From Thermoplasmata archaeon (lineage in GTDB: Archaea; Thermoplasmatota; E2; UBA202; JdFR-43): DNA of 47,689 nucleotides. Under the pieces are notes generated by a model that saw nothing but the letters and a program-made list of their open reading frames with translations, did not search any database and had not been told where the DNA came from. Positions 1 through 47,689 of the stretch are shown piece by piece; within the stretch, counting starts at the first letter, position 1, and each line of letters opens with the position of its first letter. The stretch is from assembly GCA_021162065.1 (NCBI GenBank), contig JAGGZK010000044.1, positions 1 to 47,689 of the forward strand, written 5' to 3'. A program made the position numbers and the translations under genes.

Positions 1-886
1 TGCCAGCATCAAGGTGAGTTACGAGCATCCTTGCATGCTCTTCATAAACCAGCGGTTTGTAGGCATGGACAACATCATCTTTCATCCTTGCCGGCAGAAA
101 CTGCATCCAGTGACCTATGTGGAATACAGCGTTGTCCTTCACCTCACCCTTCCAGTATCTGTTTTTTCTCATTTCAATTTTTATCTCCTGACTCATGGAA
201 AGATTTTCTGTGGTTATAACATCGCCCCTCTTCAACTCCTCGCTTTCCACATTTTTAAGGGCAAGTCCCACCCTGTCTCCTTTGCTGGCAATCTCAAAAT
301 CATCATCGTGCTTCTGTATGGAGCGAATGTGCACCTCTCTTTTGAGGGGCAAAAGCATGGCATCGTCATGCTTCCTTATGCTCCCTCTGACAACATTGCC
401 CAGTGCCACCGTTCCAACACCTTTGACATTGAAGAAATGGTCTATGGAAACGGTGCCCTCTTCTTCCTCCCTGCCTTCCATCCTTCCCGCGATATCCAGA
501 AGATGTTCCCTTATTATACCCGGCTCGTCCTCAAAAAATTCATGTTTTCTGAGGGGGATTTCCTTGAGAAATGTTTCTATTTCTTCGGCAGTATGATAAT
601 TCTGAAGCACAAATGCTGTCCTTTCAATATTCATGTAATGAATGGCGAGAAGCATTTCTCCAAAATATGCATCTATTTCAGAAACCACAAGAAGGGCGTA
701 ATCTGCACCGGAAAGGGAGTAAAACAGGGATGAAAACTTTTCCGGATAACTGGACGGCTCCACAAAGGTTACGGTATCGTCACCTTTCTTGAGATTATAG
801 AAGGTTATGTCGCTTTCCGTTCCCTTCTTCCCGAGATTTCTTCCGTATCCCGCGCTTCCCAGCAGTGCCACATTCAGATTGCCCAT
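1..886 (-). CDS. SelB/EF-Tu-like pseudo-GTPase, C-terminus cut by window edge
   Basis: I translated this minus-strand frame by hand; it is open to the left edge. It resembles the archaeal SelB/EF-1alpha-like family: an N-terminal G-domain-like region (about 130 residues) and then an EF-Tu domain-2-like beta barrel (VSIDHFFNVKGVGTVALGNVV...). The GTPase motifs are degenerate: the P-loop position reads LLGSAGYGRNLGKKG with no GK[ST], the DxxG position reads VEPSS, and NKxD reads QNYH. It is therefore unlikely to hydrolyse GTP. Start: two ATGs lie at 892 and 886; a GGTGA motif overlaps the first and sits 5 nt before the second, so I favour 886. A TATA box lies about 35 nt upstream. The family assignment is fairly firm; the role (possibly binding tRNA or the ribosome) is inference. 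Confidence 0.75.
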   Translation of the reverse strand, partial: MGNLNVALLGSAGYGRNLGKKGTESDITFYNLKKGDDTVTFVEPSSYPEKFSSLFYSLSGADYALLVVSEIDAYFGEMLLAIHYMNIERTAFVLQNYHTAEEIETFLKEIPLRKHEFFEDEPGIIREHLLDIAGRMEGREEEEGTVSIDHFFNVKGVGTVALGNVVRGSIRKHDDAMLLPLKREVHIRSIQKHDDDFEIASKGDRVGLALKNVESEELKRGDVITTENLSMSQEIKIEMRKNRYWKGEVKDNAVFHIGHWMQFLPARMKDDVVHAYKPLVYEEHARMLVTHLDAG

Positions 887-917
887 ATTCATCACCGAAG
901 ATGCTGAATTTCCTTCC

Positions 918-931
918 AGTATAAATAATTT
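918..931 (-). promoter_or_regulatory. TATA-box promoter of the pseudo-GTPase gene
   Basis: On the minus strand the sequence AAATTATTTATACT lies about 35 nt upstream of the start at 886, a normal distance for an archaeal TATA box serving a short leader with a GGTGA ribosome binding site. Confidence 0.45.
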
Positions 932-977
932 CAGCCCTAACTATTCGCAAATATCCCCTGCATACCTCGCCACACCA

Positions 978-1754
978 TCACAGCACGCTATTGAGGCGAC
1001 CACCATCCACGGGTATCATCGCCCCGTTTATGTAGGAAGCATAATCGCTGGCAAGGAAGGCGGCAAGATAGCCAATCTCCTCTGGCTCCCCCAGTCTTGC
1101 AGCCGGTATTGGCTCTGCATATTCCTCCAGCACCTCCTCCGTGCTTTTTCCCTCCCTTCTTCCTCTTTCGGCTGCGATTTCCATCATCCTGCCCGTTCTT
1201 ATTATCCCGGGCATTATTCCATTGACGGTTATGCCATGCGTTCCTACCTCCTTCGCCAGAGTTCTTACTAAGCCCGCCATGGATATTCTAACCACATTGC
1301 TGAGCGTAAGCCCCATAATCGGCTCCTTTATGGCGACGCTGGTGGAGTAGATTATCCTTCCCCACCCCTTCTCCATCATGTGAGGCAGAAATGCCTTTGT
1401 CAAATAAACGGCGGGATAGAGTAACAAATCCACCGCCCTTTCCCACTCATCCATGTCCAGCTCCATGAAGTTGCCCGGTTTGGGGCCACCTGTGGAGAAA
1501 AAGAATATGTCCACATCACCCGCCATTTCTGCAACATTCCTCAAATCATCTTTCTTGGAGAGATCGGCGACTATGTATTCCGCCCCTCCACCCATCTCCT
1601 CAATCTTCTCCTTCGCCCTTTTCAGATTTTCCTCGTTTCTGGAAAGCAATATCACGCTTGCCCCCGCCAGAGCCATCACCTTCGCCACTCCAAAACCTAT
1701 TCCCTTGGAGGATGCCGTTATCAGCGCCCTCCTGCCTTCGAGAGAGATTTTCAT
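978..1754 (-). CDS. Short-chain dehydrogenase/reductase (SDR) family oxidoreductase
   Basis: This 258-residue protein has the usual length of a classical SDR. The cofactor-binding loop near residue 13 reads TASSKGIGFG (consensus TGxxxGIG, with A replacing the first G). The NNAG position is altered to STGGPK. The C-terminus is the family's typical IPVDGGR. The catalytic Ser-Tyr-Lys region is unusual: IYSTSVAIKEPIMGLTLSN keeps the Ser, but I see no clear YxxxK, so the catalytic Tyr/Lys may be missing. The substrate cannot be told. The gene follows the CDF transporter with a 27-nt spacer that holds a possible TATA box (TTTTATAG on the minus strand), so it may be transcribed separately. Confidence 0.85.
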   Translation of the reverse strand: MKISLEGRRALITASSKGIGFGVAKVMALAGASVILLSRNEENLKRAKEKIEEMGGGAEYIVADLSKKDDLRNVAEMAGDVDIFFFSTGGPKPGNFMELDMDEWERAVDLLLYPAVYLTKAFLPHMMEKGWGRIIYSTSVAIKEPIMGLTLSNVVRISMAGLVRTLAKEVGTHGITVNGIMPGIIRTGRMMEIAAERGRREGKSTEEVLEEYAEPIPAARLGEPEEIGYLAAFLASDYASYINGAMIPVDGGRLNSVL

Positions 1755-1781
1755 GAAGCATAGATTTTTCCATCTATAAAA

Positions 1782-2645
1782 CTATTCCCCTGCCGGATCC
1801 ACATGAACTGTCGCCTCCATGCCCATCTCCTTCCTCAATGTCCTCTCTATTTCATCCACAATATTATGCACCTCTCTCAGTTTCATCTCGGGCGGAAGGC
1901 GGATGTGAAACGTTATCTCCACATGTCCTCCATATCTGTGGATGTGGAAGTGATGTATATCCCTCACCATGGGGGCTATGGAAACAATGATTTCCTCTAT
2001 TCTCCTTCTCATCCCCTCCTCCACACCCTCACCCATTATGGAGCTCACCACACCCCTCATTATATGGTATCCTATGTATATTATGAAAAGCGACACCGCC
2101 AGCCCCATCACCCCATCAACCCACCAGTGTTCCCTGCCGAGGAAAATGGCAACGGCAATGGCGACGGATGCAAGAGAATCGCTCCTGTGATGCCAGGCAT
2201 CCGCCACGAGAGATGAAAATTCCATTCTATTTCCGACTTTCATGGAAAGTACGGCCATCACCTCCTTTATTCCAGCAGATGCAAGGAATATTAAAATGGC
2301 CTCCATGCTGTATCCTGCGCCTTCATGGGCATACAACTTATTGAACGCCTGCCATAGAAACTGGAATCCCACCACCAGAAGAAGAGTGGAGAGAACTATT
2401 GCCGCAATCTCCTCCGCCCTTCCATGGCCGAAGGGATGCTCCCTGTCCGCCGGCAAAGATGATGCCCATATACCAAATATCACAATGGCTGAGGTGATGG
2501 TGTCCGATAGCGTATGCCAGGCATCCGCCCTCATGGCCACCGAGTTGTATTTCCATCCAGCCCAGTATTTGAGAACGAAGAGAAGTATGTTGGCAACTAT
2601 GGAAAAGGAAGCGATGTAATATGCCGCCCTCACCTTTTCTCTCAT
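1782..2645 (-). CDS. Cation diffusion facilitator (CDF) metal transporter
   Basis: This is a 287-residue membrane protein of the CDF (FieF/CzcD) family, which exports divalent metals, typically Zn2+, in exchange for protons. About six hydrophobic segments are followed by a cytoplasmic ferredoxin-like C-terminal domain rich in His (HHFHIHRYGGH). The intramembrane metal site is intact: TM2 has DAWHTLSD (H44, D48) and TM5 has DAWHHRSD (H152, D156). The HD-HD pattern is the one usually tied to zinc. Its start overlaps the stop of the fibrillarin gene by 4 nt (ATGA), so the two are translationally linked although their functions are unrelated. Confidence 0.93.
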   Translation of the reverse strand: MREKVRAAYYIASFSIVANILLFVLKYWAGWKYNSVAMRADAWHTLSDTITSAIVIFGIWASSLPADREHPFGHGRAEEIAAIVLSTLLLVVGFQFLWQAFNKLYAHEGAGYSMEAILIFLASAGIKEVMAVLSMKVGNRMEFSSLVADAWHHRSDSLASVAIAVAIFLGREHWWVDGVMGLAVSLFIIYIGYHIMRGVVSSIMGEGVEEGMRRRIEEIIVSIAPMVRDIHHFHIHRYGGHVEITFHIRLPPEMKLREVHNIVDEIERTLRKEMGMEATVHVDPAGE

Positions 2646-3286
2646 GTTCTCACATGAATGGCCATATGATCCCTTGCATAGGGCGCCAGTTTTATGGCCT
2701 CCACTACCTCATACTCGCTCTCCATATTTTTTACCACCTCTCTGAAAACCCTCTCGGGCTTCTTTGATATGTCAATGCTCCTCGCCTTCACCATTATTAT
2801 TCCTTCGCCAATGTCAAACCTCTCCATGTTCCTCGTGAATATCTCCACCTGATTTCTCTGGGCTATGTCCTGATAAAGCAAATTCGCCTCCTCCACCACA
2901 GCCCCATATTCCTCGGGTTTTGAGGCATTGGCCATTATGGGAAAAAGATTTTTCCTTTCCTGACTGAGTTTAACAAAATTTTTCATGGGTTTGAAGGCGA
3001 TATCGATGCCATATATTATCCCGTCGGTGATAATATCCGAAAAATGACTGGCTGTCGTGCCACTTGCAACCCCCAGATACAGCAACCTCGTTTCCTTTGT
3101 GAAGGGAAAATGCTTCATGCCCTTTAATATAAAGGCGGCCATCTTGCTCCTGTAGGGATTCCATGAGCGATATTCCACGCCCTGCACCCTAACCAGTCTC
3201 TCATTGTAAACCTTCCTCCCCGGAACCATGTTCACTGTGTAAATCCTGTTCCTGTCCCTGTAAACCCCTTCAAACACCTTTTTCAT
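2642..3286 (-). CDS. flpA: Fibrillarin-like rRNA/tRNA 2'-O-methyltransferase
   Basis: This is archaeal fibrillarin, 214 residues and full length. It is the SAM-dependent catalytic subunit of the box C/D sRNP, which 2'-O-methylates rRNA and tRNA at guide-specified sites together with Nop5 and L7Ae. Seen in the sequence: the N-terminal VNMVPGRKVYNERLV segment, the WNPYRSKMAA motif, the SAM loop LYLGVASGTTASH, the GIDIAFKP strand, and the conserved C-terminal end HMAIHVRT. In many archaea the partner gene nop5 lies next door; here it does not, and the downstream neighbour is a CDF transporter overlapping by 4 nt. Confidence 0.96.
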   Translation of the reverse strand: MKKVFEGVYRDRNRIYTVNMVPGRKVYNERLVRVQGVEYRSWNPYRSKMAAFILKGMKHFPFTKETRLLYLGVASGTTASHFSDIITDGIIYGIDIAFKPMKNFVKLSQERKNLFPIMANASKPEEYGAVVEEANLLYQDIAQRNQVEIFTRNMERFDIGEGIIMVKARSIDISKKPERVFREVVKNMESEYEVVEAIKLAPYARDHMAIHVRT

Positions 3287-3301
3287 GATGATAAACCGCT
3301 C

Positions 3302-4525
3302 TCATTTTAATTTTCTTTCTATCATCCCGCATGCTATGGATAACGCATCGAAAGTGGGCGCCACCACCGGCGCATAGGCATTCTCCATCCTCGCCATCTC
3401 CCTCACGTTCATTTCATTGTATATCGCCACCGCCATCCTGTCTACTATGGCTGCTGCACCGCTGCCGACCGCCTGGCACCCGAGTATTTTTCCATCCCCA
3501 TCGGCCACCACCTTTACCACAATGCTTTTCCCCTCCATGTAGTGGGGCAAATCCTTTCCGGAGTATTTTGCGGATATGCTTCCCTTCGCCTCCCTCTCCA
3601 GCAATCCCACGGCTGCAATCTCCATTCCAAAGATTCTGGTTGTTCTGGACAGCACCGGAGGAAGCATCTCTTCATTTCCTCCTGCAGCATTTATGCCTGC
3701 AGTTCTCCCCTGGCGTGCTGCTATGCTTCCCAGCCCAACATTTATTTTCCTTCCGAAGAAATCCGTTATGGAAGTGCAATCGCCAGCAGCATATATGCCG
3801 TCCATGCCTGCCTCGCATTTCATATTAACATCCATGACTCTGCTCTCCTTCACCACCATCGGCCTGTTCCCCGTTGCCACCACCACCATATCCGCCCTGT
3901 ATTCCTCATCCGCAATCACAACACCATCCTCCACCGCCTCCACCCTGCATCCCGTCTCTATATCCACATCAATATTTTTTCTGATGTGGGAAGCAATGTC
4001 CCCATCCACCATGGCAGGAAGTATGGATGGCATGTATTCCAGTATTTTAACCTCCAAACCCATCTCATGAAATGACTCTGCCAGCTCCATTCCTATAAGC
4101 CCCGCCCCAATTATGATTATGTCTCTCGCCTTCTTCGCCTCCTCTCTTATCTTAATAGCGTCTTCCATTGTTCTTAAAAAATATGCCCCCTCCGCTGGAA
4201 AGGGGCTCGCTGGCATTGCTCCAGTAGCCACAATAATGGCGTCATAGCTCTCCTCGCTTCCCTCAATCACTCTCGCCTCCATATCAACGGCATCCACCCT
4301 CTCCTCCCTGTATTCAATCCGCTGCCTTCTGAACCACTCCGGTGAAAACTCCACTATCCTATCGGGCTCCATCATCCCCCTGACCACATATGGAAGTGCG
4401 CATTTGGAGTACTGGCCATATCCCTCGCCATCATAAAGCACGATTTCCGCATCCCTCGCCGTTTTCCTGGCAAACTGGGCAGCCGTGCCGCCCGCCGCCC
4501 CGCATCCTATTATGGCTATTTTCAT
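3302..4525 (-). CDS. FAD/NAD(P)-dependent disulfide reductase, CoA-disulfide reductase / NADH oxidase type
   Basis: This 407-residue flavoprotein has an FAD-binding motif at the N-terminus (IIGCGAAGG), a central NAD(P)-binding motif (IIIIGAGLIGMELAE), and the second FAD motif GIYAAGDCT. A single redox cysteine, C42 in YSKCALPYVV, sits where CoA-disulfide reductases and NADH oxidases (Nox/CoADR) carry theirs, so CoA disulfide, persulfide or oxygen reduction is plausible. It is somewhat shorter than the roughly 440-residue norm and has no C-terminal rhodanese domain. Its start overlaps the response-regulator stop by 4 nt, making it the last gene of a PAS sensor-receiver-flavoprotein operon; redox-linked signalling is an inference from that arrangement. 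Confidence 0.88.
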   Translation of the reverse strand: MKIAIIGCGAAGGTAAQFARKTARDAEIVLYDGEGYGQYSKCALPYVVRGMMEPDRIVEFSPEWFRRQRIEYREERVDAVDMEARVIEGSEESYDAIIVATGAMPASPFPAEGAYFLRTMEDAIKIREEAKKARDIIIIGAGLIGMELAESFHEMGLEVKILEYMPSILPAMVDGDIASHIRKNIDVDIETGCRVEAVEDGVVIADEEYRADMVVVATGNRPMVVKESRVMDVNMKCEAGMDGIYAAGDCTSITDFFGRKINVGLGSIAARQGRTAGINAAGGNEEMLPPVLSRTTRIFGMEIAAVGLLEREAKGSISAKYSGKDLPHYMEGKSIVVKVVADGDGKILGCQAVGSGAAAIVDRMAVAIYNEMNVREMARMENAYAPVVAPTFDALSIACGMIERKLK

Positions 4526-4905
4526 TTTCCGAAAAATTCCTTCAACTCCTTAACAAGCCCATCAAAGCCCAGATAGCGGGGGATTATTTTCTTGGCTCCA
4601 GCCGCCATGAGGCGTTCTGACCAGTCCGTGTCAAAGAAGGCGGTGAAACCATATATGGTTGCATTCTTGTCAATCTTCATGATTCTTCTGGTTGCCTCCA
4701 CACCGTCTATGCCGGGCATCTTGAGATCCATGATGACAAGATCGGGCTTCTTACCCTTCTCCATCAACTCCTTGTATTTCTCTATGCCGTCCTCTCCGCT
4801 GAAGGCAGAATAAATCTCTATTCCTAACCCTGCCTTCTCTATGTACTTTTTCATGAGGTCCTGCATATCCGCCTCATCCTCCACTATAAGCAACACATTA
4901 TTCAT
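4522..4905 (-). CDS. Receiver-only response regulator
   Basis: This is a stand-alone CheY-like receiver domain with no output domain. Key positions are present: the acidic pair in LLIVEDEA, the phospho-acceptor Asp in DLVIMDLKMPG, the switch Thr in YGFTAFFD, and the conserved Lys in AGAKKIIPR. I choose the ATG at 4905 (MNNVLLIVEDE) over the in-frame GTG at 4914, because a GGAGGGTGA ribosome binding site lies 5 nt upstream of that ATG. It overlaps the end of the PAS sensor gene by 8 nt and its own stop overlaps the flavoprotein start by 4 nt. With no output domain, it probably acts by protein contact or phosphotransfer (inference). Confidence 0.93.
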   Translation of the reverse strand: MNNVLLIVEDEADMQDLMKKYIEKAGLGIEIYSAFSGEDGIEKYKELMEKGKKPDLVIMDLKMPGIDGVEATRRIMKIDKNATIYGFTAFFDTDWSERLMAAGAKKIIPRYLGFDGLVKELKEFFGK

Positions 4906-6604
4906 GTATTTCACCCTCCCTGACTATATTCTTAACCACATTTTCCACCCTTTCTATCGCCAGTTTGGCCTTCTCCAGCATTATAACATCCTCCTCGCTG
5001 GATATGCGCTCTTTGGCGAGATGAATATATCCCTTGGCGATGCATATGGGATTAAAAAAGTAATGGGAAACACGCTCTATAAACTTTTTCTCTTTTTCAT
5101 GAATTTCCTTTATCTCCGTTATATCCGTAAGTACCCCCAGGAAGGCGCTCTCTCCCTTGTAATCTATCATCGCCCCGTTAATCACACCCCATCTTATCTT
5201 ATCGCCGGCCAGGAGTCTGAATTCCGGGGTTGACACCTCCTCCATCTTCTTTGCCCTGCTGAATATTTTGAGAATTTCCTCTCTATCCTCTGGATGAATG
5301 AGCATGGAGTAATCAATATCCGAAATGCTCTTACCCTCCCTCCCCACAATGTTGAGAAATTTGGAGTTGGCAAAAACAAACTTGCCTCCCTGGACTATGA
5401 AAATTCCGTTGGGAGAATATTCTGTTATGGCCCTGTAGAGGGATTCGCTCTCTATTATCCTTTCCTCCGCCTTCTTCCTCTCGGTTATGTCAAGATTCAC
5501 GCTCAGGCTTCCGATGAATTGATTATCCTTATAGAGAGGGGTGGACGAAACAATGAAGGTCTTCACCTCTCCATTCTTTGCAAGAAATCTTATCTCGTAT
5601 TTACCCTTCTTTCCCTTCCTCCTTTTCTCCTCCTCCCTCTCCAGTTTTTTTGCATCTTTCAGATAAACAAGTTCCGCCACCTTCCTGCCAATCAGTTCCC
5701 CCTTTTTGTAACCCAAAGAAGAGGCGAAGGCGTCATTAAGAAACACTATTTTTCCTTCCTCGTCGTCCATGCATATCCCCTCCTGACTGAGTTCCACGAG
5801 CATCCTGTACTTCTCTCTACTCTTCTCCATCTCCGCCTCCATCTCCTTTATTTCCGTTATGTCAACGGCGGTTGCTATTCCAGCAGGTTTTCCCTTATAA
5901 ACTATGGTGTTCATGGAGAAAAATGCCCATCTTTTTCTCCCGTCCTTGGTGTAAAAGGGTATCTCATACATCATCGGCTTTACGTCCTCCCCCCGCTCCC
6001 TTCTTTTCCCCCTCTCCCTTACCACATCCCTGTACTCCTCCACCACCATATCCCAGTAATTTATATTTTTAATCTCCTCATGAGAATACCCGGTTATTTC
6101 CTCCGCAAATCTGTTCATATAAACTATGCGTCCTCCCTGGTAAATGAATATGGCAACAAGAGCCGTTTCCGCTATTCTCTCAAACAGCTCCTGCATCTCT
6201 CTCTCTCTCGTCACATCTATTTTGCAGGCAAGCGTCCTGTTTTCCGGAAGTTTTATTATCTTTATCTTTACATGCCTTATTTTACCATCCTTCCTCAGGC
6301 ATCTATACTCATATTCCTGCGGAACATCCTCTCCCCTCATCCTCCGCTCGTGGAAATCCTGCATCATTTCTTTATCTTCCTCTGCCACAAACTTTGTGAA
6401 ATGCTCCCCTATTATCTCCGCCAGAGGATACCCGCATATCTGTGAAAATTTCTTGTTGGCAAAGCTTATGATGCCATTCTCCTCCACCACGGTGATGCCC
6501 ACAGGAGATTCCTCAAAAAACTGCTTGTAGAGTTCCCATCTCCTGTCCACAACAAAAATTGCAAGTATGGGAACAAGGATGAAAGGAATGGAATGAGAGA
6601 GCAT
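4898..6604 (-). CDS. Membrane-anchored four-PAS sensor with a DHp-like helix but no ATPase domain
   Basis: The protein has 568 residues. One hydrophobic segment (about 5-18) is followed by four PAS/PAC units (roughly 23-135, 139-255, 263-385 and 388-495), each ending in a DI/DIT-type PAC strand. The final 70 residues form a helical region with an H-box-like motif, ERVSHYFFNPICIAKGY, whose candidate phospho-acceptor is His514; the position resembles the SHxLRNPL of HisKA domains. The protein stops at residue 568, so the HATPase_c domain (N, G1, G2 boxes) is absent. It overlaps the receiver gene by 8 nt. Either it is a phosphotransfer or dimerising scaffold fed by another kinase, or it has lost its catalytic domain. 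PAS calls are firm; the DHp call is likely. Confidence 0.88.
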   Translation of the reverse strand: MLSHSIPFILVPILAIFVVDRRWELYKQFFEESPVGITVVEENGIISFANKKFSQICGYPLAEIIGEHFTKFVAEEDKEMMQDFHERRMRGEDVPQEYEYRCLRKDGKIRHVKIKIIKLPENRTLACKIDVTREREMQELFERIAETALVAIFIYQGGRIVYMNRFAEEITGYSHEEIKNINYWDMVVEEYRDVVRERGKRRERGEDVKPMMYEIPFYTKDGRKRWAFFSMNTIVYKGKPAGIATAVDITEIKEMEAEMEKSREKYRMLVELSQEGICMDDEEGKIVFLNDAFASSLGYKKGELIGRKVAELVYLKDAKKLEREEEKRRKGKKGKYEIRFLAKNGEVKTFIVSSTPLYKDNQFIGSLSVNLDITERKKAEERIIESESLYRAITEYSPNGIFIVQGGKFVFANSKFLNIVGREGKSISDIDYSMLIHPEDREEILKIFSRAKKMEEVSTPEFRLLAGDKIRWGVINGAMIDYKGESAFLGVLTDITEIKEIHEKEKKFIERVSHYFFNPICIAKGYIHLAKERISSEEDVIMLEKAKLAIERVENVVKNIVREGEIHE

Positions 6605-6625
6605 GCTGTTGTATCATGCCCGGAT

Positions 6626-6636
6626 TATTTAAATTT
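6626..6636 (-). promoter_or_regulatory. TATA-box promoter of the PAS sensor operon
   Basis: The minus strand reads AAATTTAAATA about 25 nt upstream of the ATG at 6604, which suggests a leaderless or near-leaderless transcript covering sensor, receiver and flavoprotein. Confidence 0.5.
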
Positions 6637-6700
6637 AGCGAAAATTTATGGATAAATCAGTGGTAAACTATAATGCATATGGCGCCTATTTCTGCAACAA

Positions 6701-6709
6701 TTATAAAAT
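6701..6709 (+). promoter_or_regulatory. TATA-box promoter of the RNase J gene
   Basis: TTATAAAAT lies about 30 nt before the ATG at 6738. The upstream in-frame ATG at 6648 precedes this box, which argues against it as the start. The region is a divergent promoter shared with the PAS sensor gene. Confidence 0.5.
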
Positions 6710-6737
6710 TTTAAAAGTGGTGGCTGCTTCACATACA

Positions 6738-8036
6738 ATGATAAACATATACGCCCTCGGAGGTTATAACGAGGTAGGAAAAAACATGACATGCATAGAG
6801 GTGGACAACGAGGCAGTTATACTTGACATGGGCCTCTACATGGACAGATTTATAGCAGTTCAGGAAAGGGGGGAAATGAATTTTGAAACTCTGAAAAGGG
6901 AAGATGCCATTCCGGATGAAAGACCCATAGAAAAGATAAGAAAGAAGGTGAAGGCCATAATAGTGACACACGCCCATCTCGATCACATAGGGGCGGTGAA
7001 ATGGATGGCATCCCATTACAAATGCCCCATAGTATCCACACCCTATGCGGTGGAAGTGATGAAAAAAAATGCAAAGAATCTGGATAACATTGTCAGGGTG
7101 AATGTCAACTCCACCTACAGGATATCCAAAAACATGACGGCGGAATTCATAAACGTCACCCACTCCGTTCCCCAGGCAAGCATCATAAACATAGAGACAA
7201 AATATGGAGGAATACTATACGGCCTGGACTACAAAAATGACAATCACCCCACCATAGGAAGAAAGACTAACATAAAGAAGCTTAAGCGTCTTGAGAACAC
7301 CCGCCTTCTCATCGCCGACTCCACCAACGCGGATGAGGAAAGAAAGACGTTTTCGGAAAACATAGCCAAGGAGATGCTAAGGGACATAATGATGGGGATG
7401 GAGATAGAGGGCCATGGCCTGTTTCTCACAACCTTCTCATCCCACATGGCAAGGTTGAAGAGCATGCTTCAGCTGTCAAAGGCAATAGGGAGAAAGCCCG
7501 TTTTCATAGGACGCTCCATGGCCGACTATATTGCAGCAGCGGAGGAAACAGGGATAGTAAACTTTTCCGAAGAGGCGGAGATAATAAGGAGCCCCAGCAG
7601 GGCGGAGAAGCGGCTTTCCCAGATGAACAGAAAAAGGGAGGAATATGCCTTCATCGTCACTGGAGGACTGGGAGAGAAGAATGCTGTGCTTACAGGCATA
7701 GTGGATGAAAAATTTGCCCTGAAAATAGAGCCGCAGGACTTCGTAATCTTCTCCTGCGAAACAATACCAACGCCCACCATCCAGGCCAACAGGAGCGTAC
7801 TTGAGCAGAAATTGCATCGAAAGGGGGCGCGCCTGTTCAAAGATGTTCACGTCTCGGGCCATGCGGCAAGGGAGGATTTAAGAGATTTGATAAAGATAGT
7901 TTCCCCGGAGCAGATTCTCCCCGCCCACGGAGATTTGAAAAAGACGGCCGCCATGGCGTCGCTGGCGGGCGAAATGGGATATGAACTTGGAAAGAATGTT
8001 CACATACTCCAGAATGGGCAGATGCTGAGCATTTAA
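6738..8036 (+). CDS. Archaeal ribonuclease J (metallo-beta-lactamase / beta-CASP)
   Basis: This 432-residue protein matches archaeal RNase J, a 5'-to-3' exoribonuclease of RNA decay and maturation. The metallo-beta-lactamase signature is IVTHAHLDHIGAV, with a later metal His in VTHSVPQA and Asp in GLDYKND. The beta-CASP part holds LLIADSTNADEE, and the C-terminal part has HVSGHAAREDL and ILPAHGDLKK. The start at 6738 (MINIYALGGYNEVG) fits the family N-terminus and lies about 30 nt after a TATA box; the 30 residues encoded further upstream do not resemble the family. Its 3' end overlaps the convergent small winged-helix gene by 4 nt. Confidence 0.93.
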   Translation: MINIYALGGYNEVGKNMTCIEVDNEAVILDMGLYMDRFIAVQERGEMNFETLKREDAIPDERPIEKIRKKVKAIIVTHAHLDHIGAVKWMASHYKCPIVSTPYAVEVMKKNAKNLDNIVRVNVNSTYRISKNMTAEFINVTHSVPQASIINIETKYGGILYGLDYKNDNHPTIGRKTNIKKLKRLENTRLLIADSTNADEERKTFSENIAKEMLRDIMMGMEIEGHGLFLTTFSSHMARLKSMLQLSKAIGRKPVFIGRSMADYIAAAEETGIVNFSEEAEIIRSPSRAEKRLSQMNRKREEYAFIVTGGLGEKNAVLTGIVDEKFALKIEPQDFVIFSCETIPTPTIQANRSVLEQKLHRKGARLFKDVHVSGHAAREDLRDLIKIVSPEQILPAHGDLKKTAAMASLAGEMGYELGKNVHILQNGQMLSI

Positions 8037-8263
8037 ACCCTTTCAACAATACATTCTATGCCTTCCTTTGTTATTCTCAGAGTTTCCTCATTCATCTCCA
8101 CCAGACCCTCCTCCTGGAGGGAATGGATGGCCTCCTCCACCTCATCGCTTCCATAACCAATTTTGAGTTTGAGAACATCCATGCCAACCCATCTGTCATC
8201 GTTTTCCACCTTATGTATCAGCAGTTTGAGCAAAATATCTTCCATTATCTCGTCCAGTTCCAC
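8033..8263 (-). CDS. Small winged-helix-like protein
   Basis: This is a short acidic protein of about 76 residues. The predicted helix-turn-helix and wing lie in DVLKLKIGYGSDEVEEAIHS followed by LQEEGLVEMNEETLRITKEG, the ordering of archaeal winged-helix domains. The start is uncertain: in-frame TTG (8269), GTG (8263) and ATG (8245) are possible. A TATA box at about 8283-8296 on the minus strand would place transcription start near 8264, which favours a leaderless GTG at 8263. The gene converges on RNase J with a 4-nt overlap of the stops. The target is unknown; it could be a regulator or a small protein-interaction domain. Confidence 0.7.
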   Translation of the reverse strand: MELDEIMEDILLKLLIHKVENDDRWVGMDVLKLKIGYGSDEVEEAIHSLQEEGLVEMNEETLRITKEGIECIVERV

Positions 8264-8382
8264 CCGCAATTAATGAATGCCCCTATATATTTTTTCCGAA
8301 AAAGGAGAGGTTGGACAAATGAAAGAATGGCATCTCGCAACAACCCTGCCGCTCACCATACCCGACCAATTAATCCATAATG

Positions 8383-8390
8383 CTTATATC
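8383..8390 (+). promoter_or_regulatory. TATA-box promoter of tRNA-Thr
   Basis: CTTATATC lies about 24-31 nt before the first base of the tRNA at 8414, the expected spacing for archaeal tRNA transcription. The region 8270-8413 holds nothing else I can support. Confidence 0.5.
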
Positions 8391-8413
8391 TCCCAAAAAA
8401 ATTCAGCATGGGT

Positions 8414-8536
8414 GCCGCCGTAGCTTAGCCCGGTAGAGCGTCTGACTCGTAAAGAGCCCCTTTGGAAAAGGGGCTTCACACCCAAAGAGGCGCTCGGGCA
8501 ATCAGAAGGTCGGGGGTTCAAATCCCCCCGGCGGCT
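8414..8536 (+). tRNA. tRNA-Thr (anticodon CGT), interrupted by a 49-nt intron
   Basis: The parts fold cleanly: acceptor GCCGCCG (8414-8420) pairs with CGGCGGC (8529-8535); the D arm is at 8423-8439; the anticodon stem TCTGA (8441-8445) pairs with TCAGA (8502-8506); the anticodon loop is CT-CGT-A-[intron]-A; the T arm GGGGG-TTCAAAT-CCCCC spans 8512-8528. The discriminator is T8536 and no CCA is encoded. The anticodon CGT reads ACG codons. The intron sits at the canonical 37/38 position, so mature tRNA requires the archaeal splicing endonuclease and ligase. Confidence 0.96.
8452..8500 (+). other. tRNA-Thr intron with bulge-helix-bulge and internal hairpin
   Basis: The splice sites fit a bulge-helix-bulge. 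The four-pair central helix joins CTCG (8446-8449) with CGGG (8495-8498), including one U-G pair. The 3-nt bulges are TA|A (8450-8452) and CA|A (8499-8501), with cleavage after the second base of each. Inside the intron, AGCCCCTTT (8455-8463) pairs perfectly with AAAGGGGCT (8467-8475) across a 3-nt loop, a 9-bp hairpin with no obvious role in splicing. Confidence 0.85.
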
Positions 8537-8617
8537 CTTGATATGCAATTATTATGATAATTGAGAAGAATTTACTGGTTGCTGCTGAAGATATGGAGAC
8601 CAATATTTTCATAATCT

Positions 8618-8884
8618 TTACAAAAATTCATAATATTTTCTGAGTAAATCCCTTATCATTATTCTCTTTGCAGGATTAATAAAAACAGCATCTCCATGGT
8701 TTGTTGGCTTCATAATTAAAATGCCTTCCCTTACCAATTCCTTTATATCTCTTCTAAACTCATCCAGTTTATCTCTTGGAAAACCTCTCAGAACATTATC
8801 TATAAGCATGTGCCCTCTTCCAAAGCACCTGTTTCTCCATAGCTTGTAAAGAATGTCTAATTTCGTAGAGCTCAGGTGCATCAT
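8618..8884 (-). CDS. Small winged-helix-like protein, 88 residues
   Basis: I do not recognise a named family. The 88-residue sequence has helices and a predicted wing (LDEFRRDIKELVREGILIMKP followed by DAVFINPAKR) typical of small archaeal transcription regulators, with a basic N-terminal half. Two adjacent ATGs (8884 and 8881) could be the start. A TATA-like ATTTATAAAT at about 8900-8909 serves this strand. The DNA from about 8540 to 9460 is clearly richer in A+T than the flanking core genes, and the gene lies just after a tRNA gene, so acquisition by transfer is plausible but unproven; I see no integrase or duplicated tRNA end. Confidence 0.65.
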   Translation of the reverse strand: MMHLSSTKLDILYKLWRNRCFGRGHMLIDNVLRGFPRDKLDEFRRDIKELVREGILIMKPTNHGDAVFINPAKRIMIRDLLRKYYEFL

Positions 8885-8966
8885 TCATGAATCCAGACAT
8901 ATTTATAAATGATACAGTTAACAATAGAGCATTTACTCGATTGTAAATTTATTGAACAACATTGTA

Positions 8967-8978
8967 AAATATATATAC
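8967..8978 (+). promoter_or_regulatory. TATA-box promoter of the 9012 winged-helix gene
   Basis: AAAATATATATA lies about 35-45 nt before the ATG at 9012, and a GAGCGAGG stretch between them may serve as the ribosome binding site. The 8885-9011 interval is a divergent promoter region between two small regulator genes and may contain operators for either. Confidence 0.4.
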
Positions 8979-9011
8979 TACTTTTGTATTTTTGAGCGAG
9001 GATAAGATAAA

Positions 9012-9317
9012 ATGTTTAAGGAAATATTTGGAAACAGTCCACAAACAAAAATATTGGACTTTTTAGGGGACCATCCCAACTATGATTATAACATCAGCGA
9101 TTTGGCAGAATATGCCGGGGTTAGCAGACCCACTCTCTACAAAATCATTCCTGAGATGATAGAAAAGGGGCTGATTATTGAGACAAGAAAAATTGGAAAA
9201 TCCAAAATGTATAAACTCAATACAAAAAACGAAATTGTTAAGGTTATTCTGAAATTCGATTTTGAGATTTCAACCGCTATTGCCAAACAGGAAGAAGAGG
9301 AATTTGTTGTAGTATGA
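9012..9317 (+). CDS. Winged helix-turn-helix transcriptional regulator, 101 residues
   Basis: This is a single-domain DNA-binding protein. Residues about 15-75 form a winged helix: ILDFLGDHPNYDYNISDLAEYAGVSRPTLYKIIPEMIEKGLI, with the recognition helix SRPTLYKII, then the wing around IGKSKMYKLNTKN. The last 25 residues are a helix with an acidic tail (KQEEEEFVVV). The N-terminal FKEIFGNSPQTKILDFL is typical of archaeal MarR/ArsR-like wHTH proteins. It is divergent from the other small wHTH gene at 8884, so one may regulate both. The ligand is unknown. Confidence 0.85.
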   Translation: MFKEIFGNSPQTKILDFLGDHPNYDYNISDLAEYAGVSRPTLYKIIPEMIEKGLIIETRKIGKSKMYKLNTKNEIVKVILKFDFEISTAIAKQEEEEFVVV

Positions 9318-9461
9318 TATCTTCCTTGCATATACACCTTCAATATCGGCTCCACATTATAACCAGCCCTGGATACCTTGACTTTTGAAATGATTTACTC
9401 GAATACCTTATCCACTCTGAGAATTTGACCTAAAAATGTATAATCATGCAATAGATTTCAT

Positions 9462-10808
9462 CTATGGCTCCTCCAGAAGTTTGAACAGATTGAAGTAATG
9501 GTAGGGCGTGTCAAAGGCGATTTTATCTTTTTCAGCGAAACTCACAACAATGTCACCCGTCGCAGGGCATGCAACCCACATGTTCCAGGCTCTGTTGAAA
9601 CTTGTTCCTTCGGCCAGTTTTATTAAAATTTTGAGTACTACATCTGTATCTCCAGCATATGTTCTCTGGAACCATTCCATGGAGGAGTTCAGGTCTATAG
9701 AGCCGTAATTTTTCTCTATTTCTTCACTCACTGCCTTATAACTCCTCCATATCACAAAGAAGGGGTCATTTTCAGTGAATATCCTTATGAAACCCTTTAT
9801 GCCAGAGGGATCGTAACATCTGCGCTGCGTTGCCGCAATTTCAGGAGCGATAAAGAAATTGGTTCTTCTCACCACATCCTTAAGTTCCCAGAAGGGATGC
9901 GTTGCCTCTATGGCATCGTTCCATGTGCCAACGTATGAATGGTTTGCCGTCGTTTCCACCGCATACCCAACAGGAATTTTGGAATCGGAGACAATAAAAT
10001 TCCATCCGGCAGTTCTGTTTGTTATTAAATATTCAACAGCCTCCTCTATACCTGCAGCATGGTCCAGCACCATCTGAACTCTAAAGACGGCGGGGATGCC
10101 ATGAAGCGTTGTATCGTTGCTCCAGCATGTTTGCATGCCAACAGCAATACCTTTCTCATTGAATCCCCCACCGCCGTGCAGGGAGCCGGCAACAGATGGA
10201 GTTACGGAGGCATAGCCATTTGCTGGTTTTCTGACTATTAAAACGGCGTTTTCATGCACATATTTTCCAGTTACAGGGTCGCGCATGTTCATGGGCAGGT
10301 CGAAACTCCTGAACTGGTAGAGTTTTCCGTCCTTGGTAGCGTTGCCCCAGGCAGCAATGCCAAAGCAGCTCATCCCCCACGTTATCACTGACATATATGC
10401 CGCCACCACATTCTCAAATTTCAATCCTGCTCCATCCGCAATGCCATGCAGCTCCTCCACATACTCCTGGGGAATGTAATCTTTGGTCATATTCCACATT
10501 TCCAGAAGGGCGTCGTACGGAAGATAGCTGTCGTTCAGAAATGCCCTTAAATCTTCCTTAGTTTCATTCCTCAGCAGAAAGCCGTGCTGATACCCCATCT
10601 CATAGTTGGAACCACTTATATGAAGAATTTTTATTCCATCCCTTTCCTCCAGCCACCCTCCATTAAGGAGAGAGTCGGATGGAGCATAACAAATGCTCTC
10701 CTCTGTAATCCTCCCCGTTTTTACCTGGATTCCGGTGAGAGGTATAAAAAGCAGTACAGCAAGGAGCAGGGCTATTGCCTTTTTCCTTACATTCATCGTA
10801 AAAGGCAT
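9462..10808 (-). CDS. Secreted C45-family (acyltransferase-like) Ntn hydrolase
   Basis: This is a 448-residue exported protein. The signal peptide is VRKKAIALLLAVLLFIPLTG (residues about 7-26). After that comes the C45/penicillin-V-acylase-like pattern: GSNYEMGYQHG (67-76), then SCFGIAAWG, where Cys148 is the probable N-terminal nucleophile freed by autocleavage, then a DGKLYQFRSFD strand. Family members cleave amide bonds in small peptides, acylated amino acids or beta-lactams; C45 relatives in archaea are mostly uncharacterised. The exact start may be M1 or M5 (10796). Neighbours are unrelated. Assignment to the superfamily is good; the substrate is not predictable. Confidence 0.82.
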   Translation of the reverse strand: MPFTMNVRKKAIALLLAVLLFIPLTGIQVKTGRITEESICYAPSDSLLNGGWLEERDGIKILHISGSNYEMGYQHGFLLRNETKEDLRAFLNDSYLPYDALLEMWNMTKDYIPQEYVEELHGIADGAGLKFENVVAAYMSVITWGMSCFGIAAWGNATKDGKLYQFRSFDLPMNMRDPVTGKYVHENAVLIVRKPANGYASVTPSVAGSLHGGGGFNEKGIAVGMQTCWSNDTTLHGIPAVFRVQMVLDHAAGIEEAVEYLITNRTAGWNFIVSDSKIPVGYAVETTANHSYVGTWNDAIEATHPFWELKDVVRRTNFFIAPEIAATQRRCYDPSGIKGFIRIFTENDPFFVIWRSYKAVSEEIEKNYGSIDLNSSMEWFQRTYAGDTDVVLKILIKLAEGTSFNRAWNMWVACPATGDIVVSFAEKDKIAFDTPYHYFNLFKLLEEP

Positions 10809-10872
10809 AGGGCTGCATTATTTAATTTTTTCACAATCAAAATCATTTTATTCCATCTCCACAATAATCATT

Positions 10873-11694
10873 ATGAAAGTCATCGATGGCAGAGCCATAG
10901 CAGGGGAGATGGAGGAAGAGATTGGGGAAAAGGCAAAGGGGAAAAAAATAAAGATTGCCACCGTCGTCATTGAAGGAAACAGCGAATCATGGCTTTTTGC
11001 CAGATTGAAGGATAAGGCATGCAAAAGAGTGGGCATTGAGCATGAAATTATAGGGCTGGAAAATGTTTCACAGGAAAGGGCAGAGGAGGAAATTAAAAAA
11101 TTGAGTGAGGATGAAACCATAACGGGCATAAACATTCAACTGCCGCTCCCTCCTTCCATCGATTACAATTCCTTGGTAAAAAAGATTGATGTTAGGAAGG
11201 ATATAGAGGGAATGCATCCCTCCAACCTCGGAAATTTAATGCTCGGGAGGGAGGATATGATACCCTGCACCCCCAAAGCAGTGCTGAAGATTCTTGAGCA
11301 TGAGGGAATAGAATTGAAAGGCAAAAACGTGGTGATAATAAACCACAGCAACATAATAGGAAAGCCCCTCGCCATTCTCCTCCTGAATAGAAATTCAACC
11401 GTCTCCGTATGCCATGTTTACACTCAAAACCTGCAAGATTACACCAGAAAGGCGGAGATACTCATAACCGCCACAGGGGTGAAGGGCCTCATAAAGGGAG
11501 AAGATGTGAGCGAGGGTTGCATAATAGTGGATGCGGGCATAAAGGAGGAGAATGGAAGAGTATATGGAGATGTGGACAAAAGTGCCGCAGAAAAGGCAAG
11601 GGCGATAACGCCCGTGCCGGGAGGCGTCGGCCCCGTCACCATTGCGTCAATGCTGGACAATGCCGTAATTGCATATGAAAAACTTCATAAATAG
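10873..11694 (+). CDS. folD: Bifunctional methylenetetrahydrofolate dehydrogenase/cyclohydrolase (FolD)
   Basis: This 273-residue protein interconverts 5,10-methylene-, methenyl- and 10-formyl-tetrahydrofolate in one-carbon metabolism. Signatures: the INIQLPLPPSID strand, KDIEGMHPSNLGNL, PCTPKAVLKIL, the dinucleotide-binding NHSNIIGKPLA region, and the C-terminal TPVPGGVGPVTIASML. I take the ATG at 10873 (MKVIDGRAIAG) because the family begins there; the codons upstream of it look like leader DNA. In the active-site helix the usual YxxxK is F42-x-x-x-K46: the catalytic Lys is kept and the conserved Tyr is Phe. The M50 protease gene follows 17 nt later and may be co-transcribed. Confidence 0.95.
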   Translation: MKVIDGRAIAGEMEEEIGEKAKGKKIKIATVVIEGNSESWLFARLKDKACKRVGIEHEIIGLENVSQERAEEEIKKLSEDETITGINIQLPLPPSIDYNSLVKKIDVRKDIEGMHPSNLGNLMLGREDMIPCTPKAVLKILEHEGIELKGKNVVIINHSNIIGKPLAILLLNRNSTVSVCHVYTQNLQDYTRKAEILITATGVKGLIKGEDVSEGCIIVDAGIKEENGRVYGDVDKSAAEKARAITPVPGGVGPVTIASMLDNAVIAYEKLHK

Positions 11695-11711
11695 GGAGGG
11701 CTTCATTCACC

Positions 11712-12350
11712 ATGGAGAGAAAGGTGTACTACTCATTTCATGACATTCCCTTCAACAGCTATGGTTATGGTAGCGCAGGCATAAGATTTACAAAAAGAGA
11801 GTTAAATGAACTCATCATTTCTGTTCTCGTCCTCTCTCTCGCCTTTTCCATAGCCATGTCCCCTTCTCTTTTAAAAGTGCCGATGATTTTCCCCCTTGCC
11901 TTCCTTGCCGTTGTTACCGCCTTTGCATTTCATGAAATATCCCACAAATATGCGGGGATGAAATTCGGCTACTGGTCGGAATACAGGATGTTCCCCCAGG
12001 GTTTGCTTTTTGCCCTCCTCCTCAGTTTCATTGGCTTTGTCTTCGCCGCCCCCGGAGCGGTAATGATATATGGCAGCCCCTCAAGGGAAGAAAATGGCAT
12101 TATATCGGCGGCAGGCCCGGGTGCCAACATGATTATCGCCTCCCTCTTCCTTGCTGCCTCTCCTTTCACCACCGGCATTGTGGGCAGCGCCGTATCCTTC
12201 ATCGCCTCCATAAATGCATTCCTTGCGTTCTTCAATTTGATTCCACTTGGCCCCCTTGACGGGAGAAAAATCTTTTCATGGAATATCGGAATATGGGCGG
12301 GAATGATTGCGGTGAGTGTCATATTGCTGCTGGCGTCCAGCATCTGGTGA
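11712..12350 (+). CDS. M50-family (site-2 protease-like) membrane metalloprotease
   Basis: This 212-residue integral membrane protein has about five or six hydrophobic segments. The zinc-binding HExxH motif is in FAFHEISHKYAGMKFGYW, and the third ligand region is NLIPLGPLDGRKIF (the NPxPxxPLDG-type motif of site-2 proteases). A GxxAN-like AAGPGANMIIA segment, also typical of the family, is present. There is no PDZ or CBS domain. Such proteases cut transmembrane segments of regulatory proteins; the substrate here is unknown. The gene lies between folD and mevalonate kinase on the same strand. Confidence 0.9.
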   Translation: MERKVYYSFHDIPFNSYGYGSAGIRFTKRELNELIISVLVLSLAFSIAMSPSLLKVPMIFPLAFLAVVTAFAFHEISHKYAGMKFGYWSEYRMFPQGLLFALLLSFIGFVFAAPGAVMIYGSPSREENGIISAAGPGANMIIASLFLAASPFTTGIVGSAVSFIASINAFLAFFNLIPLGPLDGRKIFSWNIGIWAGMIAVSVILLLASSIW

Positions 12351-12352
12351 AA

Positions 12353-12361
12353 ATTTATATA
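12353..12361 (+). promoter_or_regulatory. TATA-box promoter of mevalonate kinase
   Basis: ATTTATATA lies 20-28 nt before the ATG at 12381, immediately after the stop of the M50 protease gene, suggesting a separate leaderless transcript. Confidence 0.5.
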
Positions 12362-12380
12362 GCGTGCAGAAATTCAAATC

Positions 12381-13295
12381 ATGGGAACCGGACATGGTTA
12401 TGGCAAGGTGATTCTGTTCAACGAGCATTTTGTGGTTTACGGCATCCCCGCCATCGCTTCCGCCATAGATAGAAAAACGGTAGCAGAGGTGAAAAGATGC
12501 GAGGGCGAGGGCTTCATTCTTCATGACAACAGAGAAGCAACTCCCGGCTACAAGGAGGACAAGGCGGAGCAGCAGCGCGAATCCATAGAGAGAATAAAGA
12601 AAGCAATGGGGATAACGGATTGCATAGAGATATGGCTCCATGGCGATTTGAGGGCGGCGAGTGGCGTGGGAGCGAGTGCCGCAAGCTGTGCCGCCATCGC
12701 AAGAGCCATAGCAGATGAGTTTTCTCTTTCCTTCAGCGACGAGGAAATAAACAACTTTGCCTATGAGGGGGAGAAGGCATACCATGGCAACCCCTCCGGC
12801 ATCGACAACACCTGTGCAACCTTCGGCGGGCTTGTGTGGTTTGTTAAGGGCAAGGGTATGGAGAGATTGTCCCCTCCGCAGCCGGTGGAGATAGTGATGG
12901 GCGATACTGGTAAAGTAGCGAATACAAAAAAGGCAGTGGAGGGAGTTAAGGAGAGGAGGGAAAAGTACCGGGAGAGATATGACGAAATATTTAAGGAGGC
13001 GGAGAAACTTGCCCATGAGGCGAGAGATGTCCTTTTAAGAGGGGATTGGGAAAAGGTGGGAGAATTGATGAACAGAAACCACAAACTTCTGCAGGAGATA
13101 GAGGTATCCAGCCCGGAACTTGATCATCTTGTGGAGGTGGCGATGGAGAACGGGGCATATGGAGCAAAGATGACAGGCGGTGGCCTGGGTGGCTACATGG
13201 TGGCATTAACCCCTGGCAAGGAATTGCAGGAAAAGGTGGCGAGGGCAATAGAAAAAGAAGGCTTCTATGCATTGAGGACAAGAATAGGGATATAA
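12381..13295 (+). CDS. mvk: Mevalonate kinase (GHMP family)
   Basis: This 304-residue GHMP kinase phosphorylates mevalonate to 5-phosphomevalonate in isoprenoid synthesis, which supplies archaeal lipids. Motif 1 is GYGKVILFNEHFVVYG with the catalytic-site Lys, motif 2 is the ATP-binding ASGVGASAAS, the catalytic Asp is in NPSGIDNTCATFGG, and motif 3 is AKMTGGGLGG. The pattern (GKVILxxEHxVVxG, NPSGIDN) is that of classical mevalonate 5-kinase, not of the Thermoplasma mevalonate-3-kinase, which belongs to the decarboxylase-like branch. That is notable if the host is a Thermoplasmatota member. A close TATA box supports the chosen start. Confidence 0.93.
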   Translation: MGTGHGYGKVILFNEHFVVYGIPAIASAIDRKTVAEVKRCEGEGFILHDNREATPGYKEDKAEQQRESIERIKKAMGITDCIEIWLHGDLRAASGVGASAASCAAIARAIADEFSLSFSDEEINNFAYEGEKAYHGNPSGIDNTCATFGGLVWFVKGKGMERLSPPQPVEIVMGDTGKVANTKKAVEGVKERREKYRERYDEIFKEAEKLAHEARDVLLRGDWEKVGELMNRNHKLLQEIEVSSPELDHLVEVAMENGAYGAKMTGGGLGGYMVALTPGKELQEKVARAIEKEGFYALRTRIGI

Positions 13296-13301
13296 CACAA
13301 C

Positions 13302-13316
13302 CCTCCTTTTTCTTTT
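13302..13316 (+). terminator. Oligo-T terminator after mevalonate kinase
   Basis: A pyrimidine-rich run (CCTCCTTTTTCTTTT) follows the mvk stop within 10-20 nt. Archaeal RNA polymerase terminates at such T-rich tracts without needing a hairpin. It separates mvk from the restriction-modification cassette. Confidence 0.4.
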
Positions 13317-13372
13317 CTGCCATAAGAGTTTAAATAGGTAAATCCATATAAAATTGAAGGAGATAATTGGAA

Positions 13373-14149
13373 ATGATGTCCTCAGAAACCAGCATGATAG
13401 GGAAATTTAAACTTGATGATATTTATTGTGGGGACTCACTAAAGTTAATGAAAGAGATACCTCCCGCTACGATAGATTTAATTGTGACTGATCCTCCTTT
13501 TGCTATAGATTTTAAAGCAAAAAGAAATAATTACAATAGAACCCAAGAAAGAGTTCTGGAGGGTTATAACGAAATTCCAAAAGAAAAATACTATGAATTC
13601 AGTGTGGAATGGATGAAAGAAGCATATCGCATCCTCAAAAAAACAGGGAGTATGTATGTTTTTTCAGGATGGACAAACCTTAAAGATATTTTGAATGCTC
13701 TTGATGATGTGGGGTTTATTACAATAAATCATTTGATATGGAAATACCAATTTGGGGTTTTCACTAAAAGAAAATATGTTACCAGCCATTACCACATTTT
13801 ATTTGTGGTAAAGGATGAAAAGGAATACAAATTTAACAAGATTGAACATTATCCTGAAGATGTGTGGATAATCAACAGAGAATACTGGACAGGGAAAATC
13901 AAAACACCTACTAAATTACCTGTTGAGCTGGTGAAAAAAATTCTTCTGTTTAGCAGCAATGAAGGAGATATTGTATTTGATCCCTTCATAGGTTCTGGAA
14001 CAGTTGCGGTGGTTGCCAAAATGCTTGGCAGACATTATCTCGGATTTGAGATAGTTCCGGACTATTGTGAGTTTGCAAAACAGCGACTTTCCAACATCCA
14101 GATGAGCCTATTCAGCTACATAAATGGTAAAAATTTCAGAGGTGAATGA
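13373..14149 (+). CDS. Site-specific DNA methyltransferase, beta class (N6-adenine or N4-cytosine)
   Basis: The catalytic motif IV DLIVTDPPF comes early (about residue 40) and the SAM-binding motif I DPFIGSGTVAVVA comes late, with motif X-like LGFEIVPDYCEFAKQRL after it; this order defines the beta class. DPPF suggests amino-methylation of adenine (or N4-cytosine). I prefer the ATG at 13373, 9-10 nt after a GGAG ribosome binding site; an in-frame TTG at 13367 is only about 4 nt from it. The gene is followed by a probable endonuclease gene with a 1-nt gap. Both are A+T-rich compared with the neighbouring mvk and transporter genes, which suggests horizontal transfer. The target sequence cannot be read from the protein. 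Confidence 0.93.
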   Translation: MMSSETSMIGKFKLDDIYCGDSLKLMKEIPPATIDLIVTDPPFAIDFKAKRNNYNRTQERVLEGYNEIPKEKYYEFSVEWMKEAYRILKKTGSMYVFSGWTNLKDILNALDDVGFITINHLIWKYQFGVFTKRKYVTSHYHILFVVKDEKEYKFNKIEHYPEDVWIINREYWTGKIKTPTKLPVELVKKILLFSSNEGDIVFDPFIGSGTVAVVAKMLGRHYLGFEIVPDYCEFAKQRLSNIQMSLFSYINGKNFRGE

Positions 14150-14150
14150 C

Positions 14151-14759
14151 ATGTATGAAAAAGCAAGAGAAATTTTTAAGCAAATTAAGAAAGAGATAGA
14201 AAGCAAAAAATTTCAGTATAATGTCTCAGAATTCGAAAAGGCGATTCAGAAACTTGTGGGAGAGTATGACACAGCAAACTGGGAAAACAGGTTTGTAGTT
14301 GGTGGTGCATTGGAAGTTTTATTCTGTGCATTGCTTAATTCTATGAAATTTGAGTGTAAATGGCTAAAAGAAGCAAGATATGATATTGAGATTAACAATG
14401 TTAAATTTTCTCTAAAAAGCAATTTTACAGGGGGCGGGGATATCAGATTGGTTAATATTCTGGGTGACAAAAAGGCTATCTGGGATGAACCAACATTATT
14501 TTTTATAGGCGATGTAGGGATATGCTATGCTGACCCTTCCATGGGTTTACCAACAAAACATACAAGTGATGCTCTCATTGTTAAAACAAAAGATATAAAA
14601 GAAATGGTAGGAGAAAATGATGAGTGGCTCATTTCTCTTTCTATCCCCAGAAAACCAACCAATTCTGCCAAAATTAAAACGGCCAGCTTTGATGTGGCAA
14701 AATCCATCTTGGAAGAAATCAACAGCAGGTATCTAAGAAAACATTTACCTCAAATATAA
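14151..14759 (+). CDS. Probable type II restriction endonuclease paired with the methyltransferase
   Basis: This 202-residue protein is not one I can name, but its place one base after a modification methyltransferase and its size argue for the cognate restriction enzyme. A candidate PD-(D/E)xK-type core is EARYDIEINNVKFSLKSNF: an acidic residue, then a beta strand ending in S-L-K, where Ser replaces the usual Glu/Asp. The start is the ATG at 14151, 5 nt after a strong GAGGTGA ribosome binding site; the in-frame codons from 14124 overlap the methyltransferase and lack such a site. The cleavage sequence is unknown, and a restriction-modification function is inference from context. Confidence 0.75.
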   Translation: MYEKAREIFKQIKKEIESKKFQYNVSEFEKAIQKLVGEYDTANWENRFVVGGALEVLFCALLNSMKFECKWLKEARYDIEINNVKFSLKSNFTGGGDIRLVNILGDKKAIWDEPTLFFIGDVGICYADPSMGLPTKHTSDALIVKTKDIKEMVGENDEWLISLSIPRKPTNSAKIKTASFDVAKSILEEINSRYLRKHLPQI

Positions 14760-14831
14760 CTTTAGCATTTCAAAATTAGCAATCATTAAAAAACCTCATG
14801 GTATTATGCTCAATTGCCGAGAGGGGAAAAA

Positions 14832-16262
14832 ATGAGCGGGAAAATAGAGTTTCCGGAACCCGATGAAGTGCTGACGGCAAAGCCATCCATTAAAAAATAT
14901 CTTCGCTACCTGCTGTTTTTTGGGCCAGGAGCCATAATAGCATCTGTCACCATAGGGCAGGGGCAGCTCATTCTTGGGCCGCAAATAGGGGCATGGGCAG
15001 GTTATAAACTACTGTGGCTCATCACCATCAGTTTTGCCTCATACCTCATAGCATATATGGGGGCGAGGTTCATGCTCCTCTCCGGCATAAGCGTTATAGA
15101 CCTCTTCGCCATAAAAACCAGGAAGGGCTTCCTCAACTGGATTTTTATCATCATTATTCTAATATTCCTTCCCCTCTTTGTTGCCGCCATAGTGACAACG
15201 TTGGGACAATCCATGGCATGGATTTTTGGCGTCGGCCATTACCTCATTTGGGGCATAGCCACCTGCGTCTTCGCCGCCATACTGGCGATAGTTGGACGCT
15301 ATCGTGTCATAGAATTCTCCCAGGCGATATTTGTGGCGGTGCTGGGCATAGGGGCAATAGTTTCGGTTGCCATGATAAAGCCGGATTTGATGGATATAAT
15401 ACCCAACTATTTCATGATAGGAAACACTCCCTCATATCCGAGCTGGGTGACAGCGGAATATCCCTCGCTGGCGGAAAAACCTGTGCCTCTGCTCATGCTG
15501 GGATATCTCGGCACTCTCACCGTTTCCCTTGTAACCCTTGTGGGGTATCTTGGATGGGTGAAGGTGAAGAAATGGGGCATATTTAAAGAAAAGGAGAATC
15601 CGGATGCGTTCTCCCACGAGCTTCTTGAGAGATTCAAAAAAACGGGAAAGATAGACTATCTGCCCGATGATGAAAAGGAGGTGAAAAAGGCGAAGATACT
15701 TCTCAAACCCCTCCTGCTGGACTTGATGCTCTCATTCATAATAGTGGCTATCGTCTCCTCCGCCTACATGATAGCAGGAGCAAAACTTCTTGGACATAAT
15801 ATACCCTCCGATATAAATTTGCTGAGGGAGCAGGCGGTGATTTTCTCCAGCATAGCGGAATGGCTCAGGCCCCTGTATCAGTTGAGCGTGTTTTTTGCAT
15901 TATTTGGCACCGTATATGGCGGCTTTGAGGCGGTTTCAAGAATGGTCTACGAAACCGGCAAGGATTTGAGCAGGAGAATAGAGAGGGTGGAATACAGGAA
16001 ATTTATGTTCTACATGATGATTTACATGCTCGCCACCGGCATCCCTCTTGCCATCCTTGGCTATTACGGCCTGTCCATAATACTAATGCTCAGCATAACC
16101 CTGCTGTTCATAGGAGTAGTGGGCGTCGTCATATATGGCATAGGAACCGTATATCTGGGGAGAAAATATCTGCCCGAGAAATACAGAATGGGGAAGATAT
16201 GGTATGCCATCACCATTCTCTTCCTCCTTCTCTTCGTCGTCCCGTTCTTCTGCTTCATCTGA
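14832..16262 (+). CDS. NRAMP-like membrane transporter lacking the DPGN metal motif
   Basis: This membrane protein has about 11 hydrophobic segments and the overall look of the NRAMP (MntH, COG1914) fold, starting with FFGPGAIIASVTIGQGQLILGPQ in TM1. In metal-importing NRAMPs the TM1 loop contains DPGN and TM6 contains MPH. Here the first reads ASVTIGQG and I see no MPH-like motif, so substrate and mechanism may differ from Mn/Fe import, as in known NRAMP-related outgroups. A charged cytoplasmic stretch (about 250-290) interrupts the helices. I take the ATG at 14832, with GAGGGG upstream; an in-frame TTG lies at 14814. It converges with thiI, overlapping by 8 nt. Confidence 0.82.
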   Translation: MSGKIEFPEPDEVLTAKPSIKKYLRYLLFFGPGAIIASVTIGQGQLILGPQIGAWAGYKLLWLITISFASYLIAYMGARFMLLSGISVIDLFAIKTRKGFLNWIFIIIILIFLPLFVAAIVTTLGQSMAWIFGVGHYLIWGIATCVFAAILAIVGRYRVIEFSQAIFVAVLGIGAIVSVAMIKPDLMDIIPNYFMIGNTPSYPSWVTAEYPSLAEKPVPLLMLGYLGTLTVSLVTLVGYLGWVKVKKWGIFKEKENPDAFSHELLERFKKTGKIDYLPDDEKEVKKAKILLKPLLLDLMLSFIIVAIVSSAYMIAGAKLLGHNIPSDINLLREQAVIFSSIAEWLRPLYQLSVFFALFGTVYGGFEAVSRMVYETGKDLSRRIERVEYRKFMFYMMIYMLATGIPLAILGYYGLSIILMLSITLLFIGVVGVVIYGIGTVYLGRKYLPEKYRMGKIWYAITILFLLLFVVPFFCFI

Positions 16263-17394
16263 TGGAGAATTTCCTTACCACTGCCCCCTCCAGCATCCTG
16301 GCGATGTCATAATCCACATTGTCCTCCATCTCCCTGATTTTATCCACATTCGCCCTGGTAGCGGGATGCTTCGCCACCATGAAGGAGCAGCAATCGTCAT
16401 ATGTCCTTATGGAGATATCGTATGTGCCTATTTTCTTTGCCATCTCCACAATCTCCCTCTTGTCCATGCCTATAAGGGGGGGTAACACTGGCAGGAAGGA
16501 GGCATCGTATATACATCTCAGATTTTCAATGGTCTGGGATGCCACCTGACCCATGCTGTCCCCTGTGATTATTGCATGTGCCTTTTCCTTCGTCGCTATT
16601 TCATTTGCCACCCTCGCCATAACACGGCGATAAACAATCATTCTGTATCGGGATGGCACGGAAGAAATGACAGCATATTGTAGCTCTCCAAAGGGAACGA
16701 AATATGCCTTCGCCTCCAGCTGATATTCTGTGAGTTTTTTAACAATCTCCTCCACCTTGGCAGGAGAGGAAACGAGGTTTTCATTGTAAAAATGGAGAAA
16801 TATAACCCTGCAGCCCCTCTTCATCATGAAATAGGAGGCAACGGGCGAATCTATGCCCCCTGAAAGCAGCGCAACCACATTGCCCTGACTGCCTACGGGC
16901 AATCCCCCGATGCCGGGGATCTTTTTTGTGGATATATATGCGTTCTCCCCACCTATTTCAATGAATATGGTTAAATCGGGATTGCTCAAATCCACATCCT
17001 TCCCCATTCCCTCCTTTATTTCCCTTCCCACCTCCTCATTCACCTTCATGGAAGAGAGGGGAAAGTTTTTGTTGGCTCTTTTGGTTGCCACCTTGAAGGT
17101 TTTGAATTTTTCCTGCTTCGCCACCATGATGGCAGCCCTCTTTATCTCCTCAATGTCAAGCCCCGTTTCGACAGCAAAGGAAAAATTTTCTATGCCCGGT
17201 ATTTTCTGCAATCTCTCCGTTATTGCCTCCTTTTCCTCTTTCTCCTCAACATCCCCCTCAACAATTATTCTTCCGTGCTCCTTTCTTACGACAACATCTC
17301 CAAGGGCCTTCCTTATGTTTCTAACCAACGCATTCTCAAACATAACCCTGTTCCTGCCCTTTACCCCTATTTCCCCATAATGAATTACTATCAT
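16255..17394 (-). CDS. thiI: tRNA 4-thiouridine synthetase ThiI (no rhodanese domain)
   Basis: The protein has 379 residues. An N-terminal ferredoxin-like/THUMP region (MIVIHYGEIGVKGRNR and the THUMP part to about 160) is followed by a PP-loop adenylating domain with SGGIDSPVA. ThiI activates U8 of tRNA with ATP and transfers sulfur to form 4-thiouridine; it can also serve thiamine synthesis. The C-terminal rhodanese domain of E. coli ThiI is absent, as usual in archaea, and the TYDDCCSF cysteine pair is retained. I start at 17394, where the conserved N-terminus begins; 29 further codons upstream do not resemble the family. It is divergent from the 17488 gene. Confidence 0.94.
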   Translation of the reverse strand: MIVIHYGEIGVKGRNRVMFENALVRNIRKALGDVVVRKEHGRIIVEGDVEEKEEKEAITERLQKIPGIENFSFAVETGLDIEEIKRAAIMVAKQEKFKTFKVATKRANKNFPLSSMKVNEEVGREIKEGMGKDVDLSNPDLTIFIEIGGENAYISTKKIPGIGGLPVGSQGNVVALLSGGIDSPVASYFMMKRGCRVIFLHFYNENLVSSPAKVEEIVKKLTEYQLEAKAYFVPFGELQYAVISSVPSRYRMIVYRRVMARVANEIATKEKAHAIITGDSMGQVASQTIENLRCIYDASFLPVLPPLIGMDKREIVEMAKKIGTYDISIRTYDDCCSFMVAKHPATRANVDKIREMEDNVDYDIARMLEGAVVRKFSIR

Positions 17395-17466
17395 TTTCAG
17401 TTTAGAAGGGATGGTGTTTTTTATTTCTTTTGATGTATAAGTTATAATGCGAATATGTTCTAAAAT

Positions 17467-17477
17467 TTTTATATATT
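17467..17477 (+). promoter_or_regulatory. TATA-box promoter of the split secreted-protein gene
   Basis: TTTTATATATT lies 20-30 nt before two in-frame ATGs (17488 and 17497). Spacing favours the second ATG, giving a protein starting MKQKILTIIM. Confidence 0.45.
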
Positions 17478-17487
17478 TCACTTATTT

Positions 17488-17976
17488 ATGTTACTAATGA
17501 AGCAAAAAATACTTACAATAATTATGATTGCTATAATTATAACTGTTTCCCAAGACTCTTCTATTGCTGATATTTCTTCCCATGGCCACATAGAAGTAGA
17601 ATATGAAAATGGAGAGCGATGTATACTTCCTTTTACCATTCATTTCCCCATCACATTTCCTGTACTCTCTGTGGAGTTAGTTGATCAAAATAATTCCGAT
17701 GTAAAAACCGAGAACAATATGGTATTGGAATACTATAAGCAAGAAATTAATGTAAATAAGAATGGAGATATACTGGTCAAAACTCAAGTAAAATTATATT
17801 TTGAAAAATTTTACCGAATAAACGAGACAACTAACATTTCTGGCATAATCGTGAATAATTATTCTTCGGCTCCTATAAAAGTCGGCAGTTTAAAAATTAA
17901 AAACAACATAATTAAAGTAAGAAATTGCATATTACAATCCAAAAAGATAAAAGAAATAAAAAAAATATATCCCTAA
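17488..17976 (+). CDS. N-terminal part of a secreted/membrane protein split by an A8 frameshift
   Basis: This reading frame encodes a signal peptide (MKQKILTIIMIAIIITVSQ) and a beta-rich extracellular region with Asn-rich, N-glycosylation-like sites (NNS, NNY, NET). It ends abruptly after IKKIYP, at a stop 10 nt past a run of eight A. The minus-one frame continues without a gap for 185 more residues (next entry). I do not recognise the family. It is unclear whether the 162-residue product is functional. The gene is A+T-rich and lies in the accessory stretch between thiI and tRNA-Ala. Confidence 0.7.
   Translation: MLLMKQKILTIIMIAIIITVSQDSSIADISSHGHIEVEYENGERCILPFTIHFPITFPVLSVELVDQNNSDVKTENNMVLEYYKQEINVNKNGDILVKTQVKLYFEKFYRINETTNISGIIVNNYSSAPIKVGSLKIKNNIIKVRNCILQSKKIKEIKKIYP
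17958..17965 (+). other. A8 run with a perfect -1 slippery heptamer A_AAA_AAA
   Basis: In the frame of the upstream gene the codons are ATA-AAA-AAA-ATA, so the heptamer A_AAA_AAA fits the X_XXY_YYZ rule exactly. A minus-one slip here joins the two halves into one 344-residue protein. The zero-frame stop is at 17974. I see only a weak 3-bp stem (17993-18004) downstream, no strong pseudoknot. Slippage of RNA polymerase on A8, an inactivating indel, or a sequencing error are alternatives. Confidence 0.6.
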
Positions 17977-18521
17977 GATATGAAACAACTAACGTTACTA
18001 ACGGCAATAAAACCATCCCAACTCAATACCTCCTAACTGGAAATAACTCTTTTGCTATTCAATTAGGTTATTACGGAGAGCCACAAACTCATTATCCAAT
18101 ACTTGACAGTGTTATGTATTTAAATTTTGAATATGTAGCCGAAAAAGGAGTAATTGAATCTGTATATGCCGAGAAAAGAAATTTAAACAAAAATTCTTTG
18201 GGCATAGACTATTCTCTAAATAACTATGTTATCGATGGAATAAACATTTCTATTATTTTTCCAAGATCTATATTAATAGAAAATAAAGGGATATTCCAGA
18301 AAATAAAAAGTATGAGATTGCTCACTAATGGAGCCCTTGCACCAGGAGAAAGAAGTGAGGCCATTGAGTATTATGTTGAATTACCTTTCATAAAAAGATT
18401 GGGCTATAATTGGGATGTAAGTTTGTTTTGGATAGGTATTAGTGTAACCGTAAGTTACTTTATTGGTATTTTAATTAAAAAATTGAAATCAAAAAACCAA
18501 AAAACGATCCAATATAAGTGA
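17964..18521 (+). CDS. C-terminal part of the split gene: extracellular region, membrane anchor, basic tail
   Basis: This frame continues directly from the A8 run: NISLRYETTNVTNGNKTIPTQ and onward, about 185 residues. It has further beta-rich, Asn-rich extracellular sequence, then one membrane helix (FWIGISVTVSYFIGILI, near the end) and a Lys-rich cytoplasmic tail. An ATG at 17925 exists in this frame but lies inside the upstream coding region with no ribosome binding site. The topology of the joined protein (signal peptide, ectodomain, single anchor) makes sense only if both halves are translated as one, which supports a single gene that is either frameshifted or recoded. Confidence 0.7.
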   Translation, partial: NISLRYETTNVTNGNKTIPTQYLLTGNNSFAIQLGYYGEPQTHYPILDSVMYLNFEYVAEKGVIESVYAEKRNLNKNSLGIDYSLNNYVIDGINISIIFPRSILIENKGIFQKIKSMRLLTNGALAPGERSEAIEYYVELPFIKRLGYNWDVSLFWIGISVTVSYFIGILIKKLKSKNQKTIQYK

Positions 18522-18539
18522 TAAGATGCATAAAAATAG

Positions 18540-18612
18540 TGGACCGGTCGGGATTTGAACCCGAGACCTCCACCATGCCAAGGTGGCGATCTTCCAGCTG
18601 ATCTACCGGCCC
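18540..18612 (-). tRNA. tRNA-Ala (anticodon GGC)
   Basis: On the minus strand the acceptor GGGCCGG pairs with CCGGTCC and contains the G3:U70 pair that identifies tRNA-Ala to AlaRS. The anticodon stem CCACC/GGTGG encloses TTGGCAT, anticodon GGC (18577-18579). The T arm CGGG-TTCAAAT-CCCG is normal. The discriminator is A and no CCA is encoded. There is no intron. A TATA-like CATATATT lies at about 18620-18629. The alaS gene is only 1.4 kb away. Confidence 0.96.
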
Positions 18613-18715
18613 ACTTCAGCCAATATATGCCAATGCATTCATAAAACTTTTTGTTTGATGTCGCAGAAATCTGAAAAAATGACTAAAAATAAAAATGATG
18701 CACATTTAAAGGGAT

Positions 18716-19987
18716 ATGAACAAACAGGCGATGTGCCTGCTTCTTGTGGCGGGTTTTTTGATTTCCTCCATAGCGAGTTTTACCGAGAGGGAGAGGAATC
18801 CAACCCTACTGGAGTCCGGAGACTGCATAGAGGTAGAGGGAAGAATCTCCAATGTCACCTATATCAACACATCCTATGGGAAAATTCCTCTCCTCCAACT
18901 GCCTTCATTCACGGATGTTCTGAAAAGCAAGGGGATGTGGAGCCCGGACATATATAAATGGGGTGGCATGAATGCCGGAAATATTATTTTTGATATGATG
19001 GGGAAGATTGACAGAGAATACCATGTAGGGGATGACTTCAATATCACGCTCCATTTCCAGAAGATATCCTTCGATGGCATTGAACTTTACTGGTTCAAGG
19101 AGATTCCCCTGCATGTTGTGCTCCTGCTTTCCATACAGAATGTGCTGGAATACAGCATCAACAGCCATTACAACCTCTTTCTTGTTGGGAAAGAAAGGGA
19201 TGCTGATTCCATATCCTATGAAATTGCCTTTGGGAGTAAAAGAGTTTTCGATATAAATTCTGTGAACATTTCCATCAGAAAATTTGAGATGAATAAGAGT
19301 TATAACGATGGCATAACATTCCCAGAGGCCTTTGAAAAGATAATGACATCCCTCGCCACCATTTACGTCGCCATCTCGGGCTTAGAGTACTCTCATCTTC
19401 CTTTGGTTGATAGTTTCCATGATGGAGTTTCGGATAAGAATCTCATTGAAATTGTGGATGCTAACAGAAATGCCCTTCTTGATAGTGGAGATATTCTGAG
19501 AGTAAAAATACCTCCAACGGCCAATGACACCATCATGGAAAGTTATTTCATAACCCTGGATGCTCCCCAGATTAATCAAACCATTCTTCTAAAAATATTC
19601 CTCAACTGGTATCATGGGCCAATTGAGATTACGGACAAAATAGCATTGGTGGCAGAGAAGATAAAACAGGAGGAGAAGAATGATTTTATGAATATATCCA
19701 TTGAAATAGGACCCACTCTCCCGCCAGCTGGCATCCCCTACGATGAATTAAGAATAGAAACAGATGTCAATCATTCATCCCATAAATCGGCAAATATACC
19801 GGAGAATCTATCCAGCGTGGTTTTGAACAACATATCCATTAAGTTCATTGATGCGAATAATAACTCCTTGCTGGACACCGGAGACTTAATTGAGGCAAAC
19901 GGAATTCCCAGGGGTAACCCCGTCACCATTTATCTTGTTCATAGAAAAGAGAATACCGTGCTCCTGAGATGGGAAAGGGAAGAATGA
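18716..19987 (+). CDS. Secreted protein with two DxNxNxxLDxGD repeats
   Basis: This 423-residue protein starts with a signal peptide (MNKQAMCLLLVAGFLISSIASF). I do not recognise a family for the bulk of it. Two similar segments, EIVDANRNALLDSGD (about 245-259) and FIDANNNSLLDTGD (about 377-390), have evenly spaced Asp/Asn residues like the calcium loops of EF-hand or dockerin-type motifs; each is followed by a beta-strand region. There is no C-terminal anchor, so it is probably released or held by glycans or calcium. The start at 18716 has an AAAGGGA ribosome binding site. It stands between tRNA-Ala and alaS, convergent with alaS. Confidence 0.78.
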   Translation: MNKQAMCLLLVAGFLISSIASFTERERNPTLLESGDCIEVEGRISNVTYINTSYGKIPLLQLPSFTDVLKSKGMWSPDIYKWGGMNAGNIIFDMMGKIDREYHVGDDFNITLHFQKISFDGIELYWFKEIPLHVVLLLSIQNVLEYSINSHYNLFLVGKERDADSISYEIAFGSKRVFDINSVNISIRKFEMNKSYNDGITFPEAFEKIMTSLATIYVAISGLEYSHLPLVDSFHDGVSDKNLIEIVDANRNALLDSGDILRVKIPPTANDTIMESYFITLDAPQINQTILLKIFLNWYHGPIEITDKIALVAEKIKQEEKNDFMNISIEIGPTLPPAGIPYDELRIETDVNHSSHKSANIPENLSSVVLNNISIKFIDANNNSLLDTGDLIEANGIPRGNPVTIYLVHRKENTVLLRWEREE

Positions 19988-19994
19988 GGTAACC

Positions 19995-22499
19995 CTATCT
20001 CTTCAGTGCCTCCTTCACCATCTCCATCGCCACCTTCTTTGCCTCTTCCAGTTTGCCTGCTTTCAGCCCTGCTTGCCCTATGGTTTTTCTGCCTCCCCCT
20101 CCGCCGCCCATCTTTGCCCCTATCTCCTTTGCCATGCTGGCACAATCGATGTCCACATCTGGAGAGGATGCGATGGTGAGCATGGCCCTCTCGCCTTTAA
20201 TGTTTCCAGAGATAACGATTGCCTTTTCCTTTGTCAGTTCCTTTATGGCTGATGGAACGAGATTATCCTGCATGATTATCCTCACCCCTTCATATTCCAT
20301 CGCCGCCCCTTTACCCATATTCTTCTGAAGATTCTCCACCTCCTTCCTCGCCGCCTTCCACTCCTTCAGCAACTTTTCTGCCGCCCTTGCCACGTTCTCC
20401 GGCTGCGTTGAAAGGATGGATGCAACCTCCCTCAGCAGCTTTTCCTGCCTCTGCATGTACTCCAGCGCCCTGTCTGCGGCGCAAAATCGCAATCTCTCCA
20501 CTCCGTCCTGGAGACGCTCCGTGCCTGTTATCTTTATGAATCCTATCTCAGCCGTGTTATTCACATGTGTGCCTCCACATGCCTCAGCATCTATGCCCGG
20601 AATGTTGACAACCCTTATGATTCCTCCCTTGGGTGGGCCTCCCTGATAGAGGCGCATGCCAAACTCTCTCTCCGCCTCGTCTCTCGGCATGAAACTCTTC
20701 TTCACCTCCACCGCCCTTCTCACCATCTCGTTGGCCACCCTCTCTATCTCCCTCGCCTCCTCCTCGCTGATTCTTTTGTAATGTGTAACATCCAGCCTTG
20801 CTTCCTTCTCGTCCAACTCGCTTCCCGCCTGCCATATGTGGCTGCCGAGAATGCTTCTGGCGGCGGCATTTATGATATGCGTCGCTGTATGATGGCGCAT
20901 CATGGAATAGCGGCGTTCCCAGTCGATATTGCCTTTAACCTTTCCCTTCTTCAGCTCGCCTTCTATGTAATGAACTATGGCTTCCCCCACCTTCTCCGCC
21001 TTTGTTACCCTGACCTTCTTACCATTCTGCATCAGGTAGCCGGTATCACTTCTCTGCCCCCCTCCCTCTGGATAAAAAAGAGTGCGGTTAAGGATAACCA
21101 TGCCCTTCCCTACATGGATGATGTCTGCCTCAAATTCCGTGGCGTATTCATCTTCATAATACAGCGGCTCGGTTTTGTACCCATATGCTTTTTTCTCCTC
21201 CTTCTCCTTTTTCTCCGCCCTGAGATGGCGCTCCGCCACCATGGATTCAAAGTTTTCCGGTATATTCACCTCCGCAATTTCCCTCACCACCTCAGGATGA
21301 ATTCCATGGGAATCATACAGTTCCACAAGTTTCTCCACATCCAGTCTTCCGCTCTTTTCCAGGGCCCTCATCACCATAGCCCTTCCCTTCCTGAGCACAT
21401 TCTGGAACTTCTCCTCCTCTATCTCGAGAATCTCCTCTATCCTTGCTTTCTCATCCTTCAACTCCGGAAAGTCGGGAGAGAGATGCTCTATGTGGGCATT
21501 GACTATGGGGAACAGTCCCTCTTTATACCCTATCTTCTTCATGAAGCGAAGGGCCCTCCTTATAATCAACCTTGCCAAATAACCTGCTCCGGAATTTGAA
21601 GGAACGATACCATCCCCCAGCATGAAGGCGAGGCATCGAGCATGGTCAGCGATGGCGTAGATGGCGTGCATATCTTCCCTTGCATTTTCCCTTATCATAT
21701 CAATGGTATAGGGAAAGATGGCATCATAGACCGTATTGCTGCCATGGGTTATCCATACTATGCGCTCGAGTCCATAGCCTGTGTCCACAATTTTCATGGG
21801 CATCTCTTTATAGCGAACTCCCTTCACCTCATAGTTGCCCTTCGCATCTTCCTCCAGATTCATGAAGACAAGGGTTGCAACTTCCAGGCCATGGCTTAAC
21901 ACTTCCAAACATGCGCCTGCATTGCCTCCACCTGCCCACTCCGACTCCTTGTAGGATATGCCATCTATGCCTATGCCGGTAAAGAAATCATGGCAATATG
22001 CAGCGGTTTCCTCAGTCCAGTAAATTTTGCTGTGGTTGTTGAAGGCATGATGCCCCATCATCTCAAAGAGGGTGAGGTGCCTTCCGCTTTTCCCGACTTC
22101 ATCCAAATCATTCAGGCGGATACTCGGCTGGGAAATGGCGAGGGGATTCGCTGGCGGAGGAACCTCGCCGGATGTAACATGGGGCTGGAAATCCGCGATG
22201 GAGGCGATGGTTAGATATATATCATCCCTCCATCTCGCCACCACAGGATATCTTTTGAGGCGAGTATGGCCGTGCTTCTCAAAAAAGGAAAGGAATGCCT
22301 CCCGTGCATCGTGCAAATCCATTTTTTTGCCCACCGGATTTCCTATGAAACTGTAATCGACGCATGGAGCATCTCCACATAACCGTTGACCCTCATCCTG
22401 AGTCCAGAAATACGCGCCGCACTTCTCGCATTTCTTTCTCACAAATCCATTTTCCTTGAAGAATTTAAGTTGCAGCGTCTTCTCCAAATCAGGATGCAT
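19995..22499 (-). CDS. alaS: Alanyl-tRNA synthetase
   Basis: This is a full-length archaeal-type AlaRS, about 834 residues. The N-terminal extension carries a cysteine cluster (KKCEKCGAYFW...LCGDAPC), then the class II core (TSGEVPPPANP, FEMMGHHAFNN, GAGYLARLIIRRALRF), then the editing domain with zinc-binding RHHTATHI and EACGGTHV, and a C-terminal domain ending in the Gly-rich AKMGGGGGGRKT. It charges tRNA-Ala and clears Ser/Gly mischarging. The start at 22499 (MHPDLEKTLQLKFF) has a TATA box 18-30 nt upstream; the 21 codons before it lie over that promoter and are not family-like. Confidence 0.96.
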   Translation of the reverse strand: MHPDLEKTLQLKFFKENGFVRKKCEKCGAYFWTQDEGQRLCGDAPCVDYSFIGNPVGKKMDLHDAREAFLSFFEKHGHTRLKRYPVVARWRDDIYLTIASIADFQPHVTSGEVPPPANPLAISQPSIRLNDLDEVGKSGRHLTLFEMMGHHAFNNHSKIYWTEETAAYCHDFFTGIGIDGISYKESEWAGGGNAGACLEVLSHGLEVATLVFMNLEEDAKGNYEVKGVRYKEMPMKIVDTGYGLERIVWITHGSNTVYDAIFPYTIDMIRENAREDMHAIYAIADHARCLAFMLGDGIVPSNSGAGYLARLIIRRALRFMKKIGYKEGLFPIVNAHIEHLSPDFPELKDEKARIEEILEIEEEKFQNVLRKGRAMVMRALEKSGRLDVEKLVELYDSHGIHPEVVREIAEVNIPENFESMVAERHLRAEKKEKEEKKAYGYKTEPLYYEDEYATEFEADIIHVGKGMVILNRTLFYPEGGGQRSDTGYLMQNGKKVRVTKAEKVGEAIVHYIEGELKKGKVKGNIDWERRYSMMRHHTATHIINAAARSILGSHIWQAGSELDEKEARLDVTHYKRISEEEAREIERVANEMVRRAVEVKKSFMPRDEAEREFGMRLYQGGPPKGGIIRVVNIPGIDAEACGGTHVNNTAEIGFIKITGTERLQDGVERLRFCAADRALEYMQRQEKLLREVASILSTQPENVARAAEKLLKEWKAARKEVENLQKNMGKGAAMEYEGVRIIMQDNLVPSAIKELTKEKAIVISGNIKGERAMLTIASSPDVDIDCASMAKEIGAKMGGGGGGRKTIGQAGLKAGKLEEAKKVAMEMVKEALKR

Positions 22500-22516
22500 T
22501 GTTGTAAATATGGTAT

Positions 22517-22529
22517 GATATATATTTAT
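22517..22529 (-). promoter_or_regulatory. TATA-box promoter of alaS
   Basis: The minus strand reads AATAAATATATAT 18-30 nt upstream of the ATG at 22499, which fits a leaderless alaS transcript. Confidence 0.5.
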
Positions 22530-22564
22530 TTTCGATTTTGATGGATGAATGAAAATATTCACTT

Positions 22565-22903
22565 TTAATGAAGAATGGAATCAATTGCACTTCTTTCTTT
22601 AAAAAGAGGTTTGAATGCAGGATACATCTCCAAAAATTTTTCGAGAGTTATGCCATGGGAACATCTGATTACTGGAATGCTCTTCCATTCCTCCATGTGA
22701 AATGAGTTTATCCAAACCATATAATCTGCAAAATATCTATAGTTGGGATGCATCTGCTCTATTATTACCACACTGAATGAACCTATATCTGCCCTCGTTC
22801 CTCTCATAAAATATCCTTCACCCGTTTCTATAACAATTGGCTTGCATATTTTTATATGCTTTATTTCGACCATATAAGCAACTTTCTCTTTTGGAGGACT
22901 CAT
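22565..22903 (-). CDS. Unrecognised 112-residue protein divergent from the DpnI homologue
   Basis: I do not recognise this protein. It is soluble, with no signal peptide or membrane segment, and mixed alpha/beta in character. Notable features are two aromatic-rich stretches (MHPNYRYFADYMVWINSFHMEEW) and a CSHG motif near residue 83. The gene shares a 108-nt divergent intergenic region with the DpnI-like endonuclease and has the same A+T-rich composition, so it may have arrived with it. It could be a partner of the nuclease or a decayed fragment. Its 3' end lies 66 nt before alaS on the same strand. Confidence 0.6.
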   Translation of the reverse strand: MSPPKEKVAYMVEIKHIKICKPIVIETGEGYFMRGTRADIGSFSVVIIEQMHPNYRYFADYMVWINSFHMEEWKSIPVIRCSHGITLEKFLEMYPAFKPLFKERSAIDSILH

Positions 22904-23011
22904 ATTGAGATAATATAGATACCTGTTTAGTATTTAGTTACGGGATTTTGTAAATAAACCATAACCAACTTTTTATAGAAAAAATCAAAACCTCCTTGCA
23001 ATTATCCTTTC

Positions 23012-23782
23012 GTGGAACTATTCCTGAATGCTGAGATTGCCGCAGGATATAAAAGTCCTTCTCAGAGGGTGAGAGTGATAACTGAGAAATGGTTCGAGGA
23101 AAATATGTATTGTCCCGCCTGCCCTTCAGAAATTCTTGAGGCAGCTCCACCGAGTAAAAAGGTGATTGATTTCGTATGCCCAAGATGTGATGAAAAGTAT
23201 CAGATGAAGAGTATGGGGCATAAATTTGGAACTAAAGTCATGAACTCCGCCTATTATCCCAAAATTGAGGCGATAAAGAAAGGAACTGCCCCCAACTATG
23301 TTTTCATGCATTATGAACGCAAAGATATGAAGGTCTATGATGTAATGGTGATTCCCAGATATTTCATGTCGGAGGAAATAATAGAGAAAAGAAAGCCGCT
23401 TAGCAGCAATGCAAGAAGAGCAGGATGGATTGGCTCCAATATTTTGCTGGAAAGATTACCACAGGATGCGAGAATATACATGATAAAAGAAGGCAGAATA
23501 ATTCCGGAAAGGGATGTAAGAGAAGCATGGAAAAGATTCTCCTTTTTCAATGAAATTCCTGTTTCCTCCAAGGGATGGCTTACTGATATTATCTCTTGCA
23601 TAAGAAAACTGGATAAGAGGGAATTCACTCTCCAAGAGATGTATGAATTTGAAGATTGGCTGGGAAAGATGCATCCACAAAACAAACACATAAGGCCAAA
23701 GATAAGACAGCAGCTCCAGATTCTCAGAGACAGAGGAATACTGGAATTTATCGGCAGAGGAAGATATCGCCTAAAAATATGA
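23012..23782 (+). CDS. DpnI-family methylation-directed restriction endonuclease
   Basis: This 256-residue protein aligns by eye along its whole length with Streptococcus DpnI, which cuts GATC only when the adenine is methylated. Shared features: N-terminus MELxxNxE with TEKWFEENMYCPAC; a four-Cys zinc site (C34, C37, C56, C59); the nuclease core with D53 and K66; KPLSSNARRAGWIGSNI; and a C-terminal winged helix ending IRQQLQILRDRGILEFIGRGRYR. The DpnI catalytic triad is D53-E64-K66; here position 64 is Gln (EKYQMKS). QxK variants occur in active nucleases such as the Mrr group, so activity is possible. Translation starts at GTG. No Dam-type gene sits beside it. Confidence 0.93.
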   Translation: MELFLNAEIAAGYKSPSQRVRVITEKWFEENMYCPACPSEILEAAPPSKKVIDFVCPRCDEKYQMKSMGHKFGTKVMNSAYYPKIEAIKKGTAPNYVFMHYERKDMKVYDVMVIPRYFMSEEIIEKRKPLSSNARRAGWIGSNILLERLPQDARIYMIKEGRIIPERDVREAWKRFSFFNEIPVSSKGWLTDIISCIRKLDKREFTLQEMYEFEDWLGKMHPQNKHIRPKIRQQLQILRDRGILEFIGRGRYRLKI

Positions 23783-23800
23783 GGAAAGAGGGGTGATTCT

Positions 23801-25273
23801 CTAACTTATCACGTTGTACCAGGTGCCGTCGAGCATTATTTTGAAGACGAAGTCGCCCATGAATTCAATATCGCCGTCGATGCTGAAGAAGGGGAAGGAT
23901 GACTGCCATCCCACCGTATAATCTCTTGCCCTCATCATGCTGGACTCTATCACCACCCCAAAGGTGTCCTGGTAGGTATAGTTGAAGTGATATGATGCCA
24001 GCCACTCCCAGTTGGTATCCATGGATATGTAACCGGGTATGCTCATGCTCCAGTTCAGTTCAAAATGCTCCGCCTTTATCTCCGCATAGTAGTCAAAATA
24101 AGCGTTCTCCATCTCCGCCTTAATCTCCGCCTTCACCCCTGCAAATCCATCTATAGTAAGATAGCCAATGCTTTCCATGCTCCATCTCACTATGCACTCA
24201 CCGCTCAGATTTGTTACTGAAAATGACAGCGTTGGATCAACCAGGGCATTGGCAACTATGAACTTTGTCTTTCTCTCATCCACATTTATATCCAGATAGC
24301 CATTCTGGTTAAAGCTCACCGCAAGGTGACGGGGCAGATACTCAATTCTTGTGATGAACCCCATATTGCTCCCTATTATCATTGTCACATTGAACTCGTC
24401 ATCGGCATCATACTCAAAGTAGTTCTCCGAGAAGCCAACGGTGAAGGCCATCCTCTCCGGAATGTCCTCTATGGTGAGATTGACGAAGGCATTGCCGTTC
24501 ATCTCATATCTCAACCTCAGGGTCTCTTCCTGCGGGGCATTCCTTTCTATGGATATGCCGAATCTGCTCAACTCTATGTGGGGAGTAACCTTAATCATCG
24601 TATTCTGGGCGGGGAAGTAATCTATCATAACCCTGTGTTCTCCCACGGCGGCATTGGAGTACTCCAGTATGGCAGATACGTTCTCCACCCCACCCTCAAA
24701 AACAGGCTCCATGTTTATGTAGAATTCCGGGTCGTGGTCGTAGAATAGATATGGCACCACTGTAACGACTTCCCTGACTTCCTTCGGAATCTCCTCGTTC
24801 TCAGCCGAGTAATATCCAATCCTGAAATTGTGCTCTCCCATTATCACCCCGCCGAAGGATATCTCAAACTCGCCGTTCTTTATTTCATCCCCGAGGCGTA
24901 TCACCTTTAACGCCAGAGATATGGAGAGCACCATGCCAACATCTGTGGACTGAAGCAATGGCAGCGGGATTATGCTTACCTTGATATCATTTCCATTCAC
25001 ACCCGTATCAGGATTGTTGTCCACATCTATGCCGGAAAATATGGACTGCAGCACGGGCGTGTCCTTCTCTATTCCATTGTAGACGGTATGTATGAAAAAG
25101 CCCCCCTGCATGTAGTCATGCCAGGATGACCATCTCGCATTTCTGAGGATGGAAGAATGGCTTTCTTCCGCATCATGAACAACATCGCCTTTCTTTATCC
25201 TGATATCATTCACACTGGCTATCGGGAGAAGCATCAGCATTGCCACAATCATAACCGCCAGTTTTTTCTGCAT
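23801..25273 (-). CDS. Large secreted beta-rich protein of unknown function
   Basis: This is a roughly 490-residue exported protein with a signal peptide (MQKKLAVMIVAMLMLLPIASV). I recognise no family. The mature part is almost entirely predicted beta strands with alternating hydrophobic and polar residues. An early GIDVDNNPDTGVNGNDIKVS segment is rich in Asp/Asn and could bind calcium. There is no C-terminal anchor. The start at 25273 gives a good signal peptide; an ATG five codons upstream is less likely. It follows the C25 protease gene by 41 nt on the same strand, so the two are probably co-transcribed, and this protein could be a cell-surface partner of the protease (inference). Confidence 0.78.
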   Translation of the reverse strand: MQKKLAVMIVAMLMLLPIASVNDIRIKKGDVVHDAEESHSSILRNARWSSWHDYMQGGFFIHTVYNGIEKDTPVLQSIFSGIDVDNNPDTGVNGNDIKVSIIPLPLLQSTDVGMVLSISLALKVIRLGDEIKNGEFEISFGGVIMGEHNFRIGYYSAENEEIPKEVREVVTVVPYLFYDHDPEFYINMEPVFEGGVENVSAILEYSNAAVGEHRVMIDYFPAQNTMIKVTPHIELSRFGISIERNAPQEETLRLRYEMNGNAFVNLTIEDIPERMAFTVGFSENYFEYDADDEFNVTMIIGSNMGFITRIEYLPRHLAVSFNQNGYLDINVDERKTKFIVANALVDPTLSFSVTNLSGECIVRWSMESIGYLTIDGFAGVKAEIKAEMENAYFDYYAEIKAEHFELNWSMSIPGYISMDTNWEWLASYHFNYTYQDTFGVVIESSMMRARDYTVGWQSSFPFFSIDGDIEFMGDFVFKIMLDGTWYNVIS

Positions 25274-25314
25274 GATAATAAATAGCAAACTTATTTATTA
25301 ATTTCCCTCTCATT

Positions 25315-27501
25315 TTATGATTGCATAAGGAAGGCAATGATTCTCCAGAATGGCACATGAAGTTTCTCCAGCATTTCCAGCAGCCAGGGGAATGAAAGGT
25401 GTAAGGGCATTTTAACCGGCAGCGGGTCGCTCCACTCACTCTCCCTTCCGTAAATGTCCCGTGCCTTCACCTTCACCTCGTAGTTGCCCTTTTTGCTCCA
25501 TGAATGCTGCACCGTAACCTTTTGCCCCTCCGCGTATGGCCCAATCCATTTTTCACTCCCATCTCCGAAATCCCAGAGGTAATACAGCATGTCCCCATCA
25601 TCATCGGAGGCAATGCTTTCATACGAATATGTTTGCCTTATTTTTCCACTCACCTCTCCCGATGGCGTGCTTGGCTTGGAAGGCGAGTTAAAATCCACGT
25701 CCTTCAGCACTGCTGCGGGATCGCCAAAGAGCGTTAATTCATAGAAGCAGAATCTCATCACAAGCTCATTTATTCTCCATATATTGTCCTCCTTGGAGTC
25801 AGCATTTGCTCTTCCCAGCTCCTTTATGCCCTCTCCAAAAATGGCGTCCCAGAACTCTCTGCTGAAACGCTGCGAACCATAGTCAATTATATCATACGGC
25901 GGGTCCTGCCCCGCCCCCCATCCATAGCGGGTGTTCCATATGCCCGCAAATGCCGCATTGCCCGTTTTTATGGTAAAGTACTCTGCTATGCAGTCCTCCT
26001 CGTCGAAGCCGCCAGCCATGCATCCGTCGGAGTAGGCGAAGAAGGGCTTGTCGTTCTTTATCGAATAGATGTCATCAGTCACCATGCGCATGTTGTAAAC
26101 GTAATTGGAATGGCCTGCATGACATACGATATGCATGTTTTGATTGAGAATATTTATTAAATCCTCCTTGCTCCAGTAGCCATTCCTGTCTCTGTCGTAG
26201 AGCTTTGTTATGTTGAACCTGCTGGAGGGAATGCCATCTGTGTGATAACCGCCGTCATCGCATCCATCTATGAGCTGGTCGAGATGGTTTCCTCCCCATT
26301 TGGCATCGCCTCCCCATCCCATGTCCTCCCCAACCAGCAAAACATGCTCCACATAATCATCGTAGTTCTCCTCATACCATGTCGTCTTGCTCACAAAATT
26401 TCTCATCTCATCTGCGGTGTCAACGCTTGCCCTTCCGACATATACCTCCGCCATTAAATCCACGTCGCCGTTTTCGCCATCATCTGGCTCCCCCCATCTC
26501 ATGTCTTTATCGGAATTATAACTCCCATCGAGGCATGAATAATAGACATCAGACGGAATATAATAGCCCTGGTGAAATTCCCCCTCCGCCCATAATGTGC
26601 GGGGTGGCACTATATCCGCATCCCCCGCAAGGAGAACGTAGTCGGTGCCCCAGTTGAGGTATGCGTATCTTATAAAGTTTCTTATCTTGGCTGCCGTGTC
26701 GTTGAATAATGAGGTGGAGTTCCAATATCTGCTATCGCTTACTATCTCCTCCACCGTCACAATCTTTGCCTCCATCCCATAAAAGCTTTTAAATTCAGCA
26801 AAGTCGGCAAAGGTGTTCTGGCCAAAGGATGATGAAAGAGATTTAGAGGTTATGATGACGTAGGGATATGACTCCTCGCTCTCCGGAAAGGAGAGAGGAT
26901 ATGTGCTAATTGCCTCCTCATTCTCCACTAAGGTTGCCACCTCCTCAAAATCTTCTGGCAACCCTCTGTAGAGTTTGCTTTCCCTGCCATCCTCCAGATT
27001 TATTTTCACATCCATCTCCCTGTAATAGTAGATTTCTCCCGTGTCCTTCACATAATGGACGGGGTAGAGGTTCATCACCAGTATGGCGAAACCCCTTTTC
27101 CAGTAGGTTCCTACAACCTCAAAATTCTTTTCCGGATATATGGCAGGAATGTCTGCCTTTCCTTTTATTGCTTTGCTTCCTATGATTACAGGGTATGCAG
27201 CCCTCATCACTTCATACCCATTCCCCATCTTTACCCTGCCATCACACTTCACCTCTATGCTTTTAACATTCTTCCCCCGGGGCAGAAGAATGTAGAGGGG
27301 CTTTACAGGCAGTATGGGCTTTCCTCCATCGCCCGTGTATTTCATTCCCTCCATTTCCACAATGGTGCCATTTTCGGTATTAAGGAGCGATGGCCTTTCA
27401 AAGGCATAATGAAAGAAAAGGGACTGCGCATCTCCTTCCACTCCTTTTATGGGAACGGATAAAAGCACCATCACGATGGCAAGGGCCACAAATCTTTTCA
27501 T
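25315..27501 (-). CDS. Secreted C25 (gingipain-like) cysteine protease with C-terminal PKD domain
   Basis: This 728-residue protein has a signal peptide (MKRFVALAIVMVLLSVPIKG), a propeptide-like region to about 210, and the gingipain catalytic domain from YPYVIITS to about 610. The expected catalytic pair is His464 in VCHAGHSNYVY and Cys494 in YSDGCMAGGFD. Supporting motifs are YVLLAGDADIVPPR and AEVYVGRASV. A PKD-type domain (DDDGDMLYYLWDFGDGS, VKARDIYGRESEWSDP) spans about 615-705. The tail lacks a sorting signal or membrane anchor. Such proteases are common in archaea that live on peptides. Distinction between Arg- and Lys-type specificity is not possible here. Confidence 0.92.
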   Translation of the reverse strand: MKRFVALAIVMVLLSVPIKGVEGDAQSLFFHYAFERPSLLNTENGTIVEMEGMKYTGDGGKPILPVKPLYILLPRGKNVKSIEVKCDGRVKMGNGYEVMRAAYPVIIGSKAIKGKADIPAIYPEKNFEVVGTYWKRGFAILVMNLYPVHYVKDTGEIYYYREMDVKINLEDGRESKLYRGLPEDFEEVATLVENEEAISTYPLSFPESEESYPYVIITSKSLSSSFGQNTFADFAEFKSFYGMEAKIVTVEEIVSDSRYWNSTSLFNDTAAKIRNFIRYAYLNWGTDYVLLAGDADIVPPRTLWAEGEFHQGYYIPSDVYYSCLDGSYNSDKDMRWGEPDDGENGDVDLMAEVYVGRASVDTADEMRNFVSKTTWYEENYDDYVEHVLLVGEDMGWGGDAKWGGNHLDQLIDGCDDGGYHTDGIPSSRFNITKLYDRDRNGYWSKEDLINILNQNMHIVCHAGHSNYVYNMRMVTDDIYSIKNDKPFFAYSDGCMAGGFDEEDCIAEYFTIKTGNAAFAGIWNTRYGWGAGQDPPYDIIDYGSQRFSREFWDAIFGEGIKELGRANADSKEDNIWRINELVMRFCFYELTLFGDPAAVLKDVDFNSPSKPSTPSGEVSGKIRQTYSYESIASDDDGDMLYYLWDFGDGSEKWIGPYAEGQKVTVQHSWSKKGNYEVKVKARDIYGRESEWSDPLPVKMPLHLSFPWLLEMLEKLHVPFWRIIAFLMQS

Positions 27502-27568
27502 GATAGGTTATTTGAGATTCCATAAATAACATTTTTCCCGCATGTGATGCCTACCTGATAAACAACCA

Positions 27569-27580
27569 AAAATATTAAAA
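27569..27580 (+). promoter_or_regulatory. TATA-box promoter of the S6e-aIF2gamma-PIN-QueF operon
   Basis: AAAATATTAAAA lies about 28-39 nt upstream of the S6e start at 27608. It is the last promoter-like element before four overlapping genes. Confidence 0.45.
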
Positions 27581-27607
27581 GCAGTTCCTATTGCTGGAGT
27601 GATTAAC

Positions 27608-28009
27608 ATGGCGGAGTTTAAGGTGGTAATAAGCGATGGACCAAAAAGCTGGCAGATAGTGGTGGATGGGCATCATGCAAACTCGCTGGTGGGAAAGAAG
27701 ATAGGGGACGAGGTGGACGGCATATTTGTCTCCCTTCCCGGCTATACCCTCCAGATTACAGGAGGCGTTGACAGGGACGGCTTTGTCATGAGGAAGGAGA
27801 TACCGGGCATAGGGAGAAAGAGAATTCTCACCGCCAGGAGTACGGGTTTCAAACCAAAGGATAAGGGAGTAAGAAAGCGAATTACTGTCTGTGGCAATAC
27901 CATAAGTTTGAATATTTCTCAAATAAATATGAAGGTTGTTAAAAAGGGCGCAAAGCCCATAGAGGAATTGTTGAAGGCGGCAGGTAAGATTGAGGAAGAG
28001 AAGAAATGA
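27608..28009 (+). CDS. rps6e: Small-subunit ribosomal protein S6e
   Basis: This archaeal/eukaryotic-type ribosomal protein has 133 residues. Signatures are the N-terminal [15 protein letters not shown], the [10 protein letters not shown] strand, and the conserved [18 protein letters not shown] segment, followed by the [15 protein letters not shown] block. The eukaryotic C-terminal phosphorylation tail is absent, as usual in archaea. I take the ATG at 27608, 4 nt after a GGAGTGAT ribosome binding site, over an in-frame GTG at 27599. Its stop overlaps the aIF2 gamma start by 4 nt; the S6e-aIF2gamma pairing is common in archaea. Confidence 0.97.
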
Positions 28010-29229
28010 GTCAGCCTGAAGTGAATATAGGGATGGTGGGGCATGTCGACCACGGCAAGACCACCCTCACCCAGGCGCTCACCGGCAAGTGGACGGACGA
28101 GCATTCTGAGGAACTGAAGAGGGGCATTTCCATAAAACTGGGTTATGCCGATGCTGTCTTCTACAAATGCCCCGAATGCCCCGAGCCGCGATGCTACTCC
28201 ACCAAGCCCGTCTGCCCCCACTGCGGCAGTCCTACAGAGAAACTCAGAAAAGTTTCCTTCGTGGACGCCCCCGGGCATGAGACGTTGATGGCCGTGGTTA
28301 TATCCGGAGCGGCCATCATGGACGGCGCGCTGCTGCTCATAGCAGTCAACGAAACCTGCCCGCAGCCCCAGACGGAGGAGCATTTAATGGCTCTGGACAT
28401 AGTGGGGGCGAAGAACATTGTGATTGTGCAGAATAAGATTGACCTCGTTACAAAGGAGGAGGCGAGGAAAAATTATGAGGAGATTCTCAAGTTCGTGGAG
28501 GGGACATGTGCGGAGAATTCGCCCATAATACCCGTCTCCGCCCACCATGAGGTGAATATGGACGTGCTCATAAAGGCCATAGAGGAATACATTCCAACGC
28601 CAGAAAGAGATAAGAGTAAGCCACCCCTAATGTATACCGCCAGGAGCTTTGATGTGAACAAACCCGGCACCCCTCCCTCGCAATTGAGAGGGGGAGTAAT
28701 AGGCGGCTCCCTGAAGCAGGGAGTGCTGAGGGTGGGCGATACCATAGAGATAAGGCCCGGGAGAAGGATAGAGGAGCACGGCAAGGTTGTTTACGAGCCG
28801 GTGGTGACTGAGGTGTCGTCTCTCATAACAGGAGGAGAAATGGTGGAGGAAGCGGGCCCGGGAGGGCTCATAGGCGTGGGAACCTATCTTGACCCATCCC
28901 TCACAAAGGCGGATGCCATGGCGGGCAAGGTGGTGGGAAAGGAAGGGCAGCTTCCGCCCGTGTTCTCTCAACTCCAGATGGATGTTTTCCTGCTTGACAG
29001 GGTTATAGGGGAGAAGGAAAAGAAGAGGATGGATGAGATAAAAATCAACGAGCCCCTCATGCTTAATGTGGGCACAGCCACCACGGTTGGCATGGTAAAA
29101 GTCAGGAAGAAGGATTATCTTGAAGTGGATTTGAAGATACCCGTTTGCGCCGAGGAGGGGCAGAGAGTGGCCATCTCCCGAAACATCATGGGAAGATGGC
29201 GCCTTATAGGTTATGGAGAGATAAAATGA
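28006..29229 (+). CDS. eif2g: Translation initiation factor aIF2 gamma subunit
   Basis: This 407-residue GTPase brings initiator Met-tRNA to the small subunit. It has an intact G1 (GHVDHGKT, 12-19), G3 (VDAPGHE), G4 (NKID) and G5 region (SAH), and a zinc knuckle ([12 protein letters not shown]...VCPHCG, about 54-74) typical of the gamma subunit. Domains II and III follow ([27 protein letters not shown]) and the end is the family's [10 protein letters not shown]. It overlaps S6e by 4 nt and the PIN gene by 4 nt, indicating translational coupling. Confidence 0.97.
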
Positions 29230-29609
29230 AGGCAGTTGTTCTGGATACAAATGCCCTCATGCTGCCATATCAGTGTGGCATAAACCTGGAAAAGGAACTG
29301 AGCAGATTGCTGGGGATATGCCGCATAATAGTGCCCGTAACGGTGGTGGAGGAGATGGAGAATCTCGCCCAGAAGGACGGCAGCGTGGGGAGAGCGGCCA
29401 AACTGGGTCTGAGCATTGTGAGAAAGAGGGGCTTCCGCCTGGTGAGGACGGAGAGTCAGGGAGATGACGGGGTGCTTGAGACGGCGCTCAGAATGGATGC
29501 GGCAATCCTTACCAACGACAAGGAGCTGAAGAAGAGGGCGAAGGAGATGAACCTGCCGGTCATATATCTCAGGGGAGAGGACAGACTGGAGATGGAGGAA
29601 ATCCTATAA
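29226..29609 (+). CDS. PIN-domain RNase-like protein (FCF1/VapC-type fold)
   Basis: This 127-residue protein is a single PIN domain. The acidic catalytic residues are visible: D in [12 protein letters not shown] in [11 protein letters not shown] in [14 protein letters not shown], and D in [13 protein letters not shown]. It resembles the archaeal FCF1/Utp24-like PIN proteins encoded with aIF2 gamma, which are thought to act on rRNA, more than a toxin: there is no antitoxin gene and it is embedded in a translation operon. The start at 29226 overlaps the aIF2 gamma stop by 4 nt (ATGA). Its stop overlaps the QueF ATG by one base. Confidence 0.9.
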
Positions 29610-29974
29610 TGAAATACGGGGAGAAGGCCATAAAGGAGGCAAAACTGGAGGCATGGGAGAACCCCTCACCCGAGAGGGATTATGAAATAGAGCTTACATT
29701 TCCGGAATTTACATGCCTCTGTCCCCGCTCCGGCTATCCAGATTTTGCCACCATAAGAATAAGATATGTGCCCGCCCGTCATATAGTGGAATTGCGCTCC
29801 CTGAAGCATTATCTCAACTCCTTCCGGGACAAATACATGACGCATGAGGAGGCGACAAACACCATATACAACGATTTGAAGAACCTGCTTGCCCCCCGCT
29901 TCCTGGAGGTTGTGGGGGATTTCAACGTGAGGGGAGGGATAAAAACGAGGGTGAGGGTGGCGAGCGAGAAATGA
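29609..29974 (+). CDS. QueF-family 7-deazaguanine enzyme (preQ0 reductase or archaeosine synthase QueF-L)
   Basis: This 121-residue T-fold protein has the QueF active site: Cys38 in FTCLCPRSG (forms the thioimide with preQ0), Asp45 in YPDFATI, and the His79-Glu80 pair in MTHEEATN. Bacterial QueF reduces preQ0 to preQ1 with NADPH and carries an ESKSxKxY-type motif; here residues 61-68 read ELRSLKHY, close to that motif with R and H substituted. In archaea the family is better known as QueF-like amidinotransferase, which makes archaeosine from preQ0-tRNA and lacks the NADPH motif. This protein is intermediate, so the reaction is undecided. It is translationally coupled to the PIN gene. Confidence 0.9.
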
Positions 29975-30004
29975 TGCTTTTCGTGTCTGAAATTTGAAAA
30001 TAAC

Positions 30005-30014
30005 CTTTATATAA
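30005..30014 (+). promoter_or_regulatory. TATA-box promoter of the L1-L10-L12 operon
   Basis: CTTTATATAA lies 24-33 nt before the ATG at 30038, the spacing expected for a leaderless or near-leaderless ribosomal protein transcript. It marks the break between the QueF gene and the L1 operon. Confidence 0.55.
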
Positions 30015-30037
30015 TGCATTGCTATTGCCTTTTAGCA

Positions 30038-30682
30038 ATGACATCTGAAGAAATAGTGGAAACGGTGAAAAAAGCACTGGATGAGGAGAACAATAAAAAG
30101 AGGAAGTTCGTCCAGTCCGTCGAGTTAGTTATAAATCTGAAAGATGTGGATCTCCAGAAGCCCCAGAACAGAATAGATGAAGAAATAGAACTGCCAAAGG
30201 GAAGGGGCAGGCCGGCGAAGATAGGCGTATTCGCCAGCGGAGAACTTGCATTCAAGGCAAAGGACGTGGCGGACGTGGTTATAACGCCCGAGGAGATAAA
30301 GGAACTGGCGGAGGATAAGAAAAAGGCGAAGCAGGTGGCGGAGTCATGCGACTTCTTCCTGGCTGAAGCACCTCTCATGCCCACCATAGGTAGAAGCCTT
30401 GGTAGGGTTTTCGCTCCCCGCGGCAAGATGCCCAAGCCCATTCCTCCTGATGCCGATATAGCGCCCATAGTGGAGAAACTGAGGAAGAGCGTCAGGGTGA
30501 GGAGCAAGGACAGGCCCACCTTTCACTGCCTTGTTGGCAGGGAGGACATGCCTCCCGAGGACATTGCGGAGAATGTGGAGAATGTTCTGCACAGGGTGGA
30601 GAGCAAACTGGAGAGGGGAAGGATGAATATCCGCTCCGCCTATATCAAAACGACCATGGGTTCAGCAGTTAGGGTGATTTGA
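30038..30682 (+). CDS. rpl1: Large-subunit ribosomal protein L1
   Basis: This 214-residue protein binds 23S rRNA at the L1 stalk. Signatures are KRKFVQSVELVINLKDVDLQKPQNRIDEEIELP at the N-terminus and the conserved GRVFAPRGKMPKP loop, with the C-terminal YIKTTMGSAVRV. The start is the ATG at 30038 (MTSEEIVETVKKAL), just downstream of the TATA box; an ATG eight codons earlier lies within the promoter spacing. In methanogens L1 represses its own operon by binding mRNA near the start; that could apply here, but I could not identify the binding structure. Confidence 0.96.
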   Translation: MTSEEIVETVKKALDEENNKKRKFVQSVELVINLKDVDLQKPQNRIDEEIELPKGRGRPAKIGVFASGELAFKAKDVADVVITPEEIKELAEDKKKAKQVAESCDFFLAEAPLMPTIGRSLGRVFAPRGKMPKPIPPDADIAPIVEKLRKSVRVRSKDRPTFHCLVGREDMPPEDIAENVENVLHRVESKLERGRMNIRSAYIKTTMGSAVRVI

Positions 30683-31506
30683 TGCCTGCTCAGTGGAAGA
30701 TAGGTGAGGTTGAGGAGTTAAAACAGATAATGGAGTCACATCCCGTGGTGGGGATAGTTGGAATAAGGGGTATCCCCGCTCCCCAGATGCAGGAGATGAG
30801 GGCTCTTCTTAGAAACAAAGCCGTGCTCCGTGTCTCCAAAAACTCTCTCATAGAGAGGGCTCTTGAGAATGGAAAAAGCGGCCTCAAGGATTACATAGAG
30901 GGAGAGGTGGGCATAATTGCCGCCGACATGAATCCCTTCAAACTCTACCGGATGCTGGATGGGCTGAAAACAAAGGCGCCCGCCAAGGGTGGGGAGATAG
31001 CGACGGAGGACATAGTAATCAAGAAGGGAGACACACCCTTCAAACCAGGACCCATTGTCGGCGATCTCCAGAAGGCTGGCATACCTGCAGCCATTGAGGG
31101 AGGCAAAGTTGTCATAAAGAAGGATGTTGTGCTTGTCAAAAAGGGGGAGAAGATTCCGCCGGATGTGGCGAAGATGCTCACCCGCCTGGAGATAAAACCC
31201 ATAGAGATTGGTTTGCATGTTTATGCCCTATTTGAAGATGGCATCATTTTCACGCCGGATGTGCTGGCAGTGGATGTAAACAGGATACTGGAGGATATGC
31301 AGAATGCGGCCGGCAGGGCCTTAACACTTGCCGTTGAAATCGGCTATCCGACTAAAGGAACCATAGAGGCGCTTATAACAAAGGCCTACAGAAACGCACG
31401 CACTCTGGCGGTGGAGAGCAATATATATACGAAGGATACAATAGAAGAGTTTATAAGGAAGGCATATTTACATGCTAAAATATTGGATGAAAAAATAGGA
31501 GGTTGA
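30682..31506 (+). CDS. rpl10: Large-subunit ribosomal stalk protein L10 (P0)
   Basis: This 274-residue protein anchors the L12(P1) dimers to the ribosome stalk base. The rRNA-binding half contains [22 protein letters not shown] and [11 protein letters not shown], and the archaeal C-terminal helical spine follows (LAVEIGYPT and [16 protein letters not shown] repeats that bind successive L12 dimers). The acidic-tail LFG end of P0 is absent; the protein ends ILDEKIGG. The ATG at 30682 shares one base with the L1 stop and has a GGTGAT site 5 nt upstream; an in-frame TTG at 30679 is less likely. Confidence 0.95.
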
Positions 31507-31510
31507 AAAA

Positions 31511-31834
31511 ATGGAATATGTGTATGGCGCAATGTTACTGCATGCAGCAGGGAAGGAAATCAATGAGGAGAATCTGAAGAAGGTGCTGGAGGCAGCAGGC
31601 GTGGAAGTGGACGAGGCAAAGATAAAGGCACTCACCGCATCCCTGGAAGGAGTGGACATCGAGGAGGTCATCTCCAAAGCAGCCACCATGCCGGTTGCGG
31701 CACCAGCGGCAGCACCAGCGGCAGCAGAAGCAGGCGAGGCCAAGGAAGAGGCAAAGGAAGAAAAGAAGGAAGAGGAAGAAGAACAGGTGGACGAGGAAGA
31801 GATAGCCGCAGGTCTCGGCGCGCTCTTCGGATAA
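31511..31834 (+). CDS. rpl12: Large-subunit ribosomal stalk protein L12 (P1)
   Basis: This is the archaeal acidic stalk protein, 107 residues. The N-terminal dimerisation/L10-binding domain ([35 protein letters not shown]) is followed by an Ala-rich hinge, a Glu/Lys-rich charged region and the conserved C-terminal GLGALFG that contacts elongation factors and binds aIF5B/aEF2. It has a strong GGAGGTTGA ribosome binding site 5 nt before the ATG, matching its high copy number. It closes the L1-L10-L12 operon, 10 nt before the convergent scpB stop. Confidence 0.97.
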
Positions 31835-31843
31835 GCACGCCTC

Positions 31844-32347
31844 TCATCCCTTCTTCTGCTCCTCTGCTATTTTTCCATATAGCATTTTTTTAAGTTTCTC
31901 CCTGTTGCTCTTATCAAATCCAAAATATTCATGGAAGTAGGAGGTGGTCTCCACTATCTTCGTTCTCCCCTCCTTTCTGGTTTTGACAAATCCCCTGCTT
32001 TTGAGCTCCTTAACATGCTCATAGACCTGGCTTCCTATCATGTTCTTCAGTTCCGACTGCTTTATAGGCTGATGATATGCAATAAGGGCAAGCGTTTTTA
32101 ACATTCCTCTGGATAACTCCATGGGAGCAAATTTTCTGGCATAGTCGGCATATTCCGTCCTGAGTTGCATGACATATTTGCCCCCCACCTCCGCAATTTC
32201 TATGGCGGAATTGGCATACTCCTTCTTCAACTCATCCATCGCCTTTGCCACATCCCTTTTCCTAACCCCCGCCTTTACAATCTCCTCTACGGCAACGGGG
32301 CGGGATGCAGCAAACAGTATGGCCTCTATAATTCTCTTAGCTTCCAT
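31844..32347 (-). CDS. scpB: Segregation and condensation protein B
   Basis: This 167-residue protein has two winged-helix domains: RIIEAILFAASRPVAVEEIVKAG at the N-terminus and the conserved TLALIAYHQPIKQSELKNMIGSQVYEHVKELKSRGFV in the second. ScpB dimers stabilise the ScpA kleisin bridge across the Smc heads. It overlaps scpA by 11 nt and forms the third gene of a smc-scpA-scpB operon. The C-terminal tail is Lys-rich. Confidence 0.95.
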   Translation of the reverse strand: MEAKRIIEAILFAASRPVAVEEIVKAGVRKRDVAKAMDELKKEYANSAIEIAEVGGKYVMQLRTEYADYARKFAPMELSRGMLKTLALIAYHQPIKQSELKNMIGSQVYEHVKELKSRGFVKTRKEGRTKIVETTSYFHEYFGFDKSNREKLKKMLYGKIAEEQKKG

Positions 32348-33149
32348 GGTTGAGTTTTATGTATATCTCCCCATAGGGAAAATCCTCCTGCCAGATGAAT
32401 ATCCTTCCCTCCTTGGCGAGGAAAAGCAATGGAAGAAAGATGGAGAGCATCTCATCCTTGTTGCCATATAACTGGCGGAGAGGAATGGCTCTGCCGTTGA
32501 GTTTGCTCAGTTTTTCCATCACCACCTTCATATCCTTCTCTATGTCCTCCTTGTGGGATGTATCCGTCATCTTTACATTATCCCACTCCTTGCTCCTTAT
32601 CCTTCTCCTCTTCTCTCTCCTCTGTATGCTCTCCTTCGCCTCCTCAAAGGCGTTTATGAGTTCTATAAGAGTTACCTTCCTTTTGGGAACCCTTCTCACC
32701 TTCCTTTCCAGAGGAATCTCATTGCTGAGAACCTTCTGGGTGTAGTAGAAGACGTCATCATCGCCGTACCAGTCGGGGATTTCGTAATCATAGCCATTGT
32801 CCTCCTCTTCCTTCATCTCCATGTTCCTTATGATTTCTTCGCTCTGCATTCTGAGAATCTTCCACGCCATGAGCATTATCTTGCCGGCTATGAACAGATC
32901 TATGCCCTCCTTCTTCACCTTTTTGAGATAGAGTTTGGAAAAGGATATCAAATCTATCTCTCTCGGGTCCACCTCCCTCTCTATTACAAGTTCAAATATC
33001 ACCGCTATTGCCCTGTCAAAGGGATTTTTTATGAATATCTTCCTCTGGATTATGTCTATGTAACGCTGTATATTCTCCTCTCTGCTGAGCATCTCCTTCC
33101 CGGCCATTATATGGGCTATCACATTCTCTCTAATCACTTCTTCCTTCAT
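32337..33149 (-). CDS. scpA: Segregation and condensation protein A (kleisin)
   Basis: This 270-residue kleisin bridges the Smc ATPase heads. Typical ScpA features are NPFDRAIAVIFELVIEREVDPREIDLISFSKLYL near the N-terminus and the winged-helix C-terminus with RAIPLRQLYGNKDEMLSIFLPLLFLAKEGRIFIWQEDFPYGEIYI. The middle is a charged linker. Its ATG overlaps the smc stop by 4 nt, and its 3' end overlaps scpB by 11 nt, so all three subunits are translationally coupled and could be made in fixed ratio. Confidence 0.94.
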   Translation of the reverse strand: MKEEVIRENVIAHIMAGKEMLSREENIQRYIDIIQRKIFIKNPFDRAIAVIFELVIEREVDPREIDLISFSKLYLKKVKKEGIDLFIAGKIMLMAWKILRMQSEEIIRNMEMKEEEDNGYDYEIPDWYGDDDVFYYTQKVLSNEIPLERKVRRVPKRKVTLIELINAFEEAKESIQRREKRRRIRSKEWDNVKMTDTSHKEDIEKDMKVVMEKLSKLNGRAIPLRQLYGNKDEMLSIFLPLLFLAKEGRIFIWQEDFPYGEIYIKLNHGS

Positions 33150-36100
33150 TTTATCTCAACCATTTTTTCCGCCTCAACCAGATTTATATTCCCTATGATG
33201 GTGGAAACATTGTCATTTATGGTGACCCCATAGATATGGTCAGCATGCTTTAAGGTTATCCTTCTCAGGGATATGACTATGAACTGCGCAGATGATGAGC
33301 GCTGGGAAATGATTTTTGCCACCCTCTCCGCATTCTTCTCATCAAGAAACATGTCTATCTCATCCAGCACGTAGAAGGGCGAGGGCTCATACGCCTGGAG
33401 GGCAAAGATGAAGGCAAGGGAGGCAATGCTTTTCTCCCCTCCCGAAAGAGAGTTGAGATGAAGCATTCTTTTACCCGCTGGCCTCACCTTTATGGAAAGG
33501 CCTCCGTCAAAGGGATTTTCGGGATTGTCGAGGGTTAGCTCTCCCTCTCCGTCAGCCAGCTCCCTGTATATCTCCGCGAAATTGCGATTTATCTCTTCAA
33601 AAACGAATAGGAACGTCTCCTTCTTCTTTTTCTCCATCTCCCTTTCCAGTTTCATCAGATTTTTCTTCTGCTCCCTGAGATGCTCCATGTCCTCCTCAAA
33701 CTTCGCCCTCCTCTCCTCCTGCCTCTCATACTCTTCAAGGGCACGCATGTTCACCGGCTCTATTTTCTGAAGGGTCTCCTCCATCTCCTTTATCTTCCTC
33801 TTTATCTCCTCCACGGGCAGAAGTTCCTCCTCCTTAAATTCATGCTCCACATCCAGATACTCCGCCAGGGCACTCTCTAAGGCAGGAAGACGGGCCTTTG
33901 CCCTTGATATTATGTCTATTGCCGTCTCTATTTTTGCGGAAAGGCTGTCTATCCTGTTCTCCAGCTCCACTATTTCTTTGTAGAGGGCGTCCCTCTCCTC
34001 CGTAAGTCCTTTTGTCTTGGAAAGCAGTTTTCTCTCCATTTCCTGGTATGTCTTCAGCTCCCTCTCCGCCTCCTCCCTGTTCTTTTCCTCCTCCTTCAAA
34101 CTCCTCTCCATCTCCTCTATTTTACCGTGAATCTCATCTATCCTGGCCCTTATCTCCTCCCCTCTTGCCATAACAATCTCATATTCCTTGTTAAGTGTTT
34201 TTATGTTCCCCTCCATCTCCATTTTCTCTCTGGCAAGGGTTTCTATCCTCTCCTTTATCTCCTCAATCTCCTTCAGCGCCTCCTTCTTGGCTATCCTAAG
34301 AAGTTCGCTCTCCTTCTTCTCCTTCTCCTCCTCCAGCGCCTTTTTCCTTTCCATCAGGGAGGCAAGTTTGCTCTCCATCTCATCAAAGGATGCCTTTATC
34401 TCCTCATATTCCTTCCTCCACTTCTCCACCTCCCCGGATATGGTCGCCAGTTTGTTCTCCATCTCCCTCCTTCTTATCTCCAGTTTCTCCATCTTCTCCA
34501 TATCCAGAGCAGGGAGAGAGCGCAACTCCTCTTCCACCTTTCCCATCTCATCCTTAACCTCTATGAGGCGGTGCGACAGCATCTCCTGCTGGGCACTTAT
34601 GTTTCTCAACTCCTCCGCAATCTCCGATATCCTTCTGGCATCTCCTGCTCCAAAAATGCTCTTCTTGGGCAAGCTTCCTCCGGTTATGGCACCCGATGCC
34701 TCTATGAGTTCGCCATCCAGGGTAACGAGGCGAACTCCGCCCATGAGCGAGCGGGCGGCATCAAGATTATTGACGACTATGGTGTCGCCAAAAACATACC
34801 AGAAGGCATTCCTGTATTTCTCGTCAAAATGAATCAGGTCTATGGCAAATCCTATGGCATTTTTGTCCCTGACTGCCAGCAGCGCCTTCCCCCTCGGCTT
34901 CCCGCCCATCAGTTTGTTGAGAGGAAGAAATGTGACCCTTCCATACCCATGCTCCTTTAGGTAAGAAATGCATTTCGCCGCCACATCGTCGCTGTCCACC
35001 ACCACCGCCTCCATTCTCCTTCCCGCTGCCACCTCCAGCGCCCTCTGATACTCCTCATCCGCCTTGCCGAGTTCGGCCACCATTCCATGTATTCCCCTTA
35101 TTATGCCCTCATCCCTTAGCCTTAAAATCTCGCGGGTGGCGGCGGATATGGAGGCAACGTCCTCCTTGGCCCTTAATTGGGACAGTTCCCTCTGAAGACG
35201 TATCATTTCCTTCTCCAGTTCCCTGAGTTGCTGGGATATCTCCGCCTCCTCCTTCTTCTTCTCGAACATCTGTTTCTCAAGATACTCCTTCCTCTTCCTG
35301 AGTTCCTTCTCCTCCTTTCCGATTTCCCCCATCTCCCACTTTATTTCCTTCAATTCAAATTCAAAGGAGTTTTTGCTCTGCTCCACCTCGTTGAGCTGCG
35401 CCTCCACCATTTCCATCTGCTGCTGTAGGCGGTCCCTTTCAAGCGACACCTCATGAATCTCATTCATTAACTTCTCATACTCCTTCTTTATTTTCGCCAG
35501 TTCCCTGCCTATCTCAACGCTTTTCTCATCCGTTTTCTCTATCTCCTCTCTCCTCTTCCTTAAAATTTCCTCCGCCTTTTTCAGCTGTTTCTCCTTTGCC
35601 ACCCTTTCCTTCTCCATCCTCTCGATTTTTTGGCGGTACTGCTGCGCCTCCTTCTCCACCTTCTTCAGATTCGCCTCCAGTTCCTTCGCCTCCCCCCTTC
35701 TCTCCGCCAGCTCCTTGCGGTAATAATTTATCTTCTCCTTTGCCTTTATGGATTCCTCCCTGAAGAAATCGATTTTGCTTTTTATCTCCAGCAGCTCCTC
35801 TCCCCCCATCTCTGTGAGTTTATCATCTATCTCCTGAAACCTTATCTGCTTCTGCCTGTACTTCTCCTTCAACTCCTGTATCTCCTTCTCATGCTCCTCC
35901 CTGTTTCTCTCGTACTGCTGTATCTGCCTCTCCACCTCGCTTATCTCCCTCTCTATTTCCCTTCTTTTCCTGTAGGCCATCATGGCCCTGTATCTCTCTA
36001 TTGCTTCCACCAGTTGCTTATACTTCACCGCCTCGTCCCTCTCCTTCTTGAGTTGCCTTATCTGCCTTCTCACCTCCCCCAGAATTATGTCTATGTGCTC

Positions 36101-36673
36101 CATGTTCCTCTCAACTTCCTCCCTCTCCTTCCTCGCCTTCTCTATCTCCTTATCGAACTCTGCTATGCCGGCAATCTCATCTATGATTTTTCTCCGCTGC
36201 ACATTGCCCATCTCCACTATCGCCGTCACGTCCCCCTGCTGAACTATGCTGCTGGAGGAGATGTTGGCGGAGGAAAGCAAAGTAACGAATTCATTCAGGG
36301 ATGCTGCCCTCCCGTTTATGTAGAAGTAACTGTAATAGTTATCGGGGTTCTCCTTCAGAGGTGCCAGTTTTATCTTTCTTGTAAGCACTATTTCATCACT
36401 GTCCACAGGAATTTCCCTGGAGGTATTGTCGAAAACTAAGGACACCTTGCAGTAGTTGGCGTTCTTCTCCCCCTTGTATATTAAATCGCTCAGCCTCTCC
36501 GCCCTCACCATCTTCGGACTTCTCACGCCGAGAACAAAAAGAATGGCATCTATTATGTTGGATTTGCCCGAGCCATTGGGCCCCGTGATGGCTGTAAAAC
36601 CGGGAAGAAAGGGTATCCTAACCTTGGTACCAAATGATTTGAAATTTTCGAGAGCAATCTCCTTTAAGTACAT
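33146..36673 (-). CDS. smc: Chromosome condensation/segregation ATPase Smc
   Basis: This 1175-residue Smc is of normal length. The N-terminal head has Walker A GPNGSGKSNIIDAILFVLG; long coiled coils (about 170-500 and 680-1010) flank the hinge (about 510-670, with IHGMVAELGKADEEYQRALEVAAG and SGAITGGSL). The C-terminal head has the ABC signature LNSLSGGEKSIASLAF and Walker B FYVLDEIDMFLDEKNAER. It folds as a hairpin, dimerises at the hinge and extrudes DNA loops with ScpA/ScpB. The start at 36673 follows a GGGGTGGG ribosome binding site, and the whole smc-scpA-scpB unit appears to run from one promoter. Confidence 0.97.
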   Translation of the reverse strand: MYLKEIALENFKSFGTKVRIPFLPGFTAITGPNGSGKSNIIDAILFVLGVRSPKMVRAERLSDLIYKGEKNANYCKVSLVFDNTSREIPVDSDEIVLTRKIKLAPLKENPDNYYSYFYINGRAASLNEFVTLLSSANISSSSIVQQGDVTAIVEMGNVQRRKIIDEIAGIAEFDKEIEKARKEREEVERNMEHIDIILGEVRRQIRQLKKERDEAVKYKQLVEAIERYRAMMAYRKRREIEREISEVERQIQQYERNREEHEKEIQELKEKYRQKQIRFQEIDDKLTEMGGEELLEIKSKIDFFREESIKAKEKINYYRKELAERRGEAKELEANLKKVEKEAQQYRQKIERMEKERVAKEKQLKKAEEILRKRREEIEKTDEKSVEIGRELAKIKKEYEKLMNEIHEVSLERDRLQQQMEMVEAQLNEVEQSKNSFEFELKEIKWEMGEIGKEEKELRKRKEYLEKQMFEKKKEEAEISQQLRELEKEMIRLQRELSQLRAKEDVASISAATREILRLRDEGIIRGIHGMVAELGKADEEYQRALEVAAGRRMEAVVVDSDDVAAKCISYLKEHGYGRVTFLPLNKLMGGKPRGKALLAVRDKNAIGFAIDLIHFDEKYRNAFWYVFGDTIVVNNLDAARSLMGGVRLVTLDGELIEASGAITGGSLPKKSIFGAGDARRISEIAEELRNISAQQEMLSHRLIEVKDEMGKVEEELRSLPALDMEKMEKLEIRRREMENKLATISGEVEKWRKEYEEIKASFDEMESKLASLMERKKALEEEKEKKESELLRIAKKEALKEIEEIKERIETLAREKMEMEGNIKTLNKEYEIVMARGEEIRARIDEIHGKIEEMERSLKEEEKNREEAERELKTYQEMERKLLSKTKGLTEERDALYKEIVELENRIDSLSAKIETAIDIISRAKARLPALESALAEYLDVEHEFKEEELLPVEEIKRKIKEMEETLQKIEPVNMRALEEYERQEERRAKFEEDMEHLREQKKNLMKLEREMEKKKKETFLFVFEEINRNFAEIYRELADGEGELTLDNPENPFDGGLSIKVRPAGKRMLHLNSLSGGEKSIASLAFIFALQAYEPSPFYVLDEIDMFLDEKNAERVAKIISQRSSSAQFIVISLRRITLKHADHIYGVTINDNVSTIIGNINLVEAEKMVEIK

Positions 36674-36700
36674 CCCACCCCTTAAAATTTAATGGAGAAC

Positions 36701-36710
36701 AGTATATAAG
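36701..36710 (-). promoter_or_regulatory. TATA-box promoter of the smc-scpA-scpB operon
   Basis: The minus strand reads CTTATATACT about 28-37 nt upstream of the smc ATG at 36673, leaving room for a short leader with the GGGGTGGG ribosome binding site. Confidence 0.5.
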
Positions 36711-36749
36711 ATTAATGTTTTTTGGAAAAACGCAGCACCTCCTGTAAAA

Positions 36750-38441
36750 TCATTTTTCCTCTCCTTCATTCCCTCTCCCGCATCCATAGGAAAGGATGGC
36801 AGCGAGTATCATCGCAACACCAGCCACCAGAAGAAGATATGCGCCCGTCTGCATCCCCCACTCCACCTTCACCTCCCCATAATCCTCCACCATGAAGGAT
36901 GATGCGCCGCCAAAGGGTTTGGAATTCACCTCCTTCATCAATTCCCCGGCATTCTCTATGCCCTTTGCCTCCCCAATCCTTACGGCAACCATCTGAAGAA
37001 TGAAGAGGGAAAGAACTATGAGAAAAACGGGGATCATGAACTTTATTCCCCTCGCCATATACTTCCTCCATGTTTTTCTTCTCTCCAGTCCTATGGTGGC
37101 GATGACAAAGAGGATAATGGAGGCGCCTATCATGAGAGAAAAGGGAATGGGAAGAGCACCCACCTGCACAACCCCTTTCTCCGCCTTCAGCAGGTTCACT
37201 TCAATGCCATGCATTCCATCGATGGATATTATCTTCACCCTCTCCATCTCATTATCTCCATTAACATTCGCAAACACACCATACCAGGGATAGAATAGGG
37301 AGAGGAGAGCCAGAAATATTGCAACCAGCGCCAGCAGGGAAGAAATGCTCCTCATGTTGAATCCGTTAATGGAAAAGAGAGGCGAGTAGGGCTTCCTTAT
37401 CCCGTATTTTCTGTGTCTCCTGTATATTGCCACTGCCACAAATAACAGCGAGGCAAGAAAGATTAGCAGATATATTGCAACAAAATGATAGACAAACCAC
37501 TCAAACAAAAGCATTCCTTTATGAACGGATGGCAGGGAATAACCCCACGCCGTCCCATACCACTTCTCTCCTTCTTGCCTGTATGCTGGGCCGTATGGCC
37601 CGCGCTCCCCCCTTATCCCGCTCTCTTCATTCCCGAACTCCCCCCATCTGCCGGCAAAGTCAATCCAGTTTTGAGATGCGTTATGATTTCCCTCACCCCT
37701 CTCACCCAGCAGGACTAAATTGTAATCTTCAGGCCCAAGAATCTTTCCATTTTTCCCCACTCTATCTCTTGCCAGCCCCATCAATCCCTGAAAATAGCGG
37801 AAATAATTGGCATGGCTTCCCCTCGCCACATACACCTTGATATGCTCCCCTTCCTTTTCCACCTCACCCCATGCAGCCCTCTGCCCGCTTATATGCTGGC
37901 TGTACATGGCATCTACGGGCGTATCATTGGAGATAACGATTTGCACCATCTCCCAGTCGCCTTCGTGATTGTTGAGTGTCCCCTTATTGAAGGCGTAGAA
38001 CATCCAGTACTGGATTATGGTGTTGTTGCCATCCGTGAAGACATGGGCATATATTGTATAGCCAAGGGAATCCATGTTTTCCTCATAGTCATTTATGATT
38101 CTGTCGTCATATATGCCTCCCTTTCTGTTATCCAGGGAGTAATTCTCGCTCACATCATTGTATGCCCCGAGTTGCTGTGGAAGGGGAGAGGCATCTATCA
38201 GCATTTCTCCTTCATCGGTAGTGATGTTAAGGTTGGAGTTCAGTATATGATACTCCACCTTTACAGGAAATAAATGCTCATGCTTTTCAAAATAAAGGAT
38301 GGGAGCATATTTTTCCGCCAGACTGAGTTCATATCCATCTTCCATCCCATCATTGTCAGCATCGATGGCGCATGTGGAAGAGGCAAAAACAGAAATAAGG
38401 AGAGCAATGCAGCCGATGAATAAAATTATTCTTTTCGACAT
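36750..38441 (-). CDS. Exported Vps62-domain protein with C-terminal membrane region
   Basis: This protein has about 563 residues. A signal peptide (MSKRIILFIGCIALLISVFA) is followed by a Vps62-related domain (about 35-290): YAPILYFEKHEHLFPVKVEY, YWMFYAFNKGTLNNHEGDWEMVQI and VYVARGSHANYF are its hallmarks. After that come about five membrane helices (FEWFVYHFVAIYLLIFLASLLFV and others) with two extracellular loops. I start at 38441 because GGTGAGG lies just upstream; an ATG five codons earlier is possible. Vps62 family function is not established. An Asp/Asn-rich DADNDGMEDGYELS segment directly after the signal peptide resembles a thrombospondin-type calcium loop. Confidence 0.82.
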   Translation of the reverse strand: MSKRIILFIGCIALLISVFASSTCAIDADNDGMEDGYELSLAEKYAPILYFEKHEHLFPVKVEYHILNSNLNITTDEGEMLIDASPLPQQLGAYNDVSENYSLDNRKGGIYDDRIINDYEENMDSLGYTIYAHVFTDGNNTIIQYWMFYAFNKGTLNNHEGDWEMVQIVISNDTPVDAMYSQHISGQRAAWGEVEKEGEHIKVYVARGSHANYFRYFQGLMGLARDRVGKNGKILGPEDYNLVLLGERGEGNHNASQNWIDFAGRWGEFGNEESGIRGERGPYGPAYRQEGEKWYGTAWGYSLPSVHKGMLLFEWFVYHFVAIYLLIFLASLLFVAVAIYRRHRKYGIRKPYSPLFSINGFNMRSISSLLALVAIFLALLSLFYPWYGVFANVNGDNEMERVKIISIDGMHGIEVNLLKAEKGVVQVGALPIPFSLMIGASIILFVIATIGLERRKTWRKYMARGIKFMIPVFLIVLSLFILQMVAVRIGEAKGIENAGELMKEVNSKPFGGASSFMVEDYGEVKVEWGMQTGAYLLLVAGVAMILAAILSYGCGRGNEGEEK

Positions 38442-38495
38442 TACCTCACCATCCATAAACGCCTGGAGTTATATATAGTATGTGAAATCTTCCTC

Positions 38496-39407
38496 TCACT
38501 CGTTCATGAATTTCCTTCCCCTCAGCCTTATGGTCCTCACTATTCTTTTGTCATATTCCGCCTCCACCGGCGTCACCATGGCTGTGACATCCACATATGG
38601 CTCAAGGGGGCACCCTATCAGTTTTTTGCCGAGCGTCTCCTCCACCTGAAAGATGCCAGAGGAGTTGGACATCTCTATTATTATCTCTATGGGCTTTTTC
38701 TTCCCCTTGGCTATGACGACCCTCTCTATGGAGAGGGCTGAGACAACATGAATGCTTGTGCTTCCCAGATCAAAGGCCATCCTTCCCCTTCCCTTCGTCA
38801 TGTCAGTGGCATCCCCTATGCCCACCAGCGCCGACTCCATGGTTAAATCCGGCACATCCGCATCATGGGCGTAGATGGCGTTGAGAATAAAGGCCCTCAC
38901 CTCCGTTCTATTTTCCACGTCTTCATATATCTCCGGGAGAAGCCGATCTAAAATCGGCAGGGCGAGATAGCTGCTGTGGAGCGGGTGGTTTTTCCTGTAA
39001 ATCTGATTTCCGATGTCATGCAGGAGGGCAGCGGAGAGCAATATAAGGGCGGCATCCTCCTCATCCCCGCCGCCATACTCCACAAAATCCGTTTTTATTC
39101 CGCTTTCCACCAGCAGCTGATACATCTTGAGGGCATTTGCCGCCACTATCTTTGCATGCACCTCTCCATGGTCATTGTATTTTAACTTCTTAACGGCAAT
39201 GAAATTGGCAACGTCCCAGTTGGCCCTCACCTCCTCATCATTGACGAGCATCTTGAACATCTTCCATGCTTTAGGATACGCCTGCGTTGCCTCCTCTATC
39301 GCCTTAACCGCCTCCTTTTCCAGTTCAGCATATCCGGATGGCACTTCCACCTCTATACCCACATTTTTCAATTCACCAGTGGTAAAATTTCTCCACTCTT
39401 CTTTCAT
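38496..39407 (-). CDS. HD-domain metal-dependent phosphohydrolase
   Basis: This 303-residue archaeal HD protein has its metal site in NDHGEVHAKIVA (H80/H84), LLSAALLHDIGNQIYRKNHPLHSS (H130-D131, then H141) and NAIYAHDADVPDL. The second half is a beta-rich domain (KPIEIIIEMSNSSGIFQVEETLGKKLIG, ending VRTIRLRGRKFM) that is common in archaeal members of this group and has no known function. The N-terminal 75 residues are helical. The substrate could be a nucleotide or a phosphate ester; it cannot be named. The gene stands 40 nt upstream of the Vps62-domain gene on the same strand. Confidence 0.85.
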   Translation of the reverse strand: MKEEWRNFTTGELKNVGIEVEVPSGYAELEKEAVKAIEEATQAYPKAWKMFKMLVNDEEVRANWDVANFIAVKKLKYNDHGEVHAKIVAANALKMYQLLVESGIKTDFVEYGGGDEEDAALILLSAALLHDIGNQIYRKNHPLHSSYLALPILDRLLPEIYEDVENRTEVRAFILNAIYAHDADVPDLTMESALVGIGDATDMTKGRGRMAFDLGSTSIHVVSALSIERVVIAKGKKKPIEIIIEMSNSSGIFQVEETLGKKLIGCPLEPYVDVTAMVTPVEAEYDKRIVRTIRLRGRKFMNE

Positions 39408-39455
39408 CTTAGGATATTTGGGAGTATTATAAAAACATTCCCGGAAAATATCGCA

Positions 39456-39466
39456 AAATTATTTAA
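39456..39466 (+). promoter_or_regulatory. TATA-box promoter of the pilin-like gene
   Basis: AAATTATTTAA lies about 20-28 nt before the ATG at 39484, and GAGGA between them may be the ribosome binding site. Confidence 0.45.
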
Positions 39467-39483
39467 CAAAGAGGAATTTACAA

Positions 39484-40719
39484 ATGATGAATAATAAGGG
39501 CCAAGTGGGCATAATAGTTGCCATTCTAATGGTTACTCTTCTTGTTTCCATTCTTGTGGCCATACAGGTGTATTACATCCCCCAGTGGATGGAGGAGAGG
39601 GAGGCGGAGCATATGGATGAAGTGACGAACCAGTTCGCCAGCCTCAAATACTCCATGGATTTGCAAGCTACCGAGCGAAGTTCTTCTCCTCTCACAACAT
39701 CCATAACACTTGGCAGTAAGGAGTTGCCCTACTTCGTATCCTCCCGTGCCTTCGGCTCGCTCCAGATACTCTCCACCCAGACCAGCAATTTCGGCATAGC
39801 CATAAGCGGCTCCGGAATGGTGGCGGAAAGCTATACCTATGACGGCTCTCTTCCCAACCTCACCTACGTCATATCCATAAATTCCTTCAAACTCACCATA
39901 AATTCGCTGAGAGAAGGGGATTTCTATAATGCATCCATAAATGATATGCGAACCAACGTTAATATATCGGTGAGCATAGGGAGTTTTGGCACGGATTATC
40001 TCCAGATAAATATGAGTATAATCAATGGCACCTCCGTTGTCTTCAACCAGACGGTGGCGGTGGGGCTGAAGCAGAATACCGCCTACACCATAAATATTCT
40101 TGACGACGAATATCTCTTCTCCTCGGAGATACTGCCATACCTTCAAACCCCCTTCAACATGAGTTTCAACACATCCGCGAGAGGGAATTTCGAGGTGGAA
40201 TGCACCAAATATACGTCCAGCACCATAAGTTACTCCGTAGCTATGGGAACCATAAAGTACACCGCTGAAAATGCCTATTTTGTTAATCAGGAGTACATAT
40301 TTCAGGGAGGTGCTGTCATACTCAACCAGTCGGCGGGCGACACGCTCCTTTATCCCCCTCTGCTCTTCGTCTCCCACGGCAATCCCTCCGGCATGAACAT
40401 AACCTTTGTGGATGTGGTGGGGATAGCGGGAAAGACGTCGGTGGCGGGCTATGGCACCTATTCCATAAGAACGAACTTCTCATCCATGACATCCTACAGA
40501 TGCAGGTCAACCTCGCTCACCATAAACATAACCACGCCATATCCCAATGCCTGGAGAAAATATCTGGAAAACGAGATGGAGAGAAGTGGCATATCCTCCA
40601 CCAACTACACCATAAACTCGGGCAGCAATTATGTGAGGATAACCATAAACACCCTGCTCTCCTTCACCTTCAACAGGGCCATAATCTACGCCCAGGTCGG
40701 ACCCGGGTGGGTGAGTTAG
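39484..40719 (+). CDS. Archaeal type IV pilin-like surface protein (class III signal peptide)
   Basis: This 411-residue protein begins MMNNKGQVGIIVAILMVTLLVSILVAIQ: a short basic leader, then KG|Q followed by a 20-residue hydrophobic helix. That is the prepilin-peptidase pattern of archaeal pilins and archaellin-like proteins, with cleavage expected after Gly6. The remaining ectodomain is beta-rich and full of N-glycosylation-type sites (NLT, NAS, NIS, NMS, NGT, NQT). It is much larger than the usual pilin (about 130-200 residues), so it may be a pseudopilin or an adhesin that uses the pilin pathway for membrane insertion. No pilus assembly genes are in the window. Its stop overlaps the convergent lonB by 4 nt. 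Confidence 0.83.
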   Translation: MMNNKGQVGIIVAILMVTLLVSILVAIQVYYIPQWMEEREAEHMDEVTNQFASLKYSMDLQATERSSSPLTTSITLGSKELPYFVSSRAFGSLQILSTQTSNFGIAISGSGMVAESYTYDGSLPNLTYVISINSFKLTINSLREGDFYNASINDMRTNVNISVSIGSFGTDYLQINMSIINGTSVVFNQTVAVGLKQNTAYTINILDDEYLFSSEILPYLQTPFNMSFNTSARGNFEVECTKYTSSTISYSVAMGTIKYTAENAYFVNQEYIFQGGAVILNQSAGDTLLYPPLLFVSHGNPSGMNITFVDVVGIAGKTSVAGYGTYSIRTNFSSMTSYRCRSTSLTINITTPYPNAWRKYLENEMERSGISSTNYTINSGSNYVRITINTLLSFTFNRAIIYAQVGPGWVS

Positions 40720-42614
40720 TTACCCATCGCCTCCAGTTTTTTCACTATCTTTCCTTTACCCCTACCGGTAAGGGCATGTTCAAGAACATCCTTTAAAGTG
40801 GATACGGGCACAATCTCCACCTTATCCGCATATTCCTCCTCTATGAGCACATCCTTTATGTTGGCGGCGGGAATGAGAACTTTCTTTATGCCCGCCTTGG
40901 CGGCAGCCTCTATCTTTGCCGTCACCCCTCCCACGGGAAGCACCTCTCCATGGATGCTCAGAGAGCCCGTCATGGCTATGTCCTGGCGTACGGGCACGCG
41001 TCCCATGGCGGATATGACGGCTGTGGCGACTGATATGGAAGCGGAATCGCCCTCCACCCCCTCGTATGTGCCTATAAACTGAATATGAATATCCTTGTCG
41101 GAGATGTCCTCCCCCATGTATTTCTTTATGATGGCCGACACATTCTGCACCGCCTCCCTTGCAATTCTTCCCAGTTTGCCCGTTGCTATCACCTTCCCCT
41201 CCGCCTTGGAGCCAGCGGGCGTCACCTCCGCCACTATCGGGAGTATAAGGCCAGAATACTCGCTGAGAGATGGATCTGCGGACATGACTGCGAGACCATT
41301 CACCGTGCCCACCTTTTCCCCCTCCACATCGAAGTACTTATAGGCCTTCTTTCTCTCAATATATCTGTCCCCCACCTGCTGTTCCAGACTTCTGGCAATC
41401 TTCTTCGCTCTCCTGACATGGTCGGCCGTCACAATCTCCGCTCCCTCGTTTTTCGCCAGGTCTCCAGCCACCCTGATAAGACCGCCGAGTTCCCTCAGGC
41501 GGAGCGAGAGCTTTCCCTTCTGTCCCGCCCTTCTCTGCGCCTCCCTGATTATCTCCGCAACCGCCTTCTTGTCGAAATGGGGAATCTTGCCGTCCTTCCT
41601 GACCTCCTGTGCCACAAACCTGATTAACTTTTTCCTGTTCTCCTCGCTGTCATCCATTATGTTGTTCATGTAAACCTCATAGCCATAGCCCCTTATCCTG
41701 CTCCTCAGCGCAGGATGCATGCCAGCCACCGCATCCAAGTTGCCGGCGCACACGAGAATGAAATCGCATGGCACCGCCTCCGTCTTCACCATCGCCCCCG
41801 CGCTCCTCTCTGATTGGCCTGTGATGGAAAATTTCTTCTCCTGTATGGCCGTGAGAAGATGCTGCTGCGATGGCAGGCTGAGGGTGTTGATCTCGTCTAT
41901 GTACAGCACGCCCTTATGGGCTCTGTGGATTGCCCCTGCTTCCACTCTAAGATGGGGTGGCGTTTCAAGCCCGCCTGCCTGGAAGGGGTCGTGGCGGACA
42001 TCGCCCAGCAATGCCCCGGAGTGGGCGGCGGTGGCGTCTATGAAGGGCGGCGAGTCATTCCTCTCATGCCCCACAAGCAACTTGGGTATATTTGCCTCCT
42101 CCCTTCTCTGGATTATGCTTCCCCTCCCCGCTATGAGATAAATCATCGCCCCTGCTATCAGTCCAAAGAGGGCGAGCATTAAATCGCCTGTGAAAACGGC
42201 TCCCATTATGGATATGAGAATTATGAACCCCACTATGGTGGTCATCAGCTGGCTCTGCTGCTGCTCTCTCTTTTTGGCCTCCATCTTCATGTTTTCAACG
42301 ATTTCCTTCCCCTTGCCGGCCGGCACCACCCTTATGCGGGGCGTGTTGGGATCATCCGGATTGGGATAAACAAGTATGTCCTCCAGGTCCTCCTTTGGAA
42401 GAAAGGCGGTCATGGCTCTGGCGAGCATGGATTTGCCTGTACCTGGCTCCCCTATGAGCATCACATGCCTCTTCTGCTTCGCCGCCTGCCTCACCACCTC
42501 CACCGCGTGATCCTGCCCTATGACCTGGTCTATTAACAAATCGGGTATATCCAAATCTGCGGTGGTTTCGAATTTCTGCTTTTTAATCCATTCATCAATG
42601 GGAGGAAGGGTCAT
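40716..42614 (-). CDS. lonB: Membrane-bound archaeal ATP-dependent protease LonB
   Basis: This 632-residue protease degrades misfolded and regulatory proteins at the cell membrane. The AAA+ domain has Walker A GEPGTGKSMLARAM and Walker B GVLYIDEINTL, with sensor/arginine motifs ALRSRIRGYGYEVYM. Two membrane helices (about 125-165, FIILISIMGAVFTGDLMLALFGLIAGAMIYLIAG) are inserted in the ATPase domain, the archaeal LonB hallmark. The C-terminal protease domain has the Ser-Lys dyad S524 (EGDSAS) and K567 (GVTAKIEA). A TATA box about 21-30 nt upstream supports the start at 42614 and a leaderless transcript. Confidence 0.96.
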   Translation of the reverse strand: MTLPPIDEWIKKQKFETTADLDIPDLLIDQVIGQDHAVEVVRQAAKQKRHVMLIGEPGTGKSMLARAMTAFLPKEDLEDILVYPNPDDPNTPRIRVVPAGKGKEIVENMKMEAKKREQQQSQLMTTIVGFIILISIMGAVFTGDLMLALFGLIAGAMIYLIAGRGSIIQRREEANIPKLLVGHERNDSPPFIDATAAHSGALLGDVRHDPFQAGGLETPPHLRVEAGAIHRAHKGVLYIDEINTLSLPSQQHLLTAIQEKKFSITGQSERSAGAMVKTEAVPCDFILVCAGNLDAVAGMHPALRSRIRGYGYEVYMNNIMDDSEENRKKLIRFVAQEVRKDGKIPHFDKKAVAEIIREAQRRAGQKGKLSLRLRELGGLIRVAGDLAKNEGAEIVTADHVRRAKKIARSLEQQVGDRYIERKKAYKYFDVEGEKVGTVNGLAVMSADPSLSEYSGLILPIVAEVTPAGSKAEGKVIATGKLGRIAREAVQNVSAIIKKYMGEDISDKDIHIQFIGTYEGVEGDSASISVATAVISAMGRVPVRQDIAMTGSLSIHGEVLPVGGVTAKIEAAAKAGIKKVLIPAANIKDVLIEEEYADKVEIVPVSTLKDVLEHALTGRGKGKIVKKLEAMGN

Positions 42615-42634
42615 TTTGGTTTATAAATGAGGGG

Positions 42635-42644
42635 TTTATATAAA
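42635..42644 (-). promoter_or_regulatory. TATA-box promoter of lonB
   Basis: The minus strand reads TTTATATAAA about 21-30 nt upstream of the ATG at 42614, an almost consensus archaeal box. Confidence 0.55.
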
Positions 42645-42671
42645 GATATTGATTTGATGCCTACCTGATGC

Positions 42672-43847
42672 CTACTCACTCAGATACTTCCTTGCCAGGC
42701 CCAGCAGTTTGGGATGCGTCACCACCTTTCTAAGCATAAAGCTCAACTTCGCCTGGGTGAGGGCGAATATATCCTCTCCCTGAAGAATATCCGCCAGAAG
42801 TTCGAAATCCTTGTCCTCCAGTTTTTCCAAGAATGCCCTCAGTTTCATGAGTTTCGCCGTCTTCTCTCCATACTCGCTCTCCCATTTCCTCTCATACTCC
42901 ATGAGATTTTCCTTGGAGAAATCTCCCTTTCTGATGGCATCATCCGCCACCTCGGCAGCCATTATGGAGGAATGTATAGCCCTGGCCATCCCTCCTCCGT
43001 GTATGGGATTGACAAGCTGAGCCGCATCTCCGACAAGCATCACGCCCTCCGCCACCATTTCCGTGAAATGGGCAACGGGAACGCCTCCGCCATTAATTTC
43101 TATTGGCTGGGCAGCAGAGAAGAATTCATCATGTTCTTTAATGAATTTTATGAGGTATTCATAGGCCCTCATGCTTGCCCCCTTCTCCAGTATGCCCAGT
43201 CCCACATTGGCGGAGAACGCTTTAGGAAATATCCATGCATATCCCAGGGGGGCGACCTCCCTGCCAAAGAATATGTGGATGAAATTCTCATCCGCCTTCA
43301 CATTTGCCATCTCGAACTGAATGCCCGAATGATAGTCGGTTATCTTATTCACCGTTTTAAGCCCCGCCCACTTTCCGACCTTGCTCTCCACTCCATCTGC
43401 CCCTATCACAAGGGGCGTTTCTATGCTCAGAGGGCCGTCCATGCTTTGCACATTTACTTTCCACATTCCATTCTCCCTCTCCATGCCAATGGCGTGGGCC
43501 TTCACCATGTATTCCGCCCCTTCCTTGATTGCCTCCGATGCCAGCCATTTTTCAAATACCTTCCTCTCCAGCACATACCCCTCCATGTCCTTTCCTTCCA
43601 TCGTCACTCTTTTCCCGGAGGGAGAGTAAAGCATCGCTCCTCCTATTCTGCCCGAGATGCAGAGAGGATGAATCTCTATTCCAAATTTCTCCAGGCCGTG
43701 CTTTGTTATGCCCTCCGCACATCTCTTCGGTGCGCCTATCTCCTGTTTCTTCTCCACCACCATCACATGGTGGCCTCGGGATGCCATCTCCTTCGCCATA
43801 ACGCTTCCAGCGGGCCCCGCTCCCACCACCAGACAATCCACCTTCAT
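42672..43847 (-). CDS. Geranylgeranyl reductase family flavoprotein (lipid saturation)
   Basis: This 391-residue FAD protein is of the digeranylgeranylglycerophospholipid reductase family, which saturates the double bonds of archaeal lipid tails. The Rossmann FAD motif is VVGAGPAGSVMAKEMA, followed by VVEKKQEIGAPKRCAEGI, and the second FAD motif is GVMLVGDAAQLVNPIHGGGMARAI. The C-terminus is helical. I start at 43847 (MKVDCLVVGAG); 14 codons upstream overlap the ferredoxin gene. The ferredoxin stop and this ATG overlap by 4 nt. In Methanosarcina a neighbouring ferredoxin is the known electron donor of this reductase, which fits. Confidence 0.92.
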   Translation of the reverse strand: MKVDCLVVGAGPAGSVMAKEMASRGHHVMVVEKKQEIGAPKRCAEGITKHGLEKFGIEIHPLCISGRIGGAMLYSPSGKRVTMEGKDMEGYVLERKVFEKWLASEAIKEGAEYMVKAHAIGMERENGMWKVNVQSMDGPLSIETPLVIGADGVESKVGKWAGLKTVNKITDYHSGIQFEMANVKADENFIHIFFGREVAPLGYAWIFPKAFSANVGLGILEKGASMRAYEYLIKFIKEHDEFFSAAQPIEINGGGVPVAHFTEMVAEGVMLVGDAAQLVNPIHGGGMARAIHSSIMAAEVADDAIRKGDFSKENLMEYERKWESEYGEKTAKLMKLRAFLEKLEDKDFELLADILQGEDIFALTQAKLSFMLRKVVTHPKLLGLARKYLSE

Positions 43848-44014
43848 TTTACTTCCTCCAGCGCCCCCACCGGGCAGAACTTTACACATAAACCACAGTT
43901 AATGCATGCATCACTTATCTCTATTCTTGTCTCATAGAGAGTGATGGCATTAACCGGGCATATGCCAACGCATCCTCCACAGTACAGACACCTTTCCCTG
44001 TCGACTCTTATCAT
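43844..44014 (-). CDS. 2x[4Fe-4S] ferredoxin, likely electron donor to geranylgeranyl reductase
   Basis: This small protein of 56 residues carries two CxxCxxCxxxCP cluster-binding sets: CLYCGGCVGICP and CINCGLCVKFCP. The start at 44014 (MIRVDRERC) has a GGAGGA ribosome binding site 6-8 nt upstream; 18 in-frame codons further upstream lack a site and are not ferredoxin-like. It is translationally coupled by an ATGA overlap to the reductase, and probably passes electrons to it. The divergent neighbour is a methyltransferase gene. Confidence 0.94.
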   Translation of the reverse strand: MIRVDRERCLYCGGCVGICPVNAITLYETRIEISDACINCGLCVKFCPVGALEEVK

Positions 44015-44113
44015 ACTTTCTCCTCCATGAAATGCAGGAATGCAAGGGACAGCATAAGGCAATATCAAAAAGGATATTTTTATGTTTTGCTATTATCAGA
44101 AAAGGAGAAAAAG

Positions 44114-45277
44114 ATGGATGAGAGTGTTGAGGAGTTGCAGAGGGAAGTTAACAGAGCCGTTTCTCTTATAAGGAGGGGCCATGCCAAGGAGAAAATTATG
44201 GGGAAGATAAAAACAAAAATCTTCCCGAAGGAAAAAATCCTGGAGATGGCAAGGTGCAGGATAAGAGCAAAAAGCAAATTCGGGAAATACGCGGAACTGC
44301 TTTTCTTCGATGAGGAGGGGCTGAGATACTCCACCCCGCCGGAGGTGGCGGAATACAGGGCTGGGAGGCTGAAAAGTAAATCCATAGCCGATCTTGGATG
44401 CGGGGTAGGCATACAGCTGCTCCACTTCGCCGCCCATGCAGAGAAATGCGTGGGGGTTGAGAAAGATGGGACAAGGGCGAAAATGGCGATGTTCAACGCC
44501 ATGGCCATGGGAAGGGAGAATGTGGAGATAATCGAGGGCGATGTTCTGGATGAGAGTATTGCAAAGAAAATAGATGCGGAAACCATATTCTGCGACCCCG
44601 CCAGAAGGCCGGAGGAGGAGCACAGAAGATTTGAGACCCTATCGCCCAATCCCGTGCATGTTTATTCCCTCTACGATGGAAAAATTGCCTTTGAGCTGCC
44701 CCCCCTCATTCGCAGGGAGGAGATAAAAATTGAAGGGGAGAAGGAGTACACTTCCCTTAATTTCCGCCTCAATCGCCTTGCACTTTATACTGGAACGCTT
44801 GCGGAATGCGATACCTCTGCCATATCCCTTCCATCAAGGGAGAGGATAAGAAATGACGATGAGAGAAAGGAGGTTACCAGGGGAAAGAAGATAATGAATT
44901 ACATCTATGAGGTGGACAATACAATTGTGAAGGCCCGGCTCATGGAGAATCTGTGGGGGAAACTGGGCTTCGAGGGTTTTTTGATTTCGGAAAGTAAAAG
45001 AACCCTCCTTTCCTCCGATGGGATATACGCCTCCTCATTTCTCAAAAGATATGAAGTGATGAAAATATGCGATTTCTCCCGCTCAAAGATAAACAGAGAG
45101 TTGAAAAAGTTGGATGCCAGGAAGGCCATACCCCGCTTTTCCCTCTCCCCCGCAGAGTACTGGAAGATAAGAAATTCTCTTGAGGAGGGGCTTAAAGGAG
45201 AGAGAGACTACTACATATTCAGGGTGGGGGACAGGGCCATCATATCGCAATCCAGCCAAAGACGTGGTTCAGCATGA
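44114..45277 (+). CDS. SAM-dependent methyltransferase with DPARR motif (THUMP-like family)
   Basis: This 387-residue protein has class I methyltransferase motif I IADLGCGVGIQLLHF, an acidic strand CVGVEKDGTRAKMA, and the catalytic-loop motif IFCDPARRPEEE. DPARR is characteristic of a family with a THUMP-like C-terminal domain, believed to modify RNA; the C-terminal 100 residues (YEVMKICDFSRSKINRELKKLDARKAIPRFSLSP) fit that domain. I start at 44114, with AAAGGAG 5 nt upstream. Its last 38 nt overlap the convergent thioredoxin-CcdA gene, so both C-termini are read from the same DNA. The modified substrate is unknown. Confidence 0.85.
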   Translation: MDESVEELQREVNRAVSLIRRGHAKEKIMGKIKTKIFPKEKILEMARCRIRAKSKFGKYAELLFFDEEGLRYSTPPEVAEYRAGRLKSKSIADLGCGVGIQLLHFAAHAEKCVGVEKDGTRAKMAMFNAMAMGRENVEIIEGDVLDESIAKKIDAETIFCDPARRPEEEHRRFETLSPNPVHVYSLYDGKIAFELPPLIRREEIKIEGEKEYTSLNFRLNRLALYTGTLAECDTSAISLPSRERIRNDDERKEVTRGKKIMNYIYEVDNTIVKARLMENLWGKLGFEGFLISESKRTLLSSDGIYASSFLKRYEVMKICDFSRSKINRELKKLDARKAIPRFSLSPAEYWKIRNSLEEGLKGERDYYIFRVGDRAIISQSSQRRGSA

Positions 45278-46964
45278 AGAAGGCCAGCACCATAAGAAAA
45301 ATGCCGGTGGCGAGTTTTGTATAGGCATATTTTTCCATGTGCTCCTTTCCCAGGGCGGCGGAAGATTTCCCCTTATGGAAAAGCAGCAGGATTATGAGGA
45401 GTGGGAGAATAAACATGAAATCATAGAGCAGAAGATATGCGAAGGCGATAACCCTGAGAGATGATGAACTTTCTATAACCGTAACCACCGGCAGGGCCAC
45501 CTGTCCCGTGCATGCAAACTCCAGGGCAGCTATGAGAAAGCCAGAGGAGATGGCTATGATAATTAGGGCAGTGATTTTCCTGTCCTCTGAAATTCTCTTT
45601 ATTATCCTACCCCTTCTCTTCTTGAGAAACAGGGGGAGCTGCAGCACCGCCTTCCCTCCCTTCCTCACGGAAAAGAAATCCCCTATGCTGAAAAGGCCAA
45701 GAACCATGGCGGAGACACCTATAACCATGTAAAGGTAGAAGGAGACGAGATGCCTCACAACGTTGAGAAACTCCAGCAGCCCCATGAGTATCAGAAGATA
45801 TGCCACATACACGCCCGCCGCAAAGGAAAGACCTATGGGCAGCATGGCCTCCCTTCTCGCCCTTTCAAGATATGCTATGAAGAAAATCAGAGTGGCGAAG
45901 GCGCATGGATTTATGCCGTCAAGCAATCCACCGATTATGACCACAAGAAGAATTCCGCTTAGCAAATTCTCCTCCTTCACCTCCTGGGTCATGGGGCATT
46001 CAAGGCCGGAGCCAAGATGCCTTTTTATCTCCCTCTCAAGTTCATCAAATTCTGTTTCGCTGTGGAAATATCTCTTCCCGATGAATATATTGGTGTTGTA
46101 GTATCTTGTGAGATTGAAGGCGCTGCCATATTCCAGCAGGAGTTCCTGATTTTTCTTGTCCACCGTATCATATTCCTTTATCTCCAGCGGATAGAGGGCG
46201 GCAAGCGCCTCCAGCTTCGCCTTTATTCTCATGCAGGTGGGACATGTGGAGCGGTAGAAGAGAACAATGCAAATGCTTTTTTCCTCATAGCCCTCCGGAA
46301 AATCTAAGCCTATATCCTCGTATTTCTTCGCCTCCTGAACTATGAAGGAGATGTTATAGGAGGCAAGAGGAAAGGAGGAATTGCCCAGAACCGCAAGAGG
46401 GGTTTCATTACCAAATCTGGCAAATATGCTCCTGTTTTCCTTCTCCGCCACATTAATTTTATCGACTCTGACAAAGGTTATGTTCTTCTCCAGAGCGCTT
46501 TCCAGATCGGATATGGATTCAGCCCTTGATGAGTTGTAAAATATTATTATCGACACAGGCTTGGGATAAACAGGGACTCCATTCTGGATGGGAGGCGGAA
46601 TGTTGTAGGGCTGTAGTTTTTTGATGAATGCCCTTATTTCCTCCTCCTTCTTCTCCACATCATCTCCCATGCCAAAGTAAAACCATCTGTTGGCGATGTA
46701 AAGCATGGGCACATCCCTCACGGAATCATAGGCATATGACATGTTCTTGAGGAGGGAATCGTTCTGTGTAGGAGAGAAGGGAGAGAGCGTCACCTTGTAT
46801 TTCTGAAGAGTGATGTTGGTGGAATTCTCCATCTCCTCTATGAAGGGCTGTATTTCCTCGCACATTATGCAGTTGTCGGAATAGAAATATGCCACACCAA
46901 CACTGGCATGAGCAAAGGAGGGAATGAACAACAGGAGCAGAAGGACATATGCTATCTTTCTCAT
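45240..46964 (-). CDS. Multi-thioredoxin-fold protein fused to a CcdA/DsbD-like membrane domain
   Basis: This 574-residue protein has a signal peptide (MRKIAYVLLLLLFIPSFAHA) and then three thioredoxin-like segments: 1 (about 21-118) with C32-x-x-C35 (NCIMCEE), 2 (about 130-215) in which the CxxC position reads SSRA, and 3 (about 225-315) with C241-x-x-C244 (TCPTCMR). The membrane half (about 335-574, six helices) is CcdA-like, with one Cys in GINPCAF (C354) and another in EFACTGQ (C485), the pair that carries electrons through the membrane in CcdA/DsbD. The whole looks like a single-chain thiol relay exporting reducing power. The arrangement of repeated Trx domains on the N-terminal side is unusual. 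A TATA-like AGATTTTTAAGTC lies at about 46983-46995. Confidence 0.88.
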   Translation of the reverse strand: MRKIAYVLLLLLFIPSFAHASVGVAYFYSDNCIMCEEIQPFIEEMENSTNITLQKYKVTLSPFSPTQNDSLLKNMSYAYDSVRDVPMLYIANRWFYFGMGDDVEKKEEEIRAFIKKLQPYNIPPPIQNGVPVYPKPVSIIIFYNSSRAESISDLESALEKNITFVRVDKINVAEKENRSIFARFGNETPLAVLGNSSFPLASYNISFIVQEAKKYEDIGLDFPEGYEEKSICIVLFYRSTCPTCMRIKAKLEALAALYPLEIKEYDTVDKKNQELLLEYGSAFNLTRYYNTNIFIGKRYFHSETEFDELEREIKRHLGSGLECPMTQEVKEENLLSGILLVVIIGGLLDGINPCAFATLIFFIAYLERARREAMLPIGLSFAAGVYVAYLLILMGLLEFLNVVRHLVSFYLYMVIGVSAMVLGLFSIGDFFSVRKGGKAVLQLPLFLKKRRGRIIKRISEDRKITALIIIAISSGFLIAALEFACTGQVALPVVTVIESSSSLRVIAFAYLLLYDFMFILPLLIILLLFHKGKSSAALGKEHMEKYAYTKLATGIFLMVLAFFMLNHVFGWIAI

Positions 46965-47055
46965 CCATTCAGTATTTCCCCGAGACTTAAAAATCTTTAT
47001 CCAGTATTTTATAGTTTCAATTTACTTCTTTTATTTTTACATCTACATTTACAGT

Positions 47056-47689
47056 TCATTCTCCAAGAATATAATATGATTGCGTTTCGGGATGCCTGTC
47101 AAACATTAGCCACGGAAAAGTAAAGATAAATGGACCCATAATCACATCTAGGGTTCCCGTTATTGGTTTTGGCATTTGCACCCTCCAATCGCTCCAGTAA
47201 TTCCTATCCCACATATTGAAAAAAGGCCTCTTATGAAACCAGAAATATGCGTTTCTATCATTGTTAACGATGTTGTTGTAAGCAATGCGATTGTCTTCGC
47301 AATGAAACTCCATATAAACACCTATACTGTTTGAGTAAATGCTGTTATTCGTTACAATATTGTTGATGGAGCCTTTAAAGTTTATTCCAAGAGTACCACG
47401 CATCATAACTCCTGCCTGATTTTCATACATTTCATTTCTATAAACAGAGCAATAGGAAGAGTCGGCAAGGAATAATCCTCCATAGGCATGATGATGAATT
47501 GTGTTGTTAAAAATGGAGATGTTGGAACTGGCAAATAACGTGATTCCATATTGCCAGTTGTAATGAACATGATTGAAGGAAATGATGCAATTGTGTGCAT
47601 TATCCATATCTATTCCATCACAATTTTTTGTGATGTTGTTGTGGGAAATTATATGGTTGTTGCCACGCATTTGCACACCATTTCCCCCA
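47056..47689 (-). CDS. NosD/parallel beta-helix repeat protein, N-terminus cut by window edge
   Basis: The frame is open to the right edge, so only the C-terminal about 210 residues are present. They form right-handed parallel beta-helix (PbH1) repeats of 21-24 residues: NNHIISHNNITKNCDGIDM, SSNISIFNNTIHHHAYGG, SYCSVYRNEMYENQAGV, NNIVTNNSIYSNSIGV and NRIAYNNIVNNDRNAYFW. Such NosD-type repeats occur in archaeal secreted and surface proteins. The final part, FFNMWDRNYWSDWRVQMPKP, is the characteristic Trp-rich cap that ends archaeal NosD-like domains. Function is unknown. Confidence 0.88.
   Translation of the reverse strand, partial: GGNGVQMRGNNHIISHNNITKNCDGIDMDNAHNCIISFNHVHYNWQYGITLFASSNISIFNNTIHHHAYGGLFLADSSYCSVYRNEMYENQAGVMMRGTLGINFKGSINNIVTNNSIYSNSIGVYMEFHCEDNRIAYNNIVNNDRNAYFWFHKRPFFNMWDRNYWSDWRVQMPKPITGTLDVIMGPFIFTFPWLMFDRHPETQSYYILGE

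Follow-up and report, generated by a model that had tools for sequence, protein, structure and literature searches.

The window, as we call the whole stretch of 47,689 nucleotides from a Thermoplasmata archaeon analyzed here, contains a gene for an end-to-end homologue of DpnI with glutamine instead of glutamate at position 64, and judging from its sequence this gene probably encodes a working endonuclease that depends on Gm6ATC and belongs to a PD-QXK subfamily of DpnI. DpnI is the textbook bacterial enzyme that cuts methylated GATC, and R.DpnI belongs to the PD-EXK type. The gene and the parts of it that matter for its function are the following.

23012–23782, + strand: Q-type DpnI homologue (dpnI), GTG start, 256 aa, assigned by homology and fold
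Residues 1–180: N-terminal PD-QXK catalytic domain with zinc site
Residues 185–253: C-terminal winged helix
23168–23170, + strand: codon GAT of the catalytic Asp53, by alignment to DpnI D53
23201–23203, + strand: codon CAG of Gln64, at the position of DpnI Glu64, by sequence and alignment
23207–23209, + strand: codon AAG of the catalytic Lys66, by alignment to DpnI

A phmmer search with the window protein against all PDB sequences gave R.DpnI (4esj/4kyw) as the sole significant match, with an E-value of 8.5e-63 over residues 1–253 and 39% identity, and the same chain contains both Pfam domains, DpnI (PF06044; 207.6 bits, cut-off 26.7) and the winged helix DpnI_C (PF17726; 109.1 bits, cut-off 23), confirming the original prediction of a full-length DpnI homologue in an archaeon. 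Moreover, the PADLOC model mREase_II for type II methyl-directed enzymes matches with 5.3e-85, and the AlphaFold model, for which 40 window and locus sequences served as input, has a mean pLDDT of 94.3 and a TM score of 0.88 to 4esj_B. Residue numbering is that of DpnI up to about residue 104, after which one inserted residue makes W139 the counterpart of DpnI W138; all four zinc cysteines (34/37/56/59) as well as D53 and K66 therefore stand at identical numbering, as had been claimed. The base- and methyl-reading residues of DpnI (S17, Q18, R126, L129, R135, W138 and G140; for their roles in target reading and in the methyl cleft see PMC4117772) are all found unchanged in the window protein, as are the DNA-binding positions 229 and 231 of the winged helix. 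Across the relatives with Gln at position 64, the Q-types, the target-reading residues of the catalytic domain and winged-helix positions 229 and 231 are almost invariant, albeit conservation of the helix in the GTDB loci is partly due to selection, as the scan was seeded with the winged-helix motif KIRQQLQ. Glu at position 64, as in the PD-EXK site of R.DpnI, is absent, and the active site reads D53...Q64-M65-K66, that is D...QXK, so the Glu64-to-Gln exchange read from the CAG codon was correct. Searches of Pfam and PDB led to DpnI families only and revealed no sequence homology to the Mrr or BisI families; by sequence the window protein is thus a member of the DpnI family that shares the PD-QXK motif without belonging to Mrr or BisI.

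Is Gln64 a damaged Glu64 or an alternative to it? We looked for PF06044 in 390 genomes of the phylum to which the window belongs and also scanned a family alignment against GTDB genomes, taking the best 80 of 526 matches. Among the 101 distinct relatives 38 have Gln at position 64, 63 have Glu and none has any other residue, proportions that describe this sample of best matches and not the whole DpnI family. On a maximum-likelihood tree built without column 64 the Glu/Gln trait requires two changes, both forced by well-supported branches, as compared to about 31 for random labels. Parsimony changes per column have a median of 22.5, column 64 has 2, and D53 and K66 have none in the 101 sequences. 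A comparison of dpnI in the related genomes G044 and G143 gave a dN/dS of 0.045, indicating purifying selection. Since only Glu and Gln occur, with two changes on the tree and such a low dN/dS, Gln64 is a lasting alternative to Glu and does not reflect damage to the window gene. It is no peculiarity of this gene, and a likely loss of catalysis is not supported either, as the restriction of position 64 to Glu and Gln, the invariance of D53 and K66 and the dN/dS point to a working site.

The original prediction proposed to check whether further archaeal homologues have this exchange, and it is indeed present in nearly all those found outside the archaeal family f14, namely in Thermoplasmata relatives, Hadesarchaea, Altiarchaeota, Woesearchaeota and Methanoperedens, and also in several bacterial ones (Nitrospirota, Acidobacteriota, Planctomycetota and one deltaproteobacterium). 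Glu is found in DpnI and most bacterial sequences and, separately, in f14. Going by the sequences, Glu at position 64 defines only the tested branch of DpnI homologues and not the homologous family. A Gln branch that is as deep as the Glu branch and extends over archaea, Nitrospirota, Acidobacteriota and Planctomycetota would show that one nuclease family can swap its metal ligand and retain the new one for very long times. Q-type DpnIs may be enzymes with different metal use and offer a natural test of the choice between Glu and Gln. The literature searched, which did not include the 2012 R.DpnI paper or REBASE, contained no text on the Gln branch and no biochemistry on any Q-type member. In one Q-type clade of the same phylum (L002, L012, L015, L016 and L018) the stretch from C56 to Q64 contains an insertion and the fourth zinc cysteine has been lost.

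How could a DpnI act with Gln at this position? Asp53 and Glu64 are the ligands of the site-1 metal in R.DpnI, and Lys66 lies beside the attacking water (PMC4117772). In NhoI and Eco15I of the BisI family an Asp and the Gln of a QVK or QIK motif serve as metal ligands, and the authors state that the acidic ligand can be substituted by Gln (PMC11347163); PD-QXK enzymes further include MspJI and Mrr (PMC12707154). The earlier statement that QxK occurs in active nucleases is thus well founded for the BisI, Mrr and MspJI groups (PMC11347163; PMC12707154). In the window protein Asp53 and Gln64, the latter through its side-chain oxygen, would bind the catalytic metal, and Lys66 would place the attacking water. 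The catalytic and the winged-helix domain would both read G-m6A-T-C, and cleavage would occur within this sequence in DNA arriving from hosts with Dam-type methylation, giving the gene a presumptive role in defence. Host DNA would be spared because its own genome appears to encode no Dam-type methyltransferase. That the protein is an active nuclease is suggested by the end-to-end homology and fold, by the evolutionary pattern at positions 53, 64 and 66, by the low dN/dS, by the retention of all reported reading residues including winged-helix positions 229 and 231, by the metal-binding Gln of active BisI enzymes, and by the distribution of Dam.

In the window's own genome, which is 96% complete, no Dam-type methyltransferase (TIGR00571) was found, and none of the 21 Q-type genomes in the phylum sample has Dam over the cut-off. 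Among 19 further Q-type genomes Dam occurs in one, the Altiarchaeales genome G404, in which dpnI (L080, about 2840–3605) is interrupted by an in-frame TAG at the position of Y33; the same bin encodes two full Dam-type methyltransferases. Since Dam is present in 38 of the 390 genomes, about 4 Q-type genomes with Dam would be expected by chance and 1 was seen; mutual avoidance of Dam and DpnI thus goes in the right direction but the cases are too few to be statistically secure, which counts against the active-nuclease reading. GATC content was considered as a sign of activity and rejected. The window contains 30 GATC sites where 168 are expected, but strong depletion is shared by most genomes of the family and of the order, to a similar degree with and without dpnI, and 40 further stretches of the phylum showed no difference (p 0.92); nor did GATC content differ between Q-type loci and those with Glu, the E-type loci (p 0.18). 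CTAG is depleted as well in the window and in genomes of the same family.

The claim that dpnI has no methyltransferase partner holds for the adjacent genes, but a methyltransferase gene is located 8–9 kb away, and at other loci methyltransferases lie much closer to dpnI.

13367–14149, + strand: beta-class DNA methyltransferase (PF01555), 35% GC
To 14759, + strand: 211-aa ORF overlapping the methyltransferase gene, no family match, 35% GC
L082 6776–7657, L110 6270–7142 and L117 1793–3106: intact DpnA-like methyltransferases beside Q-type dpnI

The genes at 13367–14759 are likely a separate restriction-modification pair. The record of pSRQ700, a plasmid with a DpnII-like GATC system, contains in a row a Dam-like gene, the second methyltransferase M2 and a type II endonuclease. 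The window's PF01555 enzyme is only distantly similar to M2 (70/236 identical), whereas the three DpnA-like methyltransferases, encoded 11–32 bp from dpnI, are 46–55% identical to it. At the E-type loci L090, L100, L119, L124 and L129 Dam or DpnA-like genes are found as fragments only, and in Flavobacterium (L101 4982–8328) an E-type dpnI is flanked by Dam-like and DpnA-like methyltransferase genes that are apparently intact. If the intact enzymes of L082, L110 and L117 act on GATC, the Q-type proteins beside them could not be freely active Gm6ATC cutters, and this conflict, which speaks against the active-nuclease reading, keeps other readings alive.

Q-types could be nucleases with another requirement, for example for GATC that is unmethylated or modified in another way, and some could be the restriction half of an ordinary restriction-modification pair. 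We consider this unlikely for the window protein, in which the methyl cleft (L129, R135, W138, G140) is intact and whose gene is not itself adjoined by a methyltransferase, even though 11 of the 23 named Q-type loci have a complete or partial N6/N4 methyltransferase within 1.5 kb, as compared to 13 of 57 E-type loci, where fragments are frequent, and the group B methyltransferases show 46–55% identity to the M2 of a restriction operon. The group-A methyltransferase, for its part, occurs also without dpnI, which weakens this reading; as an obligate partner of dpnI it was rejected on the same ground. Alternatively, the protein could be a catalytically inactive reader of methyl-GATC, a binding protein or regulator whose metal site was removed by the Gln. 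In favor of this, R.DpnI binds its metal directly through Glu64 (PMC4117772), the residues that read DNA and methyl groups are retained, and a non-cutter would tolerate the intact DpnA-like methyltransferases found next to some Q-type genes; for reading alone, however, neither an invariant D53 and K66 nor a position 64 limited to Glu and Gln would be needed, and PD-QXK sites are active in other families, so that such a reader seems quite improbable.

An active nuclease also leaves unaccounted for a conserved small neighbour, which together with dpnI occupies a variable site beside the gene for an alanyl-tRNA synthetase-like protein.

19995–22562, − strand: alanyl-tRNA synthetase-like gene (alaS), bordering the variable site on one side
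22565–22903, − strand: 112-aa ORF, candidate dpnI partner, head-to-head with dpnI
22904–23011: divergent intergenic region of 108 bases, presumed to contain both promoters
23801–25288, − strand: 495-aa gene without Pfam match, other border of the variable site

The small ORF is head-to-head with dpnI in the window and in G143, G048 and G157, tail-to-tail in a Methanocellales bin (L068), and adjoins dpnI in G044 across a contig break. Strong matches were found in 5 of the 390 genomes, all of the same family and all dpnI-positive; within the family this amounts to 5 of 6 dpnI-positive and none of 11 dpnI-negative genomes (hypergeometric p about 0.001, kinship ignored). The description of dpnI as standing alone is thus accurate as to an adjacent methyltransferase but overlooked this conserved head-to-head ORF. 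In a Hadesarchaea bin a relative of the 112-aa protein, encoded on another contig than that genome's dpnI, is tail-to-tail with a NucS_C nuclease-domain protein (L234 6483–7764) that has a further N-terminal domain without family assignment. For the 112-aa protein no Pfam or PDB sequence matches, no fold match at E<=0.001 and no viral or plasmid relatives were found; it has a weak match to PHROG 9322 (E 0.002). A second family of small proteins (80–108 aa, 'YIFITNEGYTYQP...'), without Pfam match, is encoded just upstream of Q-type dpnI at three loci.

L014 1151–1465, − strand: member of the second small-protein family
L004 1113–1436, + strand: member of the second small-protein family
L085 5650–5889, − strand: member of the second small-protein family

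The gene order of the window is kept in G143, which belongs to another genus (alaS, small ORF, dpnI, and homologues of the genes at 23801, 25315 and 28006), and is seen in G044 across a contig break. In G111 the homologue of the 23801 gene directly precedes alaS, leaving the site empty; G261 has a group-A methyltransferase in front of alaS, and in G187 the 23801 homologue is followed by dpnI and, head-to-head at the contig end, by the start of a similar methyltransferase, the N-termini of the G187 and G261 enzymes having been compared by eye. On the tree dpnI of the window's family groups with the sequences of its order. The varying site and this grouping suggest long residence with gain and loss instead of recent arrival, so that of the proposed transfer as a free-standing gene long-term mobility is plausible, the site being empty or differently filled in sister genomes, but recent transfer is not supported. 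Accordingly, a recently acquired, decaying foreign gene, as could be imagined from the GC content (40.3% as compared to 46.5% for the whole window and 47–54% for the neighbours) and the patchy occurrence in 6 of 17 genomes of the family, can be dismissed as highly improbable, as it is contradicted by the Gln in all clade relatives, the intact frame, the tree grouping, the gene order shared with another genus and purifying selection among close relatives. Carriage by phages or plasmids was rejected as well: phages and viral contigs gave only partial matches to the winged helix, and the Neisseria matches in the plasmid set are E-type and on chromosome-sized records. It is conceivable, though we advance it only tentatively, that Q-type dpnI and the divergent ORF form a two-gene defence cassette moving in and out of the site beside alaS, in which the 112-aa protein would be a controller or inhibitor, or an added effector, replacing the methyltransferase of other Q-type loci. 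The conserved small neighbour may thus be a lead on how stand-alone nucleases are held in check.

Among known systems R.DpnI of Streptococcus pneumoniae, a type IIM m6A-dependent enzyme (4esj, 4kyw), has both domains, the zinc site, D53, K66 and the reading residues in common with the window protein, which differs in Gln64, in its archaeal chromosomal site, in the conserved divergent 112-aa neighbour and in that its activity is a prediction. FcyTI and Psp4BI are stand-alone PD-(D/E)XK-wH proteins of the DpnI family, of which FcyTI is m6A-dependent (PMC11037411); both are bacterial and 58% identical to DpnI, whereas the window protein is 39% identical to it and of the Gln branch. The BisI family (NhoI, Eco15I; PD-QXK, m5C-dependent) provides the example of Asp and Gln as metal ligands in an active modification-dependent nuclease (PMC11347163), and Eco15I is a weak fold match to the window model (E 0.0095). 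BisI enzymes, however, recognize methylated cytosine in GCNGC, lack a DpnI-type winged helix and have no detected sequence homology to the window protein. Finally, the pneumococcal DpnI/DpnII/DpnIII cassettes (PMC12707154) place alternative restriction genes in one chromosomal site, as seen beside alaS. Here the alternatives (an empty site, dpnI with the small ORF, or methyltransferase genes) are distributed between archaeal genera and not strains, and, unlike in the pneumococcal cassettes, action on GATC is only putative for the contents of the site other than dpnI.
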